From: Labrys monachus
GTDB lineage: Bacteria; Pseudomonadota; Alphaproteobacteria; Rhizobiales; Labraceae
Length of the DNA: 64,000 nt
NCBI RefSeq assembly: GCF_030814655.1
Contig: NZ_JAUSVK010000001.1
Location: 4,843,001 to 4,907,000, forward strand
Direction of reading: 5' to 3'
Under the pieces are notes generated by a model. The model saw nothing but the letters and a program-made list of their open reading frames with translations, had not been told where the DNA came from and did no database searches. The translations under genes were made by a program, and so were the position numbers. Shown in pieces: positions 1 through 64,000 of the stretch (positions are counted from its first letter, which is position 1; every line of letters starts with the position of its first letter).

Positions 1-206
1 GCGACATGCTGCGCCTCCTCGTCGAGACGCCGCGCGAGACGGTCGACCGCCTCGCCCTGGCCGGCAACGCCGCCGACGGCGCCAATGAGCGGACGGTGGA
101 CGTGCAGATCAACCGCCTGCGCCGCAAGATCGAGCGGGATCCGGGCAACCCGGTCTATCTGCAGACGGTGCGGGGGACCGGCTACCGGCTGATGGTGGAT
201 ATGTGA
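1..206 (+). CDS. OmpR-family response regulator, C-terminal end (partial)
   Basis: This is the last 67 codons of a gene entering from the left edge. The residues include ERTVDVQINRLRRKIE and a terminal TVRGTGYRL, which are the recognition helix and wing of an OmpR/PhoB winged-helix DNA-binding domain. The receiver domain lies outside the window. Its TGA overlaps the start of the sensor kinase gene, so the two are translationally coupled and almost certainly form one two-component system. The stimulus cannot be read from the sequence. Confidence 0.9.
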   Translation, partial: DMLRLLVETPRETVDRLALAGNAADGANERTVDVQINRLRRKIERDPGNPVYLQTVRGTGYRLMVDM

Positions 207-1615
207 TGCCGATGCGCGCATGGCATCTGGGGCGGGAGACCCTGGCACGCTGGGCTCCCAGCTGGCGCGACATGCTGGTCGGGCCGGCGCGCCTGCTCGC
301 CTCGCTGGGCGACCGCATGCCCAAGGGCCTCTATGCCCGCTCGCTGCTCATCATCATCACGCCGATCGTCATCCTGCAGGCCGTGGTCGCCTATGTTTTC
401 ATGGAGAAGCACTGGCAGAGCGTCACCTCCCGCCTGTCCGCCGCGACCACCAAGGACATCGCGGCGATCATCGAACTGTACGACCAGTTTCCGCACGACA
501 AGGACACCGAGGACAAGCTCGAGAACATCGCCCAGAACCAGATGGGGCTGGATGTCGAGTTCCGTCCGCCCGAGGATCTGCCGCCGCGCGGCGCGAGGCC
601 CTTCTTCGACATCCTCGACCAGGCGCTGACCGAGGAGATCACGCTGCGCATCGGCAAGCCGTTCTGGATCGACACGGTGGGGCGGTCCGATTTCGTCGAG
701 ATCCGCGTCAAGCTCGACGACGCGGTCCTGCGCGTCTTCGCCCGCCGCAGCCAGACCTACGCCTCCAACAGCTATATCTTCCTCCTGTGGATGACCGGCT
801 CGTCCCTGGTGCTGATGACGGTGGCGATCCTGTTCCTGCGCAACCAGATCCGCCCGATCCAGCAGCTCGCCAATGCGGCGCAGGATTTCGGCAAGGGCCG
901 CGACGTCCAGAATTTCCGGCCGCGCGGGGCGCGGGAGGTGCGCCAGGCCGCCACCGCCTTCATCGAGATGCGCCGCCGCGTCGAGCGCTCCTTCGACCAG
1001 CGCACGACGATGCTCAACGGCGTGTCGCACGATCTGCGCACCATCCTGACGCGCTTCAAGCTCTCGCTCGCCTTGCTCGACGAGAACAACCCCGAATTCG
1101 AGGCGCTGCAGAACGATGTCGACGAGATGAGCCGCATGCTGGAGGCCTATCTCGCCTTCGCGCGCGGCGACGCCGCGGAACAGGCGGCGCCGACCAACAT
1201 CGCCCGCCTGCTTGAGGAATTGCGCGCCGATTCGATGCGCCAGGGGCATGACACCAAGACCTCGTTCCAGGGCAATCCGATCGTGGTGGTGCGTCCGGAC
1301 GCCTTCAAGCGCTGCCTGACCAACCTCGTCTCCAATGCGCAGCGCTTCGGCGACGCCATCGTGATCTCGGCTCATCGCGAGCATCGCTATCTGACCGTGC
1401 ATGTCGACGATGACGGGCCGGGCGTGCCGGAGGACAGGCGCGAGGACGTGTTCAAGCCCTTCCTGCGCCTCGACGAGGCCCGCAACCAGGACCATGGCGG
1501 CACCGGCCTCGGCCTCGCCATCGCCCGCGACATCGCCCGCTTCCACGGCGGCGACGCCACGCTCGCCCGAAGCCCGCTCGGCGGCCTGCGCGCCACGGTC
1601 CGCGTCCCGGTCTGA
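206..1615 (+). CDS. EnvZ-type membrane sensor histidine kinase
   Basis: This 469-residue protein has a first membrane segment at about residues 46-66, a periplasmic sensor region, a second membrane segment at about 190-212, and then a HAMP linker. The H-box is VSHDLRT, with the phospho-acceptor His near residue 275. It is followed by an N-box (NLVSNAQRF), a G1 box (DDDGPGVPE) and a G2 box (GGTGLGLAIA), so all catalytic parts are present. The ATG at 206 overlaps the regulator's TGA; a GTG at 203 is an alternative start. The order of regulator then kinase fits the OmpR/EnvZ class. The signal sensed is unknown. Confidence 0.9.
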   Translation: MPMRAWHLGRETLARWAPSWRDMLVGPARLLASLGDRMPKGLYARSLLIIITPIVILQAVVAYVFMEKHWQSVTSRLSAATTKDIAAIIELYDQFPHDKDTEDKLENIAQNQMGLDVEFRPPEDLPPRGARPFFDILDQALTEEITLRIGKPFWIDTVGRSDFVEIRVKLDDAVLRVFARRSQTYASNSYIFLLWMTGSSLVLMTVAILFLRNQIRPIQQLANAAQDFGKGRDVQNFRPRGAREVRQAATAFIEMRRRVERSFDQRTTMLNGVSHDLRTILTRFKLSLALLDENNPEFEALQNDVDEMSRMLEAYLAFARGDAAEQAAPTNIARLLEELRADSMRQGHDTKTSFQGNPIVVVRPDAFKRCLTNLVSNAQRFGDAIVISAHREHRYLTVHVDDDGPGVPEDRREDVFKPFLRLDEARNQDHGGTGLGLAIARDIARFHGGDATLARSPLGGLRATVRVPV

Positions 1616-1617
1616 CC

Positions 1618-1691
1618 GGAGCGCGGACATCCCTGTCCGCTCTTTCCCGCAGGCGTGGCGTTGCCAGGGGCGGACCGGAAGTCCGCGCTCC
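1618..1691. repeat. 11-bp inverted repeat between convergent genes
   Basis: GGAGCGCGGAC at 1618-1628 is perfectly repeated in inverse at 1681-1691, with a 52-base loop. It fills the gap between the kinase stop and the M23 peptidase stop. Related sequences occur at 25497, 28895 and 33127, so it belongs to a dispersed family. It may act as a bidirectional terminator, but there is no T-tract. Confidence 0.6.
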
Positions 1692-1714
1692 AGAAGGCGG
1701 CGGCCCGGGAGGGG

Positions 1715-3481
1715 TCAGCGCGTCATGGCCTGGTCGAGCTTCGCGCGCTGCTCGCGGAAGGCCGTGAGCGCGCTGCCGCCCAGCAGTCGCCCCGCCGCGA
1801 GCCTGATGCGCAGCGGATCGACGTTCTCGCCGTTGATGCGGACCTCGTAATAGAGGTGCGGCCCGGTCGAGAGGCCGGTGGAACCGATATAGGCGATGGT
1901 CTCGCCCTGGTGGACTCGGGTGCCGACCTTGATGCCCTTCGGAAAGCCGGAGACATGGGCATAGGTGGTCTCGTAGCCCTGATCGTGCCGGACGCGGATA
2001 TATTTGCCGTAGCCCCATTCCTGATCGATCTTTTCGACCACGCCGGCGCCGGCGGCGGCGACCGGGGACCCGAACGGCGCGGCATAGTCCACGCCCTTGT
2101 GGAAGCGCCGGTCGTGCAGGACCGGGTGGATGCGCCAGCCGAAACCGTCGCCGAGCCGGCCGGAGGCGACGGGCTTGCGCAGCAGGAATTTGGTCACCGA
2201 ATGGCCGTCCGCATCGTAATAATCGGTGCCGCCGTCGTCCGGCGCGGTGAAACGGTAGTAGCGGTGCAGGTGGCCGTCGACGGTGAGGCCGACATAGGCG
2301 AGCTGGGGCTGCCCCGAATCGTCGGGCCCGTAGACGAGGTCGACGCTGTCGTCGGCCGATGCCGGCTCGTCCATGTCGACGTCGCGGTCGCACAGGCGGA
2401 TCACCTCGTCGACGAGCGACCTGTCGACCTTGTTGGCCTCGGCCAGGGCATAGAGATTGTCCCTGAGGCTTTCCTCGGGCCCGATGCGCGGCGAGGCGCC
2501 GCCGGCCGCCGCCGCGTTCAGCTGGTCCGCGTCCATGATCTCAAGATGCGGCGGCTTGGCCATCGCCGTATAGGTGCCGGCGTCCGACAGGGCGACAGCC
2601 ACCGTCTCCTGCCCCGGCTTCTCGACGACGACCTTGACCGGACGAGACGGGGCAGCGGCGTCGCCATCGGTGACTTCGACGACCGTCACCTTCTCCCCGC
2701 CCGCGAAGGCGCCGCCCTCGCCCCAGTGCCAGCCGCCGAACTGCGAGACGATCGCCGCGGCATCCGCTTCCGACGTCCCGAAGGCATGCAGGATCAGCGG
2801 CAGCGTGTCGCCGGCCTTCGCGACGATGATCTTGCGGATCTCCTCGTGGCGGACGGGCGCCTCGGCGAGGACCGTCATGTTGACGGGTTCACCCCGCGGA
2901 TGGGAGGCCGCTGCTTCCGTATAGCCCAGCGCCGGCGTCTCCGGGCCGGCCATGGAAGCGAGGGCGCGCGAACGGCCGAAGATGATTTCGGGCGGCAGCG
3001 AGGCGCCGTCCGCCTGCACCGACGGGGCTGTGAAGCCCGGCAGGGGAGGAACCACCCGCCGCTCCACCTGCGTGGCCGTCGGTACCGGCGCCGTCGGGCC
3101 GAGACGGGCCTGGAGATGCGTCAGGGGCGTCGATGAGCCGGCGATGTCGAGCGGACCGACATGGACCTGCGAGGGCGTGGCCACGACGACCGGGCGAATG
3201 GGATCGAGCCGGTCGCCGCGCCCGTCGACGGTCTCCCGGACCTGGGCGATGCCGGAGCGGAGGAAGACGGCGGCGGCGGCGGTGAAATGAATTTTCCGGT
3301 CGAAGGCGACATAGAGCGCGCCGAGCATCATGAAGGCCGCCGCGGCTGCCAGCGCCACGGTCGCGCCGAGCCAGCGCCGGTTGATCGCGCGCCGATCCAG
3401 GCGCGGATCGGAGAGCGAGGCGACGTTGAGGGGCGGCGCGTCGCCGAGACCGCCCAGACCGGGAGCCCGCCGATACCTCAC
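1715..3481 (-). CDS. M23-family murein endopeptidase, membrane-anchored
   Basis: This 588-residue protein has a cytoplasmic N-terminus, one membrane anchor at about residues 38-60, a long periplasmic linker with a LysM/OapA-like stretch near AKAGDTLPLIL, and a C-terminal LytM/M23 domain at about 435-550. The zinc ligands are visible as HKGVDY, the His of TYAHV, and GPHLYYEV. The layout matches MepM-type DD-endopeptidases that cut peptide cross-links during envelope growth. All catalytic residues are present, so it is likely an active enzyme rather than an EnvC/NlpD-type activator. It is convergent with the sensor kinase and stands alone. Confidence 0.88.
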   Translation of the reverse strand: MRYRRAPGLGGLGDAPPLNVASLSDPRLDRRAINRRWLGATVALAAAAAFMMLGALYVAFDRKIHFTAAAAVFLRSGIAQVRETVDGRGDRLDPIRPVVVATPSQVHVGPLDIAGSSTPLTHLQARLGPTAPVPTATQVERRVVPPLPGFTAPSVQADGASLPPEIIFGRSRALASMAGPETPALGYTEAAASHPRGEPVNMTVLAEAPVRHEEIRKIIVAKAGDTLPLILHAFGTSEADAAAIVSQFGGWHWGEGGAFAGGEKVTVVEVTDGDAAAPSRPVKVVVEKPGQETVAVALSDAGTYTAMAKPPHLEIMDADQLNAAAAGGASPRIGPEESLRDNLYALAEANKVDRSLVDEVIRLCDRDVDMDEPASADDSVDLVYGPDDSGQPQLAYVGLTVDGHLHRYYRFTAPDDGGTDYYDADGHSVTKFLLRKPVASGRLGDGFGWRIHPVLHDRRFHKGVDYAAPFGSPVAAAGAGVVEKIDQEWGYGKYIRVRHDQGYETTYAHVSGFPKGIKVGTRVHQGETIAYIGSTGLSTGPHLYYEVRINGENVDPLRIRLAAGRLLGGSALTAFREQRAKLDQAMTR

Positions 3482-3887
3482 CGTGCGCCGATCCCGCCGG
3501 CCGTCCCGTCACCACCCACCGGAAGGTCTGCTTCGGAACGGGGACAGGGCGCGGGCAGCTTCGATTCGGGTTTCGGCATGAATGGGTCCGCTGTCTCGTC
3601 CGCTCATTCGACATCGCCGGGCCGCGGGCCCGCGAAGGACCGCATCGCACCATTGACTTTCAACAGGAACCGGAACTCCCGATTCGCCTGAGTGGTATCA
3701 CGTCGGGAACCGGTTGTCAGGCCGGCCATGCCTGCTCTCTCATTGCGACAAGCGGCCGCTCCATGCAAAGGGCGAAGGGGCGGACGACGGCAAGGACGGC
3801 AGCGCCGCACCGCTGCCGATCGGATCCGCCGGCAGGCCCGGCCTATGCCGCCGCCGGACAGACCAGCTGCCGGAGATCCTGCCAGTC
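3482..3887. other. 406-bp intergenic region, no gene seen
   Basis: This is the space upstream of the M23 peptidase gene (minus strand) and downstream of the oxidoreductase gene (minus strand). It has no open frame with family resemblance or a ribosome site and no convincing hairpin terminator. The peptidase promoter is presumably here, but I cannot place it. Confidence 0.4.
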
Positions 3888-4847
3888 TCAGGCTTTGAGC
3901 ACGAACACGGTCCGGTTGCGGCTGTCGTCCTCAGGCCATGCCCGTTCGACGTCCGATAGGGGAACCGGTCTGGCCGCGATCCTGAAGCCGCCGGCAACGG
4001 TCGCGCGCAGCAGCGCGCGGATACATTCGACGAGACGATCGAGCGGGACGCTTCCGATGCCGCTGCCCATCAACGTGATCGCGGAAGAGCGCAGAGCGGC
4101 GCTCGGCAGCCTGATCTCCGGCCCGCTCGCCGAACCGATCTGCACGAACCGGATGGGCACCGCATCGGCTCCCGCTTTGGCGCCGGCGATCAGAAGGCGC
4201 TCCGCGCTTTCTCCCCAGAGATAGTCGAGGACGACGTCCACCCCTTCGGCGAACTGCTCCTTGAAGCGATCCTCCAGCTTCGTCCCGCCTGCAGCGAGGG
4301 GAATCGTCACGTCGGCACCGAGGGCCTCGACCGACCGCAGGGCGTCGGCGTCCCGGCCGGTCGCGATCACCTTCTTCGCCCCCAGATGCCTGGCGATCTG
4401 CACCGCGAGGCGGCCGGCCGTCCCGGTGGCGCCGTTGACCAGCACGGTTTCGCCAGCCTTGAGCCGGGCGCGTTCCGTGCAGGCCGCCCAGGACGACATG
4501 CCCGGATTGGCGATGGCGGCGGCCGTCACGTCGTCGAGATCGTCCGGCAGCGCCAGGCAGTGCGACGACGGCACCACGGCTCGCTCCGCCATGCTGCCGT
4601 AAGGGGCCGTCGGCATGACGAAATAGACCCGGCTGCCATCATCGAGACGCCCGACACCGTCGATGCCGACGATGAAGGGAAACCGCGCGGAGGCGCTGTA
4701 ATGCGCGCCGGAGGCCCGGCTCTTGACCACCGGGCTGAGCGCGGCGGCCGTCACCGCGATGCGGCTTTCGCCGGCGGACGGCACCGGCTCCCTGAAATCC
4801 CCATAGACGGGCGTCTGCCCGGCTCCCGAGACGATCGCGGCCTTCAT
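3888..4847 (-). CDS. Zinc-type alcohol dehydrogenase-like / quinone oxidoreductase (MDR family)
   Basis: This 319-residue medium-chain dehydrogenase/reductase has a GroES-like N-terminal half and a Rossmann half with NGATGTAGRLAVQIA as the nucleotide-binding stretch. The structural-zinc cysteines are absent, which points to the quinone oxidoreductase branch. The longer frame starting at 4892 is not used: ATG 4847 has AAGGAAA just upstream and gives the typical start MKAAIVSGAGQ. It is divergent from a MarR gene, and the shared 60-bp promoter region carries the operator-like repeats, so it is probably the regulator's target. The substrate is unknown. Confidence 0.85.
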   Translation of the reverse strand: MKAAIVSGAGQTPVYGDFREPVPSAGESRIAVTAAALSPVVKSRASGAHYSASARFPFIVGIDGVGRLDDGSRVYFVMPTAPYGSMAERAVVPSSHCLALPDDLDDVTAAAIANPGMSSWAACTERARLKAGETVLVNGATGTAGRLAVQIARHLGAKKVIATGRDADALRSVEALGADVTIPLAAGGTKLEDRFKEQFAEGVDVVLDYLWGESAERLLIAGAKAGADAVPIRFVQIGSASGPEIRLPSAALRSSAITLMGSGIGSVPLDRLVECIRALLRATVAGGFRIAARPVPLSDVERAWPEDDSRNRTVFVLKA

Positions 4848-4874
4848 GACGGCTTTCCTTTCCGATGGTCCAAT

Positions 4875-4943
4875 TATATGCATAATGCACATATATCGGA
4901 GATATCGATGCCGTCAACAAACAATGTGCAAAATACACATATA
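4875..4943. promoter_or_regulatory. Two MarR operator-like repeats in the divergent promoter
   Basis: TGCATAATGCACATATA (4879-4895) and TGCAAAATACACATATA (4927-4943) match at 15 of 17 bases and start 48 bp apart. The first is the centre of a larger palindrome with TATATG/CATATA arms (4875-4895). The second contains TGTG...CACA arms and lies inside the first codons of the MarR gene. Both are AT-rich in GC-rich surroundings. This fits autoregulation and control of the oxidoreductase by the MarR protein, which is inference. Confidence 0.7.
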
Positions 4944-5396
4944 AGCCGGCAGCTCCGCCTGCTCCACGACGCGGTTCTCGATATCGTGGCGGTCGTCAAC
5001 CGGCCGCAGCGGGACGAGATGCTCATCCGGGAAGCCGGAATCCGGCTCGACCGGGCGCTCTTCCCCCTGCTCGTCGGCATCGAGCGGTTCGGGCCGATCG
5101 GCGTGGTGGATCTGGCCGATCGCGTGGGGCGCGACTACACCACCGTCAGCCGCCAGGTCGCGAAGCTGGAAAGCCTCGGTCTGGTGGAACGACGGGGAAG
5201 CGCCGCCGACCGGCGCGTGCGCGAGGCCGCCATCACCCCGAAAGGCCGGGCGATGACCGACCTCGTCGATGCCGCGCGCGAAAGGATCATCCGCGCCATC
5301 CTCGCGCCATGGGACGCGCGCGACGTCGATGAACTGGTGCGGCTGATGCGGAAGTTCGCCGATGCGGTGAAGGAAGAGCCGCCTGCCGGCTCATAG
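4908..5396 (+). CDS. MarR-family transcriptional regulator
   Basis: This 162-residue protein has a winged helix-turn-helix: IGVVDLADRVGRDYTTVSRQ is the recognition region, followed by the LGLVERRGSAADRR wing typical of MarR. I chose ATG 4908 because GGAG lies six bases upstream; an in-frame ATG at 4878 falls inside the operator and has no ribosome site. The gene is divergent from the MDR oxidoreductase with shared operators. It probably senses a small aromatic or electrophilic ligand, as MarR proteins commonly do, but no ligand can be inferred here. Confidence 0.9.
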   Translation: MPSTNNVQNTHISRQLRLLHDAVLDIVAVVNRPQRDEMLIREAGIRLDRALFPLLVGIERFGPIGVVDLADRVGRDYTTVSRQVAKLESLGLVERRGSAADRRVREAAITPKGRAMTDLVDAARERIIRAILAPWDARDVDELVRLMRKFADAVKEEPPAGS

Positions 5397-5458
5397 CAGG
5401 GTGCGCGGCCCTTGCGGGGCCGGAGCCGGTCGGAACGCTCCCGCCGGCGGGCGAGCCG

Positions 5459-5818
5459 TCAGATCAGGCGCGCGCCGTTCGGCACCGGGCGCTCGGGCGA
5501 GGCCAGGACGATGGCGCCGTCGGCATCGGCGAAGCCCAGCGTCAGGACCTGCGACATGAACTTGCCGATCTGGCGCGGCGGGAAATTGACCACCGCGGCC
5601 ACCTGCCTGCCGACCAGATCTTCCGGCCGATAATGCACGGTGATCTGCGCCGAGGAGGCTCTCACGCCGATATCGCCGCCAAAGTCGATGCGCATGCGGA
5701 TCGCCGGCTTGCGCGCGCCATCGAGCGGCGCCGCCTCCAGCACCGTCCCGATGCGGATATCGACCTTCATGAAATCGTCGAAACTGATGGTCGGCGTTGC
5801 CTCGCTGCCGGCGTGCAT
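5459..5818 (-). CDS. csaA: CsaA-like tRNA-binding/chaperone protein
   Basis: This 119-residue protein consists only of a tRNA-binding OB-fold domain (EMAP-II/Trbp111 type). It carries the family start FDDFMKVDIRIGTV and the conserved stretches VVNFPPRQIGKFMSQVL and GFADADGAIVLASPE. The length matches CsaA dimers, which bind tRNA and have been proposed as secretion chaperones. It lies 4 bp downstream of the TetR gene on the same strand, so the two probably share a transcript. Confidence 0.92.
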   Translation of the reverse strand: MHAGSEATPTISFDDFMKVDIRIGTVLEAAPLDGARKPAIRMRIDFGGDIGVRASSAQITVHYRPEDLVGRQVAAVVNFPPRQIGKFMSQVLTLGFADADGAIVLASPERPVPNGARLI

Positions 5819-5821
5819 GGA

Positions 5822-6574
5822 TCAGATGGCCTCCGCGTCGTCGGGCTCGTCCCGGCCCCGGCGCCTTGTATCGGCAAAATCGTGGAAGCGCTCGCGCAGA
5901 CGCTCCCGCATGCGCGAACGGCGCCGATGCGAGCGTTCCGCCATGCGGCGGAGCGGCGTGAACATCTGGCACAGGTCGTCCGCCCGTTCCATCCAGCGCT
6001 CGCCGGAACGCAATTGCCGGTCGACCTCCTTCATGGTCAGGGCCGAACCTTCGTCCTCGTCCCTCAGCCAGACCCGGACGATGCGCGACCAGGCGAGGGC
6101 GAGGCCCTGCGCGCGCAAGGCGCCGAGCGGCCCCTCGGCCCCGATGCCGGCGGCGACCAGCATCCATTGCATCGAGTTGGTCGCCACCCGGTTCCAGGCG
6201 GCGAGCGCCAGCGGATCGAGCGCGAAGGCCTTGCTGATCTCGCGAATAGCCGCCTTGCGGGGCGAAAGCACGTCGATGCGGCGCATCAGCACGTCGAACA
6301 GGCGCTCGCGGGCCGGCTCCTCGGCCATGGTCTCGTCGATGCCGTCGAGCACCGCCTGGTCGACCTGACGCGAATAGGCCGCGAGGATCGCGCCCTTGGA
6401 GGGGAACAGCCCGCGCAGCTGCGAGAGGGAAAGATCCGCCTTTTCGGCGATATCGGCGAGGCCGATTTCCCCCCAGGGACGCTCCGCCGCCAAGGCGAGA
6501 AGGGCCTCGACGGCCGCCCTGCGCGGATCGGCCTGCGGTTCGCTTTGCAGATCGCTTTGCGGCTTCCTGGCCAT
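5822..6574 (-). CDS. TetR-family transcriptional regulator
   Basis: This 250-residue protein has an N-terminal helix-turn-helix (EIGLADIAEKADLSLSQLRGLF) and a C-terminal helical ligand or dimer domain. It ends in an arginine-rich tail with repeated RRR/RMRERLRERF, which is likely to contact nucleic acid or remain disordered. The start at 6574 has a strong AAGGAGGAT site; the frame extends upstream but the extension is not conserved-looking. It is upstream of csaA in the same orientation. The target and ligand are unknown. Confidence 0.85.
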   Translation of the reverse strand: MARKPQSDLQSEPQADPRRAAVEALLALAAERPWGEIGLADIAEKADLSLSQLRGLFPSKGAILAAYSRQVDQAVLDGIDETMAEEPARERLFDVLMRRIDVLSPRKAAIREISKAFALDPLALAAWNRVATNSMQWMLVAAGIGAEGPLGALRAQGLALAWSRIVRVWLRDEDEGSALTMKEVDRQLRSGERWMERADDLCQMFTPLRRMAERSHRRRSRMRERLRERFHDFADTRRRGRDEPDDAEAI

Positions 6575-6752
6575 GGCGGGATCCTCCTTGCTTGAAACCA
6601 CTGCCATCAAGATAGGCCGTTTGCGGGCGCTATCAATGCCGCATCTGCACGGAGCTGGAGCCGCGGTGGAAATGCGGCTCGGCGTCGCGATGGTCGGGCG
6701 CGTGGCCGCGCTCGCATCGCCCCCCTTGCCTGAAAAAAAGATCCGCCACCGT

Positions 6753-6779
6753 GGAATAAACCCGCCCCTGCGATGTCTA
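6753..6779 (+). promoter_or_regulatory. Putative ECF-sigma promoter upstream of the DUF305 gene
   Basis: GGAATAAA at 6753-6760 is followed after 13 bases by TGTCTA at 6774-6779. The same pair, GGAATAAA then TGTCTC after 12 bases, precedes the COG4315 gene at 8839. A GGAA-type upstream element with a GTCT-type -10 element is the general look of an ECF sigma promoter. The sigma factor itself is not in this window. Confidence 0.55.
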
Positions 6780-6815
6780 CCTCCATGCATCTGCCTCGGA
6801 GCATAAGAGATCAAC

Positions 6816-7292
6816 ATGATACCCTTTCAGCGCAGCATCCATGTTCTGGTGCTGACGTGGATCCTGGCTGTCTGTTCTGCGCAGGCCTTCGCACAGGATG
6901 CCGCCGCCCCTCCGACATCGGCGGAAACACCCTTCCTGCACGAAAACGACGCCGCCATGGCGACGATGATGAACGGCATGGCAGTCAAACCGACCGGCGA
7001 CGTCAATCGCGATTTCGTCGAGATGATGATTCCACACCATCAGGGCGCGATCGACATGGCGCTGGCGTATCTGCGCTACGGCAGCAACGAGCAGCTCAAG
7101 CGCATCGCGCAGGAAATCATCGTCGATCAGCAGCAGGAAATCGCGGCCATGCGGCTCGCCCTCGGCGATCCGCTGCCGGCATCGATCGCCGCTCCGACGC
7201 AGGTCGAGGCCGGCACGTCGAGCGATCCCGGCAGCGGCGAGAACGCCCCGGCCCCGGCCATGCAGATGATGATGATGAAGCCGGGCAAGTAA
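6816..7292 (+). CDS. Secreted DUF305 protein
   Basis: This 158-residue protein has a signal peptide ending near AQAFAQ (about residue 27), then a DUF305 four-helix domain marked by FVEMMIPHHQGAIDMA and IVDQQQEIAAM. Methionine-rich segments stand out (MATMMNGMAVK and a C-terminal MQMMMMK), together with the HH pair. Some DUF305 proteins, such as cyanobacterial CopM, bind copper in the periplasm, so metal binding is a reasonable inference here but is not shown. It is the first gene of an operon with the YVTN protein 14 bp downstream. Confidence 0.88.
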   Translation: MIPFQRSIHVLVLTWILAVCSAQAFAQDAAAPPTSAETPFLHENDAAMATMMNGMAVKPTGDVNRDFVEMMIPHHQGAIDMALAYLRYGSNEQLKRIAQEIIVDQQQEIAAMRLALGDPLPASIAAPTQVEAGTSSDPGSGENAPAPAMQMMMMKPGK

Positions 7293-7306
7293 AAAGGACT
7301 CCTATC

Positions 7307-8761
7307 GTGAAGCATACCTTCCTGTCTCTCTGCCTCCTGGCCGGCACCATGCTGGCGCCGGCAACAAGCTTCGCCGGCCAGGCGCCGGGGCTCGCATCGG
7401 CTCCGGATATCCCGATCAGCCACAGGGACCGCATCTATGCGGCCGAGCAATTCTCCAACACGGTTTCGGTCAGCGACCCCGTCGACAACAGGCTGCTCGG
7501 CGTCATCAAGCTTGGCGACCCGCAGCCGGGGAATCTCAGTCCCCTCTACAAGGGCCAGGTCCTCGTCCACGGCATGGGGTTCTCGCCGGACCACAAGACC
7601 TTGGCCGTCGTATCCATCGGCTCCAACTCGGTGACCTTCATCGATACCGCGACCAACACGGTCAAGCACACCACCTATGTCGGCCGTTCCCCGCACGAAG
7701 CCTTCTTCACGCCGGATGGCAGGGAAGTCTGGGTGACCGTGCGCGGCGAAGACTATATCTCCGTCATCGATGCCGACACCTTCGAGGAGAAGATGCAGAT
7801 CAAGGTGCCGGCGGGGCCCGGCATGCAGATCTTCTCGCCGGACGGCAAATACGGCTACATCTGCTCGTCCTTCAACCCCGAAACCGTCGTCGTCTCGGTT
7901 GCCGACCACAAGATTGTCGGCCATGTGAAGCAGGCCAGTCCCTTCTGCCCGAACATTGCCGCGTCCGCGGACGGCAAGCAGGTCTGGTTCACGCTGAAGG
8001 ATGTCGGCAAGACCCAGGTCTTCAACGGACAGGCGCCCTTCGATCTGGTCAAGACGCTCGACACCGGCCCGATCACCAACCACGTCAATCTCGTCATGAA
8101 CAGGAACGGCAGCTTCGCCTATGTGACGGTCGGCGGCCTGAACGAGGTAAAGGTGTTCCGAACCGACGATTTCGAACAGGTGGCGACGATTCCCGTCGGC
8201 AATCTCCCGCATGGCATCTGGCCGTCGGGCGACGGGACCCGGGTGTATGTCGGCCTCGAAAACGCCGACCGGTTCGCGGTCATCGACACGCTCACCAACA
8301 AGGTGATTGGCGACATCCCGATCGGCCAGGCGCCGCAAGCGGTCGCCTATGTCCCGAACGCGGTTCCCGAAGGCGACGGCAGGCAGAACCTGGTGCCGCT
8401 CGGCACGGCCGGCGAGGCTGCGCATCTCAAACTCGCCGCCAAGGGGGCAAGCGGCAGGTCCGCGCCGACAAGCGTAACGCTGTTCGACCAGGGTCTTACC
8501 CAGGTGCTTCAGGCCGCCGTCACCGGCCTCGAACCAAAGAAGCCTTACGTTCTGGCTCTCTCCGACAAGCCGGATGGAAGCGGACGGCTGCAATTGCTCT
8601 CGACCTTCATGACGAACCCGGCCGGCTCGGCGATCGTCAATGCCGTCGGTCCCATCCGCCAGATCGTGGAATCGAAGCACGAGGACGAGAAGCGCTATCT
8701 GGTCGTCGCAGCTTCGACAGACGGAAAGCCCGGCGCGATCGTGCAGTTTCAGGCCGAGTAG
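7307..8761 (+). CDS. Secreted YVTN/YncE-like beta-propeller protein
   Basis: This 484-residue protein starts with GTG, with AAGGA eight bases upstream. A signal peptide ends near TSFAGQ (about residue 24). It contains repeated blades of the YncE type (SNTVSVSDPVDNRLLGVIKLG, FIDTATNTVKHT, FAVIDTLTNKVIGDIPIG), giving a seven-bladed propeller of roughly 340 residues. A C-terminal domain of about 120 residues follows. It is co-transcribed with the DUF305 gene and followed by a strong terminator. Such proteins are periplasmic or cell-surface binders; the ligand is unknown. Confidence 0.85.
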   Translation: MKHTFLSLCLLAGTMLAPATSFAGQAPGLASAPDIPISHRDRIYAAEQFSNTVSVSDPVDNRLLGVIKLGDPQPGNLSPLYKGQVLVHGMGFSPDHKTLAVVSIGSNSVTFIDTATNTVKHTTYVGRSPHEAFFTPDGREVWVTVRGEDYISVIDADTFEEKMQIKVPAGPGMQIFSPDGKYGYICSSFNPETVVVSVADHKIVGHVKQASPFCPNIAASADGKQVWFTLKDVGKTQVFNGQAPFDLVKTLDTGPITNHVNLVMNRNGSFAYVTVGGLNEVKVFRTDDFEQVATIPVGNLPHGIWPSGDGTRVYVGLENADRFAVIDTLTNKVIGDIPIGQAPQAVAYVPNAVPEGDGRQNLVPLGTAGEAAHLKLAAKGASGRSAPTSVTLFDQGLTQVLQAAVTGLEPKKPYVLALSDKPDGSGRLQLLSTFMTNPAGSAIVNAVGPIRQIVESKHEDEKRYLVVAASTDGKPGAIVQFQAE

Positions 8762-8772
8762 GTCGCCGGTGC

Positions 8773-8800
8773 GGCCGCCTGCAGCAGGCGGCCCTTTTTT
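8773..8800 (+). terminator. Rho-independent terminator of the DUF305-YVTN operon
   Basis: GGCCGCCTG (8773-8781), a three-base loop and CAGGCGGCC (8785-8793) form a perfect nine-pair stem, followed by C and six T (8795-8800). It begins 12 bases after the YVTN stop codon. Confidence 0.9.
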
Positions 8801-8838
8801 CACGCATCAGAAGCCTTGCCGAAACGGACATTCCGACG

Positions 8839-8864
8839 GGAATAAAGACCCCTGGACGTGTCTC
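8839..8864 (+). promoter_or_regulatory. Putative ECF-sigma promoter upstream of the COG4315 gene
   Basis: GGAATAAA (8839-8846), 12 bases, then TGTCTC (8859-8864). It matches the motif at 6753 and lies after the terminator of the preceding operon, so the downstream gene probably has its own promoter answering to the same sigma factor. Confidence 0.55.
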
Positions 8865-8912
8865 GTGATCGGTATCGCAAATGCACATGCCCGAACCCGC
8901 AGGAGAGACGTT

Positions 8913-9293
8913 GTGACGTCCTTGAAATTCATATCCGTATTGGCGGCGATTGCCGCGACCACCACCGTCGCTTTCGCTGCCTCTTCCGTTGCGACCGTCG
9001 ATACCGCGAAAGGCCAGGTTCTGGCGGGCGACAACGGCATGACCCTCTACACCTTCAAGAAAGATGCCGCGGACGTTTCCAACTGCTACGACAAATGTGC
9101 GGCGAATTGGCCGCCCTTCATCGCCAAAGCCGACGCCGTGGCCGGCGGTGCCTATTCGATCGTCACGCGCAAGGACGGCGGCAGGCAATGGGCCAAGGAC
9201 GGCAAGCCGCTCTACTATTGGGTCAAGGACAGTCGGAAGGGCGATATCACCGGCGACGGCGTGATGGGCGTGTGGGATCTCGCGCGGCCCTGA
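8913..9293 (+). CDS. Secreted COG4315-family repeat protein
   Basis: This 126-residue protein has a signal peptide (LKFISVLAAIAATTTVAFAA) and two copies of the family's Y-x-[FWY]-x-x-D motif, LYTFKKD and LYYWVKD. A CYDKCAANWPPF cysteine pair lies between them. Proteins of this family are secreted, and some are annotated as lipoproteins; no lipobox is seen here. The GTG start at 8913 has AGGAG seven bases upstream. The matching promoter motif ties it to the DUF305-YVTN operon. The function is unknown. Confidence 0.85.
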   Translation: MTSLKFISVLAAIAATTTVAFAASSVATVDTAKGQVLAGDNGMTLYTFKKDAADVSNCYDKCAANWPPFIAKADAVAGGAYSIVTRKDGGRQWAKDGKPLYYWVKDSRKGDITGDGVMGVWDLARP

Positions 9294-9311
9294 CGGACCG
9301 CCCTTGATGCA

Positions 9312-10139
9312 TCAGGAGGCGAGTTCCCCGGCCCGCTTCTTCGCGGCCAGCACCGCCTTCTCCATCAGAGACGCCAGCCCTCCCTCTCCCATCAGGACGG
9401 CGAGCGCCGCGGCGGTGGTGCCGCCAGGGCTGGTGACGTTTTGCCGCAATGTGCCGGCCGGCTGGTCCGACCGGTGCAGCAGTTCACCCGATCCCGCCAC
9501 GGTGGCGCGCGCCAGGCGCATCGCCAGATCGGCGGGCAGGCCGGCAGCGCTTCCCGCCGCCGCCAGCGCCTCGACGAGATGGAAGACATAGGCCGGCCCC
9601 GACCCGGACACCGCCGTCACCGCGTCGATGAGGCTCTCGTCGTCGATCCATTCGAGCGCGCCGGTCGCGCGCAGCAGCGCGTCGGCGGCCTCCTTCTGAG
9701 CCGGCGTGACGAAGCCGTTCGGCACCGCCGCCGTGATGCCGCGGCCGATGGCGGCCGGCGTGTTGGGCATCGCCCGGACGATGGCCGTCCGCGGCGGCAG
9801 CAGGGCGGCGATGCCGGCGATGGTCTTGCCGGCCATGATCGACACGGCGAGCGTATCCGGCCCGAACAGCGGCGCCACGGACGGTAGCGCCGCCTCCATC
9901 ACCTGCGGCTTGATCGCCAGCAGCACGACGGCGGGGGTACCGAGGAAAGCAAGGCTGGGATTGACCGCAATGCCCGCTTCGGCGAGTTGCGCGGCGGCCG
10001 CCGCAGGCAGATGCGGATCGAGGACCGCGACGTTTCCGGGGGCGAGCCCGAGCGCCAGCCAGCCCTCCAGCATCGCCCCGCCCATCTTGCCGGCGCCGAG
10101 CAGCAGCAGGCTGCCGCCGATATCGAGAGAGTGCGTCAT
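9312..10139 (-). CDS. proC: Pyrroline-5-carboxylate reductase
   Basis: This 275-residue enzyme catalyses the last step of proline synthesis. The N-terminal nucleotide-binding loop LLLGAGKMGGAMLEGW and the C-terminal signature region (AVSGSGPAYVFHLVEA and VTSPGGTTAAAL) are both present, and the length is normal. It is followed in the neighbourhood by YbjN and UbiK on the same strand, a grouping common in Rhizobiales. It is convergent with the COG4315 gene, with only 18 bp between stops. Confidence 0.95.
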   Translation of the reverse strand: MTHSLDIGGSLLLLGAGKMGGAMLEGWLALGLAPGNVAVLDPHLPAAAAAQLAEAGIAVNPSLAFLGTPAVVLLAIKPQVMEAALPSVAPLFGPDTLAVSIMAGKTIAGIAALLPPRTAIVRAMPNTPAAIGRGITAAVPNGFVTPAQKEAADALLRATGALEWIDDESLIDAVTAVSGSGPAYVFHLVEALAAAGSAAGLPADLAMRLARATVAGSGELLHRSDQPAGTLRQNVTSPGGTTAAALAVLMGEGGLASLMEKAVLAAKKRAGELAS

Positions 10140-10192
10140 CGGAATTCACCCCGGAACAGAAGGCGCATGATGCGGCCCGCGGCCGGCGCGCC

Positions 10193-10693
10193 TCAAGCCT
10201 CGCCGACCGTCTCGAACAGCACCGCCTCCAGCGCCTCCTTCGGGGTCTTGCCGGCCCAGATCACGAATTGGAAGGCCTGGAAATAGCGCTCGCAGGTTTC
10301 GACGGCGATCTCGATCAGCGCTTCGCACTGGCGGGGGTTGACCTCGGCCCCGCCGGCGAGGAACAGCGCGTGGCGGTACATGATCACCTGATCGGCGTTC
10401 CAGACGTCGAAATGGCCGATCCAGAGCTGTTCGTTAACCATGGCGATGGTCTGCAGCAGATCTGCGTGACGGCGCTTCGGAATCTTGGCATCGAAGGAAC
10501 AGGCCAGATGCAGCGATTCGATATCGTCCATCCAGGTGAAGGACACCGCGTAATCGCAGCCATGGCCCTTCACAACGATCGAAATCTCGTCTTCGCCCAA
10601 CCTGTCGAAGGCCCAATCATTGAGGCTCGCCAGGTGTTCGACGAGATCGACCGGGTGACCGGCGCGCTCGCCTTGGAGCTCGATAACGGACAT
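10193..10693 (-). CDS. YbjN domain-containing protein
   Basis: This 166-residue protein matches the alphaproteobacterial YbjN/T3SC-like family. It has an N-terminal HPVDLVEHLASLNDWAF, a central CDYAVSFTWMDDIESLHLAC and a C-terminal ERYFQAFQFVIWAGKTPKEAL. The family has a type-III-chaperone-like fold, and YbjN in E. coli affects motility and stress, but the biochemical role is unclear. The start at 10693 was chosen over a longer frame because the family begins close to the GHPVDLVEHL region. It lies 53 bp upstream of proC on the same strand, so it is probably in the same operon. Confidence 0.85.
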   Translation of the reverse strand: MSVIELQGERAGHPVDLVEHLASLNDWAFDRLGEDEISIVVKGHGCDYAVSFTWMDDIESLHLACSFDAKIPKRRHADLLQTIAMVNEQLWIGHFDVWNADQVIMYRHALFLAGGAEVNPRQCEALIEIAVETCERYFQAFQFVIWAGKTPKEALEAVLFETVGEA

Positions 10694-10832
10694 TGCAACT
10701 CCCGGCACCTCTTTCGGGAGGTGCATTCCCGCTGCGGATGATGTTCGATCCGCAAGTCGCGTGTTGCAGAGTTCGGCTATTCGCACTGAATCGGCAAGGA
10801 CTTGTTCCCTCCGTCCACAAGGTCCCTGCGAA

Positions 10833-11087
10833 TTATTTACCGCCGAGGCGGGCCTCGAGCTCGGCGATGCGGGCGGCGAGACGGTCGTTCTCATCGCGTG
10901 CCTTGATCGCCATTTCGCGCACGGCGTCGAACTCGTCGCGGCGGACATAGTCGAGATCGCGCAGGATCCGCTCCGCCTGGGCCCGCATGACGCCGTCGAC
11001 CTCGCGGCGCATGCCCTGGGCGACGCCGGCGGCGTCGGTCACGAGCTTGGCGAATTCGTCATAGATGCGGCCTGTCGTCTGGGTCAT
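10833..11087 (-). CDS. BMFP-domain accessory factor (UbiK family)
   Basis: This 84-residue protein is mostly a coiled coil (BMFP domain): VRRDEFDAVREMAIKARDEN followed by a heptad-rich ARIAELEARLGG end. UbiK in E. coli assists ubiquinone biosynthesis enzymes. The alphaproteobacterial homologue sits beside lgt and proC, as here. The start at 11087 follows AAGGAG and gives the usual family length. It is divergent from lgt. Confidence 0.85.
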   Translation of the reverse strand: MTQTTGRIYDEFAKLVTDAAGVAQGMRREVDGVMRAQAERILRDLDYVRRDEFDAVREMAIKARDENDRLAARIAELEARLGGK

Positions 11088-11192
11088 GGCAAACTCCTTT
11101 GGCGCCTCATAGCATGCGAGCGGCACCGAATGCGACGGCGGATGTCGGCACGCCGCCTTGACGCTGTCATATCTTCCCGACACAACGCATGC

Positions 11193-12011
11193 ATGTCCGA
11201 CCATTTCCTGACCTTCCCGAATTTCGATCCGGTGCTGTTCCATATCGGCCCGCTGGCCATCCGCTGGTATGCCCTCGGCTACATCTTCGGCCTGGTCGGC
11301 GGCTGGTATTATGCACGGCGCCTGGTCACCAATGCCCGCCTGTGGACCGTGCAGCCCGGCACGCCGGCCCAGCTCGACGACCTCCTGGTCTGGGTCACGC
11401 TCGGCGTCGTCATCGGCGGCCGCCTGGGACAGGTGCTGCTCTACGAACCCGCCTATTATTTCGCCAACCCCTGGGAGATCCCGCAGGTCTGGCATGGCGG
11501 CATGGCCTTCCATGGCGGCCTCGCCGGCGCCGGCCTCGCGGTGATCCTCTTCGCCTGGCGCAACAAGATCCCGATCCTGTCCTATCTCGACATCGCCAGC
11601 GCCGTCGCGCCGCCGGGCATCTTCCTGGTGCGCATCGCCAATTTCATCAACGGCGAATTGTGGGGCCGCGTCACCTATGACGTGCCGTGGGCGATGTATT
11701 TCCCCACCGGCGGCCCCTTTCCGCGCCACCCCAGCCAGATCTACGAAGCGCTGACGGAAGGCGTGCTGCTCTTCGTCCTGCTGTTCGCGATGACACGGTT
11801 CGGCGCGCTGAGGCGCCCCGGCCTGGTCGCCGGCGCCTTCGGCATCGGCTATGCCCTCGCGCGCTCGTTCTGCGAATTCTTCCGCGAGCCGGACGCTCTG
11901 GTGTTCGGCGGCCCCCTGACCATCGGGCAAGCCTATTCCATCCCGATGGTGGTCGTCGGCCTCGGCCTCGTTCTCTACGCCTTGCGGCGGCGCAAGCCCG
12001 CGACGGCATGA
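11193..12011 (+). CDS. lgt: Prolipoprotein diacylglyceryl transferase
   Basis: This 272-residue inner-membrane enzyme adds diacylglycerol to the lipobox cysteine of prolipoproteins. It shows seven hydrophobic segments, the IRWYALGYIFGL start, the H-GG-L motif region (WHGGMAFHGGL) and the signature RIANFINGELWGR, plus PRHPSQIYEA near the third periplasmic loop. The ATG at 11193 gives the expected start MSDHFLTFPNFDPV. The stop overlaps the methyltransferase ATG by four bases. Confidence 0.95.
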   Translation: MSDHFLTFPNFDPVLFHIGPLAIRWYALGYIFGLVGGWYYARRLVTNARLWTVQPGTPAQLDDLLVWVTLGVVIGGRLGQVLLYEPAYYFANPWEIPQVWHGGMAFHGGLAGAGLAVILFAWRNKIPILSYLDIASAVAPPGIFLVRIANFINGELWGRVTYDVPWAMYFPTGGPFPRHPSQIYEALTEGVLLFVLLFAMTRFGALRRPGLVAGAFGIGYALARSFCEFFREPDALVFGGPLTIGQAYSIPMVVVGLGLVLYALRRRKPATA

Positions 12012-13078
12012 CCGGAGCGCCGCCGGATACGCCCCTCGGGGCCGAGATCAGGACGCTGATCCGCCTGGAGGGGCCGATCAGCGTGGCTCGCTTCATGGCC
12101 CTCGCGCTCGGCCATCCCCGCCACGGCTACTATATGACGCGCGATCCTCTCGGGGCGCAGGGCGACTTCACCACCGCTCCCGAGATCAGCCAGATGTTCG
12201 GCGAGTTGATCGGGCTGTGGGCGGCGCACAGCTGGATGGCGATGGGCTCGCCGGACCGTGTCGCCCTCGTGGAGCTCGGTCCCGGCCGGGGCACGCTGAT
12301 GGCGGATGCCCTGCGTGCCGTCGGCAAGGCGGCGCCGGCCTTCGGCCGTGCCCTGGAGCTGCATCTCGTCGAGACCAGCCCGGTGTTGCGGCAGGCCCAG
12401 GCGAGCCGCCTGGGCAATTTCGAGCCCGGCTGGCATGGCGACGTCGCCGGCCTTCCCGACCTGCCCCTGATCGTCATCGCCAACGAATTCTTCGATGCCC
12501 TGCCGATCCATCAGTTCGTGCATCGGGGCCGCGGCTGGCATGAGCGGCTCGTCGGTCTCGACGGCGACGACCTCGTCTTCGGCCTCGCGCCGGAAGCGAT
12601 CGCCCTGCCCGCCGCGCCGCGGTCGAATGCCCTCGACGGCACGATCGTCGAATATGCGGAGGCCGGCTCGCTCGTCATGGCCGAACTCGGCCGCAGGATC
12701 GTCGGCCGAGGCGGCGCGGCGCTGATCGTCGATTACGGCCATATCGAGTTCGATGTCGGGGATACGCTTCAGGCGGTGGCGGGCCACGCTTTCGCCGACC
12801 CGCTCGCCCGCCCGGGCGAGGCCGACCTGACCAGCCATGTCTGCTTCGAGACGCTGGCGCGCGTCGCCGCCGGGCACGGGCTGGGCGTCGACATCCTCAC
12901 CACCCAGGGCCATTTCCTGGAAGAGCTTGGCATCCGGCAGATGGCCGCCAATCTCAAGCGGCACGCGACGCCCGCCCAGGCCGCGGCCATCGACAGCGCC
13001 CTGGAGCGGCTGACCGATCCCTCTCCCCGGGCGATGGGATCGCTGTTCAAGGTCATGGCGCTCTCGCCGCGACGCTGA
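12008..13078 (+). CDS. MidA/NDUFAF7-type SAM-dependent methyltransferase
   Basis: This 356-residue class I methyltransferase has LVELGPGRGTLMADALRA as the SAM-binding loop, ANEFFDALPIHQF as the conserved core and ALIVDYGH as motif IV. It belongs to the DUF185/NDUFAF7 family; the mitochondrial member methylates an arginine in complex I subunit NDUFS2. It overlaps lgt by ATGA, a pairing typical of alphaproteobacteria. The substrate in bacteria is not established. Confidence 0.88.
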   Translation: MTGAPPDTPLGAEIRTLIRLEGPISVARFMALALGHPRHGYYMTRDPLGAQGDFTTAPEISQMFGELIGLWAAHSWMAMGSPDRVALVELGPGRGTLMADALRAVGKAAPAFGRALELHLVETSPVLRQAQASRLGNFEPGWHGDVAGLPDLPLIVIANEFFDALPIHQFVHRGRGWHERLVGLDGDDLVFGLAPEAIALPAAPRSNALDGTIVEYAEAGSLVMAELGRRIVGRGGAALIVDYGHIEFDVGDTLQAVAGHAFADPLARPGEADLTSHVCFETLARVAAGHGLGVDILTTQGHFLEELGIRQMAANLKRHATPAQAAAIDSALERLTDPSPRAMGSLFKVMALSPRR

Positions 13079-13100
13079 CCACAGGCACCGGCTCCGCCTG

Positions 13101-13202
13101 GAGCAAATTGCGCTTCCACCGAATCGCAATTCTTCTCCAACCTTTTGTTTTGACGCATTTTCTTGATCGAAAAGCCGATCGGCTTTTCTGGAAGATGCGT
13201 CA
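13101..13202 (-). repeat. Copy 1 of a ~102-bp dispersed intergenic repeat
   Basis: Read on the minus strand, this segment aligns along its full length with 56961-57062 at roughly 80 percent identity with two small gaps. It contains internal dyads, TCTTCCAGAAAAGCCGATCG against CGATCGGCTTTTC, and the well-known Rhizobiales-style GAAAATGCGTCAAAACAAAAG run. It lies between the methyltransferase stop and the DUF992 stop. Confidence 0.75.
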
Positions 13203-13242
13203 GGCGCGGAGCCGGTTCGAAGGCCTGTCGGGGCAGATGGGC

Positions 13243-13899
13243 CTATTTCACCGGGCGATGCTTGCGGTGGTGATGGTGCGGCATCGCATGGTGGGGGCGG
13301 CGCCCCTCGTGGCGATAATGCCGATGGTGATGGCGGGGACCGTAATAGCCATGCCGGTCATGATGGCGATGCCAGCCGCCGTGGCGATGGCGGTAGTGGA
13401 CGCGCCCGACCGTCCGGGCCACGACCGGCGTCACCACCGGGGCGATTTCGAGGCTGCCGATGCCGGCCGCGACGTTGAGGCCGGTCTGCCCCTGCACCGA
13501 GAGGGGCTGCAGCGTCACGCCGCCATTGCCGCCGCCGACGAGAACATTGGCGCCCAGGCCGAGGCCGGCCGTCGCTTCCGCCGTGACGCCCGCATAGGAA
13601 CCGGCGAGAGAACCCGGCGCCACGGCCGGCTCGAACACCGCCCAGACGACCCTGGTGCCGTTGGTGAAGCCGAGATCGACGCCGAATTTGCGGACGTCAC
13701 CGGCATAGAGCTCGCTGTTGCCGTTGAAATCGGTGAACCGGCAGGAGACCGCCTTGCTCGACATGACGACCATGCCGACGCCTCCCGCGACATCGCAGGT
13801 AAGCGTGCCGGTTCGGACGGCCGCCTGCGCCCCGCTCGCAGCGGCCGGGAGCAGCATCGCGGTCAGCGCGACGGCCGGCAACAGTTTCATCATACTCAT
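13243..13899 (-). CDS. Secreted DUF992 protein with histidine-rich C-terminal tail
   Basis: This 218-residue protein has a signal peptide (MKLLPAVALTAMLLPAAASG) and a DUF992 domain of about 140 residues, recognised by GTLTCDVAGGVGMV, FNGNSELYAG and WAVFEPAVAPGSLAGSYAG. It ends with a 53-residue tail containing 19 histidines mixed with arginine and tyrosine. DUF992 proteins are usually about 160 residues without this tail. A metal-binding role for the tail is inference. The start at 13899 is preceded by GGGTGAT; further ATGs at 13893 and 13890 are also possible. Confidence 0.82.
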   Translation of the reverse strand: MSMMKLLPAVALTAMLLPAAASGAQAAVRTGTLTCDVAGGVGMVVMSSKAVSCRFTDFNGNSELYAGDVRKFGVDLGFTNGTRVVWAVFEPAVAPGSLAGSYAGVTAEATAGLGLGANVLVGGGNGGVTLQPLSVQGQTGLNVAAGIGSLEIAPVVTPVVARTVGRVHYRHRHGGWHRHHDRHGYYGPRHHHRHYRHEGRRPHHAMPHHHHRKHRPVK

Positions 13900-14071
13900 G
13901 ATATCACCCAAATCTCTCGCAATTTCACTCTGCTTCGACGCCGATGCGGGATCGGCCGCCGCCGGCATCCTCCGGCCGAACCTCACCCCAGTCAATCAAC
14001 GAAACGCGAGCCGGTCCGTTCCGGACTGACCGGCGTTTGACTTCTCCCGCCGCGGCCGCGATCCTCTGCCG

Positions 14072-14863
14072 ATGCTCGAATCGCCTGCCGTCCGTCTTCA
14101 TCATCCGGCCCTCGCCGTCCCGGGGATCAGCCACGGCTTCTTCACCCGGCAGGGCGGGGTCTCCGGCGGTCTATACGCCTCGCTCAACGGCGGCCAGGGT
14201 TCGAGCGACGATCCCGCCAGTGTCAGGGAGAACCGCCGCCGCATGGCACAGGTCCTCGGCGTGAACCCGGAGCGGTTCGTCAGCTGCTACCAGGTCCACT
14301 CGCCCGACGTCGTCACGGTGACCGAGCCCTGGACGCGCGATGGCGCCCCCAAGGTCGACGCCATGGTGACGCGGGAACGCGGCATCGCCCTGGCGATCTC
14401 GACCGCCGATTGCGGTCCGGTGCTGTTCGCCGACGGCGGCGCGGGCGTCATCGGCGCGGCCCATGCCGGCTGGAAGGGTGCGTTCACCGGCGTGCTCGAA
14501 GCGACGATCGAGGCGATGGAGGCGCTCGGCGCGCGGCGCAGCGAGGTCACCGCCGTGCTCGGCCCGATGATCTCTGCCGCGGCCTATGAGGTCGGCCCCG
14601 AATTCGTCGCCCGCTTCGTCGAGGCCGACGGCGGCAATGAGCGCTTCTTCCGCAGGGCGGGAGCGAAGCCCGGCCACGCGATGTTCGACCTGCCGGCCTA
14701 TATCCGGATGCGCCTGACCAGGGCCGGCGTCGGCCGGTTCGACGACATGGCGCTGTGCACCTATGGCGACGAGCAGCGCTTCTTCTCCTATCGCCGCGTG
14801 ACCCATCGCAAGGAGGCCGATTATGGCCGCCTCCTCAACGCCATTGCCCTGGCGGACGCATGA
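14072..14863 (+). CDS. pgeF: Peptidoglycan editing factor PgeF (YfiH/laccase-domain)
   Basis: This 263-residue single-domain protein of the multicopper polyphenol oxidase (YfiH) fold has CYQVHSPDVV, STADCGPVLFAD and GAAHAGWKGAFTGVLEATI, which carry the His/Cys/His metal site. In E. coli PgeF removes wrongly placed L-serine from UDP-MurNAc intermediates; related enzymes act on adenosine. The length is normal. Downstream genes (phosphatase, M24 hydrolase) are on the same strand. Confidence 0.93.
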   Translation: MLESPAVRLHHPALAVPGISHGFFTRQGGVSGGLYASLNGGQGSSDDPASVRENRRRMAQVLGVNPERFVSCYQVHSPDVVTVTEPWTRDGAPKVDAMVTRERGIALAISTADCGPVLFADGGAGVIGAAHAGWKGAFTGVLEATIEAMEALGARRSEVTAVLGPMISAAAYEVGPEFVARFVEADGGNERFFRRAGAKPGHAMFDLPAYIRMRLTRAGVGRFDDMALCTYGDEQRFFSYRRVTHRKEADYGRLLNAIALADA

Positions 14864-14936
14864 TCCGTGGGCGGCAGGGCCGCATCCACTGCCATGCAAG
14901 GCGCCCCGAGCAACCGCGCATCGTGACGGGCCTGCG

Positions 14937-15471
14937 ATGACGATCGGCTCTCCCACGGCGACCGAGGCGGCGCGGCCGGACCAATGGGCCCAGCCTCTCG
15001 ACCTTCCCGGCGTGCCCAATCTCCACCGGGTGGCCCCCGGCTTCTACCGCTCCGCCCAGCCGACCCGCGAAGGCTTTGCCGCCCTCAGCCGGCGTCTCGG
15101 CGTGAAGAGCGTCGTCAGCCTGCGCGCCTTTCACGCCGACGACGTGCTGGCCGGCGGACAGGACCTCCTCCTCACCCGGCATACCGCTCCATACCTGGCA
15201 TATCGACGAGGACGGGGTGGTGGCGGCGCTGCGCGCCATCCGCAGGCACCGAAGCCGGGGCCCCGTCCTGCTGCATTGCCAGCACGGCGCCGACCGGACG
15301 GGACTGGTCTGCGCCCTCTATCGCATCCTCGACGAGAACTGGAGCAAGGCGGATGCGCTCGCCGAGATGAAGCGGGGCGATTACGGCTATCACGCCGTCT
15401 GGGGCAACATCCCGACCTATCTGCGGAAGGCCGACATCGCCATGCTCAGGGCGGCGATCGAGCCCGCCTGA
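14937..15471 (+). pseudogene. Dual-specificity/tyrosine phosphatase, split by a frameshift
   Basis: The N-terminal half (MTIGSPTATEAARPDQWAQP to RAFHADDVLAGGQDLLLTR) is read in the frame of 14937. The catalytic half, with the Cys-loop HCQHGADRTGL, is read in the next frame and ends at 15471. The join falls near 15179-15181: dropping one base after LLLTR continues as IPLHTWHIDEDG, which is typical of the family. The result would be a phosphatase of about 178 residues. A one-base insertion or a sequencing error explains this. As written, the N-terminal frame stays open and runs into the M24 gene. Confidence 0.75.
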
Positions 15472-15500
15472 GGACATCCTCCACCACACGACGGAACGCC

Positions 15501-16649
15501 ATGCTGCATTTCTCGAACGACGAATTCTCGGCCCGGCTGAAACGCCTGCAACGCGAGATGGCCGCCCACGGGCTCGACGCCATGCTGCTCTTCGCCCAGG
15601 AGAGCATGTATTGGCTCACCGGCTACGACACGTTCGGCTTCTGCTTCTTCCAGTGCCTGATCGTGCGGGCCGACGGGCGGCTCGCGCTGCTCACCCGCTC
15701 GGCCGACCTGCGCCAGGCGCAGCATACCTCCATCCTGGCCGATATCCGGGTGTGGACCGACCGCAGGGATGCGACCCCCGCCGAACAGCTCCTCGCCACC
15801 GTCCGCGATCTCGGCATCGCCGGCGGCCGCCTCGGCGCCGAATTCGAGTCGCATGGGCTGACCCATGCCAACGGCCGGAAGCTCGAAGCGGCCTTCGCCG
15901 GCTCGTTCGACCTCGTCGATGCCTCGGAGATCGTCACCCGGCTGCGCTCGGTGAAATCGCCGGCCGAAATCGCCTTCGTGCGCGAGGCCGCACGCCTGTC
16001 CGACGCCGCCGACGAAGCCGGCCTCGCGGCGATCCACGCCGGCGCCGACGAGGGCGAGATCCTCGCCGCCCAGCACAATGCGGTCTTCTCGGCCGGCGGC
16101 GATTATCCGGCCAACGAATTCATCATCGGGTCCGGCCGCGACGCCCTGCTCTGCCGCTACAAGTCCGGGCGCCGCAGGCTCGATGCGCGCGACCAGATCA
16201 CCCTCGAATTCGCAGGCGTCTACCGTCACTATCACGCGGCGCTGATGCGCACGGTGGTGGTCGGCGACGTCTCTCCCCGCCACAGCGAGCTCTATACCGC
16301 CGCCCGGGAGGCGCTGCTGGCCTGCGAAGCGGAGATCCGGCCCGGCCGCACCGCCGGCGACGTGTTCGCCGCCCATGCCCGCGTCATGGACGCCCACGGG
16401 CTGGAGGCACACCGGCTCGCCGCCTGCGGCTATTCGCTCGGCGCCAAGTTCACGCCGTCCTGGATGGACTGGCCGATGTTCTACGAGGGCAATGACTGGA
16501 TGCTGGAGCCGGGCATGGTGATGTTCGCCCACATGATCCTGATGGATTCGGAAAGCGGCACCGCCATGTGCCTCGGCCGCACCAGCCTGACGACGACAAC
16601 CGGCAGCGAAGTGCTGAACGGCGCGGATGCCAGCCTGCGCATGCGATGA
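15501..16649 (+). CDS. M24-family hydrolase (Xaa-Pro peptidase / ectoine-hydrolase-like)
   Basis: This 382-residue protein has a creatinase N-terminal domain (MLLFAQESMYWLTGYDTFGF) and a pita-bread C-terminal domain. The metal ligands of true M24 aminopeptidases are not conserved: LEFAGVYRHYHAALMRT stands where D-x-G...D-x-T-R-T is expected, and CGYSLG replaces the ligand His region. Loss of the metal site is a trait of the ectoine hydrolase EutD/DoeA group, which this resembles. Two further genes of ectoine-pathway type lie at 17976-19999. A plain prolidase-like role cannot be excluded. Confidence 0.75.
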   Translation: MLHFSNDEFSARLKRLQREMAAHGLDAMLLFAQESMYWLTGYDTFGFCFFQCLIVRADGRLALLTRSADLRQAQHTSILADIRVWTDRRDATPAEQLLATVRDLGIAGGRLGAEFESHGLTHANGRKLEAAFAGSFDLVDASEIVTRLRSVKSPAEIAFVREAARLSDAADEAGLAAIHAGADEGEILAAQHNAVFSAGGDYPANEFIIGSGRDALLCRYKSGRRRLDARDQITLEFAGVYRHYHAALMRTVVVGDVSPRHSELYTAAREALLACEAEIRPGRTAGDVFAAHARVMDAHGLEAHRLAACGYSLGAKFTPSWMDWPMFYEGNDWMLEPGMVMFAHMILMDSESGTAMCLGRTSLTTTTGSEVLNGADASLRMR

Positions 16650-16703
16650 CGGCGGAAGCGTCTCGTCGCGAGAGGCGCTATTTGCCGTGGAAAGGCGCAT
16701 GGT

Positions 16704-16777
16704 GGGGCGATCACCGACCGCCCTTCCTGGAAATGCAGACGCAGCCGGGGAGGAAGAGGCCGATCGGTGATCGACCT
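16704..16777. repeat. Palindromic intergenic repeat, CGATC-N3-GATCG family, copy A
   Basis: CGATCACCGA (16708-16717) and TCGGTGATCG (16764-16773) are a perfect 10-bp inverted pair. The right part (16747-16776) matches 61323-61352 at 27 of 30 bases. It lies in the gap before prs. Confidence 0.65.
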
Positions 16778-16918
16778 TCCGGCCGGGTACCCTCTTGAGA
16801 AGACCTCCAGGCAGCGCAATGCACCCATGCATTTGTGAAGTGTTCGTGACGCCCCATTGTGGCCCGGCCATGCAGTTGCTAAGAGCCGGGTGGATTTTCA
16901 CAAGCAGGAGCCGGCTTC

Positions 16919-17887
<969 letters not shown>

Positions 17888-17975
17888 GCGGCTTGCCTCC
17901 GCCGGCGCGGGATGGCGGGAAGAGCCCCCCTCGGCCCGCCGACCTTGTCCCGGGCATCGCGCCTCGCCATGACCG

Positions 17976-18929
17976 TCAGGGCGTCGCGTGGCCCTCCAGG
18001 CCCGCGCCGCAGACGATGCCGCAGACACGCGCGCCGGGCTCGATGGTGACAGCCCCGGTCATCAGCGCCGCGATGCTCGCCGCCCCGCTGAGATCGGCGG
18101 CGATGCCGAGCTCGAACCACAGCCAGCGGGCGGCGGCCTCGAGATCCTCGTCCTCCACGAGCACGATACGCTCGACCGCATCGCGCAGGCTCTCGACGAT
18201 GGCCTCGTCCGTCTGCCCGCAGGCCATGGTAGCGACGCGCGTGGTGACGGCGGGCAGGCGGACGGCCCTGCCGGCCAGCAGGCTGTCATGCAGGGTCGGC
18301 GATCCCTTCGGCTCGATGCCGATGATGCGGGCGGCGGGATTCTTCCGCCTGATCGCCGTCGCCATGCCGGCGATCAGGCCGCCGCCGCCGACGGCGATGA
18401 GGTAGACGTCGACCGTCCCCAGATCCTCGATGATCTCCAGGGCGACGGTGCCCTGCCCGGCGACGATCTCGCGGTCGGCGAAGGGATGGAAATAGCAGGC
18501 GCCGCTGCGTTCGGCCTCCTGCAGCGCCACGACATGCGCCTCGTCCCAGAACGCGCCGGCGACATGCACCTCGGCGCCCCAGCGCCGCAGCTTGGCGATC
18601 TTCGAGGGCGCGGCATTTTCGGGCAGGAAGACGGTGGCGGGAACGCCGGCGAGACGGGCGGCGCGCGCCACGGCGAGGCCGTGATTGCCGCCCGACGCCG
18701 TGACGACGCCCCGCGCCAGCGCCTCCGCCGGCAGGGACAGCAATTTGTTGGTCGAGCCCCGGGCCTTGAAGGACCCGGTGACCTGCAGATATTCGAGCTT
18801 GAGCCAGAGGTCGCCGGCGCAGAGCGGCGCCGACAGCTGGTCCGCCCGCAGACAGGGCGTGCGCCGGACATGGCCGTGAATGCGCCGCGCCGCCCGCTCG
18901 ATATCCTCGAAGCAGACAGCGCCGGTCAT
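17976..18929 (-). CDS. Threonine dehydratase-like PLP enzyme (EutB-like)
   Basis: This 317-residue fold-type II PLP enzyme has TGSFKARGSTNKL with the Schiff-base Lys, the phosphate-binding loops SGGNHG and VGGGGLIAGMA, and no C-terminal ACT domain. It belongs to the serine/threonine dehydratase family, in which EutB of ectoine/hydroxyectoine utilisation is one branch. It overlaps the downstream-strand partner (18926-19999) by four bases with the deacylase gene upstream, so the two are coupled. That pairing and the M24 gene nearby support an ectoine-type role, but a general threonine or serine dehydratase is also possible. Confidence 0.82.
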   Translation of the reverse strand: MTGAVCFEDIERAARRIHGHVRRTPCLRADQLSAPLCAGDLWLKLEYLQVTGSFKARGSTNKLLSLPAEALARGVVTASGGNHGLAVARAARLAGVPATVFLPENAAPSKIAKLRRWGAEVHVAGAFWDEAHVVALQEAERSGACYFHPFADREIVAGQGTVALEIIEDLGTVDVYLIAVGGGGLIAGMATAIRRKNPAARIIGIEPKGSPTLHDSLLAGRAVRLPAVTTRVATMACGQTDEAIVESLRDAVERIVLVEDEDLEAAARWLWFELGIAADLSGAASIAALMTGAVTIEPGARVCGIVCGAGLEGHATP

Positions 18930-19999
18930 GGCACGGCGCCCCGGTCATAGGGCACGGCAACGACGAGGCAGCAATTGCCGGGCCTGACGCGGCCCGGCTG
19001 GCGCCGGGCGAAGAGCATGCCGTCGATGCGGTGGTGCAGCGCCACCGGCTCGCGGCCGGGATCGGCCAGGAAGTGGATGTGGCCGGCGACGCTGCCCGCC
19101 TTCACCGACGCCCCCAGCGCGTCGGCCGGCACGAACACCCCGTCCTCGGTGGCGAGGACATAGGCTTCGCTTCCGGGCACGGCGAGGAGACGGGGTTCGC
19201 GTTCCGGGCGGACGAGGGTGGCCGGGTCGGTGAGGCCGGCATGGGCGAGGATGTTGCGGATGCCTCGCCGGCAGATCGCCAGCGCCTCGGCGGAAACCGC
19301 GCCGGCGCCGGCCATCTCCGTGCCGACGACGGTGAGGCCCGCTTCGACCGCAGAGGCCGTCGCCGTGCGTGCCTCGCCGAGATTGTCCACCACGACGGCC
19401 ATCGGCGCGCCGAAGGCGAGCGTCGCCTCGATATTGCGCTGGTGATGGGCGGGGTCGCGTCCCGGCTCGATGATCGTGCTCGGCATGATCATCAGCGACG
19501 AGCCGCCCGAATGCAGGTCGACGAAATAGTCCGCTTCGGGAAACAGCCGGTCATGGACATAGGCGGCGAGCTGGCGGGTGAGCGTGCCGGCCGGATCGCC
19601 CGGAAAGGTGCGGTTGAAATTGAGGCCGTCGATCGGCGAGGTGCGCTGCGCCGCCGTGACCGCGGGAAGGTTGATGGCGGGAATGGCGATGATCCGCCCC
19701 TGGATCGTGGCGGGGTCGATGCTCCGGATCAGCTCGCCGAGCGCGATCGGTCCTTCATACTCGTCGCCGTGATTGCCGCCCTCGAACAGGATCGTCGGCC
19801 CCGTGCCGTTCTTGATGACGGCAAGCGGGACGCGGACGGTCCCCCAGGCGTCGTCATGCGGCGATTGCGGGACATAGAAGAAGCCGACCTGCTTGCCGTC
19901 GCGGCCGAGATCGACATCGGCGAAGACGCTGCTGCGGCGCGGCGCGGGCCTGCTTGCCCGGGAGGGCTCCTCGGACGGCGGTTCGGACTCTCGCAGCAT
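18926..19999 (-). CDS. Succinylglutamate desuccinylase/aspartoacylase-family deacylase (DoeB/EutE-like)
   Basis: This 357-residue M14-like zinc deacylase has zinc ligands in FEGGNHGDEYEGP and FVDLHSGG, and the family stretches INLPAVTAAQRTSPIDGLNFNRTFPG and GTEMAGAGAVS. This set is characteristic of DoeB/EutE, which remove acetyl from N-acetyl-diaminobutyrate during ectoine breakdown. The start at 19999 is preceded by GGGGGAGG; the longer frame from 20050 lacks a better site. It is the first gene of a two-gene minus-strand unit with the dehydratase and divergent from btaA. Confidence 0.8.
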   Translation of the reverse strand: MLRESEPPSEEPSRASRPAPRRSSVFADVDLGRDGKQVGFFYVPQSPHDDAWGTVRVPLAVIKNGTGPTILFEGGNHGDEYEGPIALGELIRSIDPATIQGRIIAIPAINLPAVTAAQRTSPIDGLNFNRTFPGDPAGTLTRQLAAYVHDRLFPEADYFVDLHSGGSSLMIMPSTIIEPGRDPAHHQRNIEATLAFGAPMAVVVDNLGEARTATASAVEAGLTVVGTEMAGAGAVSAEALAICRRGIRNILAHAGLTDPATLVRPEREPRLLAVPGSEAYVLATEDGVFVPADALGASVKAGSVAGHIHFLADPGREPVALHHRIDGMLFARRQPGRVRPGNCCLVVAVPYDRGAVP

Positions 20000-20084
20000 C
20001 GGCCTCCCCCTGCACTTTTTGACCCCGGTGAGATGACCGGCGTTTCGCATCCGATGTCAAGCATGCGCATCGCGGTCATGCCGC

Positions 20085-20102
20085 CTGTCACAGCACCGTC
20101 AC
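20085..20102 (+). promoter_or_regulatory. Pho-box-like direct repeat upstream of btaA
   Basis: CTGTCAC, four bases AGCA, then CCGTCAC form two seven-base repeats with the 11-bp period of a PhoB-binding site (consensus CTGTCAT-N4-CTGTCAT). The site ends 63 bases before the btaA start codon. Betaine-lipid synthesis is induced by phosphate limitation in other alphaproteobacteria, so the placement makes sense. Confidence 0.7.
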
Positions 20103-20165
20103 CCGCAAGTCGTATCCGCGACATTGGGGGTCGTAACTCAGATTCCCTGATTGCGACGAACAAGG

Positions 20166-21443
20166 ATGGCGGATGTGACGATCACCGAGGCGCGCCCTTC
20201 GACGGAGGGGCAAGGCAAGATCAAGGGCCATGTCAAGAATGCCGTCGAGCATCACAAGCTGATGTCGATGCGCGGCCTGCAGGACCGGCTCTTCACGCTG
20301 GCGTTCAGCGGCCTCGTCTACGCGCAGATCTGGGAAGACCCCGACATCGACATGGAGGCACTGGCCCTCGGGCCTCAGGACCGCCTCGTCGCCATCGCGT
20401 CGGGCGGCTGCAACGTCATGAGCTACCTGACCGCCGGTCCGGCCTCGATCACCGCGGTCGACCTCAACCGCCATCACGTCGCGCTCAACCGCCTCAAGAT
20501 CGCGGCGGCCCGCCACCTGCCCGATCACGCCACCTTCTACGATTTCTTCGGCCGGGCGGGCATGAAGGCCAACATACCCGCCTACCGGACCTTCCTGCGC
20601 GATCATCTCGACGAGGAGACGCGGGACTATTGGGACGGCCGCGACGCCCTCGGCCGCCGCCGCATCGGCTATTTCGCCAAGAACCTCTACCGGCACGGGC
20701 TGCTCGGCCGCTTCATCGGCCTCGGCCACGTGCTCGGCAAGCTCCACCGCATCGATCCCGGCGAGCTGCTGCAGGCCCGCGACCTCGCCGAGCAGCGCGT
20801 GCTGTTCGACGAACGCATCGCCCCGCTCTTCGACCGTCCGCACATCAAATGGCTCACCCGCCGGCGCGCCTCGCTCTACGGCCTCGGCATTCCGCCGGCG
20901 CAGTACGAGGCCCTGGCGAGCGCCGCGGGCGAAGGCGAGGGCATCGCCGCCGTGCTGCGCGAACGCCTCGAGCGCCTCGCCTGCGACTTCGACCTGCGCC
21001 AGAACTATTTCGCCTGGCAGGCCTTCGGGCGCGGCTACAAGCCGGAGGGCGACGGGCCGGTGCCGCCTTATCTGGAACGGAGCGCCTTCGAAACCATCCG
21101 CTCCCGCGCCGACCGCATCGAGGTGCGCCACGTCAATCTGATCGACCATCTCAAGGCCCAGCCCGAGGCCAGCCTCGACGCCTATGTGCTGCTCGATGCG
21201 CAGGACTGGATGACCGACGTCATCCTAACCAAGCTGTGGACCGAGATCACCCGCACGGCCCGTCCGGGTGCGCGCGTCATCTTCCGCACCGCCGCCGAGG
21301 AAAGCCTGCTCCCCGGCCGCATCCCCGACGACATCCTGGCCCGCTGGTTCTACGATCGCGAGCGCTGCCGCGAGCTGACCGCACGCGACCGCTCGGCCAT
21401 CTATGGCGGCTTCCACCTCTACCAGCTGCGGACAATCCATTGA
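20166..21443 (+). CDS. btaA: S-adenosylmethionine:diacylglycerol 3-amino-3-carboxypropyltransferase
   Basis: This 425-residue protein (ATG 20166; a TTG at 20151 is possible) has the BtaA landmarks LAFSGLVYAQIWEDPDIDME, AIASGGCNVMSYLT, AVDLNRHHVALNRLK and the C-terminal LLDAQDWMTD and VIFRTAAEESLLPGRI. BtaA transfers the aminocarboxypropyl group of SAM to diacylglycerol, the first step to the phosphorus-free betaine lipid DGTS. It overlaps btaB and lies 63 bases behind a Pho-box-like site. The ribosome site is weak (AAGG directly before the ATG). Confidence 0.93.
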   Translation: MADVTITEARPSTEGQGKIKGHVKNAVEHHKLMSMRGLQDRLFTLAFSGLVYAQIWEDPDIDMEALALGPQDRLVAIASGGCNVMSYLTAGPASITAVDLNRHHVALNRLKIAAARHLPDHATFYDFFGRAGMKANIPAYRTFLRDHLDEETRDYWDGRDALGRRRIGYFAKNLYRHGLLGRFIGLGHVLGKLHRIDPGELLQARDLAEQRVLFDERIAPLFDRPHIKWLTRRRASLYGLGIPPAQYEALASAAGEGEGIAAVLRERLERLACDFDLRQNYFAWQAFGRGYKPEGDGPVPPYLERSAFETIRSRADRIEVRHVNLIDHLKAQPEASLDAYVLLDAQDWMTDVILTKLWTEITRTARPGARVIFRTAAEESLLPGRIPDDILARWFYDRERCRELTARDRSAIYGGFHLYQLRTIH

Positions 21444-22108
21444 GCGCGCACCACCATTCCCCGGCGGCGGAGGACGCCGCCGAGGCGATGAACCGGAACT
21501 ACCGGTACCAGCGCCACATCTACGATCTGACGCGCAAATACTACCTGCTGGGCCGCGACCGGCTGATCGCCTCGATCAAGCCGGGCAAGGATGACGCCAT
21601 CCTCGAGATCGGCTGCGGCACCGGCCGCAATCTGGTGGCGGTGGCGCGGCGCTATCCGCAGTCCCCGCTCTACGGATTCGACATCTCGACGGCGATGCTG
21701 GAAACGGCACGCCGCTCCCTGGCCCGCCGCGGCCTCGCCCGCATCGCGCTCGCCCAGGCCGACGCCACGCGCTTCGAGGCGGGCGAGATCGGCCGGCCCG
21801 GCTTCGAGCGCATCTACATCTCCTACACGCTGTCGATGATCCCGGACTGGCGGGCCGTACTGGAACGCGCCGTCGCCGGGCTGACGCCGGGCGGCCGGCT
21901 GCTCATCGTGGATTTCGGCCAGCAGGAGCGCCTGCCGGCCTGGTTCAAGCGGCTGCTGTTCGCCTGGCTCGCCCGCTACCACGTCCATCCGATCGCGGCC
22001 CTGCCGGCAGCGCTGGCGGAACTCGCCCGGCACCATGGCTGCCGGCTCGACTGCCGCTCGATCCATCGCGGCTACGCCGTCTATGCCGAGCTCGAACGCC
22101 CGCGCTAG
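21440..22108 (+). CDS. btaB: Diacylglyceryl-homoserine N-methyltransferase
   Basis: This SAM methyltransferase has the BtaB start NRNYRYQRHIYDLTRKYYLL and motif I LEIGCGTGRNLVAVARRYP. It trimethylates diacylglycerylhomoserine to give DGTS. I take the TTG at 21440, which overlaps the btaA stop (TTGA) and gives 222 residues with the usual short N-terminal extension; ATG 21488 would start right at the conserved block. It is translationally coupled to btaA and finishes the betaine-lipid pathway. Confidence 0.92.
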   Translation: MSAHHHSPAAEDAAEAMNRNYRYQRHIYDLTRKYYLLGRDRLIASIKPGKDDAILEIGCGTGRNLVAVARRYPQSPLYGFDISTAMLETARRSLARRGLARIALAQADATRFEAGEIGRPGFERIYISYTLSMIPDWRAVLERAVAGLTPGGRLLIVDFGQQERLPAWFKRLLFAWLARYHVHPIAALPAALAELARHHGCRLDCRSIHRGYAVYAELERPR

Positions 22109-22249
22109 CGCCCCGGCACCACGGGCGTCCCGCCCCTATGCGCTGAGATAAGGCGATTTTTGGCCTGTGACGGTTCAGGATTTATCATTGCCGAGTTTGT
22201 CCCGGCAATCCCACTGGGCCGCCTGCCCTCAGTCGGGACGAAGGCTGAA

Positions 22250-22270
22250 TACCCGGGACAAGCCCGGGTA
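22250..22270. terminator. Hairpin between convergent btaB and MaoC genes
   Basis: TACCCGGG (22250-22257), ACAAG, CCCGGGTA (22263-22270) is a perfect eight-pair stem. It could stop transcription from both sides, although there is no T-run. A second weaker dyad, ATTGCCG with CGGCAAT, lies shortly before it. Confidence 0.5.
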
Positions 22271-22356
22271 GGACAATATTGCGCCTCTTCCTCTTAATCT
22301 TGGCGCGTAGCGGCGCGACGCCTCCTCTTCTCCAAACCGCCTGCTATTGGGGGAAG

Positions 22357-22839
22357 CTATGCCGCCCTGCGGCGCCTGCCCCAGAACACCACGCCGTCGA
22401 ACTGGAACGCGCGCTGGCCGTGCTGGTTGTCGGCCGAGCCGAGCATCGAGACGATGCCCCATTCCGGCCGCGAAGCGCTCTCCTTCTTGCCGGTGATCTC
22501 GACGCGGTAGCGCAGCGTATCGCCGGGCCGCACCGGTTTCGCCCAGACCATGTTGCGGAAGCCCGGCGAGGGGCCGAGCGTCACCACCGGCTCGCCGGCT
22601 GCCCTGGCGCGGGCGATCATCTCGCTCTGATAGGCGACCTGGAGCTTCATCCACACCGAGGCGACGTGCCAGCCGGAAGCGATCAGGCCGCCATAGAGGC
22701 TGGCCGCGGCCGCAGCCTCGTCGACATGGAAGGGCTGCGGGTCATAGGCACGGGCAAAGCGCTTGATGCCTTCCGCGGTGAAGGTGAAGGAGCCGAGTTC
22801 GCTCACGTCGCCGGCGGCGACATCCTCGAAGAAATTCAT
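22357..22839 (-). CDS. MaoC-like hotdog-fold dehydratase, paralogue 1
   Basis: This 160-residue single-hotdog protein has the MaoC/R-hydratase core FARAYDPQPFHVDEAAA followed by GGLIASGWHVAS, and a C-terminal RPGDTLRYRVEITGKKESASRPEWG. The FDPQPFH-type loop carries the catalytic Asp/His of (R)-enoyl-CoA hydratases. The ATG at 22839 overlaps the stop of a second MaoC gene by four bases, so they are made together and may pair as a heterodimer. The substrate is unknown; lipid acyl chains are a guess from the btaAB neighbourhood. Confidence 0.85.
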   Translation of the reverse strand: MNFFEDVAAGDVSELGSFTFTAEGIKRFARAYDPQPFHVDEAAAAASLYGGLIASGWHVASVWMKLQVAYQSEMIARARAAGEPVVTLGPSPGFRNMVWAKPVRPGDTLRYRVEITGKKESASRPEWGIVSMLGSADNQHGQRAFQFDGVVFWGRRRRAA

Positions 22840-23291
22840 GCCGCGCGCCTCCCGAACATGATGGAGCACGCCTGCGTCATCACCACGGCCTCGCCATCGG
22901 CGAGAAGCTCGAACAGGAACTTGACGAGCCCCATCTCCGGCCGGCTCTTCGAGGCGCGGGAATCGAGCGTGGTGCGCCGCACGCTCAGCACCGCGCCGGG
23001 GCGCAGCGGCGCGAGCCATTTGACCTCGTCGATGCCGGGGGCTCCCATCGACGTCGCGTCGAGCAGGAAGCCGTCGCAATTGAGGCGCATCATGATGGCG
23101 CAGGCATGCCATCCCGAGGCCGCCAGCCCTCCCAGCAGCGATGTCTCCGCCGCCGTCTCGTCGAGATGAAAGGGTTGGGGATCGTATTCCCCGGCAAATT
23201 CGAGGATCGCCTCCCGCGTCAGCGTATAGCTGCCATAGGTGACGGTCTCGCCGGTGGGAAAGTCTTCGAAATGGAGCATCGCGGCGGTCAT
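22836..23291 (-). CDS. MaoC-like hotdog-fold dehydratase, paralogue 2
   Basis: This 151-residue paralogue of its downstream neighbour has FAGEYDPQPFHLDETAA, GGLAASGWHACA and the matching C-terminal RPGAVLSVRRTTLDSRASKSRPEMG. It is the first gene of the pair. The start at 23291 leaves a 12-bp-stem hairpin (23301-23337) immediately upstream of the ribosome-binding region. Both copies keep the DPQPFH catalytic loop. The closest annotated class is MaoC family dehydratase; no pathway can be assigned. Confidence 0.85.
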   Translation of the reverse strand: MTAAMLHFEDFPTGETVTYGSYTLTREAILEFAGEYDPQPFHLDETAAETSLLGGLAASGWHACAIMMRLNCDGFLLDATSMGAPGIDEVKWLAPLRPGAVLSVRRTTLDSRASKSRPEMGLVKFLFELLADGEAVVMTQACSIMFGRRAA

Positions 23292-23662
23292 GGCCTCAAA
23301 CGTCCTGCGATCCGACGGATCGGCAGATCGCAGGACGCATCGAAACAAAGAGCAGGAGCAACCGCGTTTCCGCGGAAGCCGGGTTTGCGCCACCATGGAC
23401 CGATTGCGGGCGAGACGGCAAGAGGCGCGCTGCGCGATGGCGGCCCCTTCGCGCTGGCGTCGGCAATCCCGGAGTCCTTTCAGCGACTTGCGGCCGGCCC
23501 TTGATGGCCCACGCGATGTGCGCCGCGCTTCTGAGGCTTCGATTCAACTTGAAGTTCGAGACGCTCGGCGTCGATGCGTCGTCAAAACATCATGGAACCG
23601 ACATGGCGTCGTAATTTGGCAAGCGTACCGATTTCGCGCTGCAACAGCGAGAGAGGTCAGGC
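23292..23662. other. 371-bp divergent intergenic region between the MaoC pair and phnC
   Basis: It holds the hairpin at 23301-23337 on the MaoC side. On the phnC side I see a single Pho-box-like half (TCGTCAA near 23578) without a good second half. No gene is supported. Confidence 0.5.
23301..23337 (-). promoter_or_regulatory. Perfect 12-bp hairpin in the MaoC leader
   Basis: CGTCCTGCGATC (23301-23312) and GATCGCAGGACG (23326-23337) pair perfectly around a 13-base loop. In the minus-strand transcript the stem ends nine bases before the start codon and is followed by TTTGAGGCC, so it abuts the ribosome-binding region. It could be an operator or a translational control hairpin. Confidence 0.55.
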
Positions 23663-24484
23663 ATGCTGGCTATCGAGGGCGTTTCCCGGCGTTTCAGCGG
23701 CAAGTCGGCCGTGTCCGACGTGAATCTCGACATCGCGGCCGGCAGCTTCGTGGGCGTGATCGGGCGATCGGGCGCCGGCAAATCGACTCTCCTGCGCATG
23801 CTGAACCGGCTGGTCGACCCATCGGAAGGCAGGATCGGCTTCGACGGCCTCGACGTCACGGCGCTGCGCGGCCAGGCTCTGCGGGACTGGCGTGCGCGCT
23901 GTGCCATGATCTTCCAGCAGTTCAACCTGATCGGCCGCCTCGATGTCCTCACCAATGTGATGATGGGCCGGCTCAACAAGATCTCCACGACGAATGCCCT
24001 GCTGCAACGGTGGAGCCGCGAGGATCGGGCGATGGCCCTGTCGGCGCTCGAGCAGTTCGACATCGCCAACCTCGCCGCGCAGCGCGCCGACAGCCTGTCC
24101 GGCGGCCAGCAGCAGCGTGTCGCCATCGCCCGCGCCCTGATGCAGGAGCCGTCGATCATCCTGGCCGACGAGCCCATCGCCTCGCTCGATCCGCGCAACA
24201 CCAAGGTCGTGATGGATGCGCTCCTGCGCATCAACAGGCATTTCGGCATCACGGTCATCTGCAACCTCCATTCGCTCGACCTCGCCCGCAGCTATTGCGA
24301 CCGGCTGGTCGGCATGTCGGCCGGACGGATCGTGTTCGACGCCACGCCCGAAGCCCTCACCGCCTCGGCGGCCCGCGAGCTCTACGGCCTCGAAGCCGGC
24401 GAGGTGATGGATGCCGAAATTGCGCCGCCGGCTGCCGCCTCGTCCGGAACCGGGTGGGTTCGCCCCGCTCGAACCGCCGCCTGA
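23663..24484 (+). CDS. phnC: Phosphonate ABC transporter ATP-binding protein
   Basis: This 273-residue ABC ATPase has Walker [14 protein letters not shown]-loop MIFQQFNLI, signature [15 protein letters not shown] and Walker [13 protein letters not shown], followed by the switch His in NLHSLDLA. It powers PhnD/PhnE uptake of phosphonates. It is the first gene of phnCDEE. The phnC Walker-type plus following genes of PhnD and PhnE type make the assignment firm. It is expected to be phosphate-starvation induced, but I could not find a clear Pho box before it. Confidence 0.95.
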
Positions 24485-24550
24485 GATTCGAGCCGTCGAG
24501 GCTGTCCTCGACGAGCCCTCGATACCGTTCAACCCGCCAGGAGAAAGCCC

Positions 24551-25486
24551 ATGCTTTCGCGCCGCATGCTGCTCGGCCTCGCCGCTGCCGCCTTCACCGC
24601 CGTCGCCCAGGGGCCGGCTCACGCCCAGGACTGGAAGGCCTCCTATCCGGAACTGACGCTGGCCGTCATCCCGGCCGAGAACGCCTCGACCACCGTCGAC
24701 CGCTACCAGCCGCTGGCCGACTACCTCGCCAAGCAGGTCGGCGTTCCCGTCAAGCTCAACGTCGCCAGCGACTATGCCGCGGTGATCGAGGCGCAGCGCG
24801 CCGGCTTCGCGCAGATCGCCTATTACGGGCCGGCGTCCTATGCCCGCGCCGTGATCACCGGCGTCGCCACCGAACCGGTTGCGGTCGCCCGCCATTCCAA
24901 CGGCCTCACCGGCTACTATTCGGTGCTCTATGTGAAGGCGGAGAGCCCCTATAAGAGCATCGCCGACCTCAAGGGCAAGAAGCTCGCTCTGGTCGACCCG
25001 AACTCGACCTCGGGCAACAATGCCCCCCGCTTCTACCTTCACCAGCAGGGATACGAGGTCGATTCCTTCTTCGGCTCGACCGTCTATGCCGGCAGCCACG
25101 ACAATGCCGTGCTGGCGCTCGCCCAGGGCACGGCCGACGCCGCGGTGAACGCCTGGAATTCGGAAGACGATTCCAACCTGACGCGCATGCTCAGCCGCAA
25201 CATCCTCAAGAACGACGACGGTTCGGTGATGAAGAAGTCGGACTTCCGCATCCTCTTCAAGTCCGGCTTCCTGCCCGAAGGGCCCTACGCGGTCCTCTCC
25301 TCGCTGCCCGGCGACCTCAAGCAGAAGATCACCGCGGCGCTCACCCAGATGAGCAAGAACGACAAGGTCGATTTCGACAAGCTGTCGGACGGCAAGGACC
25401 TCGAACTCGCCCCGATCACCGCCAAGGACTACCAGGGCATCATCGACATGGTGAAGTTCAACGACGCCCAGCGCCGGACGCAGTAA
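24551..25486 (+). CDS. phnD: Phosphonate ABC transporter substrate-binding protein
   Basis: This 311-residue periplasmic binding protein has a Tat/Sec-like signal (MLSRRMLLGLAAAAFTAVAQ, cleavage near AHAQ). It then has the PhnD family landmarks LAVIPAENASTTVDRYQPLA, IAYYGPASYARA and LVDPNSTSGNNAPRFYL. It delivers phosphonates to PhnE. It has an AGGAG site before the ATG and sits 66 bp after phnC. A 148-bp spacer carrying two kinds of intergenic repeat separates it from phnE. Confidence 0.95.
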   Translation: MLSRRMLLGLAAAAFTAVAQGPAHAQDWKASYPELTLAVIPAENASTTVDRYQPLADYLAKQVGVPVKLNVASDYAAVIEAQRAGFAQIAYYGPASYARAVITGVATEPVAVARHSNGLTGYYSVLYVKAESPYKSIADLKGKKLALVDPNSTSGNNAPRFYLHQQGYEVDSFFGSTVYAGSHDNAVLALAQGTADAAVNAWNSEDDSNLTRMLSRNILKNDDGSVMKKSDFRILFKSGFLPEGPYAVLSSLPGDLKQKITAALTQMSKNDKVDFDKLSDGKDLELAPITAKDYQGIIDMVKFNDAQRRTQ

Positions 25487-25496
25487 CGCTCGACAC

Positions 25497-25553
25497 GGAG
25501 CGCCGACACCCCTGTCCACAGGCGGCAAGGGAGCGGGTCGATCGGTGGTCGCC
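25497..25553. repeat. Two intergenic repeat fragments between phnD and phnE
   Basis: GGAGCGCCGACACCCCTGTCC (25497-25517) resembles the element at 1618, and 25524-25553 resembles, less well, the CGATC-N3-GATCG family seen at 16747 and 61323. Finding both inside an operon is unusual; they might adjust the PhnD to PhnE ratio. Confidence 0.5.
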
Positions 25554-25634
25554 CCTCCCATCGCGCTTGTCCCGGTGCGCATGGTCGCCCTGTCCGCCCT
25601 CTTCCTTTTCGGGGATTTCGACGCGGAGCCTCTC

Positions 25635-26516
25635 TTGCCGGCCATCCACCAACTGCCCGAGGCTCAGTCGAGGGCGCTGCTGCACACCTATCGCGATGCG
25701 GTTGCGGCCAAGCGGCGCAAGGCGTGGCTGGGGTTCGTCGTCGTCGCCGTCCTCTATGCGCTGGCGGCCCGGGCCGCCGACGTCAGGCCCGGGGCTTTCT
25801 TCGCCCATATCGACAATTTCACCAGCTATATCGTCCGCATCCTGCCCCATCTGACGCTGTCCAACTTCGCCGGGGACATGGCGAGCTGGTACTGGAATTT
25901 CGGCAAGTGGCTGCTTCTGCTCGGCGACACCCTGCTCGCGGCCTATGTCGGCACGCTTCTCGGTGCCGTCGGCGCCTTCCTCCTGTGCTTCGCCGCGTCG
26001 GCCAACCTGACGTCCAGCCGCATCCTGCGCGCCCTGGCGCGGCGCTGGCTCGAATTCTGCCGCACCGTGCCCGACATCGTGTTTGCGATGATCTTCCTGA
26101 TCGCGTTCAAATCGGGACCGATGGCCGGTGCCGTCGCGCTCACCGTCCACACGATGGGCGCGCTCGGCAAGCTGTTCGCCGAGGTCGTCGAGAACATCGA
26201 CATGAAGCCGGTCGAAGGCGTCACCGCCACCGGCGCCTCCTGGCTCCAGACGATACGCTTCGCCGTGGTGCCGCAGGTGATGCAGAGCTTCGCGTCCTAC
26301 ACGCTGCTTCGCTTCGAGATCAATGTCCGCAGCGCCAGCGTCATGGGCTTCATCGGCGCCGGCGGCATCGGGCAGGAATTCATCGTCGCCATCCGCAGCT
26401 TCTATTATTCGGACGTCAGCGCCATGCTGGTGATGATCATCGTCACCGTCTTCGTCATCGACCTCCTGACCGAACGGCTTCGCCACCGCCTGGCGGGCGC
26501 GCAGGCCCATCGATGA
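25635..26516 (+). CDS. phnE: Phosphonate ABC transporter permease, first copy
   Basis: This 293-residue inner-membrane protein has six predicted segments and the EAA loop MKPVEGVTATGASWLQTIRFAV, followed by FIGAGGIGQEF. I chose TTG 25635 because GGAG lies six bases upstream and the family begins around this LPEAQSRALLHTY region; ATG 25581 would add 18 residues but has no ribosome site. It overlaps the second permease gene by four bases. Two PhnE proteins presumably form a heterodimeric channel. Confidence 0.9.
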   Translation: MPAIHQLPEAQSRALLHTYRDAVAAKRRKAWLGFVVVAVLYALAARAADVRPGAFFAHIDNFTSYIVRILPHLTLSNFAGDMASWYWNFGKWLLLLGDTLLAAYVGTLLGAVGAFLLCFAASANLTSSRILRALARRWLEFCRTVPDIVFAMIFLIAFKSGPMAGAVALTVHTMGALGKLFAEVVENIDMKPVEGVTATGASWLQTIRFAVVPQVMQSFASYTLLRFEINVRSASVMGFIGAGGIGQEFIVAIRSFYYSDVSAMLVMIIVTVFVIDLLTERLRHRLAGAQAHR

Positions 26517-27382
26517 TCGGCGGCCATCCACCCCACCGCCCTCCCGGCGACGTGGATCCCGCCGCCCTGGCAGCGCGATACCCCGCCTATTTCCGGCCGT
26601 CCTGGCGGAATCGGGCGAAAGTCGGCGCGCTGGCTGCGGCCATGCTCGCCCTTCTGTTCCTCGCGATGGTCAGGCTCGAGATCACGCCCGAGCGCTTCGC
26701 CGCCGGTCTGCTGCGTCTCGGCACCTATGTCCGGCAGATGCTCCCGCCCGATTCGGAAGGACGGTTCTGGTTCTTCGTGGAGGCCCTCGTGCAGACGCTC
26801 GGCATCGCCTTCGCGGGGACGCTGACGGCTGCGATCCTGGCAGCGCCCGTGTCGTTCCTGGCAGCGCGCAACATCGTTCCCAACATCTTCGCGCATTTCG
26901 CCGTCCGGCGCGGCCTCGACGTGATCCGCTCCGTCGACGCGCTGATCTGGGCGCTGATCTGGATCAACGTCGTGGGTCTCGGCCCGTTCGCCGGCGTGCT
27001 GGCGATCATCTGCGTCGATTTCGGCGGGCTCGGCAAGCTGTTCTCGGAGGCGATCGAGGCCACCGACGCACGGGCGGGCGAAGGCGTGATCTCGACCGGC
27101 GGCAACCAGCTCCACCGCATCCGTTTCGCACTGATCCCGCAGGTCCTGCCGGTGATGGCGAGCCAGGTGCTCTACTTCTTCGAATCGAATGTCCGTTCGG
27201 CGACGATCATCGGCATCGTGGGAGCGGGCGGGGTCGGCCAATATCTCGCCGAGATGGTGCGCATGCTCGACCTCCAGCCCCTCGGCATCCTCGTCTTCAT
27301 GATCCTGGTCACCGTCGCGGTCATCGATCTGATCTCGTCGCGCATCCGCCTCGCCATCATCGGGCGGCCGCCGCGCAGCTGA
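26513..27382 (+). CDS. phnE: Phosphonate ABC transporter permease, second copy
   Basis: This 289-residue permease is homologous to the previous one, with EATDARAGEGVISTGGNQLH as the EAA loop and IVGAGGVGQYLAEM after it. The N-terminus holds the PAYFRPSWRNRAKVG stretch typical of the second PhnE. The ATG overlaps the first permease stop (ATGA). A phnC-phnD-phnE-phnE order is common in Rhizobiales. It ends the transporter operon and is convergent with the PsiF gene, 24 bp away. Confidence 0.93.
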   Translation: MIGGHPPHRPPGDVDPAALAARYPAYFRPSWRNRAKVGALAAAMLALLFLAMVRLEITPERFAAGLLRLGTYVRQMLPPDSEGRFWFFVEALVQTLGIAFAGTLTAAILAAPVSFLAARNIVPNIFAHFAVRRGLDVIRSVDALIWALIWINVVGLGPFAGVLAIICVDFGGLGKLFSEAIEATDARAGEGVISTGGNQLHRIRFALIPQVLPVMASQVLYFFESNVRSATIIGIVGAGGVGQYLAEMVRMLDLQPLGILVFMILVTVAVIDLISSRIRLAIIGRPPRS

Positions 27383-27406
27383 CGCGGCGGCGGCCCCGCG
27401 CCACGC

Positions 27407-27652
27407 CTATCCGCCGACGGCGTCGTTGGTGCATTTCTTGACGAAACTGGTCTTGGCCGCTCCCGAGAGCTTCTTAGCCGCAGCCTGGCTGTTGCAGGCC
27501 GTCGCCGCATCCCGCGCGCATTTCTTGCTGAAGCTGGTGAGGGCCGCCCCCGCCAGCTTCTTGTCGCTCGCCTGGCTCTTGCAGGTGGTGTCCGCCAGCG
27601 CGCTCGTGGCGAAGCAGGCCGAGACAAGCGCGATCGTGACCAGCCGGATCAT
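27407..27652 (-). CDS. PsiF-repeat protein
   Basis: This 81-residue secreted protein has a signal peptide (LVTIALVSACFATSALA) and two PsiF repeats, CKSQASDKKLAGAALTSFSKKC and a second one beginning CNSQAAAKKLSGAAKTSF; each has a CxxxA..KKL..A....F.KKC pattern. The E. coli homologue is phosphate-starvation inducible and of unknown function. ATG 27652 has AGGAGAA six bases upstream. Its place between the transporter and lyase genes agrees with a phosphorus-limitation role. Confidence 0.88.
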   Translation of the reverse strand: MIRLVTIALVSACFATSALADTTCKSQASDKKLAGAALTSFSKKCARDAATACNSQAAAKKLSGAAKTSFVKKCTNDAVGG

Positions 27653-27844
27653 GGTTGATTCTCCTGATAGGGTCCCCCCATATCGATGATGCCTGCGCCC
27701 ATCCGGCGCGTCGAGCACCATTTTGGCACGTTCCGGCTTTCGCGAACCGGCCCGGACCGCTATGAGCCTGCCGCGGGGACATTCCGGCGGCGCGATCGAT
27801 TTTCGGCGGTCTCCGGCATTCCGGCCCCGTGAAGGACCCTGACG

Positions 27845-28891
27845 ATGAACAAGCAAGCCAGCCTCCGGAGCGTATCCGATCTGGAGGGGCGCGGCCTCGT
27901 TCCCGCATCGCTGCGAGAGGAGATCGAGGAGGTCGCCCGCCGCTTCTCCGTCGCGGTGACGCCGGGCATGGCCGACCTGATGACCGGGCCGCCGGCCGGG
28001 GACCCGATCGCCGCGCAATTCGTTCCGACGGAACAGGAACTATTGTGGAGCCCGGAGGAACTGGACGACCCCATCGGCGACGAACCGTTCACGCCGGTGC
28101 GGGGCATCGTGCACCGCTATCCCGACCGGGTGCTGCTGAAGCCGCTGCATGTCTGCCCCGTCTATTGCCGCTTCTGCTTCCGCCGGGAGATGGTGGGGCC
28201 GGAAGGCGAGAACCTCACGCGGTCCGAACTGGATGCCGCGCTCGCCTATATCGCGGGCAACGCCAATATTTTCGAGGTCATCGTCACCGGAGGCGACCCC
28301 TTCATCCTGTCGCAGAGGCGGCTCCGGCAGATCATGTCCGCCCTCGCCGGGATCGAGCATGTCGGCGCCGTCCGCTTCCATACGCGCGTGCCGGTGGTGG
28401 CGCCCGAGATCGTCACCGACGATTTCGTGAAGAGCCTCGCCGGCCCCAAGGCGGTTTTCGTGGCGCTCCACGCCAATCATGTGCGCGAACTGAGCCCAGC
28501 GGCCCGCCAGGCCTGCGCCCGTCTCGTCGATGCGGGCATTCCGATGGTGAGCCAGACCGTGCTGCTGCGCGGCATCAACGACACGGCCGCCGATCTCTCC
28601 GCGCTGTTCCGGGCGCTGGTCGCCATGCGGATCAAGCCCTACTACCTGCATCATGGCGACCTGGCGAAGGGCACCCGCCATTTCCGGACGACGGTCGCGC
28701 AGGGCCAGGACCTGATGCGCGCCTTGCGCGGCTCGCTCACCGGCCTTGCCCAGCCGACCTATGTCCTCGACATTCCCGGCGGCCACGGCAAGGTTCCGAT
28801 CGGCCCAGCCTATGTGCAGCGGCAGGACGACGGCGCCTATGCCGTCACCGACCCGCAGGGACGGCTGCACGCCTACCGCGACGCGACCTGA
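27845..28891 (+). CDS. KamA/EpmB-like radical SAM aminomutase
   Basis: This 348-residue radical SAM enzyme has the CxxxCxxC cluster CPVYCRFCFRREMVG and the lysine 2,3-aminomutase stretches VTGGDPFILS, RFHTRVPVV and KPYYLHHGD, ending VPIGPAY. The lack of the N-terminal and C-terminal extensions of clostridial KamA fits the EpmB class, which isomerises lysine for EF-P modification. Neither epmA nor efp is in the window. It is divergent from the PsiF gene and convergent with phnF. The link to phosphorus metabolism, if any, is unknown. Confidence 0.85.
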   Translation: MNKQASLRSVSDLEGRGLVPASLREEIEEVARRFSVAVTPGMADLMTGPPAGDPIAAQFVPTEQELLWSPEELDDPIGDEPFTPVRGIVHRYPDRVLLKPLHVCPVYCRFCFRREMVGPEGENLTRSELDAALAYIAGNANIFEVIVTGGDPFILSQRRLRQIMSALAGIEHVGAVRFHTRVPVVAPEIVTDDFVKSLAGPKAVFVALHANHVRELSPAARQACARLVDAGIPMVSQTVLLRGINDTAADLSALFRALVAMRIKPYYLHHGDLAKGTRHFRTTVAQGQDLMRALRGSLTGLAQPTYVLDIPGGHGKVPIGPAYVQRQDDGAYAVTDPQGRLHAYRDAT

Positions 28892-28894
28892 TCC

Positions 28895-28916
28895 GGAGCG
28901 CGGACGTCCCCGCTCC
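28895..28916. repeat. GGAGCGCGGAC-type palindrome between convergent genes
   Basis: GGAGCGCGGACGTCCCCGCTCC is a near-perfect palindrome with one mismatched pair on each side. It fills the 27-bp gap between the KamA-like stop and the phnF stop, the same sort of position as the element at 1618. Confidence 0.55.
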
Positions 28917-28918
28917 TC

Positions 28919-29671
28919 TCAGCTCTGCACGACGATCTCAGTACGATCCGCCGCGAACAGGGCGCGGGTCGCCTGGATCGGCACGGCGTCGAGATCGACA
29001 TTGATGCTGTCGACGACCATCACCGGCCGGCCCGGGGCGAGATCGAGCCGCTCGGCTTCGCCGGGCAGCGCGATGCGGGCGCCGACCCGCGTCTCCAGGC
29101 GGCGGTAGTCGGCGACGCCGCAGGCGGCGAAGGCCGGGGTGATCGCCCCATGCAGGCGAAGCGCCGCTTCCAGGCCGGCAAAGCGCGGCAGCGGGACGAA
29201 GGAAAGGCCGAGCGTGAGCGGCACGCCGTCGGCCGAGCGCAGCGTGTCGAGGCGCAGCACGGGGTCGCCGGGCCGCAGCGCCAGCAGGGAGGCGATACGC
29301 TCGTCGGCGCGGACATGGGCCGCCGCGAGAAGCGCTGCGCCCGGCTCGCGCCCCTCCCGCGCGACATTCTGGGTGAAGCGGGTCTGCGGACCGATGGGAT
29401 AAGGAAGGCGCCGGGCCTCGACGAAGGTGCCCCGGCCCTGCGTGGCGCGCACCAGGCCCTTCACGGTGAGTTCGGCCAGGGCCCGGCGCACGGTATGGCG
29501 ATTGACGGCGAAGCGCTCGGCGAGCAGCGTCTCGGCCGGCAGCTGGCTGCCGGCCATCAGCGTGCCGCCGGTGATATCCGCCTCCAGCGCATCGGCGATC
29601 TTGCGCCAGGCGGCGATGCCGTCGCGGCGCGGCGCGGCGATAAAATCCTGGGCGGTGCGGGAAACTGTCAT
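28919..29671 (-). CDS. phnF: Phosphonate operon GntR/HutC-family regulator
   Basis: This 250-residue repressor has an N-terminal winged helix (LPAETLLAERFAVNRHTVRRALAELTVKGLV) and a C-terminal UTRA effector domain. It is divergent from phnG, and an 18-bp perfect dyad lies in the 66-bp gap. PhnF repressors of this family control phn operons by binding such dyads. It probably responds to a phosphonate or phosphate metabolite, which is inference. Confidence 0.92.
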   Translation of the reverse strand: MTVSRTAQDFIAAPRRDGIAAWRKIADALEADITGGTLMAGSQLPAETLLAERFAVNRHTVRRALAELTVKGLVRATQGRGTFVEARRLPYPIGPQTRFTQNVAREGREPGAALLAAAHVRADERIASLLALRPGDPVLRLDTLRSADGVPLTLGLSFVPLPRFAGLEAALRLHGAITPAFAACGVADYRRLETRVGARIALPGEAERLDLAPGRPVMVVDSINVDLDAVPIQATRALFAADRTEIVVQS

Positions 29672-29699
29672 ACCGGTGTTGCGCTGTTGGTCATATAGT

Positions 29700-29717
29700 T
29701 GTCTATATCATTAGACA
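29700..29717. promoter_or_regulatory. PhnF operator in the phnF-phnG gap
   Basis: TGTCTA (29700-29705), TATCAT, TAGACA (29712-29717) is a perfect inverted repeat with six-base arms. Its location between divergent phnF and phnG and its TCTA/TAGA arms fit a GntR/HutC-type site. An overlapping 11-bp-spaced pair, TGGTCAT then TTGTCTA (29688-29705), could also be a degenerate Pho box. Confidence 0.7.
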
Positions 29718-29737
29718 TCTAAAGCGAAAAGCTCGAC

Positions 29738-30220
29738 ATGGATCTGGCCGTGACTGAGATCGCACCGAACGTTCACATCACCATGACGGATGCGCGCCGG
29801 GCCGCGATGCGCCTCTGCGCCCATGCCTGCTGCGCCGAGCTCGACCAGGCGCTGGAGCGGCTGGCGCCGGTGCCGGCCCATGACGTCCTGAGGACGCCGC
29901 AGACCGGCCTCGTCATGCTGCAGGGCCGCATCGGCGGCGACGGGGGCCCCTTCAACCTGGGGGAGGCCAGCGCCTCGCGGGCGACGATCCGCCTCGCCGG
30001 CGGCGAGATCGGCTTTGCCTATCACCTCGGCCGGGACCTCGCGAAGGCGACGGCCGCCGCCGTCCTCGACGCGCTCTGGCAGGACGACAGCCGGCGGCAG
30101 GCCGTGGAGGCCGCGCTCCGGCCGGTCGCCGAGCGGCTTGCCGCCGAGGCGGACCGCACCGCCCGCCGGACCGCGGCGACCAGGGTCAATTTCTTCACGA
30201 TGGTGCGGGGAGACGACTGA
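29738..30220 (+). CDS. phnG: C-P lyase subunit PhnG
   Basis: This 160-residue protein has the PhnG landmarks DVLRTPQTGLVMLQGRIGGDG, FNLGEASASRATIRL and GFAYHLGRD. PhnG forms the PhnGHIJ core complex with PhnH and PhnI, which attaches the phosphonate to the ribose C1 of ATP. It is the first gene of the lyase operon and its stop shares one base with the phnH start. It is controlled by the PhnF operator upstream. Confidence 0.93.
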   Translation: MDLAVTEIAPNVHITMTDARRAAMRLCAHACCAELDQALERLAPVPAHDVLRTPQTGLVMLQGRIGGDGGPFNLGEASASRATIRLAGGEIGFAYHLGRDLAKATAAAVLDALWQDDSRRQAVEAALRPVAERLAAEADRTARRTAATRVNFFTMVRGDD

Positions 30221-30822
30221 TGCCCGATTCCGCCTTCGCGTCCGGCTTCACGGACGCTCCCCTCGAATCGCAGGCCGTCTTCCGCGCCTGCATGGCGGCG
30301 CTGTCGCGGCCGGCGACCCTGCAGCCGCTCGCCGCAGGCGTGGCGCCGCCCGCGCCGCTGACGCCCGAACTCGCCGCGGTGGCGCTGGCGCTGGCCGATC
30401 ATGAAGCCCCCCTCTGGCTCGATGCCGCCCTCGCAGCGGAACCCGCCGTGCGGCGCTATCTCGCCTTCCACACCGGGGCGCGCTTCGTGGCGGATCCGGC
30501 CGACGCCGCCTTCGCGCTGATCGCCGAGGCGCGGCACTGCCCGGCTTTCGCGGTCTTCGCCGCCGGCAGCGACGAATATCCCGACCGCTCGACCACCCTG
30601 GTCATCGCCGTCGACCGGTTGAGCACGGGCACGGACCTCGTCTTCTCCGGCCCCGGCATCAAGGGCCGGGCGGGCCTCGCCGCGGCGCCGCTGCCGGCGG
30701 ACTTCGAGGCGGAGCTGGCGGCCAACCACGCCTCCTTCCCGCGCGGCATCGACCTTTTCCTCGTGTCGGACGGCATCGTCGCGGCGCTGCCGCGCTCGTC
30801 GAAACTCATCGGGGAGGCCTGA
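30220..30822 (+). CDS. phnH: C-P lyase subunit PhnH
   Basis: This 200-residue protein has the family's FTDAPLESQAVFRACMAALS near the start and LVFSGPGIKGRAG in the second half, plus GIDLFLVSDGIVAALPRS near the end. PhnH is a PLP-transferase-like fold protein lacking PLP chemistry and is a structural member of the PhnGHIJ core. It follows phnG with a one-base overlap and precedes phnI by two bases. Confidence 0.93.
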   Translation: MPDSAFASGFTDAPLESQAVFRACMAALSRPATLQPLAAGVAPPAPLTPELAAVALALADHEAPLWLDAALAAEPAVRRYLAFHTGARFVADPADAAFALIAEARHCPAFAVFAAGSDEYPDRSTTLVIAVDRLSTGTDLVFSGPGIKGRAGLAAAPLPADFEAELAANHASFPRGIDLFLVSDGIVAALPRSSKLIGEA

Positions 30823-30824
30823 TC

Positions 30825-31919
30825 GTGTATGTCGCCGTCAAGGGTGGCGAAGAAGCCATCGACAATGCCCATCGCCTGCTCGCCCATGTCCGCCGCGGTG
30901 ACGAGGCCGTGCCGGACCTCACGCCCGAACAGATCCGCGAGCAGCTCGGCCTCGGCGTCGACCGCGTCATGGCGGAGGGCTCGCTCTATGACCGCGATCT
31001 CGCGGCGCTCGCCGTCAAGCAGGCGCGGGGCGACCTCGTCGAGGCGGTCTTCCTGGTGCGGGCCTACCGCACCACCCTGCCCCGCTTCGGCACCTCCGTG
31101 CCGCTCGACACCGCCGCGATGGCCCTGCGCCGGCGCATCTCCGCCACCTTCAAGGACCTGCCGGGCGGGCAGGTCCTCGGGCCGACCTTCGACTACACCC
31201 ACCGGCTGATCGACTTCATGCTCGCGGCCGGGGCGGACGTCGAACGGCCGCTGGAGAAGCCGGCCGACGGCGGCGCCGTGCCGCGCGTCACCGACCTTCT
31301 CGGTGACGAAGACCTGATCGAGCGCAACGCCGAGCCGCGGACCGACGCCGCCGTCGGCGACATGACGCGCGAGCCGCTGGAATTTCCGGCCGATCGCGAC
31401 CTGCGCCTGCAGGCCCTGGCGCGCGGCGACGAGGGCTTCCTGCTGTCGCTCGCCTATTCGACCCAGCGCGGCTATGGCCGCACCCACCCCTTCGTCGGCG
31501 AGATCCGCCTCGGCGAGGTCGAGGTCGAATTCGTGCCGGAGGAACTCGGCTTCGCGGTGCCGATGGGCAGCATCACCCTCACCGAATGCCAGATGGTCAA
31601 CCAGTTCGCCGGATCCGCCGAGGCACCGCCGCAGTTCACGCGCGGCTACGGCCTCGTCTACGGCCAGGCCGAGCGCAAGGCGATGTCGATGGCGCTGGTC
31701 GACCGCTCGCTGCGCGCCCGCGACTTCGGCGAGACCGTCGCCTCCCCGGCCCAGGACGAGGAATTCGTGCTCTCCCATTGCGACAATGTGCAGGCGACCG
31801 GCTTCGTCGAGCATCTCAAGCTGCCGCATTATGTCGACTTCCAGGCCGAGCTCGACCTGGTGCGGCGCCTGCGGGCCGAGCATGCCGCGCGCCACGCCGC
31901 GAAGGAGGCCGCCGAATGA
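30825..31919 (+). CDS. phnI: C-P lyase subunit PhnI
   Basis: This 364-residue protein starts with GTG behind GGGGAGG. The family start YVAVKGGEEAIDNAHRLL and the stretches RAYRTTLPRFGTS, FAVPMGSITLTECQMVNQFAG and EFVLSHCDNVQATGFVEHLK are present. PhnI, with its nucleosidase activity on purine nucleotides, displaces adenine from ATP so that phosphonate can be joined to ribose. It overlaps phnJ by four bases. Confidence 0.95.
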   Translation: MYVAVKGGEEAIDNAHRLLAHVRRGDEAVPDLTPEQIREQLGLGVDRVMAEGSLYDRDLAALAVKQARGDLVEAVFLVRAYRTTLPRFGTSVPLDTAAMALRRRISATFKDLPGGQVLGPTFDYTHRLIDFMLAAGADVERPLEKPADGGAVPRVTDLLGDEDLIERNAEPRTDAAVGDMTREPLEFPADRDLRLQALARGDEGFLLSLAYSTQRGYGRTHPFVGEIRLGEVEVEFVPEELGFAVPMGSITLTECQMVNQFAGSAEAPPQFTRGYGLVYGQAERKAMSMALVDRSLRARDFGETVASPAQDEEFVLSHCDNVQATGFVEHLKLPHYVDFQAELDLVRRLRAEHAARHAAKEAAE

Positions 31920-32839
31920 GTGCCGAACCGACGAGCCGGCCCGGCCACATGGCCCAGGGCTACAACTTCGCCTATCTCGACGAGCAGACCAAGCGCATGA
32001 TCCGCCGGGCGATCCTCAAGGCGATCGCCATCCCCGGCTATCAGGTCCCCTTCGCCTCGCGCGAGATGCCGATGCCCTATGGCTGGGGCACCGGCGGCGT
32101 GCAGGTGACGGCAGCGGTGATCGGGCCGGACGACGTGCTCAAGGTCATCGACCAGGGCGCCGACGACACCACCAATGCCGTCTCGATCCGCCGCTTCTTC
32201 GCCAAGACGGCCGGCGTCGCCACCACGACCTCGACCGCCGAGGCCACCATCATCCAGACGCGGCACCGCGTACCGGAGACGGCGCTGAAGCCGGACCAGA
32301 TCCTCGTCTACCAGGTGCCCATCCCCGAGCCGCTGCGCTTCCTGGAGCCGCGCGAGACCGAGACCCGCAAGCTGCATGCCCTCGCCGATTACGGGCTGAT
32401 GCATGTCAAGCTCTATGAGGACATCGCCCGCCACGGCCATATCGCCACCACCTACGCCTATCCGGTCGAGGTCGCCGGGCGCTATGTGATGGATCCCTCC
32501 CCCACGCCGAAATTCGACAATCCCAAGCTCGACGACTGCGAGGCGCTGCAATTGTTCGGCGCCGGCCGCGAGAAGCGCATCTATGCGGTACCGCCGCACA
32601 CCGCCGTCCGCAGCCTCGATTTCGAGGACCATCCCTTCACCGTGCAGGAATTCAGCCAGCCCTGCGCGCTGTGCGCCGCGACGGCCGTCTATCTCGACGA
32701 AGTCGTGCTCGACGATCGCGGCGGACGCATGTTCGTCTGCTCGGACACCGATCATTGCGAGAAGCGGCGGGCCGAGGGCCACAAGGGCGCGATGCTGGGC
32801 GAGGCGCCGGACGCGCTCGCCGGAGGCGGCCATGGCTGA
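31916..32839 (+). CDS. phnJ: C-P lyase catalytic subunit PhnJ (radical SAM)
   Basis: This 307-residue enzyme breaks the carbon-phosphorus bond. Cysteines 250, 253, 275 and 281 have the same spacing as E. coli C241, C244, C266 and C272, the iron-sulfur and active-site set. Gly41 in AIPGYQVPF corresponds to the radical-bearing Gly32. The enzyme therefore looks intact. AAGGAGG lies before ATG 31916, which overlaps the phnI stop. The remaining phn genes resume only after a 337-bp hairpin-rich gap. Confidence 0.96.
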   Translation: MSAEPTSRPGHMAQGYNFAYLDEQTKRMIRRAILKAIAIPGYQVPFASREMPMPYGWGTGGVQVTAAVIGPDDVLKVIDQGADDTTNAVSIRRFFAKTAGVATTTSTAEATIIQTRHRVPETALKPDQILVYQVPIPEPLRFLEPRETETRKLHALADYGLMHVKLYEDIARHGHIATTYAYPVEVAGRYVMDPSPTPKFDNPKLDDCEALQLFGAGREKRIYAVPPHTAVRSLDFEDHPFTVQEFSQPCALCAATAVYLDEVVLDDRGGRMFVCSDTDHCEKRRAEGHKGAMLGEAPDALAGGGHG

Positions 32840-32878
32840 GGCGGATGCGTTCATGGGCGCCATGCAGAGCGCAATCTT

Positions 32879-33137
32879 CCTTCTCCCGAATGGGAGAAGG
32901 TGGCGCGGAGCGCCGGATGAGGGCCTGACGTTCGACAATTCGAATACGGCCATCGAGCTCTCTTCGCTGAAGTTCAGGCCCTCATCTCCCTGCCGGTACC
33001 CCAAGCATTTCCGGAGGAAATGCGGAGTCCCGGCCCGGGAGAAGGCGCTTGATCCTCTTGGCCTCCCACCCGCGGCCGTCGGCGCCCACCCGCCTGCGCC
33101 GCGCGGCGAGGAAGGGCGGACGGGACGTCCGCGCTCC
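32879..33137. repeat. Mosaic of palindromic elements inside the phn operon
   Basis: Four dyads lie here. CCTTCTCCC/GGGAGAAGG (32879-32900) has nine pairs and a four-base loop. GATGAGGGCCTGA (32916-32928) pairs with TCAGGCCCTCATC (32974-32986), 13 pairs. GCATTTCC/GGAAATGC (33005-33023) has a three-base loop. GCGGAC/GTCCGC (33116-33132) follows. The first two look like a REP-type element widespread in proteobacteria. The 32840-33176 gap holds no gene. Confidence 0.75.
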
Positions 33138-33176
33138 CGGGAAGGCAATCGCTCCCTTCGATCGGATTTCAGCTAG

Positions 33177-33653
33177 ATGTGCTCCTCGTCAGACCCTTCC
33201 CTCCTCGTCCGGCCCGGTGGCGAAGCCGACCTGCCGGCGGTGCTCGCCCTGTACGGCCAACCCGATTTCAATGGCGACAACATCCTGTCGCTGGACGAAG
33301 CCAAGGCCAAGCTGGCACGCTTTGCCGCCTATCCGGACTACACGCTCTATGTCGCCGAACGCGATGGCACGGTGGTCGGCACGTTCTGCCTGATGATCAT
33401 CGACAATATCGCACGGCGCGGCCGCTTCTCGGGGCTGATCGAGGCGGTCGTCGTGGCATCCGGCCGGCAGGGCGAGGGCCTCGGCAAGGCCATGCTCCGC
33501 CGCGCCATCGCGATGGCCGGCGAGAAGGGGTGCTACAAGGTCGCCCTGTCCTCCGGCTTCAAGACCGCCAACGCCCATGCCTTCTATGATTCGCTCGGCT
33601 TCGAGCGGCATGGCATCTCCTTCCTCCTGCCCCTGCCGGAGCCCTCGGCATGA
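33177..33653 (+). CDS. GNAT-family N-acetyltransferase of the phn operon
   Basis: This 158-residue GNAT protein has the acetyl-CoA loop SGRQGEGLGKAMLRRA and the family end NAHAFYDSLGFERHGISFLL. It overlaps phnK by four bases and so belongs to the lyase operon. PhnO of E. coli acetylates aminoalkylphosphonates and occupies a similar place, but this protein shares only the fold-level features I can see, so PhnO function is inference. There is no good ribosome site before ATG 33177; the true start could be slightly downstream. Confidence 0.82.
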   Translation: MCSSSDPSLLVRPGGEADLPAVLALYGQPDFNGDNILSLDEAKAKLARFAAYPDYTLYVAERDGTVVGTFCLMIIDNIARRGRFSGLIEAVVVASGRQGEGLGKAMLRRAIAMAGEKGCYKVALSSGFKTANAHAFYDSLGFERHGISFLLPLPEPSA

Positions 33654-34432
33654 CGATGCAAGAAGAGCCCCTCCTCCGGGCACGCGGCTTGACCAAGCAT
33701 TACGGCGTCCGCCTCGGCTGCGCCGACGTCTCCTTCGACCTCCACGAGGGCGAGGTCCTCGCCGTCGTCGGCGAATCGGGGTCAGGCAAGTCGACGCTGC
33801 TGGGCCTCCTCTCCAGCGAGCTGGAGCCGACCGCCGGACACGTCGATTACCGCATGCGCGACGGCGTCACGCGGGACCTGTTCTCGCTCAGCGAGGCGGA
33901 ACGGCGCTTCCTCCTGCGCACCGACTGGGGCTTCGTGCGCCAGGACGCCCGGGACGGCCTGCGCATGGGCGTTTCGGCCGGCGCCAATGTCGGCGAGCGG
34001 CTGATGGCGGTGGGCGCCCGCCATTACGGCCGCATCCGCGAGGCCGCGGTCGACTGGCTCGGCCGGGTCGAGATCGAGGCCGGCCGCATCGACGACCTGC
34101 CGACCAGCTTCTCGGGCGGCATGCGCCAGCGCCTGCAGATCGCCCGCAATCTCGTCACCCGCCCCCGCCTCGTCTTCATGGACGAGCCGACCTCCGGCCT
34201 CGACGTTTCGGTGCAGGCCCGCCTGCTCGACCTCCTGCGCGGCCTCGTCGCCGATCTCGGCATCGCCGTGGTCATCGTCACCCACGATCTTGCCGTCGCA
34301 CGGCTGTTATCCCATCGTATCATGGTGATGAAGCAGGGCCGCGTGATCGAGACCGGGCTGACGGACCAGGTCCTGGACGATCCGCACGAAGCCTATACGC
34401 AGCTTCTGGTTTCCTCGGTGCTGGCAGCATGA
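33650..34432 (+). CDS. phnK: C-P lyase ABC-like ATPase PhnK
   Basis: This 260-residue ABC-family ATPase has Walker A GESGSGKSTLLG, signature FSGGMRQRLQIARNL, Walker B LVFMDEPTSGLDV and the switch His in VTHDLAVA. PhnK binds the PhnGHIJ core at PhnJ and is not a transporter component. It overlaps the GNAT gene and phnL by four bases each. Confidence 0.94.
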   Translation: MTMQEEPLLRARGLTKHYGVRLGCADVSFDLHEGEVLAVVGESGSGKSTLLGLLSSELEPTAGHVDYRMRDGVTRDLFSLSEAERRFLLRTDWGFVRQDARDGLRMGVSAGANVGERLMAVGARHYGRIREAAVDWLGRVEIEAGRIDDLPTSFSGGMRQRLQIARNLVTRPRLVFMDEPTSGLDVSVQARLLDLLRGLVADLGIAVVIVTHDLAVARLLSHRIMVMKQGRVIETGLTDQVLDDPHEAYTQLLVSSVLAA

Positions 34433-35142
34433 GCAATTCCCCTCCCTTCCTCGCCCTCGAGGCGGTCGGCAAGAGCTTCACCCTCCATCTGCAGGGCGGC
34501 CAGCGCATCGGCGTGATGCGCGATGTCGGCTTCGCGGTGATGCCGGGCGAATGCGTGGTGCTCGGCGGCCCGTCGGGCGCCGGCAAATCCTCGATCCTGA
34601 AGATGATCTACGGCAATTACCGCTGCGACCAGGGCCGCATCCTCCTGCGCGACGGCGACGAGGAGGTCGACGTCGCCAGCGCCGCGCCGCGCCGCATCCT
34701 CGCCTTGCGCCGGGACGTCATGGGCTATGTCAGCCAGTTCCTGCGCGTCATCCCCCGCGTGCCGGCGCTCGCCATCGTCGCCGACGCGGCCCGCGAGGCC
34801 GGCCTCGGCGCCGAGGAGGCGACCGCCCGCGCCAGGCGCCTGCTGAGCCTGCTCAACGTGCCCGAAAGGCTGTGGGGCCTGCCGCCGGCAACCTTTTCCG
34901 GCGGCGAGCAGCAGCGCGTCAACATCGCGCGCGGCCTCGCCCCGGACCGTCCGCTCCTCCTGCTCGACGAGCCGACCGCCTCGCTCGATGCCGCCAACCG
35001 CGCCGTCGTCGTCGACCTCGTGCAGGAGAAGAAGCAAAAAGGCGTCGCCATCGTCGGCATCTTCCACGATGAAGATGTCCGCGGACGGGTCGCCGACCGC
35101 ATCGTCGACGTCACCCGTTTCTCGCCTTCGCCGGCCGCCTGA
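34429..35142 (+). CDS. phnL: C-P lyase ABC-like ATPase PhnL
   Basis: This 237-residue ATPase has Walker A GPSGAGKSSILK, signature FSGGEQQRVNIARGL and Walker B LLLLDEPTASLDA. The PhnL-specific stretches VGKSFTLHLQGGQRIGVM and VSQFLRVIPRVPAL set it apart from PhnK. It acts with PhnK on the lyase core. ATG 34429 overlaps the phnK stop; phnM follows after 17 bp. Confidence 0.94.
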   Translation: MSNSPPFLALEAVGKSFTLHLQGGQRIGVMRDVGFAVMPGECVVLGGPSGAGKSSILKMIYGNYRCDQGRILLRDGDEEVDVASAAPRRILALRRDVMGYVSQFLRVIPRVPALAIVADAAREAGLGAEEATARARRLLSLLNVPERLWGLPPATFSGGEQQRVNIARGLAPDRPLLLLDEPTASLDAANRAVVVDLVQEKKQKGVAIVGIFHDEDVRGRVADRIVDVTRFSPSPAA

Positions 35143-35159
35143 ACCTCGGAACTCCAGCC

Positions 35160-36311
35160 ATGCCCGACCGTGACCAATTCCTTCTGACCAATGCCCGCCT
35201 CGTCCTCGTCGACCGCATCGTCGAGCATGGCTGGCTCGCCGTCGACAAGGGCATGATCGTGGATCTCGGCGAAGGCGAGGCGCCCGAGCCCGGCCTCGAC
35301 ATGGGCGGCGACCATGTCGTCCCCGGCCTGATCGAGCTTCATACCGACCATCTCGAAGCCCATTACGCCCCCCGCCCGACCGTGCGCTGGCATGCGCTGA
35401 GCGCCGTGATGGCCTATGACGCGCAGATCGCCGCCTCCGGCATCACCACGGTGTTCGATTCGATCCGGCTGGGCTCGGAGAACGAGGAGAACACCATCTC
35501 GAGCGAGGGCAACATCCTCGCCGCCGCTCTCGAGGAAGCGCGCCGGGGCGGGCATCTGCGGGTCGAGCACCGCACCCATCTGCGCTGCGAGCTCGCGACC
35601 CATGACGTCCTCGCCGATTTCGAGCGCTATCATGGCTCCTACGAGATCCACATGCTCTCGCTGATGGACCACACGCCGGGGCAGCGCCAGTTCCGCAATC
35701 TCGACCAGTGGATGAAGTTCTACATGCCCAAGCGCGGGCTCGACGGTGCCGACGTCCAGGCCTATATCGACGCCAAGCTGGACAAGCACGCCCGCTACGC
35801 CTCCCATAGCCGCACCAGCCTGGTAGCACTGGCCCGCCGCCACGGCATCGTGCTCGCCAGCCATGACGACGCGACCGCCACCCATGTCGAGGAAGCGGTC
35901 GCGGACGGTGTCGCCATCGCCGAATTCCCGACGACCCTGGAAGCCGCGCTGGCCTCGCATGCCGCCGGCATCCGCGTGATGATGGGGGCTCCCAATGTGG
36001 TGCGGGGCAGCTCGCATTCCGGCAACATCGCCGCGGCCGACCTGGCGCGCGAAAAGGTCCTCGACATCCTCTCCTCCGACTATGTGCCGGGGAGCCTCCT
36101 GCTGGCGGCGTTCCTGCTGCCCGAGCGCGTGCCGGCGATCGACCTGCCGGCCGCCATCCGCATGGTGACGGACACGCCGGCTCGCGCCACCGGCCTCGAC
36201 GACCGCGGCCGCCTCGAAAAGGGCCGCCGGGCCGATCTGCTCAGGGTCGGCAGCGCCGGCTCGACGCCGATCGTGCGCCGGGTCTGGCGCGAGGGAAGGA
36301 TCGCGGCATGA
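35160..36311 (+). CDS. phnM: Alpha-D-ribose 1-methylphosphonate 5-triphosphate diphosphatase
   Basis: This 383-residue amidohydrolase-fold enzyme has metal ligands in GLIELHTDHLEAHYAPRP, the conserved HMLSLMDHTPGQRQF, and SHDDATATHVEEA, followed by GAPNVVRGSSHSGN. PhnM removes pyrophosphate from the ribosyl phosphonate triphosphate to give the PhnJ substrate. It overlaps phnN by ATGA. It is of normal length. Confidence 0.95.
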   Translation: MPDRDQFLLTNARLVLVDRIVEHGWLAVDKGMIVDLGEGEAPEPGLDMGGDHVVPGLIELHTDHLEAHYAPRPTVRWHALSAVMAYDAQIAASGITTVFDSIRLGSENEENTISSEGNILAAALEEARRGGHLRVEHRTHLRCELATHDVLADFERYHGSYEIHMLSLMDHTPGQRQFRNLDQWMKFYMPKRGLDGADVQAYIDAKLDKHARYASHSRTSLVALARRHGIVLASHDDATATHVEEAVADGVAIAEFPTTLEAALASHAAGIRVMMGAPNVVRGSSHSGNIAAADLAREKVLDILSSDYVPGSLLLAAFLLPERVPAIDLPAAIRMVTDTPARATGLDDRGRLEKGRRADLLRVGSAGSTPIVRRVWREGRIAA

Positions 36312-36913
36312 CGATCGCGCCGAGGCCGCGCACCGGCAAGCTGATCGCCGTGGTCGGCCCCAGCGGCGCCGGCAAGGATACGCTCATCGACGCCGCACGC
36401 ATGAGGCTCGACGGCGATGCCCGTATCCTGTTCCCCCGCCGCATCGTCACCCGTCCGCCCTCGGCGGCCGAGGACCACGACACGCTTTCGGATGCGGCGT
36501 TCGCGAGGGCCGAGGCAGAAGGCGGCTTCTCCCTGTCCTGGCATGCCCACGGGTTGGGCTACGGCCTGCCGCTGGCCTTGCGCGACATGGTCCGCAGCGG
36601 CGTCCACGCCGTCTGCAATCTGTCGCGATCGAGCATCGCCGACGCGCGCCAGAACTTTCCGGCGGTTGCCGTCGTCCTCGTCACCGCACCGGCCGAGGTC
36701 ATCGCCGCCCGCCTCGCCGCCCGCGGACGCGAGAGCGCCGACCTGATCCGCGCCCGCCTCGCCCGCAGGATCGACCGCGAGGATGCGCTCGGGCCCGATC
36801 TCATCATCACCAATGACGGCCCGGTGGAAGCGGCGATCGACCGGCTTGTCGCCTATCTGCGGGCAGAACTGGTGGACACCGCCTATCCGGAAGCCCCGCG
36901 AATGCCGATGTGA
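36308..36913 (+). CDS. phnN: Ribose 1,5-bisphosphate phosphokinase
   Basis: This 201-residue kinase has the P-loop VVGPSGAGKDTLID and a guanylate-kinase-like fold with the RIVTRPPSAAEDHD stretch. PhnN converts ribose 1,5-bisphosphate, a late product of the C-P lyase route, into PRPP. It is the last gene of the operon, overlapping phnM by four bases and convergent with the LacI gene 16 bp away. Confidence 0.94.
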   Translation: MTIAPRPRTGKLIAVVGPSGAGKDTLIDAARMRLDGDARILFPRRIVTRPPSAAEDHDTLSDAAFARAEAEGGFSLSWHAHGLGYGLPLALRDMVRSGVHAVCNLSRSSIADARQNFPAVAVVLVTAPAEVIAARLAARGRESADLIRARLARRIDREDALGPDLIITNDGPVEAAIDRLVAYLRAELVDTAYPEAPRMPM

Positions 36914-36929
36914 GAGCCGTCGGCGCGGC

Positions 36930-37970
36930 CTATTGCCCCGGCGGCGCGACCGAGGCGCGGAAATCCAGCCGGCAGGTGACCTCGAACGAGCAGGGCGCCC
37001 CGCCGGGATTGGCGAGGCGGTGCATCAGCTGCGTCCAGGCCGTGCCGGCGATCTCCTCGATCGGCTGGATGACGGCGGCGATCGGCGGATGGGTGACCTG
37101 CATCCACTCGACATCGTCGAAGCCGACGACCGAGAGGTCGCGGGGCACGGCGAGGCCCCGCCTCTCCACCTCGCGCAGGATCGCCAGCGTCGCCGGACTG
37201 AACAGGGCAAAGGCGGCCGTCGGCAGGTTCCCCGCCGCGAAGCGCTCGGCCATCGCCGCCATGGCCGAAGCGACGTCATGGCCGCAGGCGACGACCTCGA
37301 CGGCGCCGGCGAGCCCAGCCGCCTCGGCCGCCGCCATGACGCCCCGCATGCGTTCGCGCATGGTGGTGCGTTCCGGCGACGCGCAGGCCACCAGGATGCG
37401 CCGGTGCCCGAGGCCGGCGAGGTGGCGGATGACCGCCGCGCTCGCCTCGGCATTGTTGACCGCCACCTTGTCGAAGCCGGTCTCGTCCGGCACGCGGTCG
37501 ATCAGCACCATCGGAACATTCTGGTCGCGGATCGAGGCCTGCACCGGCGGCGTCTCCCCCATCGGCACCACGATCAGCCCGGCGACGCGCCAGTCGAGCA
37601 GCGCCTCGATCTGGCTGCCCTCCCGCTCGGGCTTCTCGGAACTGCTGACGGCGACGAGACGATAGCCGCTGCTCTCGGCCAGCCGCTCGAACGCGGCGAC
37701 GATCGATCCGAAGAAGGGGTTGCGGAAATCGGGCACCACCAGGCCGACGATGGAACGCCGGGAGCGCCGGAGATTGGCGGCGAGAGGATCGATGCGAAAT
37801 CCGAGTTCCCGCACCGCCTGGTGGATGCGGGCGGCATTGTCCGCCTTCACCGCGCCGACGCCGCGCAGCACCTTCGAAACCGTGGCAGGCGAAACATTGG
37901 CGAGCCGTGCGACATCGTGGATGGTCGGCCGCTCACTGGCCGTTCCACGCGCCGGATCGGGGTCTGGCAT
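36930..37970 (-). CDS. LacI-family transcriptional regulator
   Basis: This 346-residue regulator has the N-terminal LacI helix-turn-helix TIHDVARLANVSPATVSKVLRG with the hinge LAANLRRSRRSIVGLVVPDF. A periplasmic-binding-like effector domain follows. ATG 37970 is preceded by GGGAAG; the longer frame from 38048 is not family-like. No sugar operon is adjacent, so its target is unknown; it might act elsewhere on the chromosome. It is convergent with phnN. Confidence 0.9.
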   Translation of the reverse strand: MPDPDPARGTASERPTIHDVARLANVSPATVSKVLRGVGAVKADNAARIHQAVRELGFRIDPLAANLRRSRRSIVGLVVPDFRNPFFGSIVAAFERLAESSGYRLVAVSSSEKPEREGSQIEALLDWRVAGLIVVPMGETPPVQASIRDQNVPMVLIDRVPDETGFDKVAVNNAEASAAVIRHLAGLGHRRILVACASPERTTMRERMRGVMAAAEAAGLAGAVEVVACGHDVASAMAAMAERFAAGNLPTAAFALFSPATLAILREVERRGLAVPRDLSVVGFDDVEWMQVTHPPIAAVIQPIEEIAGTAWTQLMHRLANPGGAPCSFEVTCRLDFRASVAPPGQ

Positions 37971-38117
37971 GGCGCTTCCCGGGAGGTCCGTCGATGGCCC
38001 CGGCTCTGCATACCATGGATAAATCGATGTTCTCAGCGGAATCCGCATCGGAAGCGGCGAGAGGGCGAGCCGGATCGGTGCATCGATCGGCGCCCGGCCT
38101 CTGCCCCGCGGCGGCGG

Positions 38118-39215
38118 TCAGGTCGCGAAGCGGAAATGCAGCACGTCGCCGTCGGCGACGACGTATTCCTTGCCCTCCAGGCGGAACTTGCCGGCTTCCT
38201 TGGCGCCGCTCTCGCCGTTGAGGGCGATATAGTCGCCATAGGCGATGGTCTCCGAGCGGATGAAGCCCTTCTCGAAATCCGAATGGATGACGCCGGCCGC
38301 CTGGGGCGCGCGCATGCCCTTGGTGATGGTCCAGGCGCGCGCTTCCTTCGGTCCGACCGTGAAATAGGTCACGAGGTCGAGAAGCTCATAGCCCGTGCGG
38401 ATCACGCGGTTGAGGCCGGGCTCCGACAGGCCGATGGCGTCGAGATAGTCCTTCTGCTCGTCGGGCGGCAGCACGGCGATCTCGCTCTCGATCTTGGCGG
38501 AGACGATGACGGCCTTGGCGCCCTCCTCGGCGGCGCGGGCCTTCACTTTGTCCGACAGCGCGTTGCCCTTGTCGGCGGAGGCCTCCTCGACATTGCAGAC
38601 ATAGAGCACCGGCTTGGCGGAAAGGAGCTGGAGCATGTCGAAGGCGCGGCGCTCTTCCGGCTTCACGTCGACGAGACGGGCAGGCTTGCCCTCCCGCAGC
38701 AGCACCAGAGCGCGGTTGACGAGGTCGAGCGTCTCCTTGGAATCCTTGTCGCCGCCGCGCGCCTTCTTTTCCAGCGCGACGACCCGGCGCTCGAGGCTGT
38801 CGAGGTCGGCGATCATCAGCTCGGTCTCGATGGTCTCGATATCGGCGACCGGATCGATCTTGCCTTCGACATGGGTGACGTCGCCATCCTCGAAGCAGCG
38901 CACGACATGGGCGATGGCATCGCATTCGCGGATATTGCCCAGGAACTGGTTGCCGAGCCCCTCGCCCTTGGAGGCGCCCCGCACCAGGCCGGCGATGTCG
39001 ACGAAGGTCAGGCGGGTCGGGATGATGGTCGCCGATTTGGAGATCGCCGCCAGCTTCTCCAGCCGCTCATCCGGCACCGCGACGTCGCCGACATTCGGCT
39101 CGATGGTGCAGAAGGGATAGTTCGCCGCCTGTGCCGCCGCCGTCTGCGTCAGCGCATTGAACAGGGTCGACTTGCCGACATTGGGCAGGCCGACGATACC
39201 GCATTTGAAACCCAT
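38118..39215 (-). CDS. ychF: Redox-regulated ATPase YchF (Obg-related)
   Basis: This 365-residue protein has a G-domain with [17 protein letters not shown], the [17 protein letters not shown] switch region, the NxxE-type base-recognition YVCNVEEA, and a C-terminal TGS domain ([17 protein letters not shown]). YchF/OLA1 hydrolyses ATP and binds ribosomes. It lies downstream of pth, as in most proteobacteria, with 115 bp between them. It is normal in length and motifs. Confidence 0.96.
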
Positions 39216-39330
39216 GGCTCTCGCTCGTCATTCATGCTGCGCCGAAGGCTCGCAGCCACCGGCAAGATTGTTCACACGCTGATAGACCGTCCGTCAGCCG
39301 GCCGCCACAGCCGATGTCAGTCCGCCGATG

Positions 39331-39939
39331 TCAGTCCCTTGCGCCCGGCAGCCTGACCGCGCCATGGCCATGGGCCTCCATGAACAGGTGCACCTTGTTC
39401 TGGAAGCTCGCATCCTCGCCGGACGCCAGCAGCGCCGCGGCGTCGGCGCAGGCCACGCACAGATCCTCGACCCAGGGCCGCTCCGCCTTGGCGAAATCGC
39501 CCAATACATAGGGATAGACCAGCGCCTTGTCGCCGGGATGGCCGATGCCGAGCCTGACCCGGCGATAATCATTGCCGCAATGCGCCGTGATCGAGCGCAG
39601 GCCGTTGTGCCCGGCATTGCCGCCGCCGACCTTCACGCGCATCTTCGCAGGCGCAAGGTCGAGCTCGTCGTGGAAGACGGAGATGTCGCGGAGGCCGAGC
39701 TTGAAGAAGCGCATGGCCTCGCCCACCGACTGTCCGCTCTCGTTCATGAAGGTCTGCGGCTTCAGCAGCATCACCCGCTCCTCGCCGATCACGCCTTCGC
39801 CGACCTGGCCCTGGAAACGCGCGCGCCAGGGGGCGAAGCGGTGCCGCCGCGCGATCTCGTCGAGGGCCATGAAGCCGATATTGTGGCGGTTGGCGGCATA
39901 TTTGGCGCCGGGATTGCCGAGCCCGACAAACAAGCGCAT
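39331..39939 (-). CDS. pth: Peptidyl-tRNA hydrolase
   Basis: This 202-residue enzyme has [19 protein letters not shown], where the His is catalytic, followed by [12 protein letters not shown] and [20 protein letters not shown]. It releases peptides from tRNA after drop-off. It follows rplY on the same strand, but a strong terminator (39975-40000) lies between them, so pth either has its own promoter or depends on read-through. Confidence 0.96.
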
Positions 39940-39974
39940 GGCGGGAACCTTTCAGGAAAGACGATCCGCCACGC

Positions 39975-40000
39975 AAAAAAGGCCGGGCGAACCCGGCCTT
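39975..40000 (-). terminator. Rho-independent terminator after rplY
   Basis: On the minus strand, AAGGCCGGG, loop TTCG, CCCGGCCTT is followed by a run of six T. It lies 25 bases after the rplY stop codon and before pth. Confidence 0.92.
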
Positions 40001-40024
40001 CCCCGACGGGCGCGACAGGCCGGA

Positions 40025-40699
40025 TTACTTCTTCGGCGCGGGAGCCTTGGCAGCCGGAGCCTTGGCGGCCGCGGCCGGAGCCTTGGCAGCCGCAGCCGGT
40101 GCGGCGGCTTCGGCCGTAGCCGCCGGTTCTTCGTCCGCCGCGGGCGCGACGATCGAAACCAGCGTCTCGTCGCCCTGGCCCGCGAAGGACACGCCGGCCG
40201 GCAGGGTAACCTGCGAGATATGCAGGGAATCGTTGATGTCGAGGCTGGACACGTCGACTTCGATCGCATCGGGAATATTGTCGGCCGGCGCCAGCACGGC
40301 CAGCGTATGCGCGACGATATTGACCGTTCCGCCGCGCTTCACGCCCGGGGAGGCCGCAGCATTGATGGCATGGACCGGGATTTCGACGCGCAGGCGCGAA
40401 CCCGCGTCGATACGCAGGAAGTCGACGTGCTCGACGGTGTCCTTGATCGGATCCAGCGCATAGTCGCGCGGAATGACGCGGGACTTGGTGCCCTCGACGT
40501 CGATCTCCAGGACGTTGGTCAGGAAGTGGCCGGCATAGACGAGGAGATTCGTCGCCTTGGCGTCGAGCGCGATGGCGATGGGGGGCTTGCCGGCACCGTA
40601 GATGACGGCCGGCACTTTTCCTTCACGACGAACGGCACGCGCGGCCCCCTTGCCCACTTGCGTGCGCGCCGTGGCGGAAATCTGCTTCACGACGGACAT
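40025..40699 (-). CDS. rplY: 50S ribosomal protein bL25, Ctc type
   Basis: This 224-residue protein has the N-terminal 5S-rRNA-binding bL25 domain (TARTQVGKGAARAVRREGKVPAVIYG) and the TL5/Ctc C-terminal domain (TLPAGVSFAG). It then has a 40-residue tail of Ala, Pro and Lys repeats (AAAAKAPAAAAKAPA). It sits upstream of pth with a terminator between, as is common. The repetitive tail varies in length between species. Confidence 0.95.
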   Translation of the reverse strand: MSVVKQISATARTQVGKGAARAVRREGKVPAVIYGAGKPPIAIALDAKATNLLVYAGHFLTNVLEIDVEGTKSRVIPRDYALDPIKDTVEHVDFLRIDAGSRLRVEIPVHAINAAASPGVKRGGTVNIVAHTLAVLAPADNIPDAIEVDVSSLDINDSLHISQVTLPAGVSFAGQGDETLVSIVAPAADEEPAATAEAAAPAAAAKAPAAAAKAPAAKAPAPKK

Positions 40700-40879
40700 G
40701 GTATATTCCTTGAAACGATCAAAAAAAGCCGCTGACGCGGCCGTTACGGCTGTCCCGCTTTGCCTCCAGGGGTGTCTGGTCGCGGGACGCCGTGCTCATA
40801 GACCGAAGCCCGGCAAAATGCAAATGATTGCGGCGTGCCGCCTCGCGCAGCCGGAAGCGGCAGGATGCCGGCGCACCGC

Positions 40880-41425
40880 TCAGTGCCCCTCGAACGCCAT
40901 CAGCGTGTGCACGGGCACGCCGAGCGCCCTTATCCGGTCGGCGCCCTTGAGGGCGGGAAGGTCGATCACGAAGACCGCCGCGATCACGTCGGCGCCGATC
41001 TCGCGCAGGAGCCTGACCGCGGCCTCCGCCGTCCCGCCGGTGGCGACGAGGTCGTCGACCAGGATGACCTTCTCGCCCGGCTTCACCGCGTCCTTGTGGA
41101 CCTCCATCTCGTCGAGGCCATATTCGAGCGAATAGGCGATGCGCACCGTCTCATGCGGCAGCTTGCCCTTCTTGCGCACCGGGACGAAGCCGGCGGAAAG
41201 CTGGTGGGCGAGCGCGCCGCCGAGGATGAAGCCGCGGGCTTCGATGCCGGCGACCTTGTCGATCTTGGCGCCGGCCCAGGGCTGCACCAGTTCGTCGACG
41301 GCGCGGCGGAACGCCCAGGCATCGCCCAGCAGCGTGGTGATGTCGCGGAATTCGATCCCCGGCTTGGGATAGTCCGGAATGGTGCGGATCGCATCCTTGA
41401 GGATCTTGGAGGACTTGGCGGTCAT
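40880..41425 (-). CDS. apt: Adenine phosphoribosyltransferase
   Basis: This 181-residue enzyme makes AMP from adenine and PRPP. It has [40 protein letters not shown] and the PRPP loop [20 protein letters not shown] 41425 was chosen; the frame extends to 41500 without support. It lies downstream of petC with a large hairpin between. Adenine is released by PhnI in C-P lyase chemistry, so apt could recycle it, but linkage is loose. Confidence 0.95.
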
Positions 41426-41503
41426 GGCGTCTTTCGCATCATGGCGGTGCCGGAAGAGACCACGCCGAGAGGCGGGAGTCGAGCCCGGCTTGCCCATCAA
41501 AGC

Positions 41504-41535
41504 GAACGGCCGGAGACGATGGTCTCCGGCCGTTC
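41504..41535 (-). terminator. Hairpin terminator after petC
   Basis: GAACGGCCGGAGAC (41504-41517) and GTCTCCGGCCGTTC (41522-41535) form a perfect 14-pair stem with a four-base loop between petC and apt. The T-tract is weak. Confidence 0.7.
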
Positions 41536-41564
41536 TGCGGTCGATATGTTCGGGCGCGCGAGGC

Positions 41565-42500
41565 TCAGTGCGCCTCGGCCCAGACCTTCTTCTTGGTGTA
41601 ATAGAGCAGGCCGGACAGCACGATCAGGAAGATCAGCACCTTGAAACCGGTGCGCTTGCGCTCCTCGAGCGAAGGATCCGCCGCCCAGTTCAGGAAGGCC
41701 GCGGCGTCCCTGGTATATTGGTCGACGGTCTGCGGCGCCCCGTCGGTATATTCGACCTGGCCGTCCTGCAGCGGCTTGGCCATGGCGATCGAATGGGCCG
41801 GGAACACCTTGTTGTAGTTCAGGCCGTCCGGAACCTTGAAGGGCTCCTTGATCGTCTTGGTCGGATCGTTCGGATCGGGCGACTCCACCTCCGGCACCTT
41901 CTCGTCCTTGCCGAGATAGCCATAGGTGATGAGGGCGTGGATATAGTCCGGCCCCTGCTCCTGATATTGGGTCACGACGTCGGAGATGAACCAGGGAAAG
42001 CCCGACTTGGTGCCGCGCGCCTTGGCGAGCAGCGACATGTCCGGCGGCACCGCGCCGTGATTGGCGGCGCGGGCGGCGTCGTCGTTCGGGAACACCAGCG
42101 GGAAATAGTCGGCCGCGCGACCCGGCCGGTCGACGGGCTGTCCCTTGTCGTCGAAGTCGGCGATCGTATAGGTCGCCGCCAGCGCCTTGACCTGCCCCTC
42201 GGTGAATTCCGGCCCGCCGGGCTCCGACAGGTTGCGGAAAGCCACACGGTGCAGGCTGTGGCAGGCCGAGCAGACTTCCTTGTAGACCTTGAAGCCGCGC
42301 TGCAGCTGCTCGCGGTCGTAATGGCCGAAGGGGCCGGCAAAGCTCCAGCTTTCGCGCGCCGGCTTCAGGGCCGGTATCGCTTCCTGGGCCGCGGCCGGCA
42401 GGGCGAAGCCGGCGACGGCCACCGCCGCGGCGAGCGCCAGGCCGAAGCGGGCGATGCGCGAGGAGAGCGGGCGGATGGAAGGCTTGGACATAAGGGTCAT
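41565..42500 (-). CDS. petC: Cytochrome c1 of the bc1 complex
   Basis: This 311-residue protein has a signal peptide (residues about 16-38, cleavage near AAAQE), the heme c motif CSACH, and the stretches [11 protein letters not shown] and [18 protein letters not shown]-terminal membrane anchor ([20 protein letters not shown]) follows. It takes electrons from the Rieske protein to cytochrome c. In some Rhizobiales, such as Bradyrhizobium, b and c1 are one fused fbcH gene; here they are separate, 14 bp apart. ATG 42500 is used; 42491 is an alternative start. Confidence 0.95.
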
Positions 42501-42514
42501 TTCCGGTTCCACCC

Positions 42515-43771
42515 TCAAGCGTTGCTTGCCGGCACGGCGTCGCCGCTGCCCGATTTTGCCAGGATCGCATCCGCTATCGAGGCGGGCACAGGCTTCGTCT
42601 CCTCGAACAGCCCCAGGAGCGGCAGCGCGATGATGAAGAAGGCGAAGTAGAAGAAGGTCAGCACGCGTCCGGCCACCAGCAGCATGCCCTCCGGCGGCTG
42701 CGAGCCGACCCAGCCGAGGCCGAGGCACACGGCCACGAAGATGAAGAAGACCCATTTGAAGACCGGGCGGTACACGGCCGAGCGCACCTTGGAGGTGTCG
42801 AGCCAGGGCATCAGCGCCAGCATGGCGATGGCGCCGAACATCATGATGACGCCGAGCAGCTTGTTCGGGATCGAGCGCAGGATGGCGTAGAAGGGCAGGA
42901 AGTACCATTCCGGCACGATCTCGGCGGGCGTCTGGGCCGGATTGAAGGTGTTGTAGTTCTCGGGATCGCCCAGATAGTCGGGGATGTAGAACACGAAATA
43001 CATATAGAGAAGCAGGAAGAAGGCGATGCCCGTGGCGTCCTTCAGCGTCGCATAGGGCGTGAAGGCGACCGAATCCTTCGGCGACTTGATGTCGACGCCG
43101 GTGGGGTTGTTCTGGCCGACCACATGCAAAGCCCAGATATGCAGCACCACGACGCCGGCGATCATGAACGGCAGCAGGTAATGCAGCGAGAAGAAGCGGT
43201 TGAGGGTCGGGCTGCCGACCGCATAGCCGCCCCACAGCCAGGTGACGATGGTGTCGCCCACCACCGGAATGGCCGAGAACAGGCTGGTGATCACGGTGGC
43301 GCCCCAGCCGGACATCTGGCCCCAGGGCAGCACATAGCCCATGAAGCCCGTCGCCATCATCAGCAGGAAGATGATCACGCCGAGGAGCCACAGCACCTCG
43401 CGCGGGCCCTTGTAGGAGCCGTAATAGATGCCGCGCGCAATGTGGAGATAAACCGCGATGAAGAACATCGAGGCGCCGTTGGCGTGCAGCTTCTGGATCA
43501 GCCAGCCCCAGTTCACGTCACGGCGAATCAGGTCGACCGAGGTGAAGGCGAGCTTGGAATCCGGCACGTAATGCATCGCCAGCACCACGCCGGTGAGGAT
43601 CTGCGCCCCAAGCATGAAGGAGAGGATGGCGCCGAACGTCCACATATAGTTCAGGTTACGCGGCGTCGGATAGGCGATGAAGGATGAATGGACGAGGCCG
43701 CCGATCGGCAGGCGGCTTTCGAACCACCGCCCAAGGGCGCTCTTCGGGGTCCAGGTCGAGGATCCGCTCAT
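42515..43771 (-). CDS. petB: Cytochrome b of the bc1 complex
   Basis: This 418-residue inner-membrane protein has eight or more helices, the heme-ligand His pairs ([19 protein letters not shown] and [20 protein letters not shown]), the Qo-site [13 protein letters not shown] and the [13 protein letters not shown] stretch. It oxidises quinol in the Q cycle. It lies 10 bp after the Rieske gene and 14 bp before petC, giving the usual petA-petB-petC operon. Confidence 0.97.
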
Positions 43772-43781
43772 GAATGTAACC

Positions 43782-44363
43782 TTAAGCTTTTGCGTTCGAG
43801 CCAGAGTCGGCGCCGATGATGATCTTGGACTGACCCTCGAAACTGTAGGGCGGCACCGCCAGGTTCAGCGGCGCGGGCCCCTGCCGGATACGGCCCGACG
43901 TATCGTAGACCGAGCCGTGGCAAGGGCAGAACCAGCCATGATACGGGCCTTCATTGACGAGCGGAATGCAGCCCAGATGCGTGCAGATGCCGATCACGAT
44001 CAGCCACTGCTCGTCACCCTTCTTGACGCGATCGGCGTCCGACTGCGGGTCGCGCAGGCTCGATATGTCGACATTGTCGGCCGCCGCGATCTCCTGCTTC
44101 GTGCGGTGGCGCACGAAAATCGGCTTGCCGCGCCAGAACACCTTGATCGACTGGCCTTCGGGAATCGGCGTCAGATCGACCTCGACCGGAACACCGGCAG
44201 CGATCGTCGCCTTGTCGGGCTCCATCTGGTCGATGAAAGGCCAGATGGCGCCGGCGACACCCACCGCACCGACAGCGCCGGTGGCAATGTAGATGAAGTC
44301 GCGACGAGTGGGTTCTGCGGCGTGTTCGTTCGTAGCTGCCACGGATCGATCCTTCTCATACAT
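43782..44363 (-). CDS. petA: Rieske iron-sulfur protein of the bc1 complex
   Basis: This 193-residue protein has a Tat-type signal anchor ([20 protein letters not shown]) and a Rieske domain with box I CTHLGC and box II CPCHGS holding the 2Fe-2S cluster. ATG 44363 is preceded by GGGATG; the frame extends further upstream without support. It is the first gene of the petABC operon. Confidence 0.96.
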
Positions 44364-44638
44364 CGCATCCCGGCCTGTTGCCGGGATGACGGAGGCGCTT
44401 CGGCCTCTGCCTCGCACATCCGAACTCTTGCCAAAATGGCAGCCATCCAGGATCGCGGCGAAACTGGGGCAGACCACATCAAGGCGCTCATGCCACTCTG
44501 TTGCGAAGTTGTCTAGATCGTGCAACGGCAAACGGCGCTATGTCGCATGACTTCGCCGTCCGTCCCCATGAATGATGATCGCCCCGCCCCCCGCCCGGCG
44601 TCCCCGCCGACGGGCTCCCCTCGCTCCAAAAGGTGACA

Positions 44639-45118
44639 ATGCCCCTGCGCCTCGCCCTCTACCAGCCCGACATTCCCCAGAATACCGGCACGATGCTGCG
44701 GCTCTGCGCCTGTCTGGGCGTCGATGCCGCGATCATCGAGCCCGCGAACTTTCCGGTGTCGGACCGCGCCTTCCGCCGCGCCGGCATGGACTATCTCGAT
44801 CGTGTCGAGATCCAGCGCCACGCGTCCTTCGCGGCGTTCGAAAGATGGCGGTCGGGCGCCGGCCACCGGCTGGTGCTGCTGACGACGCGGGCCGCCATTC
44901 CCCATGTCGCCTTCACCTTCCAGCCGGACGACGTCCTCCTCGTCGGCCGGGAATCGGCGGGCGTGCCGGACGCCGTGCACGAGGCGGCGGACGCGCGTAT
45001 CCTCGTGCCGATGCGCCCCGCCTTGCGCTCGCTCAACGTCGCGATGGCGGCGGCCATGGTAGTGGGCGAAGCATTGCGGCAGACCGGCGGCTTCGCCGCG
45101 CTTGCCTCATCGGGCTGA
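44639..45118 (+). CDS. trmL: tRNA (cytidine(34)-2'-O)-methyltransferase
   Basis: This SPOUT-family enzyme has [19 protein letters not shown], the knot motifs [13 protein letters not shown] and [19 protein letters not shown]. TrmL methylates the wobble base of leucine tRNAs. ATG 44639 has AAGGTGA just before it; a GTG at 44633 is two codons upstream. It is divergent from petA, as in other alphaproteobacteria, and lies 31 bp before hemF. Confidence 0.94.
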
Positions 45119-45149
45119 CGCATCCTCGCCAAACGTCTATGGAAGCATC

Positions 45150-46082
45150 ATGACAACGCTGCAGACATCCCCCACCGAGACATTCCCCCTCGAGACATCC
45201 CCGCGCATCGATGCCGGCAAGGCGGCGGCGCGAGCCTGGTTCGAAGCCCTGCGCGACCGGATCTGCCTCGCCTTCGAGACCCTGGAAGATCAGTTGCCCG
45301 CGGGCATGCCGCCGGCCGGCATCGCCCCCGGCCGCTTCGTGCGCACACCCTGGCAGCGCACGGACCACACCGGCGCCCCGGGCGGCGGCGGCGTGATGGC
45401 GATCATGAAGGGCCGTGTGTTCGAAAAGGTCGGCGTGCACTGCTCGACCGTGCATGGGGAATTCCCGCCGGAGTTCCGCGGGCAGATTCCGGGCGCCGCG
45501 GAGGATCCGCGCTTCCTGGCGTCCGGCATCTCGCTGATCGCCCATCCCTGGAACCCGAATGTGCCGACCGTGCACATGAACACCCGCTTCGTCGTCACCA
45601 CCAAGGCGTGGTTCGGCGGCGGCGCCGACCTCACCCCGGTCCTCGACCGCCGCCGCCTGCAGGACGATCCCGATAGCATCGCCTTCCACGCCGCCATGCA
45701 CCGGGCCTGCCAGCCCCATGCCGTCGCCGACTACGATCGCTACAAGGCGTGGTGCGACGACTATTTCTTCCTCAAGCACCGCAACGAGCCGCGCGGCATC
45801 GGCGGCATCTTCTATGACGGGCTCGCCAGCGGCGACTGGGAGGCGGATTTCGCCTTCACCCGCGATGTCGGCGAAGCCTTCCTGGCGATCTATCCGGCGA
45901 TCGTCGCCCGCAACTTCGCCACGCCCTGGAGCGAGGCGGATCGCGACGAGCAGCTCGTGCGGCGGGGTCGCTATGTCGAGTTCAATCTCCTCTACGACCG
46001 TGGCACGCTGTTCGGGCTGAAGACGGGCGGCAATGTCGATTCGATCCTTTCCTCGATGCCGCCCGTGGTGAAATGGCCGTAG
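45150..46082 (+). CDS. hemF: Oxygen-dependent coproporphyrinogen-III oxidase
   Basis: This 310-residue enzyme has the conserved [44 protein letters not shown] and the C-terminal [20 protein letters not shown] signature. It decarboxylates coproporphyrinogen III in heme synthesis using oxygen. The position after trmL and the aerobic pet operon fits an aerobic lifestyle. ATG 45150 has GGAAG upstream. Confidence 0.96.
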
Positions 46083-46122
46083 GCTGCGTGGCCTGCCGAA
46101 GGCCGCAGCCGAAGGAAGGCCG

Positions 46123-46746
46123 ATGCTGAGAATCCTGGGAAAGGCGTCCTCGATCAATGTCCGCAAGGTGCTGTGGACCTGCGATGAAATCGGCCTGCGC
46201 TATCGGCGCGAGGATTGGGGCAGCGGCTATGCCTCCACGCATGCGCCGGCGTTCCTCGCGCTGAATCCCAACGGGCAGGTGCCGGTGATCGAGGACGACA
46301 ACGGCGTCCTGTGGGAATCCAACACCATCTGCCGCTATCTTGCCGGCGAATATGGCCGGGCGGACCTCCTGCCCTCGGCGCCCGCCCGGCGGGCGCGCGT
46401 CGAGCAATGGATGGACTGGCAGGCGAGCGAGCTCAATGTCGCCTGGCGCTACGCGTTCAACGCCATCGTGCGCCGCGACCCCGCCTATGGCGACCCGGCC
46501 CTGGTCGAGGCCGGCACGCGGGAATGGAACGGCAAGATCGGCATTCTCGACAGGCAGCTCGCCGCCACCGGCGCCTTCGCAGCCGGCGACACCTTCACGC
46601 TTGCGGATGTCGTGCTCGGCCTGTCCGTCAACCGCTGGCTGATGACGCCGCTGGAACGGCCGCATTATCCGGCCGTGATCGCCTACTACCAGCGTCTCAG
46701 CGAACGCCCGGCCTTCCTGGCGCATGGTCGGAACGGCCTGCCGTGA
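46123..46746 (+). CDS. Glutathione S-transferase family protein
   Basis: This 207-residue protein has an N-terminal thioredoxin-fold GST domain (KASSINVRKVLWTCDEIG with a likely catalytic Ser near residue 10, NPNGQVPVIEDD, LWESNTICRYLA) and an all-helical C-terminal domain (GDTFTLADVVLG). It lies 40 bp after hemF on the same strand. The substrate is unknown. Confidence 0.9.
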   Translation: MLRILGKASSINVRKVLWTCDEIGLRYRREDWGSGYASTHAPAFLALNPNGQVPVIEDDNGVLWESNTICRYLAGEYGRADLLPSAPARRARVEQWMDWQASELNVAWRYAFNAIVRRDPAYGDPALVEAGTREWNGKIGILDRQLAATGAFAAGDTFTLADVVLGLSVNRWLMTPLERPHYPAVIAYYQRLSERPAFLAHGRNGLP

Positions 46747-46828
46747 CCGGCAGCAGGGCACTGGCGGGGGCCCCGCGCGGGGCTATCGGCACGTCGCACG
46801 CCCGACCGCAGCGCAAGGAAAACAGCCG

Positions 46829-47389
46829 ATGCCGAAAGACGATCGCACCAGGATCATCCGCAGCCGGACGCCGGAATCCGCGGCCATGCTGGCGAACGTC
46901 AAACGAGCGATGGCGATCACCGCCGCCCTCAACCGTCTGACGTTCGACGACGCCGACGAAATTCGGGCCTTGTTCAGCGAGCTCATCGGCAAGACGGTGG
47001 ACGAGAGCTTTTTGCTGATTCCTCCATTTTACACCGCCGGCGGGAACGAGATCCGCGTCGGTCGTAACGTCTTCATCAATCAGAACTGCACTTTCTACGA
47101 CCTCGGCGGCCTCGACATCGCGGACGATGTGATGATCGGGCCGAATGTGAGCCTCATCACGACGGGCCATCCCCTCGAGCCGTCGCAGCGACGCGCCGCC
47201 ACGATCGGAAAGCCCATTGCGATCGGGAAAAACGTGTGGATCGCAACCGGCGCGACGATCATCGGCGGCGTGACGGTCGGCGAGAACGCGGTCGTCGCCG
47301 CGGGTTCGGTCGTCACCAAGGACGTTCCCCCCAATAGCCTCGTCGGAGGAAATCCGGCACGGTTCATTCGCCCGATCGGCGACGACTGA
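46829..47389 (+). CDS. Maltose/galactoside O-acetyltransferase-type hexapeptide protein
   Basis: This 186-residue left-handed beta-helix acetyltransferase has an N-terminal Mac domain and the LacA/Maa core FINQNCTFYDLGGLDIADDV, LITTGHPLEPSQRR (with the catalytic His) and VWIATGATIIGGVTVGENAVV. It likely acetylates a sugar using acetyl-CoA. AAGGAAAA precedes ATG 46829. Its natural substrate is unknown. It follows the GST gene but may be independent. Confidence 0.88.
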   Translation: MPKDDRTRIIRSRTPESAAMLANVKRAMAITAALNRLTFDDADEIRALFSELIGKTVDESFLLIPPFYTAGGNEIRVGRNVFINQNCTFYDLGGLDIADDVMIGPNVSLITTGHPLEPSQRRAATIGKPIAIGKNVWIATGATIIGGVTVGENAVVAAGSVVTKDVPPNSLVGGNPARFIRPIGDD

Positions 47390-47510
47390 CGGAAGAGGCG
47401 CGCGGGGTTTGAACAAGCCTCGGCTGGCGACAGGTCATCGGCCGGCCTCTGCCGGCCTGACCATGGCCCCGTCGATGAAGAAATGCGTCAAAACAACAAA
47501 TCGGACAAGA

Positions 47511-47753
47511 TCAGTCGGCCGTCGGCAAATGGCGCATCGTCACGAAGATGCGCCCGTCCGGCAGTTCTTCCCAATATTCGATCTCGGTCATGTAGGCGGC
47601 CTTGGGGTAGCGTGAAAACACGTCGCGCGCCTTGGCCCGCGCTTCCTCGCGCGGCAGGGTGAAGCTCTCGCGCCGGAAGCCCGCGGAGAGGTTTCCGCGC
47701 CGTTCCGCATGTCGCTTTGCGAGCGCCCCAGGCCGGACCTCGTCGCTGCGCAT
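47511..47753 (-). CDS. Small protein of unknown function
   Basis: This 80-residue protein has no recognised domain. Its C-terminal half (LPREEARAKARDVFSRYPK, IEYWEELPDGRIFVTMRHL) has a balanced, protein-like composition and codon use similar to its neighbours. ATG 47753 is preceded by GGGGAT, and the longer frame upstream is arginine-rich shadow sequence. It is convergent with the acetyltransferase gene. I infer that it is real but cannot name a role. Confidence 0.6.
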   Translation of the reverse strand: MRSDEVRPGALAKRHAERRGNLSAGFRRESFTLPREEARAKARDVFSRYPKAAYMTEIEYWEELPDGRIFVTMRHLPTAD

Positions 47754-47985
47754 TCTGCTATCCCCGGTTGGGCTCCATCGGAAGAAAGGTCGATCCCGTC
47801 TCCGAGGTCCCAGAATAGGGTGCGGCGCGGCAAGAGTCGAATCATACCGGTCCCGTCCGGCGGCGGCAAAAAGGCCGCGGACCGGTTGGCATGCCGCGCT
47901 GGCCGTGCTCTCATGGTCCCAGCCGCTCGTCGGCCTCATCGAACGCCGACGCGGCGTCGCCAAGATCGCTCAAGGGAGTATCTGC

Positions 47986-48543
47986 ATGTCTTCCGTCAAG
48001 AAAGTCGGCGTCCTCATCGGCAGCCTGCGCAAGGGCTCCTTCAGCCGCAGGGTCGCGAATGCCGCGATCGCCCTCGCCCCGGAAAGCCTGTCCTTCACCA
48101 TCATCGAACTCGGCGGCCTGTCCTTCTTCAACCAGGATCTCGAAGCGACGCCGCCGGCCGACTGGGTTTCCTTCCGCGACGCGGTCAAGGCCTGCGACGC
48201 GATCCTGTTCGTGACGCCGGAATACAACCGCTCCATCCCCGGCGTGCTCAAGAACGCCGTCGACGTGGGCTCGCGCCCCTATGGCCAGGGCGTCCTCATC
48301 GGCAAGCCCGCTGCAGTGATCTCGACCTCGATCGGCGCGGTCGGCGGCTTCGGCTCCAACCATCATCTGCGCCAATGCCTCAGCTTCCTCAACATGCCCA
48401 CGCTCGGCCAGCCGGAAATGTATCTCGGCAATTCCGCCCAGCTCGTCGACGAGGAAGGCGAGGTGACCAGCGAAGGCACGCGCGACTATCTCACCAATTT
48501 CGGCAAGGCCTTCGCCACCTGGGTCCACAAGCCCTGGGGGTGA
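47986..48543 (+). CDS. NADPH-dependent FMN reductase
   Basis: This 185-residue flavodoxin-fold protein has VGVLIGSLRKGSFSRRVANA as the FMN phosphate loop and FVTPEYNRSIPGVLKNAVD plus STSIGAVGGFGSNHHLRQ around the flavin. It resembles ChrR/azoreductase-type quinone reductases that reduce quinones, chromate or azo dyes with NAD(P)H. AAGGGAG lies eight bases before ATG 47986. It is followed by a strong hairpin. Confidence 0.9.
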   Translation: MSSVKKVGVLIGSLRKGSFSRRVANAAIALAPESLSFTIIELGGLSFFNQDLEATPPADWVSFRDAVKACDAILFVTPEYNRSIPGVLKNAVDVGSRPYGQGVLIGKPAAVISTSIGAVGGFGSNHHLRQCLSFLNMPTLGQPEMYLGNSAQLVDEEGEVTSEGTRDYLTNFGKAFATWVHKPWG

Positions 48544-48583
48544 GCGAACCGGCCGGATAGCGCCGATGCCGCGGGGGAGACGA

Positions 48584-48613
48584 CGGACGGTCGATCACCC
48601 GATCGACCGTCCG
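48584..48613. terminator. Perfect 13-pair hairpin between convergent genes
   Basis: CGGACGGTCGATC (48584-48596), loop ACCC, GATCGACCGTCCG (48601-48613). It lies between the FMN reductase stop and the stop of the membrane protein gene. There is no T-tract, but the position suits bidirectional termination. The core GGTCGATC/GATCGACC links it to the repeats at 16747 and 61323. Confidence 0.7.
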
Positions 48614-48632
48614 GGAACGCCCCGAGGGGGGA

Positions 48633-50705
48633 CTACCGCCCCTCCCGGGTCCAGAGCATGGCGAGGCTGCCGAGCAGCAGCGCGAGACCGATCAGGCCGG
48701 CGAAGATCGGGATGGTCGAGATGCCGCGTACGACGGAAGCCTCGCTGCGCTTGAGCCCGATCCAGTCGTCGCCGCCATAGGAGGCGGCGTCATCGATCGC
48801 GCGCACCACCGGAATCGACAGTCCCGTTCCCGAGGCGAGGCGCCGCACCGTTCCGCCGGTCTGCGCCGCCAGCCCCTTCAGCCTGGCATCGGTCGAAATC
48901 AGGTCACGGAACTCGCGGGGATTGGCGGGGCCGACATTGGCGATGGCCTGCAGCGTGCCGTCGCCGGCATGCCACAGCCCCATCGCGCCGGTAGCATAGG
49001 TCCCGGTCCACAGGCCCGGCTTTTCCTGCTTCAGGACGAGACGCGCCTTCTCGCCGTTCGGCCCGGTCAGCTCGACGGGCTGCGCCTTGTCGGCCATGGT
49101 CTGGCGTTCGATGGTCAGGTCCCGGCCCTGCGCATGCGCCCGCAGCGCCTCCTCGTCGAGGTCGGGCTCCTTCATCAGCCAATGCGACAGGCGGCGCAGC
49201 AGGTCGACATGCGGCCCCCCGCCTTCATAGCCGCGGGCCCAGAGCCAGGCATGGTCGGACAGCAGCAGCGCCACGCGGCCCTTGTCCTGATGCGCCAGCA
49301 CCAGCAGCGGCGCGCCATGGGCGCCCGACATCACGGCGGTGCCGCCGCGAAGCGTCGTCTCCACGGTGGTGAACCACTCGCCCCAGGCCGGCGGGTTGCT
49401 GTTGCCGCCGGGCAGGTCGCGCGTCACCGGATGGCGCCGCCCGAGATCGGTGATCTGCGGCCGGAAAGGCTGGTAGATCACGTTGCCGGTGGGCGCCGCC
49501 GGCAGGATGTCGGCGAGCCCGGTTCCCCACAGGCTGTTGTCGGAGGCATAGTCGGCGCCGGACGCCAGCAGGATGGCGCCGCCATTGCGCACGAACTCGG
49601 TCATGTTGTCGAAATAGGCCGGCGGCAGCAGGCCCTCCTGCGCATAGCGGTCGAAGATGATCAGGTCGAAGCCGTTGATCTCCTCGTCGAACAGGCGGTG
49701 GGTCGGAAACTGGATCAGCGACAATTCATTGATCGGCGTGCCGTCCCCCTTCTGCGGCGGCCGCAGGATGGTGAAATGCACGAGGTCGACATTGGCGTCC
49801 GCCTTCAGGAGGTTGCGCCATGTGCGCTCCCCGGCGTTCGGCTCGCCGGAGATGAGCAGCACGCGCATCTTCTCGCGAATGCCCTCGACCTGCAGCACGG
49901 CCCGGTTGTTGACCTGCGACAGCTCCCCCGGCACGGCTTCGGCATCGAGCTCGACGATGTTGACGCCCGGATGGTCGATCGGCACGTCGATGGAGGAAAG
50001 CTGGCCGACCGGCACCTCCGTGCGCGCGATCTCCTCCCCGTCCCGCCGCAGGACGACGGTCGAGGTCGACGGCATGCCGGGACCGTGGTCGATGACGCGG
50101 AAGCGGATAGTGGTGGCGTGCTTGACGAGCCCGAAGCGCGGCGCCTCGACGAGGTCGATCTGGCGGTCCCTTTCGTCCGGCCGGCCGGTGATGAGGGCGT
50201 GGACCGGCGCCTTGAAGCCGAGTTCGGCGGCCTTGGCTGGCACGTCGTGGACGATGCCGTCGGTGAGCAGGATCGCGCCGCCCACCCGGTCCGGCGGAAC
50301 GTCGGACAGGGCGCTGGAGAGGGCTCCGAAGAGTTGCGTGCCGTCGGCACCGGAGCTGTCGGCGCCCGCCTCGACCACGCGGAGCTCGGTATTGCCGAGG
50401 GCCTTGATCTGCCGGGCGAGCGCATCGCGGGCGGCGTCCGTCTGCTGCGTGCGGTCGGCCAGCCCCTGCGAAGCCGAACGGTCGACGATCAGGGCGACGA
50501 CGCTCGGCAAGAAGCTTCGGTCCTCGCGCGACAGGACGGGTCCGAACAGGGCAAGGACGAAAAGCCCGAGCGCCAGGACCCGCAGCCAGGCGCCGCGGAC
50601 GCGTCCGAGCACGCCGGCCAGAGCGACCGCCGCGGCGAGAACGGTGGCGGCGGCCAGCGCGGCCCAGGGCAGCAGAGGCGCGAATTGCAGCGAGAAATCG
50701 GCCAT
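48633..50705 (-). CDS. Large membrane protein of the MoxR/DUF4159 operon
   Basis: This 690-residue protein has two N-terminal membrane segments (about residues 13-33 and 40-58), a von Willebrand-like region beginning VVALIVDRSASQGLADR, a glutamine-amidotransferase-like middle domain (FDLIIFDRYAQEG and GAILLASGADYA), and a C-terminal membrane helix (IPIFAGLIGLALLLGSLAM). This matches a conserved alphaproteobacterial protein always found beside DUF4159 genes. It overlaps its upstream neighbour by one base. Its function is unknown; a role in envelope maintenance is often suggested for MoxR clusters. Confidence 0.8.
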   Translation of the reverse strand: MADFSLQFAPLLPWAALAAATVLAAAVALAGVLGRVRGAWLRVLALGLFVLALFGPVLSREDRSFLPSVVALIVDRSASQGLADRTQQTDAARDALARQIKALGNTELRVVEAGADSSGADGTQLFGALSSALSDVPPDRVGGAILLTDGIVHDVPAKAAELGFKAPVHALITGRPDERDRQIDLVEAPRFGLVKHATTIRFRVIDHGPGMPSTSTVVLRRDGEEIARTEVPVGQLSSIDVPIDHPGVNIVELDAEAVPGELSQVNNRAVLQVEGIREKMRVLLISGEPNAGERTWRNLLKADANVDLVHFTILRPPQKGDGTPINELSLIQFPTHRLFDEEINGFDLIIFDRYAQEGLLPPAYFDNMTEFVRNGGAILLASGADYASDNSLWGTGLADILPAAPTGNVIYQPFRPQITDLGRRHPVTRDLPGGNSNPPAWGEWFTTVETTLRGGTAVMSGAHGAPLLVLAHQDKGRVALLLSDHAWLWARGYEGGGPHVDLLRRLSHWLMKEPDLDEEALRAHAQGRDLTIERQTMADKAQPVELTGPNGEKARLVLKQEKPGLWTGTYATGAMGLWHAGDGTLQAIANVGPANPREFRDLISTDARLKGLAAQTGGTVRRLASGTGLSIPVVRAIDDAASYGGDDWIGLKRSEASVVRGISTIPIFAGLIGLALLLGSLAMLWTREGR

Positions 50706-53521
50706 CAGCGCCCCAGCCTTTCGAGCAGGTCCTGCACATGGACCTGGTCGGCCTTGTAGTTGCCCGTCAGCGCGTACATCACCATGTTGACGCCCGCCCG
50801 ATAGGCGAGTTCCCTCTGGCGCTCGCTGCCGGAAGAGACCGGAAAGATCGGATTCATGTCGGGACCGACCGCCCAGGCGCCGGCGAGGTCGTTCGAGGTG
50901 ATGATGATCGGCGACACGCCGTCCCCGCCGAGCACCAGCCTGTCGCTATCCTCCGGCGTCTGCGGCGTGGCCTGCACCCAGGTTTCGCCGTTGTCGTAGC
51001 GGCCCGGGAATTTGTCCAGGAGGTAGAACGTCTTGGTCAGGACGTGCTTGGGCGGCACCGGCTCCAGTTCGGGAATGTCGAGGCTCGACAAAAGCCGCTT
51101 GAGGGCTTCGCCGGCAGGCGTCGTGCTCTGTCCGGCGTCCTGCTGCACCGCGTCGCGCGTGTCGAAGATGATGGTGCCGCCGGACTTCATGAAGGCATCG
51201 ATGCGGGCCATCGCCGCGGGTGGCGGGGGCGGAAGGTCGGGCACGACCGGCCAATAGATCAGGGCGTAGAAGGCGAGTTCGTCACGGGCGGGATCGAGCC
51301 CGACCGGCGCTCCCGGCTCCAGGGCGGTCCGTTCGGCGATATAGGCCGACAATCCCTTGAGCCCGGCGAGGCTGACATCGTCGGTTTCCTTGTCGCCGGT
51401 GACGATATAGGCGAGATGGGTCTTCAGGGCCGAGTCGAACGGCCGTGCCTGGGCTTCGGCCCGGTGGGGAGCGGCGAAGGCCAGCACCAGCGCGAGCGCG
51501 GCCGCGGTGCCAGCCCCTGCGGCCCCGCCGCCCGGCCGGCGCAGCCTCGCCCAGCCGCCGGCCATGGCGAACACGGCGAGCGCATCGATCATCAGCAGCG
51601 CGAGGGCGAGGACGAGCAGCATCGGACCGATCACGATGGGGCTCGTCCGGGCATAGGGCTGCAACTGCGCCCCGACGCCCGCCAGATCGAGCGGCTTCAG
51701 CGTGGCGTTGGGGGCCAGGGCATTGACGGCGATCAGCCCGTCGGGCGGGCCGTAGAAGCCGGGAGGATGGTCCGGCCGGCCGGTACCGGGGCGGTCGGCG
51801 CGGACGGGCTGCGCCGTGGCCGGCGGGCTCGAAAAGGCGCCGAAGCCATCGAGGGTGCGGCTCGGCGCGACAAAGACCGGCGACGCCTCGCCGGTCGCCT
51901 GCGCCTGCCCCTCGGCGCCCGGCCCGTCGCTGCCGGCCGGCGGCGCCGCATTGGCGAGGCCGACGATCCGGCGCAGCATCTCGACGAAGGTGCCGGACAG
52001 CGCGAGGTTGGACCAGGTGGTATCGGCCGTGACGTGGAACAGCACGATCATGCCCTTGCCGCGCTTTTCGGCCGTCACCAGCGGGGTTCCGTCGGCGAGG
52101 GTCGCCCAGGTCTTGCCGGGAAGATCGATGTCGGGCTCCGCCAGCAATTGGCGGGTGACGCTCACGTCGTCGGGCACAGCAAGGCCCGCAAAGGGACTGT
52201 TCTCGGCGAAGCTGCCGAGCTTCTGCGGCTTCTCCCAGGACAGGGCCCCGCCCAGGGTGCGCTCCCCGTCCCGCAGCTTGACCGGCAGCAGCCTGTCGTC
52301 GGCGGCCGCGAGGCGCGATCCGGCGAAGCGGACGAGAATGCCGCCCCCCTCGATCCAGCCCGCCAGCTTGTCCTCGGCCTCGCCGAGATTGCCGACATCG
52401 GCGAGGATCAGCATGGGCAGCTTCTGGTCGAGGAAGCGGTCGATCGCCTCGCCGGGCGAGGTTCCCTCGGCGAGCCTGACATCGGCGAAGGGCTGGAGGG
52501 CGCGCGAGAGGAAATAATTCATCGACAGCAGCGGCTGGCTGACATCCTTGTCCTGCCCCGAAACCACGCCGACGACGCGTCGGCGCCAGTTGCGGTCGAG
52601 CAACTGCACGGCGCCCGCCGAGCTCTCGCCGACGATCTCCAGCCGTGCGATGTCGTTGCGCAGGTCGACGGGCAGGTCGAAATGGGCCGAGGTCTCGCCC
52701 TTGCCGGCGGCGAAGGCGAAGGCCGCATGGCCGATCGGCAGGCCCCTCAGGTCGAGGGCACGGACGGTGCCGGCCGCCGGCCCGCCGTCACCGGCCCTGA
52801 GCACGCGGACATCGATGCCGTCGGGGGCGTTGTTCGCTCCGGCCAGGGCCAGCGCGCTATGCGCCGGATCCCGATAGATCGCCACCGGCCGCTCCCGGGC
52901 GGCGGCGGCGGCGAGCAAGGCGAGGAAGGGGCCGTCTCCCGGCCCCGCGAGCCCGTCCGAAAACCAGGCGATCTCGGCGCCGGGTTCGGCCTTGAGGAAA
53001 GCGGCGACGGCGCCGGCGAAGGCGCCCCTGTCGGCCTGCCAGGGCTCGGGCTGGAGCGCGGAGACGCGCTCGCGCAGCGCCTCGGGGCGGCTGAGCGACA
53101 GGTCGGCCACGGGATCGGCCAGCGCCGCCAGCGCCACCGGCCGGCCCGCCTGCGCCGCATTGTCGAGGGCGGCGGCGAGGATGTCCTTGCGCAGCGACCA
53201 TTGCGGCCCGGCCGCCCAGCCATTGTCGACGAGCAGCAGCAGCGGACCGCCGCGCTGGGCCGCCTCACCCGACGGACGCAGGACCGGGCCCGCCAGCATG
53301 CCGATCACCGCGGCGGCGAGCAGGAGGCGCAGCAGCACCAGCCACCAGGGCGCGCGCGCCGCCGTGCGGCGGCGGGGCGCGAGGTCGAGCAGCAGCCGCA
53401 GCGGCGGAAAATCGAATCGCTGCGGACGCGGCGGGATGAGGCGCAGCAGGAGCCAGAGCAGCGGCAGCGCCGCGAGCGCCGCCAGCATCCAGGGTGCGGT
53501 GAAGGCCAGCGATGCGATCAT
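50705..53521 (-). CDS. BatA/DUF4159-domain membrane protein
   Basis: This 938-residue protein has an N-terminal Aerotolerance/BatA domain with two membrane helices (FTAPWMLAALAALPLLWLLL and VLLRLLLAAAVIGMLAGPVL). A central VWA-like region follows, then two more helices near residue 640, and a C-terminal DUF4159 domain (THLAYIVTGDKETDDVSLAG, FMKSGGTIIFDTRDA). It overlaps the DUF58 gene by four bases and the next gene by one, so it is one operon. The function is unknown. Confidence 0.88.
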   Translation of the reverse strand: MIASLAFTAPWMLAALAALPLLWLLLRLIPPRPQRFDFPPLRLLLDLAPRRRTAARAPWWLVLLRLLLAAAVIGMLAGPVLRPSGEAAQRGGPLLLLVDNGWAAGPQWSLRKDILAAALDNAAQAGRPVALAALADPVADLSLSRPEALRERVSALQPEPWQADRGAFAGAVAAFLKAEPGAEIAWFSDGLAGPGDGPFLALLAAAAARERPVAIYRDPAHSALALAGANNAPDGIDVRVLRAGDGGPAAGTVRALDLRGLPIGHAAFAFAAGKGETSAHFDLPVDLRNDIARLEIVGESSAGAVQLLDRNWRRRVVGVVSGQDKDVSQPLLSMNYFLSRALQPFADVRLAEGTSPGEAIDRFLDQKLPMLILADVGNLGEAEDKLAGWIEGGGILVRFAGSRLAAADDRLLPVKLRDGERTLGGALSWEKPQKLGSFAENSPFAGLAVPDDVSVTRQLLAEPDIDLPGKTWATLADGTPLVTAEKRGKGMIVLFHVTADTTWSNLALSGTFVEMLRRIVGLANAAPPAGSDGPGAEGQAQATGEASPVFVAPSRTLDGFGAFSSPPATAQPVRADRPGTGRPDHPPGFYGPPDGLIAVNALAPNATLKPLDLAGVGAQLQPYARTSPIVIGPMLLVLALALLMIDALAVFAMAGGWARLRRPGGGAAGAGTAAALALVLAFAAPHRAEAQARPFDSALKTHLAYIVTGDKETDDVSLAGLKGLSAYIAERTALEPGAPVGLDPARDELAFYALIYWPVVPDLPPPPPAAMARIDAFMKSGGTIIFDTRDAVQQDAGQSTTPAGEALKRLLSSLDIPELEPVPPKHVLTKTFYLLDKFPGRYDNGETWVQATPQTPEDSDRLVLGGDGVSPIIITSNDLAGAWAVGPDMNPIFPVSSGSERQRELAYRAGVNMVMYALTGNYKADQVHVQDLLERLGR

Positions 53522-54447
53522 GCGCGTGCATCCTGGCGGAGAAGGGGATGCAAAGCGAGGATCGCCTGCGAGGCCGGCCTGTCGGTCCGGTGCAGCGTGA
53601 CGCTCCAGCCATGGCGGCGCGCGGCGTCCCGCACCGCCTCGCGATGGCCGGCGAGCCGGCTCTCATAGGCCGCCTTCAGGTCCTGGGCGCGGCCCGCCAG
53701 GAATTTCGTGCCGTTCTCGGGATCGATGAGTTCGGCGCGGCCGGCGAAGGGAAAGGTTTCCTCGACGGGATCGGCGATCATCAGGAGGTGGCCGCGCGCG
53801 TGCCGGCTGGACACGGCGGCGAGCGTCGCCGCCAGTTCGCCGGGATCGCCGAGGAAATCGCCGATCAGCACCGCTTCGCTGCGCGGCGACAGGGCCTGAC
53901 GCTCCGGCAGGCCGGTGGCAGCCGGCTCGCTCGCCAGCAGAGCGAGCGCGAGCTTCTCGACGATCGCCCGCTGCGCGGACGGGCGGACCAGGCCGATCAG
54001 GCCCACCCGTTCGCCGCCGCGCACCAGCAGCTCCGCCAGGGCGAAGCACAGGACGAGCGCGCGCTCGATCTTCGAGGCCTGCGCGAGGCTGGAGACGAGC
54101 GCCATGGAGGGCGAGCGGTCCACCCACAGCCACAGCGTGTGCGCCGCATCCCATTCATGCTCCCGCACATAGAGGCTGTCGCCCCGGGCGGAGCGGCGCC
54201 AGTCGACGCTGTCAGCCGCTTCGCCGGAGACGAAATGGCGGAACTGCCAGAAATTCTCCCCCTGCCCGGCGCGCCGCCGCCCGTGCAGGCCATGCATGGC
54301 GGTGCTGGCGACCTGCCTGGCCTCCAGCGCGAGCCGCGGCATGGCCTGTGCGAGGTCCAGCGCCGCCTGCTGGAGGCGGGCGGAGCCCGCCGCCCCGTTC
54401 GCCACCAGCCGCGTCGAGACGGCCCCGGTGCCCGTCGCCATCGTCAA
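53518..54447 (-). CDS. DUF58-domain protein
   Basis: This 309-residue protein has the DUF58 signature region GQGENFWQFRHFVSGEAADSVDWRRSARGD followed by a VWA-like fold (WLWVDRSPSMAL) with a partial MIDAS. DUF58 proteins accompany MoxR AAA ATPases. Its start overlaps the MoxR stop by four bases. It is cytoplasmic or membrane-associated; there is no clear membrane helix. Confidence 0.9.
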   Translation of the reverse strand: MTMATGTGAVSTRLVANGAAGSARLQQAALDLAQAMPRLALEARQVASTAMHGLHGRRRAGQGENFWQFRHFVSGEAADSVDWRRSARGDSLYVREHEWDAAHTLWLWVDRSPSMALVSSLAQASKIERALVLCFALAELLVRGGERVGLIGLVRPSAQRAIVEKLALALLASEPAATGLPERQALSPRSEAVLIGDFLGDPGELAATLAAVSSRHARGHLLMIADPVEETFPFAGRAELIDPENGTKFLAGRAQDLKAAYESRLAGHREAVRDAARRHGWSVTLHRTDRPASQAILALHPLLRQDARA

Positions 54448-55445
54448 CCCAGCTTGCGCGCGAGGCGCCCGATCAGGTCCTCGATCGTCTCGCCGTCGGC
54501 CCGCGCGGAGAAGCTCAGGGCCATGCGGTGTTTCAGCACCGGTTCGGCGAGCGCGGCGACGTCGTCGATGGACGGCGCGAAGCGGCCGTCGAGCAGCGCC
54601 CTCGCCCTTACCGCCAGCATCAGGGCCTGGCTGGCGCGCGGCCCCGGCCCCCAGGCGATCTTGCCAGCAAGTTCCGCCCGCTCGCCGGGCCGCGCCGAGC
54701 GGACGAGATCGAGGATGGCTTCGACGACCGATTCGCCGACCGGCAGCCGGCGCACCAGCCGCTGGGCGCCGAGCAGCTCGTCGACCGTCATCGCCGGCTT
54801 CGCCGGCGCCTCGTCGATGCCGGTGGTGAAGAGGAGGATGCGCCGCTCGTCCTCCCGATCGGGATAGGGGACGTCGATCTGCATCAGGAAGCGGTCGAGC
54901 TGCGCCTCGGGAAGCGGATAGGTCCCCTCCTGCTCGAGGGGGTTCTGCGTCGCCAGCACGTGGAACGGCTTGGGCAGGTCCTGCCGCTCGCCGGCGATGG
55001 TGACGTGATATTCCTGCATCGCCTGCAACAGCGCCGACTGGGTGCGCGGCGAGGCGCGGTTGATCTCGTCGGCCATCAGCAATTGCGCGAAGACCGGGCC
55101 GCGCACGAAGCGGAAGGAGCGCTGGCCGGTGCCGGTCTCTTCCAGCACTTCGGTGCCGAGAATGTCGGAGGGCATCAGATCGGGAGTGAACTGCACGCGC
55201 TTGGCGTCGAGGCCCAGCACGATGCCCAGCGTCTCGACCAGCTTGGTCTTGGCGAGCCCGGGAACCCCGACCAGAAGGCCGTGGCCGCCGGACAAAAGGG
55301 TGATCAGCGCACTGTCGACCACGGCGTTCTGGCCGAAAATGACCGAATGGACGGCTTCCCTCGCCTTCCCAATCAATTCTACCGTGTGTTCCGCCGATCG
55401 GATGACGGCCTCTTCGAGATTGGTCGCAGTTTCGGCGGTCATCAT
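54444..55445 (-). CDS. MoxR-family AAA ATPase
   Basis: This 333-residue MoxR ATPase has Walker A GVPGLAKTKLVETL, Walker B region LLMADEINRASPRTQSALL, sensor 1 VLATQNPLEQEGTYPLPEAQ with the Arg finger nearby, and the C-terminal lid domain. MoxR ATPases are thought to act as chaperones that load metal or cofactor into VWA-domain partners. It is the first gene of the four-gene minus-strand operon, divergent from DUF1285. Confidence 0.94.
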   Translation of the reverse strand: MMTAETATNLEEAVIRSAEHTVELIGKAREAVHSVIFGQNAVVDSALITLLSGGHGLLVGVPGLAKTKLVETLGIVLGLDAKRVQFTPDLMPSDILGTEVLEETGTGQRSFRFVRGPVFAQLLMADEINRASPRTQSALLQAMQEYHVTIAGERQDLPKPFHVLATQNPLEQEGTYPLPEAQLDRFLMQIDVPYPDREDERRILLFTTGIDEAPAKPAMTVDELLGAQRLVRRLPVGESVVEAILDLVRSARPGERAELAGKIAWGPGPRASQALMLAVRARALLDGRFAPSIDDVAALAEPVLKHRMALSFSARADGETIEDLIGRLARKLG

Positions 55446-55460
55446 GCCTCGCTCATAGGC

Positions 55461-55480
55461 GGTTCCCCCAAGCGGGAACC
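55461..55480. promoter_or_regulatory. Seven-base inverted repeat in the moxR/DUF1285 gap
   Basis: GGTTCCC (55461-55467) and GGGAACC (55474-55480) flank six bases, 16 bases upstream of the moxR start. It could be an operator for the moxR operon; no regulator is adjacent. Confidence 0.4.
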
Positions 55481-55629
55481 AGCGCGGTTATCTTGCATGA
55501 CAGGATATTAGAGACCAACTAAGGCAGGAGCGAGAGATTCCGTGCCGATTTCGCGCCCGCCTCCTTGCCGGCGGAACAATTGCCCGTGTGGTGCAGCGGC
55601 AGGGAACAGCAACGGAGCAAAGGCGAGCG

Positions 55630-56199
55630 ATGGCCGCAAGCGACCTGGCCGGTCTGACGAAGGGTGCCAAGCAGGCGGGAATGCGGCCGGTTCACCTGTG
55701 GAATCCGCCCTTTTGCGGCGATATCGACATGCGCATCGCCGCCGACGGGTCGTGGCACTACATGAAGAGCCCCATCGGCCGCGTCGAGCTCGTCAAGCTG
55801 TTCGCCTCCATCCTGCGGCGGGACGAGGATCGCTACGTGCTGGTCACGCCGGTGGAACGGGTCGGCATCCAGGTCGACGACGCGCCTTTCGTCGCCGTCG
55901 AAATGCGCGTCGAGGGCGAGGACGGCGCGCGTTCGCTCTCCTTCCGCACCAATGTCGACGACTGGACCACGGCCGGGCCCGATCATCCCATGCGTTTCGA
56001 GACCGGCGCCTCGGACGGGCTGAAGCCCTATGTCCATGTGCGGGCGGGATTGTGGGCCCGCCTCAGCCGCGCCCTGTTCTACGACCTTGCCGATCTCGGC
56101 GAGGTCCGCGCCGTCGGCGGCATCGACATGTTCGGGGTCGCCTCCGGCGGATGCTTCTTCGCGATGGCGCCCGCCGCCGAGATCGGGGCCCTGTCGTAG
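55630..56199 (+). CDS. DUF1285 protein
   Basis: This 189-residue cytoplasmic protein has the DUF1285 stretches FCGDIDMRIAADGSWHYMKSPIGRVELVKLFASILRR-type N-terminal core (given here as position 35-70) and YVHVRAGLWARLSRALFYDL. ATG 55630 has AAAGG six bases upstream. The family lies beside moxR and a Nudix gene in many alphaproteobacteria, and the function is unknown. The Nudix start is three bases after its stop. Confidence 0.88.
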   Translation: MAASDLAGLTKGAKQAGMRPVHLWNPPFCGDIDMRIAADGSWHYMKSPIGRVELVKLFASILRRDEDRYVLVTPVERVGIQVDDAPFVAVEMRVEGEDGARSLSFRTNVDDWTTAGPDHPMRFETGASDGLKPYVHVRAGLWARLSRALFYDLADLGEVRAVGGIDMFGVASGGCFFAMAPAAEIGALS

Positions 56200-56202
56200 C
56201 CG

Positions 56203-56871
56203 ATGTACTCGCCTGCCCCCACCGCCTCGCCCCATCCCGAGCTGACGGCCTTTCTCGAACGGGCCGCCTCGCGGCTCGCCGCCGCCCCGCCGGACGACCT
56301 TCACGACCTCGACCAGGTGCCGCAGCACGGCGACCACCGGCTTTCGCCCGGCCTCCTGCAGGAGCGTTCGGGCGCACCCGCCAAGCCGGCCGCCGTGCTG
56401 ATCGCCATCGTCGATCGCGCGGAAGGCCCGACCGTGCTGTTCACGCAGCGATCGAGCGCGCTGCGCAACCATTCCGGGCAGATCTCCTTTCCGGGCGGAC
56501 GGATCGATCCCGCCGATACCGGGCCGCTCGACGCAGCCTTGCGCGAAGCGGAGGAGGAAATCGGCCTGGCGCGCCATCTCGTGCAGCCGATCGGCTATCT
56601 CGACCTCTATCTCAGCAATTCCGGCTACCGCATCGCGCCCGTAGTGGCGCTCGCCGACGCATCGATGAAACTGCACCTCAATCCGGCGGAAGTGTCGGGC
56701 ATCTTCGAATGTCCGCTGTCCTTCCTGATGGACCAGGCCAATCACGTGGCGGAAAGCCGGGAATGGCGCGGCGCCATGCGACGCTATTACGCCATGCCCT
56801 GGCAGGGCTATTATATCTGGGGCGTCACGGCCGGGATCGTGCGCGTTCTCTACGAGACGGTGTATGGCTAG
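56203..56871 (+). CDS. CoA-pyrophosphatase-type Nudix hydrolase
   Basis: This 222-residue protein has the Nudix box GGRIDPADTGPLDAALREAE followed by EEIGL, with the NudL/CoA-pyrophosphatase feature LRNHSGQISFPGG in front. It likely hydrolyses CoA or related diphosphates. It is coupled to DUF1285 and precedes cca by about 530 bases with a small membrane gene between. This grouping (DUF1285, Nudix, cca) is common in Rhizobiales. Confidence 0.9.
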   Translation: MYSPAPTASPHPELTAFLERAASRLAAAPPDDLHDLDQVPQHGDHRLSPGLLQERSGAPAKPAAVLIAIVDRAEGPTVLFTQRSSALRNHSGQISFPGGRIDPADTGPLDAALREAEEEIGLARHLVQPIGYLDLYLSNSGYRIAPVVALADASMKLHLNPAEVSGIFECPLSFLMDQANHVAESREWRGAMRRYYAMPWQGYYIWGVTAGIVRVLYETVYG

Positions 56872-56960
56872 GCCGGTCCGCCTACCGGGCCGTGGCTGCC
56901 TGCGGTCCTTTCCGGTGGGATGGGCGAGGCCTGCCGCTTCTGGAAGCACGGGTTTCGACT

Positions 56961-57062
56961 TGAGCATTTTCCAGAAAGGCCGGTCGACTTTTCGATCAAG
57001 AAAATGTGTTGAGACAATAGGTTAGAGAAAAATTTCCGATTCGATGGAAGCGCGGTTTTCTC
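56961..57062 (+). repeat. Copy 2 of the ~102-bp dispersed intergenic repeat
   Basis: It aligns with the reverse complement of 13101-13202 over 102 bases with two gaps at about 80 percent identity. It includes CTTTTCGATCAAGAAAATG and GATTCGATGGAAGCGC. It lies between the Nudix gene and the DUF6111-like gene. Confidence 0.75.
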
Positions 57063-57145
57063 TAAGATGGCACGGCGCCCGTTCATGGATCCGGGCGCTT
57101 CCTGGTCTCGTCTACCGATCCGGCCTCCCTCTGTGGCGAAAAACC

Positions 57146-57403
57146 ATGCTGCGCCCGTTCTTCTACGAGTTCGTGCTGTTTCTCCTGCCCTTCCTCGCCT
57201 ATGCGCTCTATCTGCACGCGCGGAGGCGCAACGGCTTCAGCCTGCAGGGCTGGGAGAGGGCGCCCCTGCTCGGCCTGCTCGCCCTCGGCGTCGTCTGCGT
57301 GGGCGTCGGGCTCGCGCTCTTCGCCCATTTCGGCGGCGTGCCGGCCGGCAGCGCCTATGTCCCCGCCCATATGGAAAACGGCAAGCTGGTCCAGCCCGAA
57401 TGA
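57146..57403 (+). CDS. Small two-helix membrane protein (DUF6111-like)
   Basis: This 85-residue protein has two hydrophobic segments (residues about 6-23, FVLFLLPFLAYALYLHARRR, and about 37-60, LLGLLALGVVCVGVGLALF). It overlaps cca by four bases (ATGA) and is coupled to it. The pairing with cca matches a small alphaproteobacterial family annotated as DUF6111; the function is unknown. Confidence 0.82.
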   Translation: MLRPFFYEFVLFLLPFLAYALYLHARRRNGFSLQGWERAPLLGLLALGVVCVGVGLALFAHFGGVPAGSAYVPAHMENGKLVQPE

Positions 57404-58617
57404 ACATGCGGTTTGCCTGGCTGCGGATGCCGGCGCTGGCGGCGCTGCTCGCAAGGTTGGACGATGACGGCGAGGAGGCGCGCGTCGTCGGCGGCGCCGT
57501 GCGCAATGCGCTGCTGGACGAGGACGTCCACGAGTGGGACATCGCCACCACGGCCCTGCCGGAAACGGTGATGGCGCGCGCGCGCGCCGCCGGCTGGAAG
57601 GTGGTCCCCACCGGCATCGCCCACGGCACGGTGACGGTGGTGGTGGAAGGCCACCCCTTCGAGGTGACGACCCTGCGCGAGGACGTGGAGACCGACGGCC
57701 GCCATGCGGTGGTGCGCTTCGGCCGCGATTTCCGGGCCGATGCCTTCCGCCGGGATTTCACCATCAACGCGCTCTCGCTGTCGCGCGACGGCGTGCTGCA
57801 TGATTATACGGGCGGCCTGGAGGACATCGCGGCGCGGCGCGTCCGCTTCATCGGCGACGCCGACCGGCGCATCGCCGAGGATTACCTGCGCATCCTGCGC
57901 CTGTTCCGCTTCCATGCCCGCTATGGCAGCGGCCCGATCGACCCGGAGGGCTTCACGGCCGCCATCCGGGCCCGCGACGGCCTGCGGAGGCTTTCGGCCG
58001 AGCGCATCCGGGCGGAGCTGCTGAAGCTGATGCCGGCGGCGCGCGCCGGCGACGTGCTGGCGGAAATCGACGGTGCCGGCTTCCTGCTGATCGTCCTCGG
58101 CGGCATCGCCCGGGTGCCTTCGTTCCGCCGCCTCGTCGGCCTCGAGGCCGCTTTCGGCATCCCTCCGGACCCGGTGCGCCGGCTCGCCGTCCTCTCGCTC
58201 TTCACCCGCGCCGACGCCGCCCGCCTCTCCGCGCTGCTGCGCCTGTCGAATGCGGAGGCGCGGCGCTTTGCCGGCATGGCGCTGCTGGTCGAGAGCCTGC
58301 GGCGGCCGCCCGACCCGGCGCGGGCGCGCGAATATCTCTACCGCCTGGGACGGGCCGATTTCGAGGACGGCGTGCTGGCCGCCTATGCCCATGCGCCGGA
58401 CCAGGATTTCGGCCCCTGCCTGACGCTGGCGGCCAGCTGGACGATACCCAGGAATCCCTTCGGGGGCGGCGATGTCGCCGGTCTCGGCATCGAGGCCGGG
58501 CCACGCGTCGGCCGCATCCTCGCCTGCGCCGAGCGCCGGTGGATCGATCTCGGCTTTCCGTCGGACGGCGCCATCCGCCGGACCATCCTCGCCGAAGCCG
58601 CCGCCGTGACCGAATAG
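57400..58617 (+). CDS. cca: CCA tRNA nucleotidyltransferase
   Basis: This 405-residue class II nucleotidyltransferase has VVGGAVRNALLDE, the DxD-type catalytic EWDIATTALPE, and RRDFTINALSL, followed by EDYLRILRLFRFHARYG. It adds or repairs the CCA end of tRNAs. The start overlaps the small membrane gene. Alphaproteobacterial members, as here, lack the HD domain of the gammaproteobacterial enzyme. Confidence 0.95.
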   Translation: MNMRFAWLRMPALAALLARLDDDGEEARVVGGAVRNALLDEDVHEWDIATTALPETVMARARAAGWKVVPTGIAHGTVTVVVEGHPFEVTTLREDVETDGRHAVVRFGRDFRADAFRRDFTINALSLSRDGVLHDYTGGLEDIAARRVRFIGDADRRIAEDYLRILRLFRFHARYGSGPIDPEGFTAAIRARDGLRRLSAERIRAELLKLMPAARAGDVLAEIDGAGFLLIVLGGIARVPSFRRLVGLEAAFGIPPDPVRRLAVLSLFTRADAARLSALLRLSNAEARRFAGMALLVESLRRPPDPARAREYLYRLGRADFEDGVLAAYAHAPDQDFGPCLTLAASWTIPRNPFGGGDVAGLGIEAGPRVGRILACAERRWIDLGFPSDGAIRRTILAEAAAVTE

Positions 58618-58658
58618 CATGCGCGGCGGATCGGCGGTCCGCGCCGCCCTCGCACGCC

Positions 58659-59156
58659 TCAGCCGCCGCGGGCCGTGCCCTCGACGCCGTCGAAGGCACC
58701 GTCGGCCAGTTCCCTGACGAGGAAGCGCATGGGATCCACCGGCCCGGGCAGGACGATCCGGCCGGGCGGGATGCGCTTGAAGCCGATGCGGCCGTAATAG
58801 GGCTCGTCGCCGACCAGCAGGACCAGGCGATGGCCCTTCCTGGCAGCGGCCGCCAGGCTGGCCTGCAGGAGGGCCATGCCGATGCCGCGGGAGCGGAAGG
58901 CGGGCTCCACGGTCAGCGGGCCGAGCAGAAGCGCCGGATGCTGGCCGATATGCATGGGCGTGAGCCGGACGGAGCCGACGATCATCGAACCGATGCGGGC
59001 GACGAAGGAAAGATCGGCACAGGCAGCCACACCCTCGCGCAGGCGAAAGGCGGTGCGGGCGAAGCGGCCCGGCCCGAAGGCGCGCTCGTGCAGTTTCTCG
59101 ATGGCCGGGCCGTCTTCGGGCGTCTCGGCGGTCAGGTCGATGGCAATTTCAGGCAT
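58659..59156 (-). CDS. GNAT-family N-acetyltransferase
   Basis: This 165-residue protein has the acetyl-CoA loop VEPAFRSRGIGMALLQASL and the YhbS-type stretches LLGPLTVEPAF and LVGDEPYYGRIGFKRI. The substrate is unknown. ATG 59156 was chosen from the family start AIDLTAETPEDGPAIEKLH. It is convergent with cca and downstream of a Nudix gene on the same strand. Confidence 0.88.
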   Translation of the reverse strand: MPEIAIDLTAETPEDGPAIEKLHERAFGPGRFARTAFRLREGVAACADLSFVARIGSMIVGSVRLTPMHIGQHPALLLGPLTVEPAFRSRGIGMALLQASLAAAARKGHRLVLLVGDEPYYGRIGFKRIPPGRIVLPGPVDPMRFLVRELADGAFDGVEGTARGG

Positions 59157-59323
59157 GGCTGCGTCCGGCAAGCGGTTGGAGCGCCTGTCGGCAAAGCCGT
59201 TCAGGCATACGGAAGGGCGCGGAGAAAGACCGCCTTTCGTCGTCGCAACTGGAAGCTCGCTGTCAGCATGACCGGGCGGGTACAGGAAAACGCCGGGCGG
59301 CACAACCGGATTTTGGAAGGTCT

Positions 59324-59812
59324 CTACCAGACGCCGTCGGCCGTGCGCCGACCGGCCACCTCGTCGAGGCGGCGGCGCGTCGCATCCGTCGTGTCTTCCG
59401 GAAGGGCGGCCAGCGGGAAGAAGCCGGCTTGCGCTATTTCCAGGTCCGGCAGCCGCGGGCGCTCCTGGGCGAAGCGGCGCACCACGAAGAAGGCGACGTG
59501 ATCGCGCCGGCTGACGTCTCTGTTGTGATAGACGCCGAGCAGTGAGGCCGGCGCCTCGAGGCGCAGATGCCCTTCCTCCGCCAATTCGCGGGCGAGCGCC
59601 TGCTCGATCGTCTCCCCCGGCGAAACCCCGCCGCCGGGCAGGTACCAGCCCGGCACGTAAGTGTGCCTGACCAGGAAGACCCTGTCCTCCTCGTCGAGGA
59701 CCGCGGCCCTCACCCCGAGCGTCATGCCGCGCGTGAAACGGGACAGCGCCATGACTAGGGGCATCGCGAATCGGCCGACGCGCTGGCCCTTCGTTACCGT
59801 GGACATTGACAT
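59324..59812 (-). CDS. Nudix hydrolase
   Basis: This 162-residue protein has a Nudix box WYLPGGGVSPGETIEQALAR followed by ELAEEG, with YVPGWYLPGGGV as the family lead-in. The N-terminal MPLVMALSRFTRGMTLGVRA is membrane-proximal in look. The start is uncertain (59812, 59806 or 59764); no strong ribosome site is visible. The substrate is unknown. Confidence 0.85.
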   Translation of the reverse strand: MSMSTVTKGQRVGRFAMPLVMALSRFTRGMTLGVRAAVLDEEDRVFLVRHTYVPGWYLPGGGVSPGETIEQALARELAEEGHLRLEAPASLLGVYHNRDVSRRDHVAFFVVRRFAQERPRLPDLEIAQAGFFPLAALPEDTTDATRRRLDEVAGRRTADGVW

Positions 59813-60317
59813 CGTGAACCCGTCGATCGCTTCTCTTCCGTGGCTTGAGCGCCAAGAACGTTCACCGGCCGCAAATCCCGCCGAAGGGCCGGCCGACCGG
59901 GCCGTCGGCACCGAAGCGCCTGCGCCGCGATGAAGCCTAGTCCAACAACGGCCACGGAAGTCGTGCCCAGTCCGGCACGGCCTCCGCCACCTCTTCTTCG
60001 CCTTGCCGGCTGCCGTAAATTCGCAGCAAGACTATTCTTGCACTCGATACCGTCAATTCCCACAGGATTGTGGAGAAATAAAACAGGACGATATTTCAAA
60101 ACTGCGGAAGAACAAAGCACTCTTTCGAAGTTGCAGCTTTTACGTCGAAAACACTTGAGGCCCGCCGGCCGCTGTGGCGCCGGCAGCCCTGCCGCGCTGG
60201 CGCCTATCGGCCGCGCGGCTCCGGTCATCGGCCGCCGGCAGCGTTTTGCGTTGACAGGCTCCCCTCCGAACCGCCACGCTGCGCCGACGCCCGCCACGAA
60301 ATTTTGAATTGTCCTGA
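59813..60317. other. 505-bp divergent intergenic region
   Basis: It lies between the Nudix gene (minus) and the metallophosphoesterase gene (plus). The part near 60030-60160 is clearly richer in A and T than its surroundings and holds a small dyad, CCACA-GGAT-TGTGG (60060-60073). An open frame across it looks like Pro/Arg-rich shadow coding and is not accepted. Promoters for both genes are likely here. Confidence 0.4.
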
Positions 60318-61223
60318 ATGTTCACGCTTGCCCATTTTTCAGATCCGCACATCGGACCGCTGCCGCGTGCGAACATGCAGGAACTTGCCGGCAAGCGCAT
60401 GCTGGGATGGCTGAATTGGAACCGCGGCCGCCGCGACGTCCATCGCATGGACGTGCTGGAGCAATTGCTTCGCGACCTGCACGCCCAGGCGCCCGATCAC
60501 ATCGCGCTGACCGGCGACGTCGTCAACCTGGCACTGCCCGGCGAATATCCCGCCGCGCGTGCCTTTCTCGAAAAGGTCGGGCCGCCCGACCGGGTATCGC
60601 TGGTTCCGGGCAATCACGACGCCTATACGAAGGGCGGCGCCCTGCGGCTGCTTTCGGCCTTCGATCCGTGGATGCGGGGCGACAATGCCGGGGCCCATCC
60701 GCTCGACGAGGAGGAGCGCTTTCCCTATGTCAGGCTGCGCGGCAGGGTCGCGCTGATCGGGCTGTCGAGCGCCATTCCGACCGGCCCCTTCATGGCCACC
60801 GGCAAGCTCGGGCCGCGGCAGGTTTCCCGCCTCGGCCCCATCCTGGAGCATCTCGGCCATGAGGGATATTGCCGCGTCGTCATGCTGCATCACCCGGTGC
60901 GCCGCCAGGACGCCGGCCCGACCGCCATGCTGATCGACGCCGACAGGCTCAGCGCCGTGCTGCGCAGCACCGGCGCCGAACTCATCCTGCACGGGCATAT
61001 CCATTCGGGGCTCATCCATCGCGTCCGCGGGCCGAAGAGCATGATCCCGGTCGTGTGCACGCCGTCCGCTTCGGCCGCTCCGGAGCGCGCGCGCTGGCCG
61101 GCCTCCTATAATCTCTTCACGATCAGCCAGCGGCAGGATGAGTGGCGCATCAACCTCGCCGTGCGTGGCTTCGTCTCCGCCGGCCACCCTCCGAAAGAGC
61201 TGCGCACGCAGGAACTGCGGTAG
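60318..61223 (+). CDS. Metallophosphoesterase
   Basis: This 301-residue calcineurin-like phosphoesterase has FSDPHIGPLP, ALTGDVVNLALP, PGNHDAYT, VMLHHPVRR and LHGHIHSG, which together supply the two-metal ligands. The family (PhoD/CpdA-like) includes cyclic-nucleotide and nucleotide phosphodiesterases; no more specific role can be read. ATG 60318 is the likely start. There is no signal peptide, so it is cytoplasmic. Confidence 0.92.
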   Translation: MFTLAHFSDPHIGPLPRANMQELAGKRMLGWLNWNRGRRDVHRMDVLEQLLRDLHAQAPDHIALTGDVVNLALPGEYPAARAFLEKVGPPDRVSLVPGNHDAYTKGGALRLLSAFDPWMRGDNAGAHPLDEEERFPYVRLRGRVALIGLSSAIPTGPFMATGKLGPRQVSRLGPILEHLGHEGYCRVVMLHHPVRRQDAGPTAMLIDADRLSAVLRSTGAELILHGHIHSGLIHRVRGPKSMIPVVCTPSASAAPERARWPASYNLFTISQRQDEWRINLAVRGFVSAGHPPKELRTQELR

Positions 61224-61282
61224 GATATCCACCGAGGTTTCGAGCGGGAGCGGGAGCGGCGGGCGACGTTCGGGTGGAAGGG

Positions 61283-61352
61283 CGGCCACCGATCGCCCCC
61301 TACTCGGAAAGGCCGAGCGGGCGGGAAGGAAGAGGTCGATCGGGGATCGACC
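61283..61352. repeat. Palindromic intergenic repeat, CGATC-N3-GATCG family, copy B
   Basis: 61323-61352 matches 16747-16776 at 27 of 30 bases and carries the core CGATCGGGGATCG. A short stem CTCGG/CCGAG lies to its left. It is located in the gap between convergent metallophosphoesterase and FAH genes. Confidence 0.65.
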
Positions 61353-61382
61353 CTTGTCTCCGTCCGCCGCCCGATTACGGGC

Positions 61383-62558
61383 TCAGAGCAGCCCGCGCTT
61401 GGCGAGGTTGCGCATCAGGTGGCTGGCGCCATAGGTCCACGGCGCGGCCTCCGAACTGCGCACCATGCGGTTGGTCAGCGCGCCCAGGCCCGGCGAGGAA
61501 ACCGTCACGATGTCGCCGATCTTGTGGGTGAACCCCTTGCCCGCCTCGTCGCGGTCGTCGACAGGCGCGAACATGGTGCCGAGATAAAGGACCGCGCCGT
61601 CGGGATATTGGTGGTTGGCGCCGATCATCTGCGACACCAGATCGCCGGGATCGCGGCTGATCTTGGCGATCGAGCTCGTATCGACCAGCCGGTAGCCCTC
61701 CGGGCCATGCACTTCGAGCGTGACCTCAGCGCGCCGGACATGGTCGAGGGAGAAGGTGGAATCGAACAGGCGCAGGAAGGGCCCCACGGCGGCCGACGCG
61801 TTGTTGTCCTTGGCCTTGGCGAGCAGCAGGGCCGAACGGCCTTCGAAGTCGCGCAGATTGACGTCGTTGCCGAGCGTCGCCCCGACGATCTTGCCGGTGG
61901 AGGAAACGGCGAGCACGACCTCCGGCTCCGGATTGTTCCAGGTCGAGCCCGGATGCAGCCCGGCGTCGGCGCCGGTGCCCACCGCCGCCATGGGCGGGGC
62001 CTTGGTGAAGATCTCGGCGTCGGGGCCGATGCCGACCTCGAGATATTGCGACCAGACACCCTGCCCGATCATGACTTCCTTGAGCCTGGCGGCCTCGGCC
62101 GAGCCCGGGCGCAGGCGCGCAAGGTCGTCGCCCACCAGCTTCACGATCTCGGCGCGAATGGCGGCCGCAGCGCTCGGATTGCCGCGCGCCCGCTCCTCGA
62201 TCACGCGCTCGATCATCGAGACGACGAACGTCACGCCGGCGGCCTTGATCGACTGCAGATCGATCGGAGCCAGGAGCCAGGGTTTGCGCGGGTCCCGCCT
62301 GAGCAGGGGGGTGTTGCCGAGGATCTCGGCGATCGTCCCGATTTCGGTCGACGGCGCCGCCTTGGCGGCCTGCGCGGGATTGCGCGCTTCGCACAGATCG
62401 CGAACCGTCGCGAAACTCCCGGTGATGTCGTGCAGCGAATCGCCTTTGGCCACCACCACGGAAGGCCCGTCCTGTTCGGGGACCCAGACCCGACCGATCA
62501 ACGTGCCGGCCACGCCGTCAGCAGGCAGAGTCGATTCCGGCGTGAGAGAAATAGGCAT
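61383..62558 (-). CDS. Fumarylacetoacetate hydrolase-family protein
   Basis: This 391-residue protein has the FAH fold core YLEVGIGPDAEIFTKAPP, WNNPEPEVVLAVSSTGKIVG and GNDVNLRDFEGRSALLL, where Asp/Glu residues bind metal. Length and layout match the XylX-like branch, which includes 2-keto-3-deoxy-pentonate dehydratases of sugar-acid breakdown; that function is inference. A GAGGATCACG-type ribosome site and a 13-bp palindrome lie upstream. There are no sugar genes next to it. Confidence 0.85.
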   Translation of the reverse strand: MPISLTPESTLPADGVAGTLIGRVWVPEQDGPSVVVAKGDSLHDITGSFATVRDLCEARNPAQAAKAAPSTEIGTIAEILGNTPLLRRDPRKPWLLAPIDLQSIKAAGVTFVVSMIERVIEERARGNPSAAAAIRAEIVKLVGDDLARLRPGSAEAARLKEVMIGQGVWSQYLEVGIGPDAEIFTKAPPMAAVGTGADAGLHPGSTWNNPEPEVVLAVSSTGKIVGATLGNDVNLRDFEGRSALLLAKAKDNNASAAVGPFLRLFDSTFSLDHVRRAEVTLEVHGPEGYRLVDTSSIAKISRDPGDLVSQMIGANHQYPDGAVLYLGTMFAPVDDRDEAGKGFTHKIGDIVTVSSPGLGALTNRMVRSSEAAPWTYGASHLMRNLAKRGLL

Positions 62559-62914
62559 CGTGATCCTCGTCGTTAATAATCAATGTCATTGAATGATAGC
62601 TCTTCAGACTCTCCTGGCCATACCGCCGCAACGGCAGCCAGGCAAGTTCTGCACAGTTCTAATGCGGAAAACGTGAACTCCGCCCCTTTCTGTCACTAGG
62701 CAAAATGATAAAAAAATCGACGGCCCGGCTCGGCATTGTTGCGGACGGATATCGAATATCCCGATAAACTCTGCGTATACGAGCCATAGGAAAAATTGAT
62801 GAAGGTAATATTGTATCGGAGCTTTCAGCATTGTGCGGCCTTCCAGGGAAATATCTGCCGGCTCCCATTCCCGAGCCCCGGATTCAGTCCCGCGAGACGG
62901 CAAAAAAGCAATTC
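62559..62914. other. 356-bp AT-rich intergenic region
   Basis: It holds a perfect palindrome TCAATG-T-CATTGA (62580-62592) 22 bases upstream of the FAH start, and a second GGATAT-CGA-ATATCC (62747-62761). The composition is much more AT-rich than elsewhere in the window. No gene is supported. It probably contains the FAH promoter and may hold remnants of older sequence. Confidence 0.5.
62580..62592. promoter_or_regulatory. Perfect 13-bp palindrome before the FAH gene
   Basis: TCAATG-T-CATTGA has six-base arms and a one-base centre and lies 22 bases upstream of the FAH start codon on its 5' side. It is a good size for a regulator operator, but no regulator gene is adjacent. Confidence 0.5.
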
Positions 62915-63523
62915 CTATATTGCAAAGAAGGCGCGGTAGTCTTCCGCGGTATCCAGGCTCGAATCGTAGACGGGATTGCGGGTGGCGAACACCGCGATCC
63001 GCTCCGGATGGCGCTGGGCGACGTCGGCGGCGGACAGATCGACGGCGGCGACGTCGAAGTCCGGCGGCACGATCACGGGATAGCCGCGCTGTGCGCCGCG
63101 CATCGGCACCAGCGCCCGGCGCCGGTCGCCCGCCCGATAGGCCTGGATCAGGCCGTCGATCTCGCGTTCGGTCAGGCGCGGCTGGTCGCCCACGCAAAGC
63201 AGGACGCCCTCGCAGTCCCTCCAGCCGGGAAGGACCGCCGCGCGGGCGAAGGCGGCCACGATCGCCGCCTGCGGTCCCAGGGCCGGGTCGGTCCTCACCA
63301 GATCGACGGGCAGGCGAGCCAGCGCCTCGGCGATGCGCTCGCTCTGGTAGCCGGTCACGACGATCACTTGCTCCACCACGCCGCGAACGGTCTCGACGAC
63401 GTGGCGGATCATCGGGCGTGCCGAGATCTCCATGAGAAGCTTGTTGCGGCCCATGCGGCGCGCTTCGCCGCCGGCCAGAACCACCGCCACATAGTTTGCC
63501 AAAGGCAATTCATCGTCCGACAT
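62915..63523 (-). CDS. MobA-like NTP transferase (molybdenum-cofactor type)
   Basis: This 202-residue nucleotidyltransferase has AVVLAGGEARRMGRNKLLMEI as the nucleotide loop with the Lys of the G-x-x-K signature, and VLLCVGDQPRLTEREID where the catalytic Asp lies. It resembles MocA/MobA cytidylyl/guanylyl transferases of the molybdenum cofactor pathway (often the cytidylyltransferase feeding xanthine-oxidase-type enzymes). No such enzyme is in the window. ATG 63523 gives the typical start close to the loop. Confidence 0.85.
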   Translation of the reverse strand: MSDDELPLANYVAVVLAGGEARRMGRNKLLMEISARPMIRHVVETVRGVVEQVIVVTGYQSERIAEALARLPVDLVRTDPALGPQAAIVAAFARAAVLPGWRDCEGVLLCVGDQPRLTEREIDGLIQAYRAGDRRRALVPMRGAQRGYPVIVPPDFDVAAVDLSAADVAQRHPERIAVFATRNPVYDSSLDTAEDYRAFFAI

Positions 63524-63678
63524 GGCGCAACGTCCGCTGAATGGGCGACGGGGCTCGGCGCGCATCAGCGCGAATACACGCTTTCTCCTGATTTGGCGAC
63601 TCGGCGCTTGCGTCGGCGATCGAAAGCGGCTCCTGGCGAGTTAACGCTTCGTTCGAAGATCGCGCCTAGACTTGAACC

Positions 63679-64000
63679 ATGTTGCGTCGCGTTGCGTATC
63701 CCCTCGTTCTGGGCATCGGTCTCGGAAGCCTCGCCGGTTGCGGCTCGCTCTTCGATCTGGAGGAGCGCGAGCCCTGGCGCGCCCAGGTCGAGGCGCAGTG
63801 CCTGGCATCGGGCGAGGTCCATGAAAGCGCCGGCATCCGCATCACCCGGTCGATCGAGGGGCCGGGGGTGTGCGGCGTCGACCATCCCTTCCGCGTCTCG
63901 GCCCTCGACACGGGCGGTGCTTCCGGTCCGTCCTACGCGTCGCTGCGACCACAGCAGCCCTCCCGACAGGCGCCCGCACCGGCCTATGCCCCGATGCCCA
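63679..64000 (+). CDS. Extensin-family lipoprotein, N-terminal part (partial)
   Basis: The first 107 codons are visible; the gene runs off the right edge. A lipoprotein signal with lipobox LAGC (Cys near residue 20) is followed by CLASGEVHESAGIRITRSIEGPGVCG and VDHPFRVSAL, typical of alphaproteobacterial extensin-like proteins, which usually end in an Extensin_C domain. Proline-rich sequence begins at the edge. It is a probable substrate of Lgt (11193). The function is unknown. Confidence 0.8.
   Translation, partial: MLRRVAYPLVLGIGLGSLAGCGSLFDLEEREPWRAQVEAQCLASGEVHESAGIRITRSIEGPGVCGVDHPFRVSALDTGGASGPSYASLRPQQPSRQAPAPAYAPMP

Follow-up and report, generated by a model that had tools for sequence, protein, structure and literature searches.

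The window, the whole 64-kb stretch of DNA analysed here, occupies G000:C1:4843001-4907000 of the Labrys monachus genome, which consists of one contig of 6.92 Mb. It contains a DUF305-YVTN operon and, behind a terminator-like hairpin, a COG4315 gene, each unit preceded by a candidate promoter.

6753-6778, plus strand: candidate ECF26-type promoter of the DUF305-YVTN operon, GGAATA-N16-GTCT, found by motif search and kept upstream of DUF305 in relatives
6816-7292, plus strand: DUF305 protein, Met-rich with an HH pair, CopM-like; PF03713, E 5.1e-18; signal sequence by eye
7307-8761, plus strand: YVTN protein, GTG start; predicted seven-bladed beta-propeller and SOD-like C-terminal domain
8773-8800, plus strand: intrinsic-terminator-like hairpin with T6, separating the DUF305-YVTN operon from the COG4315 gene
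8839-8863, plus strand: candidate ECF26-type promoter of the COG4315 gene, GGAATA-N15-GTCT, found by motif search
8913-9293, plus strand: Lipoprotein_15 (COG4315) protein, GTG start; PF03640, E 9.8e-31, two stretches; signal sequence by eye

The DUF305 protein passed the PF03713 cut-off (66 bits versus 27) and the Lipoprotein_15 protein that of PF03640 (105.4 bits versus 24.4), the two stretches of the latter corresponding to a repeated motif. Export of the DUF305, YVTN and Lipoprotein_15 products was judged by eye from their N-terminal sequences. The initial annotation had described the DUF305 protein as Met-rich with an HH pair, and both traits are conserved: the pair (H74-H75) and seven Met residues besides the start are invariant in 25/25 aligned sequences. 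The protein scored 80.2 bits against the CopM model NF049983, under its cut-off of 90, and matched the CopM entry 5fej of the PDB with E 1.4e-15. As described in PMC4335983, CopM of Synechocystis (PDB 5fej) shares the DUF305 domain, the HH motif, the Met richness and export (judged by eye in Labrys), but it has two DUF305 domains where the Labrys protein has one, and there the control is by the CopRS two-component system.

A terminator between the two units had also been proposed, and a hairpin of nine pairs, eight of them G-C, is present at 8773-8793, followed by T6; folded as RNA, the terminator-like stretch surpasses shuffles by a modest margin only (z -1.49). A TetR-like regulator gene with a weak KstR match lies on the minus strand at 5822-6817, divergent to the DUF305 operon.

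The promoter-like motif in the window and the genome

The claim that one motif precedes the DUF305 operon and recurs before the COG4315 gene was borne out by pattern searches. GGAATAAA-N{12,13}-TGTCT[AC] has exactly two matches in the 64-kb window, at 6753-6779(+) and 8839-8864(+), and none in dinucleotide shuffles of the window (n=100). The distance from GTCT to the start codon is 37 nt for the DUF305 ATG and 49 nt for the COG4315 GTG. The two spacers are unequal, N16 before DUF305 and N15 before COG4315, and this difference matters because 54 of the 55 motif-bearing relatives described below have a spacer of 16 before DUF305.

Searched over the 6.92-Mb genome, the looser pattern GGAATAA-N{12,16}-TGTCT occurs three times, two of these being the window sites. 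GGAATA-N15/16-GTC[TC] gave 27 genome sites versus 8 for the reversed pattern. GGAATAA is present in 4/27, and all four precede genes, namely those for the DUF305 protein, the COG4315 protein, an ECF sigma factor and a catalase-like peroxidase. Among the other 23 sites, 18 fall within likely coding sequence as judged by a rough caller, which also put both window sites inside spurious ORFs. GGAATAA with other spacers at L033 (N18), L034 (N17) and L037 (N18) was not counted among the members. The same applies to a minus-strand site at L003 1501-1528 (G000:C1:5853094-5853121), in which an 18-base spacer separates GGAATAA from GTCT directly 5' of an epimerase-like gene.

At G000:C1:1628716 on the minus strand (L032 6683-4984), genes for the catalase-like peroxidase and a cytochrome b561 lie behind GGAATAAGCCGCGCCGCCCGTCGTCT. 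This motif is 9 nt from the first ATG and about 33 nt from a later in-frame ATG. The operon is probably the fourth target of an RpoE1-like sigma factor of this genome.

Across 150 genomes of the order, GGAATAAA-N{13,14}-GTCT matched in 40, and the reversed-pattern control also matched many, so that this pattern by itself is not enough to locate the regulon; judged by eye, the loose exact pattern is not enriched over that control. Together with the background-like appearance of 23 of the 27 loose sites in the Labrys genome, most of them in likely coding sequence by the rough caller, this would fit a second window site that arose as a chance match to a motif that is no shared promoter. We regard this as very improbable given the empty window shuffles, the strong conservation of the motif upstream of DUF305 in relatives and the reported activity of the same promoter type (PMC6180224, PMC6527743).

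Gene order in relatives and a sigma/anti-sigma pair outside the window

Relatives comprised 80 named loci from one scan with the YVTN protein. Homologs of the Labrys monachus ECF sigma factor and anti-sigma factor described below lie directly 3' of the YVTN gene in 60/80 loci and elsewhere in the locus in 3/80; in 16/80 they were not found within the locus, and 1/80 ends at a contig end. DUF305 is present in 78/80. After four of the 80 loci had been left out, with DUF305 either not found or too near a contig end, 55 of the 76 loci with enough sequence had GGAATA-N15-17-GTC[TC] no more than 300 bp upstream of the DUF305 match. Shuffles gave a mean of 0.07 and a maximum of 1/76, and other 300-bp windows gave 23/5992. 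On the opposite strand of the same upstream stretches the motif occurred in 5/76, which fits divergent genes there with their own motif. It was absent from the examined stretch in 21/76 relatives, seven of which have the operon.

The order DUF305-YVTN-sigma-anti-sigma was found in five Ancylobacter loci (L099, L103, L104, L122 and L134); Ancylobacter novellus is the current name of Starkeya novella. The sigma/anti-sigma pair has stayed in the operon in Labrys sp. WJW (L073) and in Labrys sp. KNU-23 (L078), and in Neorhizobium petrolearium (L069) a COG4315 gene with its own motif follows DUF305-YVTN-sigma-anti-sigma. The 150 genomes searched include three of other Labrys, and no COG4315 gene was found in any of these; the gene may have been acquired in Labrys monachus. 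Beside the DUF305 operon of the five Ancylobacter loci, near 5300, a gene for an NTF2-like exported protein lies divergently behind the same motif; such a divergent NTF2-like gene behind the motif also occurs in L059, L062 and L063.

A genome search for a sigma/anti-sigma pair with the same motif, which the initial annotation had proposed, located one at G000:C1:4952051-4953384, outside the window and about 103 kb from the DUF305-YVTN and COG4315 units. Its sigma factor, of the ECF type and 175 aa long (4952860-4953384, minus strand), gave the best Sigma70_r4_2 match in the genome; the sigma gene has its own GGAATAA motif 38 nt 5' of the ATG and is directly followed by an anti-sigma gene (4952051-4952860, minus strand) with a membrane span seen by eye. 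This anti-sigma factor is 48-59% identical to the anti-sigma factors within the relatives' operons. In a tree of 104 sigma sequences (107 before three duplicates were removed), the Labrys sigma factor falls in a clade of 64 (100/95), and every one of the other 63 members is from a locus with a YVTN gene.

The identical boxes at both units and the motif-bearing pair agree with the early suggestion of one ECF-like response common to both, and as a reading of these sequences a single response for the DUF305-YVTN and COG4315 units is well supported. A split, with DUF305-YVTN under the RpoE1-like sigma factor and COG4315 under another ECF sigma factor of the genome, would accommodate the spacers of 16 and 15. 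COG4315 genes elsewhere in the order are also often followed by ECF sigma factors, many of them of other clades, and the COG4315 gene, not found in three genomes of other Labrys, may have another history. However, both boxes have the same letters at both sites, the RpoE1-like pair is without another close homolog in the genome (the next ECF sigma factor is 41% identical to it), and in L069 the motif-bearing COG4315 gene adjoins the DUF305-YVTN-sigma operon. We consider such divided control unlikely and retain the single response.

The YVTN and sigma trees are in conflict for the Labrys monachus genome. In a quick tree of 51 rows, its YVTN protein groups as sister with the YVTN proteins of Labrys WJW and KNU-23 (SH-aLRT 91), whereas the nearest relatives of its sigma factor are not the sigma factors of other Labrys. 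Forcing the three Labrys sigma factors together gave an AU p of 0.042, a borderline value for a clade named after the tree had been seen. The likeliest history is that the original sigma/anti-sigma pair was lost in Labrys monachus and that a same-clade pair serves instead. A mere move of the sigma gene out of the operon is somewhat less likely: the YVTN protein and the sigma factor group differently, with the AU test borderline. The Labrys layout is a case of a regulator moved or exchanged.

Regulon assignment and candidate inducing signals

The units of the window very probably belong to an RpoE1-type (ECF26) sigma-factor regulon with dispersed genes in Labrys, the ECF26 label for the Labrys sigma factor resting on papers about Sinorhizobium meliloti (PMC3511301, PMC6180224) and not on ECF classification models. 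This assignment draws on sequence, motif statistics, the sigma clade and the relatives' gene order from the present analysis, and on published work for promoter activation by RpoE1. What began as a guess from raw sequence becomes a defined regulon of four candidate promoters and one sigma/anti-sigma pair. The earlier description of the response as not yet named does not hold: the RpoE1/ECF26 regulon described for S. meliloti and A. (Starkeya) novellus is its match, and published counterparts exist for both target types of the window.

For A. novellus, Tan et al. (2019) reported activation of the Sn_duf305 promoter by SnRpoE1 as well as by SmRpoE1; Snov_0991, located 12 bp downstream of Sn_duf305, is the YVTN protein gene, with high expression on tetrathionate, and Snov_0992/0993 encode RpoE1 and its anti-sigma factor (PMC6527743). 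This Snov_0990-0993 circuit shares with Labrys the succession of DUF305 and YVTN, activated there by RpoE1 (PMC6527743), but its sigma and anti-sigma genes come next in the operon and are not at a distance of about 103 kb, and in Labrys it is COG4315 that adjoins YVTN.

For S. meliloti, Bastiat et al. (2012) described RpoE1 and RpoE4 as ECF26 and inferred sulfite to be their signal; the first gene of the rpoE1 operon is SMc01418, which has Lipoprotein_15 motifs (PMC3511301). The promoter of SMc01418, given as mapped in a 2018 paper with the sequence GGAATAAATCCATAGCCCTCCGTGTCT, was RpoE1-dependent (PMC6180224), and the RpoE1 motif given in 2013 is GAAT-N18-GTCT (PMC3616915). The SMc01418-rpoE1-ecfR1 operon thus offers a Lipoprotein_15 gene behind GGAATAAA...GTGTCT that is RpoE1-dependent in its own host (PMC3511301, PMC6180224). 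It differs from the Labrys arrangement in its N17 spacer, compared with N15, in having the sigma gene downstream instead of distant, and in that DUF305-YVTN lies outside it. The spacings of 15 and 16 found here fall within the published RpoE1-type range, versus 17 (N18 after GAAT) in S. meliloti. The RpoE4/SigE sulfite-oxidase circuit of S. meliloti and A. novellus shares the promoter consensus GGAAT / CGTC (PMC6527743), but in Labrys no sulfite dehydrogenase gene was found under the motif in the genome.

Since the S. meliloti promoters were not read by S. novella sigma factors in the assay published in PMC6527743, resemblance of motifs is no proof that one and the same sigma factor reads them. 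The COG4315 spacer of 15, the 21/76 relatives without the motif, the missing sulfite dehydrogenase target and the discordant trees were likewise counted against the regulon assignment. The regulon is of a known kind with an unusual gene layout in Labrys: the DUF305-YVTN and Lipoprotein_15 target types, known apart from two bacteria, adjoin here without a sigma gene. A literature search found one paper joining DUF305 with YVTN and ECF, but none joining COG4315 with an ECF sigma factor or with DUF305, or GGAATAAA with ECF, a result that describes this search and makes no wider claim of absence from print.

In the proposed mechanism, the membrane anti-sigma factor would hold the sigma factor until a periplasmic sulfur or redox signal releases it. 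The free sigma factor would then read the GGAATAA-N15/16-GTC[TC] promoters of its own operon, of DUF305-YVTN and of COG4315, and probably also that of the catalase-like peroxidase/cytochrome b561 operon. The products may be periplasmic proteins that buffer copper or oxidants. In most relatives the sigma and anti-sigma genes are the third and fourth genes of the DUF305-YVTN operon; in Labrys monachus they are missing there, and a same-clade pair is located elsewhere.

The genes near the operon in relatives, with names read from the sequences and not from a family search, bear on the nature of this signal. CopC-like genes occur in 9/80 loci (6/9 with the motif), an NTF2-like protein in 5/80 (5/5 with the motif), SorA-like genes in 6/80 (one with the motif), MsrP-like genes in 6/80 (one with the motif) and MsrB in 1/80, with the motif; weak cross-matches occur between the SorA and MsrP queries. 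The Labrys genome contains two PF00174 proteins, by eye one MsrP-like and one other oxidoreductase, and the motif is absent within about 1.5 kb around each. Considered along with the catalase-like peroxidase and the CopM-like DUF305 protein, these neighbouring genes suggest a role in periplasmic copper and oxidant care, but the inducers shown so far are sulfur compounds. The copper link of the regulon, from the CopM resemblance and the CopC-like genes, is circumstantial.

It is possible, though less likely than not, that the same sigma circuit is triggered by copper, hypochlorite or another periplasmic oxidant and not by sulfite or tetrathionate. The resemblance of DUF305 to the Cu(I)-binding CopM, the motif at CopC-like, MsrB and (in one of six cases) MsrP-like genes, the motif-bearing peroxidase operon and the lack of a sulfite dehydrogenase found under the motif in Labrys all point in this direction. 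On the other hand, taurine, thiosulfate and tetrathionate are the compounds shown to induce this type of sigma factor (PMC3511301, PMC6527743), and CopC-like genes are found in few of the neighbourhoods.

Predicted structure of the YVTN protein

The YVTN protein shows 73-86% identity to 25 aligned sequences, and H88, H130, H259, H302, C186 and C214 are invariant in 26/26. Its predicted model (pLDDT 79) contains a seven-bladed propeller at about residues 38-356. The model matched 1l0q (Z 39.2, 2.0 A over 308), nitrous oxide reductases (Z 35-36, 2.2-2.6 A over 307-312 residues) and thiocyanate dehydrogenase (Z 31.5, 2.6 A over 306). Since propellers of the lactonase and WD types reach scores above 30 as well, no function follows from the fold by itself. 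Against L-NosZ (NF052460) the protein scored 63.7 bits versus a cut-off of 700, with only the propeller fold in common, and a PDB profile search returned partial matches only, with thiocyanate dehydrogenase at E 0.016.

The C-terminal domain (about residues 366-484, window about 8402-8758) was modelled alone with pLDDT 74 and matched the Cu,Zn-SOD barrel with Z 10.2-11.1 (2.2-2.7 A, about 100 residues). All 50 matches listed have the SOD fold, the best Foldseek E was 1.5e-3, and the domain matched no family in Pfam. The metal ligands of Cu,Zn superoxide dismutase are six His and one Asp. This ligand set is absent from the C-terminal domain, in which the only near-invariant His is H373 (24/26).

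A literature search found no paper joining thiocyanate dehydrogenase, nitrous oxide reductase, propeller and histidine. Taken jointly, these models allow a speculative reading that we consider quite unlikely, in which the YVTN protein would be an undescribed periplasmic copper-sulfur protein, its propeller of the nitrous oxide reductase/thiocyanate dehydrogenase fold, with the six invariant His and Cys residues, being fused to a metal-free SOD-like domain. Copper would come from the CopM-like operon partner, and the protein would detoxify or sense the oxidised sulfur species that fire the sigma factor; the original sigma/anti-sigma pair would have given way to a foreign one from the same clade, with which the promoters are still compatible. 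The predicted fold of this strongly conserved protein may suggest what to assay.
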